Made by a program: the position numbers and the translations under genes
Shown here: positions 1-14,473 of the stretch, in pieces
Position numbering within the stretch: position 1 is the stretch's first letter
Layout: every line of letters begins with the position of its first letter
Origin: Myxococcales bacterium
GTDB taxonomy: Bacteria > Myxococcota > Bradymonadia > UBA7976 > UBA1532
NCBI GenBank assembly: GCA_020430675.1
Contig: JAGQJJ010000031.1
Span: forward strand, 1 to 14,473
Direction of reading: 5' to 3'
DNA: 14,473 bases
Notes under the pieces: model-generated
The model's database searches: none
Told to the model about the DNA's origin: nothing
The model's input: the letters and a program-made list of their open reading frames with translations, nothing else

Positions 1-179
1 CCCGCCTGGCCGCCTTCCCCCCCGGCGCCGCCTTCACCCCCGGCGCCGCCTTCACCGCCCGCGCCCCCGACACCGCCCTGGCCCCCCGCGCCGCCGCCAT
101 CCGCGCCGCCGCCTCCACCGCCCGGCGGCAGGCAACCGGCCAGGGCCAGAGCCAGACCAAAGACGACAACGCCGCGCAT
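1..179 (-). CDS. Glycine-rich lipoprotein, N-terminal part (cut by window edge)
   Basis: Reading leftwards from an ATG at 177-179, the first 59 codons are open to the window edge. The protein starts MRGVVVFGLALALAGC: a short basic n-region, a hydrophobic stretch and a lipobox ending LAGC at residue 16, so it should be exported and lipidated. The mature part is almost only Gly with Ala, Glu and Gln, in a repeating GGAGGE pattern encoded by three 18-bp copies. A good ribosome site, GGGAGG on the minus strand (185-190), lies 5-6 nt before the ATG and supports this start. Gly-rich linkers after a lipobox are common in Myxococcota surface lipoproteins, where they tether a C-terminal domain. Any such domain lies outside the window, so no function can be given. 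It is divergent from the lipoprotein gene at 312. Confidence 0.7.
   Translation of the reverse strand, partial: MRGVVVFGLALALAGCLPPGGGGGGADGGGAGGQGGVGGAGGEGGAGGEGGAGGEGGQA
12..65. repeat. Three tandem 18-bp repeats coding for Gly-rich hexapeptides
   Basis: Units 12-29, 30-47 and 48-65 all begin GCCTTC and are nearly identical, with a few C/A or C/G differences. On the minus strand each unit encodes a six-residue Gly/Ala/Glu block of the lipoprotein. The period is a multiple of three, so copy-number change would keep the frame. The array may extend beyond the left edge. Confidence 0.8.
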
Positions 180-311
180 GACCACCTCCCAGCCGCGGGG
201 CGCCATCCTAACCACAAGCCCCGAATCGACGCCACGGCCGCGTCAGCGCGCAAAACGAGGCGCGAGCCACAACCTGCGTGCTAAGGTGCGCCCGCTGTCG
301 TGGAGGACAAA

Positions 312-857
312 ATGAAGCAGCGCGTCCGTCTGATGCTGGTCTCTGCGCTCGCCCTCGCGGGCGGCTGCGACAATCTCGACACCAGCGACGAAGGCAAGAT
401 CACCAAGGCCAGCGTTGAAGGCATCACCGCCGGCACCGGCGAAGGCGTCGTCTTCACCGGCACCTGGGTGCTCGAGTACAAGGTCACCGAGAGCAACTGC
501 GGCGTCATCACGCTGCCTGACTCGTTCCCCGAGTCCCCCCCCGCGCTGGGCGAAGAAGGCACCGAAGAGGAACCGCTCGTGCAATCCAACGGCGAGCTGA
601 CCCGCGGCATCGACGACATCGGCGACAACTACCTCTTCGCCGGCGGCGTCGACAAAGACGGCACCTTCGAGTACGGCAAGTACTTCACCCTGGCCGGGGT
701 CGAGCGCATCGAAGTCGTGACCGGCAAGATGGCGATCGACGAGAACCTGGGCGCCACGCTGACCGGCACCTCGAAGCGCCGCTACAAGGCCGCGATCTTC
801 GACTGCACGGCCACCCTGCGCCTCACCGGCACCCGCACCGCCACCGGCGGGAGCTGA
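312..857 (+). CDS. Small hypothetical lipoprotein
   Basis: This is a 181-residue protein of unknown function. The start is placed at ATG 312 because GGAGG (302-306) sits 5 nt before it; an in-frame GTG at 300 would overlap that site. The N-terminus, MKQRVRLMLVSALALAGGC, has basic residues, a hydrophobic core and a possible lipobox (AGGC, slightly off consensus), so it is probably an envelope lipoprotein. The mature chain is acidic and Thr/Gly-rich, with segments that look like beta strands. Two further Cys, in SNCG (first half) and FDC (near the C-terminus), could form a disulfide. I recognise no family. It lies head-to-head with the Gly-rich lipoprotein, about 130 bp away, so the two may share a regulatory region. 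A possible extended -10 (TGCTAAGGT, 279-287) is seen without a convincing -35. Confidence 0.75.
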   Translation: MKQRVRLMLVSALALAGGCDNLDTSDEGKITKASVEGITAGTGEGVVFTGTWVLEYKVTESNCGVITLPDSFPESPPALGEEGTEEEPLVQSNGELTRGIDDIGDNYLFAGGVDKDGTFEYGKYFTLAGVERIEVVTGKMAIDENLGATLTGTSKRRYKAAIFDCTATLRLTGTRTATGGS

Positions 858-863
858 CCGCCC

Positions 864-1967
864 TCACTCCTCGGGCAGTTCGGCCATCGCCACCGCAAAA
901 TAACGTCCGACCACGCCGACGCCGATATGCGTCAGGCGCGGCAGCAGCAGATTGCGCATATGGCCCGGGCTGTCGAGAAACGCCTGCAGCGCGGCCGCCG
1001 GATCGGTCGCTTCGGCCAGGTTCTCAGCAACATCGGTGGCGTCGATGCCGTGCGCGCGCAGCCGGGTGGTCAGCACGCCGCTATCGGGTGAGCCATGGGC
1101 CAACGTACGCCGCCGCGCCATCTCGGCCGCGTGCGCCTGCGCCGCTTCGGCCAGCGCCTTGCTCCACTCCAGGGTCGGCAGCCCGCGTTCGGCGCGCAGC
1201 GCGTCGATCAACCGGTAGACCGCGCGCGCCGGATCGCCCTCCACCACCGGCCCGCCGGGCGACAGACGCACCACCGGCAACGTCGGCGCCGGCACGCCCA
1301 CAAAGACCCGATGGTTGTGCAGGACCACCGGCCCGTACTGACTGTCAGCGACGATCTCGACCCCGTACTCGCCGGGGCCCGCGTCGAAATAAAGCGTCAC
1401 ATCCAGCCGCCGCTCGGGCGTCCACGCGGGCCGCTCGCGCACCCGCTGGCCATCGGGCGGCGCCACCAGCACCCGCGGCTTGAAGTACCCGCGCCGCAGC
1501 GCACCGCTCACCGGCAGCAACGTGCCCGGCTCGGCCTCGCGCGGCAGCGGCGCGTCGAGCACCGCCCCGCGGTGCACCAGCAGCAGCGTTGTGGTCAGCG
1601 TGGACCCCAGCCCATGCGTCGCCAGCCCGTAATGCGTGGGCGGCAGCCGGCGTTCGAGGCGCCCGAGCAGACCGGGCAGCTCGCGCTCAAGCCCCTCGCT
1701 CGCCCGATAGCGCACCGTGAACGGATAGACATGGGCGTCGCTGATGCCATGCTCGGCGAGCACGAAGCGCAGAAGCTCGCTCGCGCCTTGCGGATCCGGC
1801 CCGTCGATCGGCCCGGCGACCCGCACCGCAAGCTCGGCCGCGGCCTCATCGAGCGCTCGATCGCGGGCCGGCGCCGTCCAGCCATGCGCCTGCAGCAACC
1901 GCTCGACCGCGGAGATCGGGCTCGGCAGCACCGCGCCGAGACAAAACATCAGGATGGGGACCACCAC
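864..1967 (-). CDS. Secreted CAP/SCP-domain protein
   Basis: This is a 367-residue protein. The C-terminal third (about 247-365) is a CAP (SCP/PR-1/YkwD-type) domain: YRLIDALRAERGLPTLEW opens it, followed by AHG (His291), AENLAEA (Glu315) and DSPGHMRNLL (His336), the usual His/Glu/His cavity residues, and a closing hydrophobic strand. Bacterial CAP proteins are extracellular; their activities are mostly undefined. Residues 1-20 (MVVPILMFCLGAVLPSPISA) are hydrophobic and probably a signal peptide, although no positive n-region is present. The middle (about 65-230) is a predicted beta-rich region that I cannot name. No ribosome site precedes GTG 1967 (minus-strand start); a -10-like TACAAT lies 7 nt before it, so the mRNA may be leaderless. 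An in-frame ATG (1947-1949) is an alternative start. The gene is divergent from ald. Confidence 0.85.
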   Translation of the reverse strand: MVVPILMFCLGAVLPSPISAVERLLQAHGWTAPARDRALDEAAAELAVRVAGPIDGPDPQGASELLRFVLAEHGISDAHVYPFTVRYRASEGLERELPGLLGRLERRLPPTHYGLATHGLGSTLTTTLLLVHRGAVLDAPLPREAEPGTLLPVSGALRRGYFKPRVLVAPPDGQRVRERPAWTPERRLDVTLYFDAGPGEYGVEIVADSQYGPVVLHNHRVFVGVPAPTLPVVRLSPGGPVVEGDPARAVYRLIDALRAERGLPTLEWSKALAEAAQAHAAEMARRRTLAHGSPDSGVLTTRLRAHGIDATDVAENLAEATDPAAALQAFLDSPGHMRNLLLPRLTHIGVGVVGRYFAVAMAELPEE

Positions 1968-1974
1968 GTCGCCG

Positions 1975-1980
1975 ATTGTA
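1975..1980 (-). promoter_or_regulatory. Candidate -10 element for the CAP gene (possible leaderless start)
   Basis: On the minus strand this reads TACAAT, 5 of 6 matches to the TATAAT consensus. Seven bases separate it from the GTG start at 1967, which is the usual distance from a -10 element to the transcription start. The hexamer 17 bp upstream (ACGACG) is a weak -35. Confidence 0.35.
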
Positions 1981-2002
1981 CCCCGGAGCGCGCGCCGCGT
2001 CG

Positions 2003-2008
2003 TATACT
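2003..2008 (+). promoter_or_regulatory. Candidate -10 element for ald
   Basis: TATACT is a good -10 match in a very GC-rich spacer and would give an ald leader of about 40 nt. No convincing -35 lies 16-18 bp upstream; TTGTAC (1976-1981) is present but 21 bp away. It is divergent from the TACAAT on the other strand. Confidence 0.35.
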
Positions 2009-2042
2009 CGCCCCCCGCGCGGCTGGAAGTCCGCGTCAGAAG

Positions 2043-2048
2043 AGGAGG
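2043..2048 (+). promoter_or_regulatory. Ribosome binding site of ald, decides the start
   Basis: AGGAGG, a full anti-16S match, stands 5 nt before GTG 2054. It rules out upstream in-frame starts, from which the added residues would not resemble alanine dehydrogenase. Confidence 0.85.
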
Positions 2049-2053
2049 TCTCG

Positions 2054-3160
2054 GTGATCATCGGCGTGCCCAAGGAAGTCAAGAATCAGGAATATCGGGT
2101 CGGCATGATTCCGGCCACCGTGCGCGCGCTGACCGGGCGCGGCCACCGCGTGCTCGTCGAACGCGGCGCCGGTGCCGGCAGCGGCCTGCCCGATGCGCTG
2201 TACATCGAAGCGGGCGCGACCATGATCGACTCCGCCGACGCCGTCTGGGGCGAGGCCGAGATGATCGTCAAGGTCAAGGAGCCGATCGCGATCGAGTACG
2301 ACCGCATCCAGCCCGACCAGATCATCTACACCTACTTCCACCTCGCCGCCGTGCCCGATCTGGCCAAGGTGCTGCTGCAAAAGCGCGTCGCCGCGGTCGC
2401 CTACGAGACCATCCAGCTCAAGGACGGTTCGCTGCCGCTGCTGCACCCCATGAGCGAAGTCGCCGGCAAGATGGCGCCGCAGGTCGGCTCGCGCTCGCTC
2501 GAAAAAGAGCACGGCGGCAAAGGCCTGCTGCTCGGCGGCGTGCCCGGCGTCAAGCGCGGCGAGGTCATGATCATCGGCGGCGGCACCGTCGGCCTCAACG
2601 CGGCCAAGGTCGCGGTCGGCATGGGCGCCAACGTCACGCTGCTCGACATCGACACCCGCCGCCTCAACTACATCGATGACGTCTTCCTCGGCCGCGTGCA
2701 GACGCTCTACAGCGACGCCGACAACATCGAGCGCCTGCTGCCGCACGCCGACCTCATCATCGGCGCGGTGCTCGTGGCCGGCGCGCGCGCCCCGCGGCTG
2801 GTCACCCGCGAGCACCTCAAGCTCATCGAAGACGGCTCGGTCATCGTCGACGTCGCGGTCGACCAGGGCGGCTGCATCGAGACCTGCCGCCCGACGACGC
2901 ACGACGACCCGACCTACGTGGTCGACGGCGTGGTGCACTATTGCGTGGCCAACATGCCCGGCGCGGTCGCCCAGACCAGCACCTTTGCGCTCAACAACGT
3001 CACCCGCAAATACGCGCTGGCCATCGCCGAGAAGGGCCTGCGCCCCGCCTGCGCCGCCGACGAAGCCTTGCGCCTCGGCCTCAACACCCTCGACGGCACC
3101 TGCACCCACCAGGCCGTCGCCGAGTCACTGGGGTATGAGTACGTACCCCCGCGCGTTTGA
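2054..3160 (+). CDS. ald: Alanine dehydrogenase
   Basis: This enzyme catalyses NAD-dependent oxidative deamination of L-alanine to pyruvate and ammonium, and the reverse reaction, in the cytoplasm. The 368 residues from GTG 2054 match the family length. The N-terminus (IIGVPKEVKNQEYRVGMIP) is the family signature. Substrate residues fall at Arg15, Lys75 (KVKEP), His96 (YTYFHLA) and Asp270 (VDVAVDQGG), the same numbers as recalled for the Mycobacterium tuberculosis enzyme. A Rossmann motif, GGGTVGLNAAKVAVGMGA (about 175-192), binds NAD, and the dinucleotide fold is followed by HYCVANMPGAVAQTST near the C-terminus. The protein looks complete and active. It has its own promoter region, divergent from the CAP gene, and ends about 100 bp before the ECF sigma gene on the same strand. 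No functional link to that pair is evident. Confidence 0.97.
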   Translation: MIIGVPKEVKNQEYRVGMIPATVRALTGRGHRVLVERGAGAGSGLPDALYIEAGATMIDSADAVWGEAEMIVKVKEPIAIEYDRIQPDQIIYTYFHLAAVPDLAKVLLQKRVAAVAYETIQLKDGSLPLLHPMSEVAGKMAPQVGSRSLEKEHGGKGLLLGGVPGVKRGEVMIIGGGTVGLNAAKVAVGMGANVTLLDIDTRRLNYIDDVFLGRVQTLYSDADNIERLLPHADLIIGAVLVAGARAPRLVTREHLKLIEDGSVIVDVAVDQGGCIETCRPTTHDDPTYVVDGVVHYCVANMPGAVAQTSTFALNNVTRKYALAIAEKGLRPACAADEALRLGLNTLDGTCTHQAVAESLGYEYVPPRV

Positions 3161-3226
3161 CATTCTCCCCCCGGGCAACAGATCAAGAATCATCAGGAAT
3201 GAAATCTCTACGCCTCGTCGTTCGTA
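3157..3226 (+). promoter_or_regulatory. Candidate promoter region of the sigma/anti-sigma pair
   Basis: Two possibilities are visible in the 100-bp spacer. TTGACA (3157-3162) is a perfect housekeeping -35 overlapping the ald stop, but the -10 at the right distance (around 3180-3185) is poor. Alternatively TGAAAT (3200-3205), 17 bp and CGTA (3223-3226), or GGAAT (3196-3200), 15 bp and CGTC (3216-3219), resemble ECF-type promoters. ECF operons are commonly autoregulated, so this reading is attractive but unproven. Confidence 0.3.
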
Positions 3227-3237
3227 CGAGTGACGAG
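3214..3237. promoter_or_regulatory. 24-bp dyad in the sigma-factor leader (operator or RNA hairpin)
   Basis: Arms CTCGTC (3214-3219) and GACGAG (3232-3237) flank a central 8-bp palindrome, TCGTACGA (3222-3229). Ten of twelve base pairs of the dyad are Watson-Crick and the two exceptions are T/G pairs, which would wobble in RNA. As RNA it could form a 10-bp stem with a GUAC loop, 13 nt before the ribosome site of the sigma gene. There is no T-tract, so a simple terminator for ald is less likely, though possible. Confidence 0.6.
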
Positions 3238-3260
3238 ACGCATTCGAACTGGGGGAACTG

Positions 3261-3914
3261 ATGTTCGATCGACTGCTCGGCCGCGACAAACCAAGAGAGC
3301 ACGCCGAATTCGAAGAAGTGGCCATGCCGCAGGCCGACGCCCTCTACGGCGCCGCCCTGCGCATGACCCGCGACCCCACCCGCGCGGAAGATCTCGTCCA
3401 GGAGACCCTGCTTCGCGCCTACCGGTTCTGGCACAAGTTTGAACCGGGCACGAACATCAAGGCCTGGCTGTTCCGCATCCAGACCAACATCTTCATCAAC
3501 CGCTATCGCAAACGGCAGACCGAGCAGCAGGTTTTCGACGACCGCCAGGTCGACGACATCTTGCAGCGGTACGCCGCCGAAGAGCGGTCCTACCTCCCGC
3601 CCGAGACGCGGGATGAGTTCCTCAAGCACCTCGTCGGCGACGAGGTCATGCGCGCCCTCGATGAACTGCCCTTCGAGTTCCGCATGACCGTGCTGCTCGC
3701 TGACATGCACGACCTCTCGTACAAAGAGATCGCCGATGTGCTCGACTGCCCGGTCGGCACGGTGATGAGCCGCCTGCACCGCGCGCGCAAGCTGCTGCAG
3801 GCGAAGCTGCTCTCGTACGCGGTCGATCGCGGGGTGATCGCGCCGCCCGAGGGGGTCACCGAGGACAATGTGGCCGACCTCGACCTCTTCCGGCGGCGAC
3901 GAAAGGCAGGCTGA
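3261..3914 (+). CDS. ECF-family RNA polymerase sigma factor (RpoE/SigR-like)
   Basis: This 217-residue sigma factor directs RNA polymerase to stress or envelope promoters. Region 2 spans about 25-90: [20 protein letters not shown] binds core polymerase, and [18 protein letters not shown] recognises the -10. A linker of about 40 residues follows, then region 4 (about 128-185) with the helix-turn-helix [20 protein letters not shown] that binds the -35. The segment [14 protein letters not shown] is strongly reminiscent of SigR/SigH-type ECF factors (ECF12), which pair with zinc anti-sigma factors. GGGGGA (3251-3256) is the ribosome site for ATG 3261. The next gene, 8 nt downstream, is the anti-sigma factor, so the two are co-transcribed and the sigma is probably held inactive by it. 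The targets are not evident from the window. Confidence 0.93.
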
Positions 3915-3922
3915 GCGCACCT

Positions 3923-4690
3923 ATGAGTCGCATCGACTGTGACGATTTTCGGACCTTTATCGACCCGTATCTCGACGGTGAGTTCGATCCGGCCGAGCGG
4001 GCCACGTTCGACGCCCACCTGACCATCTGCGGCGAGTGCCGGCGCTATTTCGAGCAGCGCGCCTGGATGCAGAAGGCGCTCAAACCGGCGCTCAAGCGCC
4101 CGTGTGCGATGCCGATGGCAGCGCGCGATCGGGTCTGCCGGGCGCTGCGCGTCGCCGAACGCCCCGCGCGCATCCGGCGGGCGGCCAAACGAATGGCCCC
4201 GCTCTCAACGCTGGCCGCGGTCGGCGCGATCTTCCTGTTTGTCACCCCGCTGACGGGTTTCAAGCCGGTGGTCGATGAGGCCGTGGCCCAGCATATGCAG
4301 CCCTGGCCGGTTGAGATGCCGACCAATGAGGTGACCGAAGTCACCCACTGGTTCCAGGACAAGGTGCCGTTCTCGGTGGCCGCCCCGCGGTTTGTTGACC
4401 GGCGCGTCACCCTGCTCGGCGCGCGCCTCAGCCGCGTGGGCCGCAATACCGGCGACCGCAGCCGGCCCGCGGCCTACCTGATGTACCAGGTGGGCGGGCA
4501 CAAGATGACGGTGCTGGTCTTTGACGGCGCCGATCTGGGGCTGACTGAGCAAGTGGCGCAGAAGGCGCCCGAAGTGCACGAGCAGGCCGACCTGCGGGTC
4601 GCGCTCTTCCAGCACGGCGCGCTGGCCTACGCGGTCACGTCCGATCTGCCCGCCGACGAGATGATCGCCCTGCTGCGCCCCACCTTCTAA
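3923..4690 (+). CDS. Membrane-bound zinc-binding anti-sigma factor
   Basis: A 255-residue partner of the preceding sigma factor, starting 8 nt after its stop with a weak ribosome site, so translation is probably coupled. The N-terminal domain (1-50) is a ZAS/zf-HC2 fold with Cys6, His32, Cys36 and Cys39 (HLTICGEC). That ligand spacing (26, 30 and 33 residues from the first Cys) is the same as recalled for the redox-sensing RsrA (Cys11, His37, Cys41, Cys44). Further Cys are at 61 and 72. Unlike RsrA, which is short and soluble, this protein has one membrane helix (about 93-112, LSTLAAVGAIFLFVTPL) and a periplasmic domain of about 140 residues ending DEMIALLRPTF. It should bind and sequester the sigma factor until an envelope or redox signal releases it. 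The signal cannot be read from sequence. Confidence 0.9.
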   Translation: MSRIDCDDFRTFIDPYLDGEFDPAERATFDAHLTICGECRRYFEQRAWMQKALKPALKRPCAMPMAARDRVCRALRVAERPARIRRAAKRMAPLSTLAAVGAIFLFVTPLTGFKPVVDEAVAQHMQPWPVEMPTNEVTEVTHWFQDKVPFSVAAPRFVDRRVTLLGARLSRVGRNTGDRSRPAAYLMYQVGGHKMTVLVFDGADLGLTEQVAQKAPEVHEQADLRVALFQHGALAYAVTSDLPADEMIALLRPTF

Positions 4691-4700
4691 GGCATCGTCG

Positions 4701-4722
4701 GCGCGGGCTGCCCGGCCCGCGC
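4701..4722. terminator. Bidirectional terminator-like hairpin between convergent genes
   Basis: GCGCGGGC (4701-4708) and GCCCGCGC (4715-4722) form a perfect 8-bp stem with a six-base loop. It lies 10 bp past the anti-sigma stop and 17 bp past the kamA stop on the other strand. No T-tract follows on either side, so it may act as a roadblock or 3'-end stabiliser rather than a classical terminator. Confidence 0.55.
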
Positions 4723-4739
4723 GTCTCCATACAAGCCGA

Positions 4740-6119
4740 TCAGCCCAGCGCCGCCGCCCGCGCGTCGGCGACCATGCGCTCGGCCGCCAACGGATCGCGC
4801 CACGCCGCCTGAATGTCGGGCGCGAGCTGGTCAATGGGGTCAAAGTACAGGAACTGCTTCCCTGGCTTGACCGACGGCGCCGTATAGACCGAGATGCCCG
4901 TCCGCCGGTCGTAGTACTCATAGCTGTGCGCGCTGCGTTTGCCGCCACCGCCGGGCGCGTCGACCACAAACTTCGGCGTGTTGAAACCCGCCGTGGTGCC
5001 GCGCACCCACTTCTCCACATCAACCGCCGTCTGCACCGTGGTGCGCATGTCTTCGGCGCCCTGCACCATGTCATGCACGTACACGTAATACGGGTGCACG
5101 TTGATATGGCCCAGGCGCTTGACCAGCAGCCCCATCGAGGCCGGCGTATCGTTGACGCCGCGAAGCAGCACCGTCTGATTGCGCACCGTCAGCCCCTCGG
5201 CGAACAGCCGATGCGCCGCGCGCTGCGAGATCTCGGTCACCTCATTCGGATGGTTGAAGTGCGTGTGCAACGCCACCTCTTTGCCGCGCGCCCGACCGAA
5301 CCGGTGCACCTCGATCAGCGCCCGGAACCAGTCCTCATCGGTCAGGATCTTCTGCGGCATGACCGCCATGCCTTTGCTGGCGAAGCGGATGCGGCGAATA
5401 TTGTCCATCGACAAGAGCCGCGTGCCGATCTCGCGAATCCAGTCGACGCGCAGGTTGTAGGCGTCACCGCCGCTGATGACGATGTCCTCCAGCTCGGGCC
5501 GCGAGGCGATATAGGCAAACGCCGGCTCCCACCGCTCCTTCTTCGGCTTGAGCTGCACCTTCGACACCGTGTCGGTATCGAGCCCGACGGCGTACGAGCG
5601 CGTGCAGAAGCGGCAATAGACCGGGCAGGTGTCGATGACCAGGAACAGCGCCTTGTCGACGTACCGATGCGTCAACCCCGGCGTCGGCGCGTCGGCCTGC
5701 TCGGCCAGCGAGTCGAGGCCCAGCTTCGGGTGGTCGGGCAGAAAGCGCGAGGCCAGCGGGATGAACTGGATGCGCAGCGGGTCATTCTCGGGATCGGACC
5801 AGTCGATCAGGCTCAGCAGATAGGGGCTGACGCGCAGCGCCATCGGCGCCTTGTGAAAACCCGCCTCGGCGTCGGCGATGAAACCCGCCGGCGCCAGCCC
5901 GGCCAGCGCGGCCAGCAGCTTGTCGGGCCTTGTGATGGTGTGCTTCGACTGCCAGCGGTGGTCGAGGAACGTCGCCTCATCCACATCGGCATACGCCGGA
6001 ATGCGGCGCCAGAAATCGCCGCCGAGCAGGTTCTTGTGCAGCAGGGTGGCCGGATCAACCGGCGGCTTCAGCGCGGCGGGCACGTCGATGACGTCGAGGC
6101 CTTCAGTCTGTGCGTTCAT
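4740..6119 (-). CDS. kamA: KamA-family radical SAM lysine 2,3-aminomutase
   Basis: This is a PLP-, SAM- and iron-sulfur-dependent enzyme that moves the alpha-amino group of L-lysine to C3, giving beta-lysine. The start is set at ATG 6119 (459 residues) because GGAG sits 6 nt before it; an ATG four codons upstream lacks a site. Cys165, Cys169 and Cys172 (CPVYCRFC) bind the 4Fe-4S cluster. Lys394 in APGGGGK is the expected PLP lysine. Asp350 (YVHDMVQGAE) and Asp387 (VVDAPGGGG) match, at the same 37-residue distance, the two Asp that hold the lysine side chain in the clostridial enzyme; glutamate 2,3-aminomutases differ at both. The long form with full C-terminus argues against an EpmB-type EF-P modifier. 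No beta-lysine acetyltransferase lies in the window, so the fate of the product is unknown. Confidence 0.9.
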   Translation of the reverse strand: MNAQTEGLDVIDVPAALKPPVDPATLLHKNLLGGDFWRRIPAYADVDEATFLDHRWQSKHTITRPDKLLAALAGLAPAGFIADAEAGFHKAPMALRVSPYLLSLIDWSDPENDPLRIQFIPLASRFLPDHPKLGLDSLAEQADAPTPGLTHRYVDKALFLVIDTCPVYCRFCTRSYAVGLDTDTVSKVQLKPKKERWEPAFAYIASRPELEDIVISGGDAYNLRVDWIREIGTRLLSMDNIRRIRFASKGMAVMPQKILTDEDWFRALIEVHRFGRARGKEVALHTHFNHPNEVTEISQRAAHRLFAEGLTVRNQTVLLRGVNDTPASMGLLVKRLGHINVHPYYVYVHDMVQGAEDMRTTVQTAVDVEKWVRGTTAGFNTPKFVVDAPGGGGKRSAHSYEYYDRRTGISVYTAPSVKPGKQFLYFDPIDQLAPDIQAAWRDPLAAERMVADARAAALG

Positions 6120-6125
6120 TGGAGG

Positions 6126-6129
6126 CTCC
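6126..6129 (-). promoter_or_regulatory. Ribosome binding site of kamA, decides the start
   Basis: On the minus strand GGAG is followed by six bases (CCTCCA) and ATG 6119. The alternative ATG at 6131 would place this site inside the coding region. Confidence 0.65.
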
Positions 6130-6134
6130 ATCCG

Positions 6135-6150
6135 GTCGCGTTCACGCGAC
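6135..6150. promoter_or_regulatory. 16-bp palindrome upstream of kamA (possible operator)
   Basis: GTCGCGT and ACGCGAC are perfect inverted arms around a two-base centre (TC). The site lies 16 bp before the kamA start, where a repressor would block transcription or an RNA hairpin could affect ribosome access. No regulator gene is next to it. Confidence 0.4.
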
Positions 6151-6402
6151 GGTTTTGGTTCAGCGAGACGCAGAATTGGGTCAGCGCGGATGAGGCCGCT
6201 ACACGTCTGGCTGATGGAGCACGTTCCGATTGAACCACATGCAGCGAATCTATCGGGGCCGACCGGTTTTCGTCAATCGGCCGTCCGTGCTTCGTCGGCT
6301 CATGGACCCGAGCGAGGCGGCTTCGCTGAAGATCCGGCGCGTGGCGGGTGCACTGGGGCGGTAAAGCGGTTAGAGTGGCCCAGGATCAAGGCGAGGGCGA
6401 AG
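6151..6402. other. Intergenic region between divergent kamA and the kinase cluster
   Basis: This spacer must hold promoters for both directions, but none is clear. TTGAAC (6230-6235) lacks a matched -10. TAGAGT (6371-6376) is a weak -10, 26 bp before the kinase start region. An inverted repeat, GGCCGA (6257-6262) and TCGGCC (6277-6282), surrounds a 14-bp loop containing TTTT. The frame of the kinase stays open through here, but the stretch shows no recognisable protein and overlaps kamA antisense, so I treat it as non-coding. Confidence 0.4.
6393..6397 (+). promoter_or_regulatory. Ribosome binding site of the first kinase, decides the start
   Basis: GAGGG ends 5 nt before GTG 6403. The frame is open for about 500 bp upstream, but only this start has a good site and begins directly at the conserved zinc ribbon shared with the second kinase. 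Confidence 0.65.
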
Positions 6403-7893
6403 GTGGTTCAAGAAGGCATCTGTCCGTCTTGTGAGAGCCCAGGGCCGGTCGGTGGGCCCTGCGCGCAGCCGGTCTGCGCGCGCCGGGGCTACCATGCCAT
6501 TCCCCCCGCCTACCTGCCCGATGACGTGCGCACCCTCGACCGTGAGATCGGTCAGCGTTGGGGCGACTATCTCGTCGTCCGCCGCCTGGGCGCCGGGGGG
6601 GTTGGCGCGGTCTATCTCGCGTTGCAATTCCCGGTCATGATGGAGACCGCGGTCAAGGTTCTGCCCGCCGAGACCTCGCAGGTCTTGCGCGACCGCTTCC
6701 AGGCCGAAGCCATGGCCCTCGCTCGGTTGCGCCACCCCAATATCGTTCGCCTGCTGCAGTTCGGCGTCGACCGCGAACGGCCGTACATGGTCATGGAGTT
6801 TGTCGAAGGCGGCCGCACGCTGCATGACGCCTGCAGAGAGGGCCTCGATCGCGACGCCGCGCTGTCGATCCTGCTCCAGATCGCCGACGGCCTGGAGGCG
6901 GCCCATCTCGGCGATGTCGTGCACCGCGATATCAAGCCCGCCAACATCATGTTGCAGTCGCTGCCCGGCAACGCCCACTTCGTGCGCATCGTCGACTTCG
7001 GTCTGGCCAAGTTCACCGACGACGGGCACAGCACGCAGCTGCTCGCGGGCACGCCGGTCTACATGGCGCCCGAGCAGATCGCACGCCGCCATATCGGACC
7101 CTGGACGGACTGGTATGCGTTGGGGGTCATCACGTTCGAGCTCTTCACCGGCCGACGACCCTTCAGGGCCGGCACGCCGCACGCGCTCTTGCTGGCCAAG
7201 TCCGATCCAAGCCATGACCCGACCGAGATGGTGGTCGATCTGGATCTGCCCGAGGCGATGTTGCAGTTCTTCCATCGTGCCCTGGCGCATGATCCAGTGA
7301 AGCGCATCCAGACGGCCGAACAATTTCGCACCGAGCTGCGCGCGGCGCTCGCCGCAAGCGCCCCGGCGACCTCAAGCAGCGGCGGCGTGTTGGCGCCGAC
7401 CTTGGCCCTTCGAGAACCGACGCAGACTTCGGCCGAGATGGCGGGTGAGTCGGCGTCGCTCGATGCTCGCCCGCCCCGGCGCGGCCCGCGCCTCACCGGG
7501 GCAGCCGCGGGCCTGGTCTTGGCAGGCGCCGCGCTGGGAGGCCTGTACGCCTGGCTGGGTCAGCCCGATGCCGAACCGGCTCGCCACGCGGCGAGCGCAG
7601 CCGAGCCGCCTGCCGGAGAGGTGCTGACGATCAGCGAAGTCGTCCGCCTGGACGCCGCAGCGCCGGTCGGCATGAGCGTTGACGCTGCGCTCGTTGAAGC
7701 GTCGCCGGACGCCGCGCCGCCGCCGGTGGCGCCCGACGCCGGTCGGGTGGACGCCGCCCCGAAGGCCGCCCGCCCTGTCGCGCCCCGGCACTCCGCACGA
7801 CGTCGGGCGCCCGCGCCAAGCTCCGTGACCGCCCCGCCAGCGGCGCCCCCTTCGCCCCGCAAACCCGCGGCGCTCAAGATGGAAACCTGGTAG
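6403..7893 (+). CDS. Transmembrane Ser/Thr protein kinase with N-terminal zinc ribbon
   Basis: A 496-residue Hanks-type kinase. Residues 5-34 hold four Cys (7, 10, 20, 25; C-x2-C-x9-C-x4-C) followed by RRGYHAIP, probably a zinc ribbon. The kinase domain runs from about 55 to 320: glycine loop LGAGGVG (62-68), Lys85, Glu102, HRDIKPAN (174-181), DFG (198-200), APE (222-224). All catalytic residues are present. A membrane helix follows at about 366-384 (GLVLAGAALGGLYAWLG). The outer tail of about 110 residues is rich in Ala, Pro, Asp and Arg with no fold visible. It should phosphorylate cytoplasmic targets under control of an extracytoplasmic cue. It is first in a four-gene cluster, 6 nt before the TPR/PEGA-like gene, and is paralogous to the kinase at 12189. 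Confidence 0.93.
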   Translation: MVQEGICPSCESPGPVGGPCAQPVCARRGYHAIPPAYLPDDVRTLDREIGQRWGDYLVVRRLGAGGVGAVYLALQFPVMMETAVKVLPAETSQVLRDRFQAEAMALARLRHPNIVRLLQFGVDRERPYMVMEFVEGGRTLHDACREGLDRDAALSILLQIADGLEAAHLGDVVHRDIKPANIMLQSLPGNAHFVRIVDFGLAKFTDDGHSTQLLAGTPVYMAPEQIARRHIGPWTDWYALGVITFELFTGRRPFRAGTPHALLLAKSDPSHDPTEMVVDLDLPEAMLQFFHRALAHDPVKRIQTAEQFRTELRAALAASAPATSSSGGVLAPTLALREPTQTSAEMAGESASLDARPPRRGPRLTGAAAGLVLAGAALGGLYAWLGQPDAEPARHAASAAEPPAGEVLTISEVVRLDAAAPVGMSVDAALVEASPDAAPPPVAPDAGRVDAAPKAARPVAPRHSARRRAPAPSSVTAPPAAPPSPRKPAALKMETW

Positions 7894-7899
7894 GCCGTG

Positions 7900-8868
7900 A
7901 TGTTGACCGCCTTGTCGCTGGTCTTGGTCCTGTTGGCCCCGCCGCTCGATCTGCCCACCGTGCAGCGGCATGTCGACCGCGCCAGCGCCTTCGTCGAAGC
8001 CGGCGATTGGCCACGCGCTTGCCTTGAACTGGAGATCGTCGCGCCCTTCTTCGCCGACAACGGTGACGACCCGCGGTATCGGTGGAACGTGGCGCGATGC
8101 CGCGAAGAGACCGGCAAGCCGGAGAAGGCGGTCGCCGAATTCGAGAAGGTGCTCACCCTGACAAAGGACGCGAAGGTGCAGGCCAACGCGCGCGATCACC
8201 TTGAGAACCTGCGCGCGCATCGACTGGGCGTCCTGGTCGTCGACTGCAACGTGCCCGCCGCGCAGGTGCGTTTTGCCGAGACCAGCGAGGCCGAGGGTTT
8301 CCGCGCCTGCCCGGCGGAATGGCGCGATCTGGCGCTGGGGCATCGGGCGCTGGTCGGCCAGTCGGTGCGGGGGGTCGAGGTGCACGAGACAGCCACGGTG
8401 CGGGCCGGTCAGACGACCACCGTGTCACTGGTCTTTCCCGCCTTGCTGAGCGTGCGCAGCCCGGTGCCCGCGGTGGTGCTTGTCGACGATCGGCGCGCCG
8501 GCAGCGTGCGGCCGGACGAACCGCTGGCGTTGGACCACCTGCCCCCGGGCATCCACCGGGTGCAGGTCTCGCCCACCACCGGCGCGGCGCCCTGGGAGCG
8601 AGAGATCGTGCTCGATGCCGGCGCGCACCTGGTCGTCGACGCTCAGCTCACGGCTGACGCACCGGTGGTCGTCGGGCCAAGCGATCCCTTCCTGGCGATG
8701 CCCGCGCTGGCAGATCCGCCGCCCGCGGTTCAGTCGGAGCGCGATCTGACGTGGCTCTGGGTCTCGTTGGGTGCCGCGGCGGCGATCACCGCGGGGTTGG
8801 TCACCTGGCAGGTGCTCGACGATGATGGCGGGTCGTCGGCCGGCAGGCCGCGGATCGATGTGCAGTGA
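7900..8868 (+). CDS. Membrane protein with TPR-like and PEGA-like regions
   Basis: This is a 322-residue envelope protein. ATG 7900 directly follows a GTG at 7897; either could start it, 3-6 nt after the kinase stop. The N-terminus (MLTALSLVLVLLAPPLDLP) is a signal peptide or anchor. Residues about 20-100 form alpha-helical repeats (DRASAFVEAGDWPRACLELE and EKAVAEFEKVLTLTKDAKVQ), resembling tetratricopeptide repeats. Two beta-rich segments follow (about 105-175 and 180-250), the second with VVLVDDRRAGSVRPDEPLAL and LPPGIHRVQVS, typical of PEGA surface-layer-type domains. A C-terminal helix (LWVSLGAAAAITAGLVTWQV) gives a membrane anchor. Similar proteins commonly accompany kinases in Myxococcota. 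Its stop overlaps the next start (GTGA), so it is probably made in step with the Cys-rich lipoprotein and may be its periplasmic partner. Confidence 0.8.
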   Translation: MLTALSLVLVLLAPPLDLPTVQRHVDRASAFVEAGDWPRACLELEIVAPFFADNGDDPRYRWNVARCREETGKPEKAVAEFEKVLTLTKDAKVQANARDHLENLRAHRLGVLVVDCNVPAAQVRFAETSEAEGFRACPAEWRDLALGHRALVGQSVRGVEVHETATVRAGQTTTVSLVFPALLSVRSPVPAVVLVDDRRAGSVRPDEPLALDHLPPGIHRVQVSPTTGAAPWEREIVLDAGAHLVVDAQLTADAPVVVGPSDPFLAMPALADPPPAVQSERDLTWLWVSLGAAAAITAGLVTWQVLDDDGGSSAGRPRIDVQ

Positions 8869-11800
8869 AGCCGCGGGCGCTCTTTGGTTCGCTGTGGCTC
8901 AGCGCGCTCGCGGTCGCTTGCGTCGAGCCCCTCACGGATGCGCCGCAGTTGATCATCGGGGTCACGCCGTGCATCGGCCCGCAGGCCGAAGGCGACGCCG
9001 GTGCGGGTGGCACCTGCCGCGCCCGGCTGGTCGCCGAGCGCGGTGATCGCGAGGTCGGCGCCTGCCTGGTGATGGCGCCGGAGGGCGCCGAGGTGTTGCG
9101 CATCCCGATGCGTTGGCTCGGCGACGACCTCGTGCCCGCCGACGGACCCGACACGGCATTTCCCACGGGCGTGCGCAGCCGCATCGCGCTGTTTTTCCTG
9201 ACCAGCGAGACCAATGGCAGCTGCGAGGGCCTGACGCCCGACACCGCCTGCGCCGGCTCGCCGGCCTGCGCGCTGCGGCTTGGACCCATCGAGGAGCGGC
9301 CGGCGACCAGCGGCACGACGTCCTTTGACTTCCGCGGACCGAACGGGCGCTGCGTGGTCGAGTCCGGCGAGAGCGCGGCGGCCGAGCGCGTGCTCTCCGA
9401 AGAGGTCTGCGATGGCACCGACAACGACTGTGACGGCGTCGCCGATGAAGCGAAGCCGGGCATGTGCGAAGAGGGCCGCGGCATCTGCCGGCAGCAGGGC
9501 ACCGAGTTCGTCTGTCAGCACGGCCGGTATGTCTGCAATGTCGACCTCGCCTCGCCCGATACGCCGGTGCCCTGTGATGGCATCGACCAGGACTGCGACG
9601 GCGACTCGGACGAGGGCCAGGACTGCGACGCCTGCCAGGCCGATGACGAGTGCAACACACCCGAGGCGCCGTACTGCGTGGAGAGCCGCTGCCGCGCCTG
9701 CCGGCCCGCCGACGGCGCCGGGTGCATGCCGCCGACGCCGTTCTGCAACCGCGAGGTGTGGATGTGCGGCGGGTGCCGCAACGACGCCGACTGCCCCGAT
9801 GCGTACTGCGCGCAGGTCGTCTGCTCGGCCTGCGACCCCGCGCGAGCCGCCGCGACCTGCCCCGACGCTGCGCGGGCCATCTGCGACGCCGAGGACCGCG
9901 CCTGCCGCCCATGCGGCCCGGGCGATTGCGGTGACGACGTCTGCTTCCAGGGCCGCTGCGTCGCCTGCAACCCCAACACCGGCGAGGGCTGCGCCGAGCC
10001 GACGCCGTTCTGCAACGCGGCCGACTTCACCTGCCGCGGCTGCGCGGTCGACGGCGAGTGCAGCCTGCGCGATCTGGCGACGCCGGTCTGCGTCAACGGC
10101 GCCTGCCAGGTCTGCCGGGTGGGCAACAACGCCGGCTGCGCCGACGCGGCGCGACCGGTCTGCGATCCCGAGACGCTGACCTGCGCGGTCTGCCAGGACG
10201 ACGCCGAGTGCGGGCCGGGACTCAGCTGCACGGGTGGGCGCTGCACGGGCTGCGATCCGGCGGGCAACCGCGGCTGCGAGAACCCCTCGGCGCCCATCTG
10301 CGATGCGGCTGATCGGACTTGCCGATCCTGCCTCGACTCGCTTGAGTGCACCCTCCCCGGCCGCGGCCAGTGCGTGGACGGCCGCTGCGTCGAGTGCGAC
10401 GTGGCCACCCACGAAGGCTGCGTCGAGGCCAGCCAGCGGCCGATCTGCGAAGCGGGCACCTGCCGACCCTGCGCCAACAACCCGCAATGCGAGTTGCGCC
10501 CGGGTGAAGGCGACATCTGCGCCGATGGCATCTGTCAGATCTGCGATGGCGTGCACCACGCCGGCTGCGAAGATCCGGCGGCGCCGATCTGCGAGGGCGG
10601 CGCTCGATGCCGGCCCTGCGCGGGCGATGGCGAGTGCGCGTCGCGCCCCGGTGTTCGCGGACAATGCGTCGCGGGGCAGTGCGCTGCGTGCGACCCCGAA
10701 GACGGCGCCGGCTGCGACGCCGCAGCGCCGATCTGCGACCGCGACTCGCGCGTCTGCCGCGCCTGCGCCGAAGATGCCGAGTGCGGCGGCCGGCAATGCG
10801 TCGGCGGGCGCTGCGACGCGTGCGGTCCGGGCGATGGCGCCGGCTGCGGCGGCGCGGCGCCCATCTGCGACCCCGTCCTCAACGCAGGCACACCCAGTTG
10901 CCGTGCTTGTGGTGATGATGGCGAATGCGGGGCCGGCCGGCGCTGCTTCAACGGGCCCTGCCTGCAATGCGAACCGGCGACGGGCGAGGGCTGTTCGGGT
11001 GCCACCCCGATCTGTGGGGCCAACGGCACCTGCCGCGCCTGCGTCGACGACCCCGAATGCGCGCTGCGCGGACTGGGCAATGTGTGCGTCGAAGGCACCG
11101 GCCGCTGCGCGGTCTGCGAGTTTGGCAGCAACGACGGCTGCGCCGGCGCGACCCCCGTCTGCGAGGCCAATCAGTGCCGCGGCTGCCGCGCCGCCGCCGA
11201 GTGCGGCGAGGGGCAGAGCTGCCAGGGCGGGCAATGCCTCGGCTGCGTGGCGGGGACCAACTCGGGCTGCGTCAACCCGACGCCGTTCTGCGACGCGGTC
11301 AACCCGATGTGTCGGGTCTGCCTGAACGACGGCGAATGCCTCGTCGCTGGCGCGCGGCGTTGCGTGGCTGGCGAGTGCCATGAGTGCAACCCGGAGCAGC
11401 CCAACTCGTGCGCCGCGCCTGACCGGCCCATTTGTGACGGGACGGGAACCTGCCAGGCCTGCGCCGACGATGAGGAATGCCGGCTTCGCGGCGGCGCGAC
11501 GGTGCAATGCGTCGGCGGGCGGTGCGGGGTGTGCGATCCCGTTGGCAATGTGGGCTGCGGGAACCCCCAGTTCCCCGTCTGCGACGCGGTTGATCTGGTC
11601 TGCCGCGGGTGTGAGAGCGCCAACGAGTGCACGGTCGGGGAGCTGTGCCTCAACGCGCGCTGCGCCGAGTGCGACCCGGCGGCCAACGCCTGCCCGGCCG
11701 AGACGCCGATCTGTGATCCCTTCATCGGCGAGTGTCGCATCTGCAACAACGACGACGAGTGCCGGGGCCGGCAGTGCGTCGATGGCCGGTGCCGCACCTG

Positions 11801-12128
11801 CGACCCGGCCGATGACGCCGGCTGCGTGGCCTCGTCGAGTATGCCGGTCTGCGACGCGAACTTCGTCTGTCGCGGCTGCCGCCAAGATAGTGAGTGTCGC
11901 CATCCGGAAGTCGGCGGGCAGTGCATCGGCGGCGGTAATGGCGCGTGCCGCGTCTGCGATCTCAATAGCCAGAACCATAACCCCTACGACGGCTGCCCGG
12001 GTGATAGGCCGGTCTGCATCAACTTGGGGGCCGCTTGCGCCATTCGCTGCAATCGGAACAACGACTGTCAAGCGGGCGAGCGGTGCCTCAATAATGGTCG
12101 CGGGACCGACGCCTGCATCCCGCAATGA
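8865..12128 (+). CDS. Giant cysteine-rich repeat lipoprotein with MopE-type metal-binding motifs
   Basis: This is a 1087-residue exported protein starting at GTG 8865, overlapping the previous stop by 4 nt. The N-terminus (MKPRALFGSLWLSALAVAC) ends in a plausible lipobox. Residues about 20-175 form a domain with few Cys that I cannot name. Two MopE-type motifs follow: CDGTDNDCDGVADE (from Cys182) and CDGIDQDCDGDSDE (from Cys237), Asp-rich and likely cation binding. From Cys257 to the end there are 17 full eight-Cys repeats and a final four-Cys half unit, 140 Cys in the array. The pattern is roughly C-x5-C-x(4-9)-C-x(4-7)-C-x2-C-x(7-13)-C-x(6-8)-C-x(4-9)-C, often with GAGC and APICD. I infer a lipid-anchored, disulfide-locked rod. 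It could be structural, adhesive or a sensor. It lies between two paralogous kinases. Confidence 0.88.
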   Translation: MKPRALFGSLWLSALAVACVEPLTDAPQLIIGVTPCIGPQAEGDAGAGGTCRARLVAERGDREVGACLVMAPEGAEVLRIPMRWLGDDLVPADGPDTAFPTGVRSRIALFFLTSETNGSCEGLTPDTACAGSPACALRLGPIEERPATSGTTSFDFRGPNGRCVVESGESAAAERVLSEEVCDGTDNDCDGVADEAKPGMCEEGRGICRQQGTEFVCQHGRYVCNVDLASPDTPVPCDGIDQDCDGDSDEGQDCDACQADDECNTPEAPYCVESRCRACRPADGAGCMPPTPFCNREVWMCGGCRNDADCPDAYCAQVVCSACDPARAAATCPDAARAICDAEDRACRPCGPGDCGDDVCFQGRCVACNPNTGEGCAEPTPFCNAADFTCRGCAVDGECSLRDLATPVCVNGACQVCRVGNNAGCADAARPVCDPETLTCAVCQDDAECGPGLSCTGGRCTGCDPAGNRGCENPSAPICDAADRTCRSCLDSLECTLPGRGQCVDGRCVECDVATHEGCVEASQRPICEAGTCRPCANNPQCELRPGEGDICADGICQICDGVHHAGCEDPAAPICEGGARCRPCAGDGECASRPGVRGQCVAGQCAACDPEDGAGCDAAAPICDRDSRVCRACAEDAECGGRQCVGGRCDACGPGDGAGCGGAAPICDPVLNAGTPSCRACGDDGECGAGRRCFNGPCLQCEPATGEGCSGATPICGANGTCRACVDDPECALRGLGNVCVEGTGRCAVCEFGSNDGCAGATPVCEANQCRGCRAAAECGEGQSCQGGQCLGCVAGTNSGCVNPTPFCDAVNPMCRVCLNDGECLVAGARRCVAGECHECNPEQPNSCAAPDRPICDGTGTCQACADDEECRLRGGATVQCVGGRCGVCDPVGNVGCGNPQFPVCDAVDLVCRGCESANECTVGELCLNARCAECDPAANACPAETPICDPFIGECRICNNDDECRGRQCVDGRCRTCDPADDAGCVASSSMPVCDANFVCRGCRQDSECRHPEVGGQCIGGGNGACRVCDLNSQNHNPYDGCPGDRPVCINLGAACAIRCNRNNDCQAGERCLNNGRGTDACIPQ
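9633..12125 (+). repeat. Tandem array of about 17.5 eight-cysteine modules
   Basis: Units of about 43-55 residues repeat in frame without interruption. Each begins with an acidic C-x5-C (such as CQDDAEC, CADDEEC or CNNDDEC; unit 3 has x4) and ends with C-R-x before the next unit. Every one of the 17 full units keeps all eight Cys, while the residues between vary freely. The units have therefore diverged under selection for the disulfide frame rather than arisen by very recent duplication. Confidence 0.9.
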
Positions 12129-12188
12129 GCGGCCGTTGGCACGACATTGCGTGGCTGCGGGTGACCCGATAGCCTGAGCGACGACGCC

Positions 12189-13883
12189 TTGGTCAAGGGC
12201 TGGCAGTTGCCGCTGCGCTCCAATGGAATCTGCCCCGTCTGCGGCACCGAAGCTGAGGTGGGCACCCCGTGTCCGCGCGATCGGTGCCGGCGGCGCGGCT
12301 ATCACGCCATCCCCGCGGAGTACGCCGCCGAGGGCGAAGAGGCGCTTGATGGCCTGATCGGGCAATGCTGGAACGGCTACCTCTTGGTGCGCCATCTGGG
12401 CGAGGGCGGCGTGGGCGCCATCTATCTCGCGCTGCACGTGCCCGAGCTGTGGCGCGCCGCGCTCAAGGTGCTCAAGGCCGGCGCCGCGCCGATGCTGGTC
12501 GAGCGCTTTCATCAAGAGGCGGCGGCGCTCGCTCGGCTCGCCCACCCCAATATCGTGCGGCTGCTCGACTTCGGTGAGTTCGGCGACCGGCCCTACCTGG
12601 TGATGGAGTACGTGGAAGGCGCCTGGACGCTTCAGGACGCGCTCGCCGCCAAGCCGTTGCCGCGCCCGCAGGCGCTGCTCTTGCTGCGTCAGCTCATCGG
12701 CGCGCTGGACGAGGCCCATCGGTGGGGCGTCATTCACCGCGATGTCAGCCCCAACAACATCATGTTGCAGCCGGTGCAGGGCGCGCCGTTTTCGGTGCGG
12801 CTGGTCGACTTCGGGCTGGTCAAGTTCGCCGATGACGGTCGCCAGAGCACCACGCTGCTCGCCGGCACGCCCGCCTATATGGCGCCCGAGCAGCTTCATC
12901 GCCGGCAGATCGGCCCGTGGACCGACTGGTTCGCGGTCGGCGCCATCGCCTGCGAGGTGCTGTTGCAGCGCCACCCGTATGGCCTGCTCGAAGCCGACGA
13001 CATCCTGCGCCTGAAGCTGCGCGACGACTACGACCCGACCGAGTCGATCGCCGGCGAGGGCTGGCCCGAGCCGGTCATGGCCTTCTTCCGCCAGGCGCTG
13101 GCGCATGATCCGATTCGGCGGTTTCACGACGCGCACGCCTTCAACGCCGCCTTCGAGCAGATGGTCGCCGCGCTGCCTTCGCCCGCGGCGGTGCGGGGCG
13201 TGGTTGAACCCACCGTCAAGCTCGACGCGCTGAGCGATGAGGCGATCGCCGCGCATCTGGGCACCGACGTGGCCTCGTTGCGCGCCGCCGAGAAGCCGAT
13301 GCCGGCGCAACTGGCGAGTCGATCGAGCCTGCGCATCGACGCTTCGACCCCGGTCTCGGAGCTGCGGGTCACCCGGCATATCGAGTCCGAAGCGTCAGGC
13401 GGCAACCGCAACACCGCGCCGCTGCCGAACACGCCGGCCACACCGGCCACACCGGTCGCGCCGGTCGCGCCGGCCTATCTGACGCCCGAGGGCGCGCCCG
13501 CCACCGCGCCGCCCCGCGGTCCCGCGGCGACGCATACCATCCTGGTCGGCTATGGCAAGGTGGGCGGCCCGCCCGCAAAACCGCCCCCGAGCCGCCGCGG
13601 GGTGCTGATCGGCCTGGGCGTGGCCGGCCTGCTCACCTTTGGCGCGGCGGTCTGGTTCCTGCGCGCGCCGGGCCATGACGCCGAGGCGGAGTACGCCCTG
13701 GCGCTCCGGCACGCCCACGCGGGCAAGGTCGAAGACGCGCACGCCGCGCTGGCCCGGGCGCTTGAAGCGACGTCGGATCCCGAGGCGATGAAAGCCCGCG
13801 CCCGCGACGAGGCCGCGTTCAAGGCGCTCAAGTCGCCGTCGATCAATGAGCTGATCGACCGCGTGGTCTTCAACGTCAGGTAG
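12189..13883 (+). CDS. Second zinc-ribbon transmembrane Ser/Thr protein kinase
   Basis: This is a 564-residue paralogue of the kinase at 6403. The start is uncertain: no ATG or GTG is available in frame, so TTG 12189 is used; TTG 12207, preceded by AAGGG, is equally possible. Cys15, 18, 28 and 33 form the same C-x2-C-x9-C-x4-C ribbon, followed by RRGYHAIP. The kinase domain spans about 65-325: GEGGVG (71-76), Lys93, Glu110, HRDVSPNN (183-190), DFG (207-209), APE (232-234). The usual Lys of HRDxKxxN is Ser187, a variant seen in other myxobacterial kinases, so activity is still likely. A linker of about 145 residues, rich in Pro, Ala and Thr, leads to a membrane helix (about 470-490, VLIGLGVAGLLTFGAAVWFL). 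The outer tail of about 70 residues is helical and TPR-like (YALALRHAHAGKVEDAHAAL). The gene begins 60 nt after the Cys-rich lipoprotein. Confidence 0.9.
   Translation: MVKGWQLPLRSNGICPVCGTEAEVGTPCPRDRCRRRGYHAIPAEYAAEGEEALDGLIGQCWNGYLLVRHLGEGGVGAIYLALHVPELWRAALKVLKAGAAPMLVERFHQEAAALARLAHPNIVRLLDFGEFGDRPYLVMEYVEGAWTLQDALAAKPLPRPQALLLLRQLIGALDEAHRWGVIHRDVSPNNIMLQPVQGAPFSVRLVDFGLVKFADDGRQSTTLLAGTPAYMAPEQLHRRQIGPWTDWFAVGAIACEVLLQRHPYGLLEADDILRLKLRDDYDPTESIAGEGWPEPVMAFFRQALAHDPIRRFHDAHAFNAAFEQMVAALPSPAAVRGVVEPTVKLDALSDEAIAAHLGTDVASLRAAEKPMPAQLASRSSLRIDASTPVSELRVTRHIESEASGGNRNTAPLPNTPATPATPVAPVAPAYLTPEGAPATAPPRGPAATHTILVGYGKVGGPPAKPPPSRRGVLIGLGVAGLLTFGAAVWFLRAPGHDAEAEYALALRHAHAGKVEDAHAALARALEATSDPEAMKARARDEAAFKALKSPSINELIDRVVFNVR
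13436..13471 (+). repeat. Four 9-bp tandem repeats in the kinase linker
   Basis: Two copies of GGCCACACC are followed by two copies of GGTCGCGCC, encoding the TPATPATPVAPVAP linker. The period is a multiple of three, so slippage would change linker length only. Confidence 0.75.
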
Positions 13884-13976
13884 ACTGTCAGCAGCCGCCG
13901 TTGGTGGATAGGCTTGATGCGGACTGATCGCAGCAAGTACTCGATCTTATTGTTGATGGAAGCTCTTGGGTCTGGA

Positions 13977-14025
13977 GCCGCCGATGGCGATCGGCCCAAG
14001 GATTGTCAGCAGCGCCATCGACGGC
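13977..14025. terminator. Long-stem hairpin between convergent kinase and alcohol dehydrogenase genes
   Basis: GCCGCCGATGGCG (13977-13989) pairs with CGCCATCGACGGC (14013-14025), 12 of 13 positions, around a 23-base loop. It starts directly at the dehydrogenase stop and lies 93 nt past the kinase stop. A shorter alternative hairpin (GCCGAT 13980-13985 with ATCGGC 13990-13995) uses part of the same arm. No T-tract is seen on either strand, so termination is likely but not certain. Confidence 0.5.
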
Positions 14026-14473
14026 TCAGGGCACGAGCACCACGCGGAAGCGGGCCTTGTTCGACATCATGCGCGCAAACGCCTCGTTGGCCTTTGCCAG
14101 CGGGAAGGTCTCGATGCGCGCGGCGACGCCCGAGAGGGCGCTGTAGGCCAGGGTGTCTTCCGAGTCCTTGGGCGTGCCCGAGGGCCAGCCGGCGATCGTC
14201 TTGCCGCTGAGCAGCGCGATCGGGTGGATGGTCATCGGTTCAAACGAGGCGCCCAGGATGAGCAGCTTGCCGCGCGGGCTGAGGCCGCCGACCGCCTCGG
14301 CCATGGCCGCGCTGTTGGGCGCGGTGCACATGATCAGGTCGGCGCCGCCCAGCGCCTGCAGCGCCTCGGCCGGGTTCTGCGCCGCCGCGTCGATGTAGAG
14401 ATGCGCGCCGAGCTCTTTGGCCAGCGCCGCTTTGTCGGCGCCGCGCGAGAGGGCGATGACGCGGTAGCCGAGC
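14026..14473 (-). CDS. Zinc-type medium-chain alcohol dehydrogenase, C-terminal part (cut by window edge)
   Basis: The last 148 or so residues of a medium-chain dehydrogenase/reductase that oxidises alcohols or reduces aldehydes with NAD(P). The visible part begins inside the Rossmann domain (LGYRVIALSRGADKAALAKE, LGAHLYID) and continues with ADLIMCTAPN, LSPRGKLLILGA and the family-typical GWPSGTPKDSEDTL and MMSNKARFRVVLVP end. This end pattern resembles the AdhA/CAD-like subgroup. The catalytic zinc ligands and the N-terminal half lie beyond the right edge, so the substrate cannot be judged. An internal ATG at 14331 is not the start, since the Rossmann segment is coded upstream of it in the same frame. 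It is convergent with the kinase cluster. Confidence 0.9.
   Translation of the reverse strand, partial: LGYRVIALSRGADKAALAKELGAHLYIDAAAQNPAEALQALGGADLIMCTAPNSAAMAEAVGGLSPRGKLLILGASFEPMTIHPIALLSGKTIAGWPSGTPKDSEDTLAYSALSGVAARIETFPLAKANEAFARMMSNKARFRVVLVP

What the first reader, a model, noticed from the sequence alone, without database searches (positions are those of the whole stretch)
6403..13883. Four-gene envelope signalling module: two paralogous zinc-ribbon kinases around a TPR/PEGA-like protein and a giant Cys-rich lipoprotein
Seen: four co-oriented genes with a 6-nt gap, a 4-nt GTGA overlap and a 60-nt gap; both outer genes are transmembrane Ser/Thr kinases of the same unusual design. 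Known: TPR/PEGA-type membrane proteins and MopE-motif lipoproteins occur in Myxococcota. Inference: the exported rod and the adaptor sense or build something at the cell surface and the two kinases relay it. I do not recognise this set as a described system.
Basis: partly seen in the sequence, partly recalled or inferred. Interest (0 to 1): 0.75.

Follow-up and report, generated by a model that had tools for sequence, protein, structure and literature searches.

The report
Kinase, adaptor and surface-rod lipoprotein module
In an uncultured relative of the myxobacteria, a membrane protein kinase sits in one gene row with an exported TPR/PEGA partner and a very large disulfide-rich lipoprotein; similar rows recur in related genomes, which suggests a modular way of sensing the cell surface that has not been tested.

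Summary
In detail: four co-oriented genes (6403-13883), two kinases with N-terminal Cys4 ribbons (48% identical), a TPR+PEGA+TM protein with a signal-like start, and a 1087-aa lipoprotein-like protein with 157 Cys. The exact set of four was seen nowhere else. What recurs is a chain of links. (1) Kinase directly upstream of adaptor: 28 of 41 non-seed loci. (2) Adaptor directly followed by a Cys-rich, signal-bearing ORF: 10 of 41, against 7 of 346 control genes. (3) The lipoprotein's N-domain family (16 of 16 genomes of the order) has a TPR/PEGA gene beside it at 19 of 36 loci, against 10 of 129. Its direct link to kinases is not significant (p = 0.10). Kinase-adaptor-lipoprotein triads occur in three other genomes, more loosely in a fourth. 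Kinase 2 may be an add-on: its nearest relatives stand alone. Best reading: the TPR/PEGA protein is a separately encoded outer half of the kinase, and the Cys-rich lipoprotein is the surface element it reads, in logic like PknG-GlnX-GlnH. That the adaptor instead exports or assembles the lipoprotein is not excluded. Mechanism is inferred.

The parts
6403..7893 (+). Kinase 1: N-terminal Cys4 ribbon, Ser/Thr kinase domain (HRDIKPAN, DFG), TM-like segment, about 110-aa low-complexity tail
6421..6477 (+). Cys4 ribbon of kinase 1 (C7, C10, C20, C25)
   Evidence: C10, C20, C25 invariant and C7 nearly so in 10 aligned sequences
7501..7557 (+). TM-like segment of kinase 1 (aa 367-385)
   Evidence: hydropathy only
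7900..8868 (+). Adaptor: signal-like N-terminus, TPR helices, two beta domains (second is PEGA-like), disordered linker, C-terminal helix taken as TM; C117 and C138 invariant in the four aligned sequences
7951..8220 (+). TPR helices of the adaptor (aa 19-108 counted from GTG 7897)
   Evidence: block pLDDT mostly above 85
8224..8640 (+). Two beta domains of the adaptor (aa 110-178 and 182-248)
   Evidence: 6hif_Y, 77 columns, rmsd 1.9
8865..12128 (+). Giant Cys-rich putative lipoprotein, 1087 aa, 157 Cys
8919..9392 (+). N-domain of the lipoprotein from the lipobox Cys19; Cys 36, 51, 67, 120, 129, 135, 163 invariant in 10 aligned sequences
9402..9602 (+). Two MopE-like Asp/Cys motifs (EVCDGTDNDCDG, CDGIDQDCDG)
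   Evidence: by eye; no Pfam match
9624..12050 (+). Tandem Cys-rich repeats; 8 non-overlapping units of 44-50 aa matched by a pattern of mine
   Evidence: modelled as small beta-hairpin knots at low confidence
12189..13883 (+). Kinase 2: Cys4 ribbon, kinase domain with HRDVSPNN (lysine replaced by serine), TM-like segment, short tail with a weak TPR match
12231..12287 (+). Cys4 ribbon of kinase 2 (C15, C18, C28, C33)

Best explanation
Kinase 1, the adaptor and the Cys-rich lipoprotein form one envelope-to-cytoplasm signalling module. Kinase 1 lies in the inner membrane with its ribbon and catalytic domain in the cytoplasm. The exported adaptor, anchored by its C-terminal helix, supplies in trans the TPR/PEGA extracytoplasmic part that some other kinases carry as a fused tail. 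The Cys-rich lipoprotein is a lipid-anchored, disulfide-knit rod in the outer envelope whose state (presence, ligand binding, oxidation or load) is read by the adaptor and passed to the kinase. Shown: gene order, domains, recurrence of the two pairwise links and of triads. Inferred: export, lipidation, physical contact, direction of signalling. Kinase 2 is probably a later neighbour, possibly a regulatory partner with altered catalysis.
For: Kinase directly upstream of adaptor in 28 of 41 non-seed loci, the top-ranked adaptor hits of a search of 12 genomes, lying in 9 of them. Kinase matches number 115 to 147 per genome in the four counted (lower bounds for two of them), so a kinase as chance upstream neighbour should be a few per cent (my estimate). 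Cys-rich signal-bearing ORF directly after the adaptor in 10 of 41 against 7 of 346 control genes. Lipoprotein N-domain beside a TPR/PEGA gene in 19 of 36 against 10 of 129. Triads: L122 (G001) and L223 (G020) with the same N-domain; L022 and L127 (G004) with other Cys-rich proteins; L230 (G004) noticed later, outside the counted set. Looser, in G002: L120 (a 171-aa protein between) and L119 (adaptor only as a fragment in another frame that overlaps the kinase frame). Adaptor-lipoprotein-kinase in L132. Adaptors of L127, L022, L122, L132 align with the window's at 28-33% identity over 248-351 columns, L223 at 29% over 131. A ribbon kinase with a fused C-terminal PEGA domain exists (P0011, 29.1 bits against cut-off 20.8).
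Against: Lipoprotein-kinase linkage by itself is not above control (6 of 36 against 9 of 129, p = 0.10); 30 of 36 lipoprotein loci show no kinase within 1.6 kb, though several contigs are short. Kinases of L119, L120, L122, L223, L022, L132 fall in a different clade from kinase 1 (100/100); that of L127 does not. The lipoproteins P0024 (L113) and P0026 (L115), among the closest to the window's, sit by TPR proteins that share only the C-terminal stretch with the window's adaptor. 31 of 41 adaptor loci lack a Cys-rich ORF directly after. A direct scan for fused adaptors among 90 kinase frames found one, and only its TPR part (L011, iE 1.7e-4). Foldseek found no match at E <= 0.001 for the lipoprotein (pTM 0.25).
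Confidence: 0.42

Rival explanations
1. The adaptor is a periplasmic chaperone or assembly factor that brings the large Cys-rich lipoprotein through the envelope; the kinase adjusts this export and is optional.
For: The adaptor-lipoprotein link is stronger than any lipoprotein-kinase link: 19 of 36 against 6 of 36. A kinase-free PEGA-lipoprotein-TPR row recurs (L117, L124, L125, L211, L213, L217). Weak similarity to the secretion lipoprotein PorW/SprE (E 0.0023, far below cut-off) and structural matches to type III secretion chaperones, common to TPR folds.
Against: 31 of 41 counted adaptors have no Cys-rich ORF directly after them while 28 of 41 have the kinase, so the kinase-adaptor pair does not need this cargo; the membrane-anchored architecture suits a receptor complex as well as a chaperone.
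Confidence: 0.28
2. Chance neighbourhood of hugely expanded families (kinases, TPR proteins, Cys-rich secreted proteins) in a large genome, without shared function.
For: All three families are abundant: 147 kinase matches in G001 and in G002, adaptor HMM matches in 12 of 12 genomes. The exact four-gene row was seen nowhere else. Lipoprotein-kinase linkage alone is at control level.
Against: Adaptor-Cys-rich ORF and lipoprotein-TPR/PEGA links exceed controls with odds ratios of 15.6 and 13.3; the kinase-adaptor link is 28 of 41; the 6-nt and overlapping junctions fit co-translation.
Confidence: 0.1
3. Two units lie side by side: kinase 1-adaptor-lipoprotein as a module, and kinase 2 as an independent solitary kinase that happens to follow. 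Compatible with the best explanation for the first three genes.
For: 60-nt gap; kinase 2 relatives in G001 and G002 have no adaptor or lipoprotein match around them; kinase 2 carries its own weak TPR-like tail (E 0.013, below cut-off) and an altered catalytic loop.
Against: A second kinase near the adaptor recurs elsewhere: kinase-adaptor-kinase in L151, adaptor-lipoprotein-kinase in L132, two kinases around lipoprotein and adaptor in L123. No terminator-like site was found in the 60-nt gap, which is weak evidence. On re-reading these loci I lowered this confidence from 0.55 to 0.45.
Confidence: 0.45

Closest known systems
PknG-GlnX-GlnH of actinobacteria (PMC8546545; abstract and passages seen)
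   Same: Three genes in one operon: a kinase with a TPR domain and, in most actinobacteria, a metal-binding rubredoxin-like domain beside the catalytic core; a transmembrane protein; and a putative lipoprotein sensor.
   Different: In PknG the TPR is part of the kinase polypeptide, which meets a membrane partner; here the kinase itself has a TM-like segment and the TPR protein is separate with a signal-like start. The lipoprotein here is a Cys-rich rod, not an amino-acid-binding protein. No PknG-specific Pfam domain was matched.
Ser/Thr kinases with C-terminal TPR domains in Planctomycetota and myxobacteria (PMC11032199; abstract and passages seen)
   Same: Kinase inside and TPR predicted in the periplasm (Planctomycetota); C-terminal TPR in 26% of Sorangium cellulosum kinases.
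   Different: There the TPR is on the same polypeptide; here on the next gene, with PEGA-like domains and a membrane helix of its own.
TraA of Myxococcus xanthus (PMC3325183; passages seen)
   Same: Tandem Cys-rich region proposed there as a rigid stalk on the cell surface.
   Different: TraA has PA14 and MYXO-CTERM; the window protein has a lipobox and matches no NCBIfam model at E <= 0.1.
MopE-like putative metal-binding motif proteins (Pfam PF11617)
   Same: Short Asp/Cys motifs; a similar N-domain heads P0033, which has 15 such stretches.
   Different: The window protein has two motifs by eye and does not match in Pfam; most of it is another repeat.

Membership tests
Ser/Thr (Hanks-type) kinase | Pkinase domain above the curated cut-off with VAIK lysine, HRD and DFG motifs | tested here: met
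   167.9 and 137.6 bits against 31.7; HRD and DFG in both; AVK/ALK lysine read; kinase 2 lacks the HRDxK lysine
PknB/Stk1 PASTA kinase | NCBIfam equivalog cut-off (450 bits) | tested here: not met
   205.8 and 165.6 bits
PknG | Rubredoxin-like and PknG TPR domains by Pfam (domain names recalled) | tested here: not met
   not among Pfam matches at E <= 0.1 for either kinase
TPR/PEGA protein | TPR helices followed by a PEGA-type fold | tested here: met
   model; PDB TPR matches; 6hif_Y as PEGA-like is recalled; window protein itself below Pfam cut-offs, homologue L022 above the PEGA cut-off
TPR/PEGA protein, exported and membrane-anchored | Signal peptide and TM | tested here: inconclusive
   signal-like start by eye; helix 284-296 in the model at pLDDT under 50; no predictor run
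TraA-type Cys-rich repeat or MYXO-CTERM protein | NCBIfam models TIGR04201 and the MYXO-CTERM tag (the second model recalled) | tested here: not met
   no NCBIfam match for P0003 at E <= 0.1
MopE-like protein (PF11617) | Pfam match above cut-off | tested here: not met
   0 families for the window protein at E <= 0.1
Bacterial lipoprotein | Lipobox and lipidation of the +1 Cys | not testable with these tools
   LAVAC present and Cys19 invariant in 13 aligned sequences, window included; lipidation needs experiment
Kinase-adaptor-lipoprotein triad | Same order and strand with a homologous adaptor in other genomes | tested here: met
   L022, L122, L127, L223
Four-gene K-A-L-K set | Recurrence of all four in order | tested here: not met
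   not seen in the listings for 45 adaptor loci and 36 lipoprotein loci; nearest are L132 (A-L-K), L151 (K-A-K), L123 (two kinases, other order)

The most novel reading that the evidence does not exclude
A modular two-polypeptide receptor-kinase toolkit of Myxococcota: ribbon kinases obtain their outer half from an exchangeable TPR/PEGA protein, and a share of these adaptors is matched with its own giant Cys-rich or TSP3-type surface protein, reshuffled within and between genomes; the window holds one with an added, catalytically altered second kinase.
Probability: 0.28. Interest if true: 0.75.

Novelty: new variant of a known kind. Interest (0 to 1): 0.5.

Why it matters
Myxobacteria carry up to hundreds of Ser/Thr kinases, few with a known input. 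A recurring gene partner outside the membrane, and in a minority a specific surface protein next to it, gives such kinases a testable input and shows a way to pair receptors and kinases without fusing them.

Tried and rejected
Own genome: not held, so no count in the window's own organism. The adaptor homologue search found only itself (7995 candidates scored); homologues came from gene neighbourhoods and HMMs instead. A strong database relative of kinase 1 (P0006, 64% over the N-terminal 80 aa) could not be placed: the listed matches in 57 genomes of the class have 46-53% identity, so its neighbours are unknown. Of the 80 loci I used L001-L022; L023-L080 match more weakly (E 2e-7 to 1e-4, many only around the P-loop) and were not examined. 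Fused adaptors as proof of partnership: one partial case in 90 kinase frames plus P0011, so weak support. Recent tandem duplication of the two kinases: not supported, each pairs with other rows. The 1549-aa antisense ORF 8730-13379: taken as a shadow of the + strand reading (codon-position GC). Promoter and terminator scan: 1 promoter-like site against 0.3 and 3 terminator-like against 2.7 in shuffles, no use. Fold of the lipoprotein: no reliable match. Literature: the listings showed no description of this row (searches returned no paper); the library lacks most subscription journals. Perez et al. 2008 on the myxobacterial kinome was seen only as a reference.

Biases: the 12 genomes were chosen because they hold a kinase hit; in several of them only 150 first-look candidates were scored, so counts are lower bounds. 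A3 was built from four kinase-adjacent adaptors (excluded from the counts). The AD HMM was built from 32 kinase-adjacent adaptors, of which L122 is also among the 36 lipoprotein loci, and many of its matches there cover only the TPR or the PEGA part; adjacency was measured between stop-to-stop frames, which is generous. Control genes lie in the same loci, which raises their chance of a kinase neighbour. The Cys-rich filter (4% Cys, 200 aa, lipobox-like, hydrophobic start) was set by me; the allowed overlap was widened from 60 to 120 nt, which added L132. The adaptor hit in L130 has one stop inside. The 90 kinase frames include duplicates (80 different domain sequences).
Full report
What is there. 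The four genes lie as described. Kinase 1 (6403-7893) and kinase 2 (12189-13883) share an N-terminal Cys4 ribbon followed by RRGYHAIP, a Pkinase domain and a TM-like segment. Between them are a protein with a signal-like start (7900-8868) and a 1087-aa protein with 157 Cys (8865-12128). The start of kinase 1 at 6403 is supported by codon-position GC and by a database prediction. The start of kinase 2 could be 12189 or 12207.

The adaptor. Pfam sees TPR and PEGA only below cut-off, but the AlphaFold2 model (mean pLDDT 77.5, four sequences) shows TPR helices 19-108, two beta domains 110-178 and 182-248, a disordered linker and a low-confidence helix at 284-296. Solved TPR proteins match by profile (best E 6.7e-6). 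Foldseek's top rows by E-value are poor superpositions; good local matches are TPR proteins and the factor 6hif_Y (77 columns, rmsd 1.9). The homologue in L022 passes the PEGA cut-off (31.2 against 20.8 bits). Cys 117 and 138 are invariant in the four aligned sequences.

The Cys-rich protein. It has a real family: 27 non-self proteins, 12 of which I aligned with it. An N-domain with seven invariant Cys after the lipobox Cys precedes MopE-like motifs and repeats. In the order-level set the N-domain occurs in 16 of 16 genomes, 36 places at E <= 1e-11, with 150 candidates scored per genome. Eight repeat units of 44-50 aa match a simple pattern in the window protein. Its model is of low confidence (mean pLDDT 65.2, pTM 0.25) and has no fold match at E <= 0.001.

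Link 1, kinase to adaptor. The 41 non-seed adaptor loci are the top-ranked hits after three seeds; 12 genomes were searched and the 44 hits lie in 9. With the window they make 45 loci. A kinase frame ends less than 600 nt upstream on the same strand in 32 of 45, or 28 of 41 without the four seeds; 3 of the 41 have under 100 nt of upstream sequence. The misses are L128, L132, L141, L142, L144, L152, L153, L155, L159, L160, L161, L163, L165. The pair is thus a common unit in these genomes, not special to the window.

Link 2, adaptor to Cys-rich protein. Directly downstream of the adaptor, a signal-bearing Cys-rich ORF follows in 10 of 41 loci (L122, L127, L129, L130, L132, L135, L149, L150, L158, L162) against 7 of 346 other genes of the same loci, Fisher p = 7e-7. 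These third genes are of several kinds: the pattern of the window's 44-50-aa repeat is found in L132, and outside this count in L022, L119, L120, L223, L113 and L115, but not in L122, L127, L129, L130, L135, L149, L150, L158 and L162. In L006 and L007 proteins with thrombospondin type 3 repeats lie beside the pair.

Link 3, lipoprotein family to TPR/PEGA genes. At 19 of 36 N-domain loci a gene matching the broad adaptor HMM lies directly beside it on the same strand, against 10 of 129 control genes, p = 1e-8. In many of these no kinase is near and the match covers only the TPR or the PEGA part: a row PEGA-lipoprotein-TPR recurs in L117, L124, L125, L211, L213 and L217. The lipoproteins P0024 in L113 and P0026 in L115 follow TPR proteins that resemble the window's adaptor only around the C-terminus. 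A kinase within 1.6 kb is found at 6 of 36 against 9 of 129 controls, p = 0.10. The lipoprotein is therefore tied to the kinase mainly through the adaptor.

Triads and the fourth gene. Kinase-adaptor-lipoprotein in the window's order, with a homologous adaptor, is seen in L022 and L127 (G004), L122 (G001) and L223 (G020). L230 (G004) looks like a further one, noticed outside the counted set. In G002, L120 has a 171-aa protein in between, and in L119 the adaptor is only a fragment in a frame that overlaps the kinase frame. L132 (G001) has adaptor-lipoprotein-kinase and a further kinase about 3 kb upstream on the other strand; L151 has kinase-adaptor-kinase, both with Cys4 ribbons; L123 has two kinases around a lipoprotein and an adaptor, one divergent and one about 1.3 kb downstream. 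No K-A-L-K row was seen. In the kinase tree (80 rows) kinase 1 pairs with P0006 (100/92) and kinase 2 with the kinases of L001 and L002 (100/98), around which no adaptor or lipoprotein match lies. Kinase 2 is the only one of the 88 kinase frames with a readable HRD motif that has serine in place of the catalytic-loop lysine; 2 of 90 had no readable motif.

How it may work. I read the adaptor as the extracytoplasmic half of kinase 1 given by a separate gene, and the Cys-rich lipoprotein as the surface element that it reads. This is inference from links 1 and 2, from domains, and from the existence of kinases with fused TPR (PMC11032199, abstract and passages) and one ribbon kinase with fused PEGA (P0011). 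The design parallels PknG-GlnX-GlnH, where a lipoprotein is proposed to sense, a membrane protein to relay and a TPR-bearing kinase to answer (PMC8546545, abstract and passages), without shown homology beyond the kinase domain. The Cys-rich rod recalls the proposed stalk of TraA (PMC3325183, passages), again without family membership. The rival that the adaptor is an export or assembly factor for the lipoprotein is encouraged by link 3 and cannot be excluded.

Verdict. Observation confirmed; interpretation partly supported. A modular kinase-adaptor-Cys-rich protein arrangement recurs in uncultured Myxococcota; the exact set of four does not. I saw no description of it in the listings, within an open-licence library only.

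Noticed in passing
window 12189-13883 (catalytic loop HRDVSPNN): Kinase 2 is the only one of 88 kinase frames with a readable HRD motif that has lost the catalytic-loop lysine; it may be impaired or act as a regulatory partner.
   Followed up: partly
window 3261-3914 and 3923-4690: ECF-type sigma factor followed by a zinc-finger anti-sigma-like protein.
   Followed up: no
window 4740-6131, - strand: KamA-family radical SAM protein (225.8 bits against 199.2) divergently placed before kinase 1.
   Followed up: no
window 8730-13379, - strand: A 1549-aa antisense open frame that shadows the Cys-rich gene and kinase 2; codon-position GC speaks against coding.
   Followed up: yes
L117, L124, L125, L211, L213, L217: A recurring kinase-free row PEGA protein - N-domain lipoprotein - TPR protein, in L117 and L213 with ABC-transporter-like genes nearby.
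   Followed up: partly
L151 3-4477: Kinase-adaptor-kinase on one strand, both kinases with Cys4 ribbons, the second cut by the contig end.
   Followed up: partly
L144, L155, L160: Adaptor-like gene with a kinase about 3.5 kb downstream at almost constant spacing in three genomes (3506, 3530, 3518 nt).
   Followed up: no
L127-L166, adaptor C-termini: 32 of 43 picked adaptor genes end in F or W, often after a beta-like stretch by eye; the window's adaptor does not.
   Followed up: no
L006 9674-18142 and L007 3-6966: Kinase-adaptor pairs beside thrombospondin type 3 repeat proteins; the C-terminal parts of these two adaptors look like outer-membrane beta strands by eye.
   Followed up: partly
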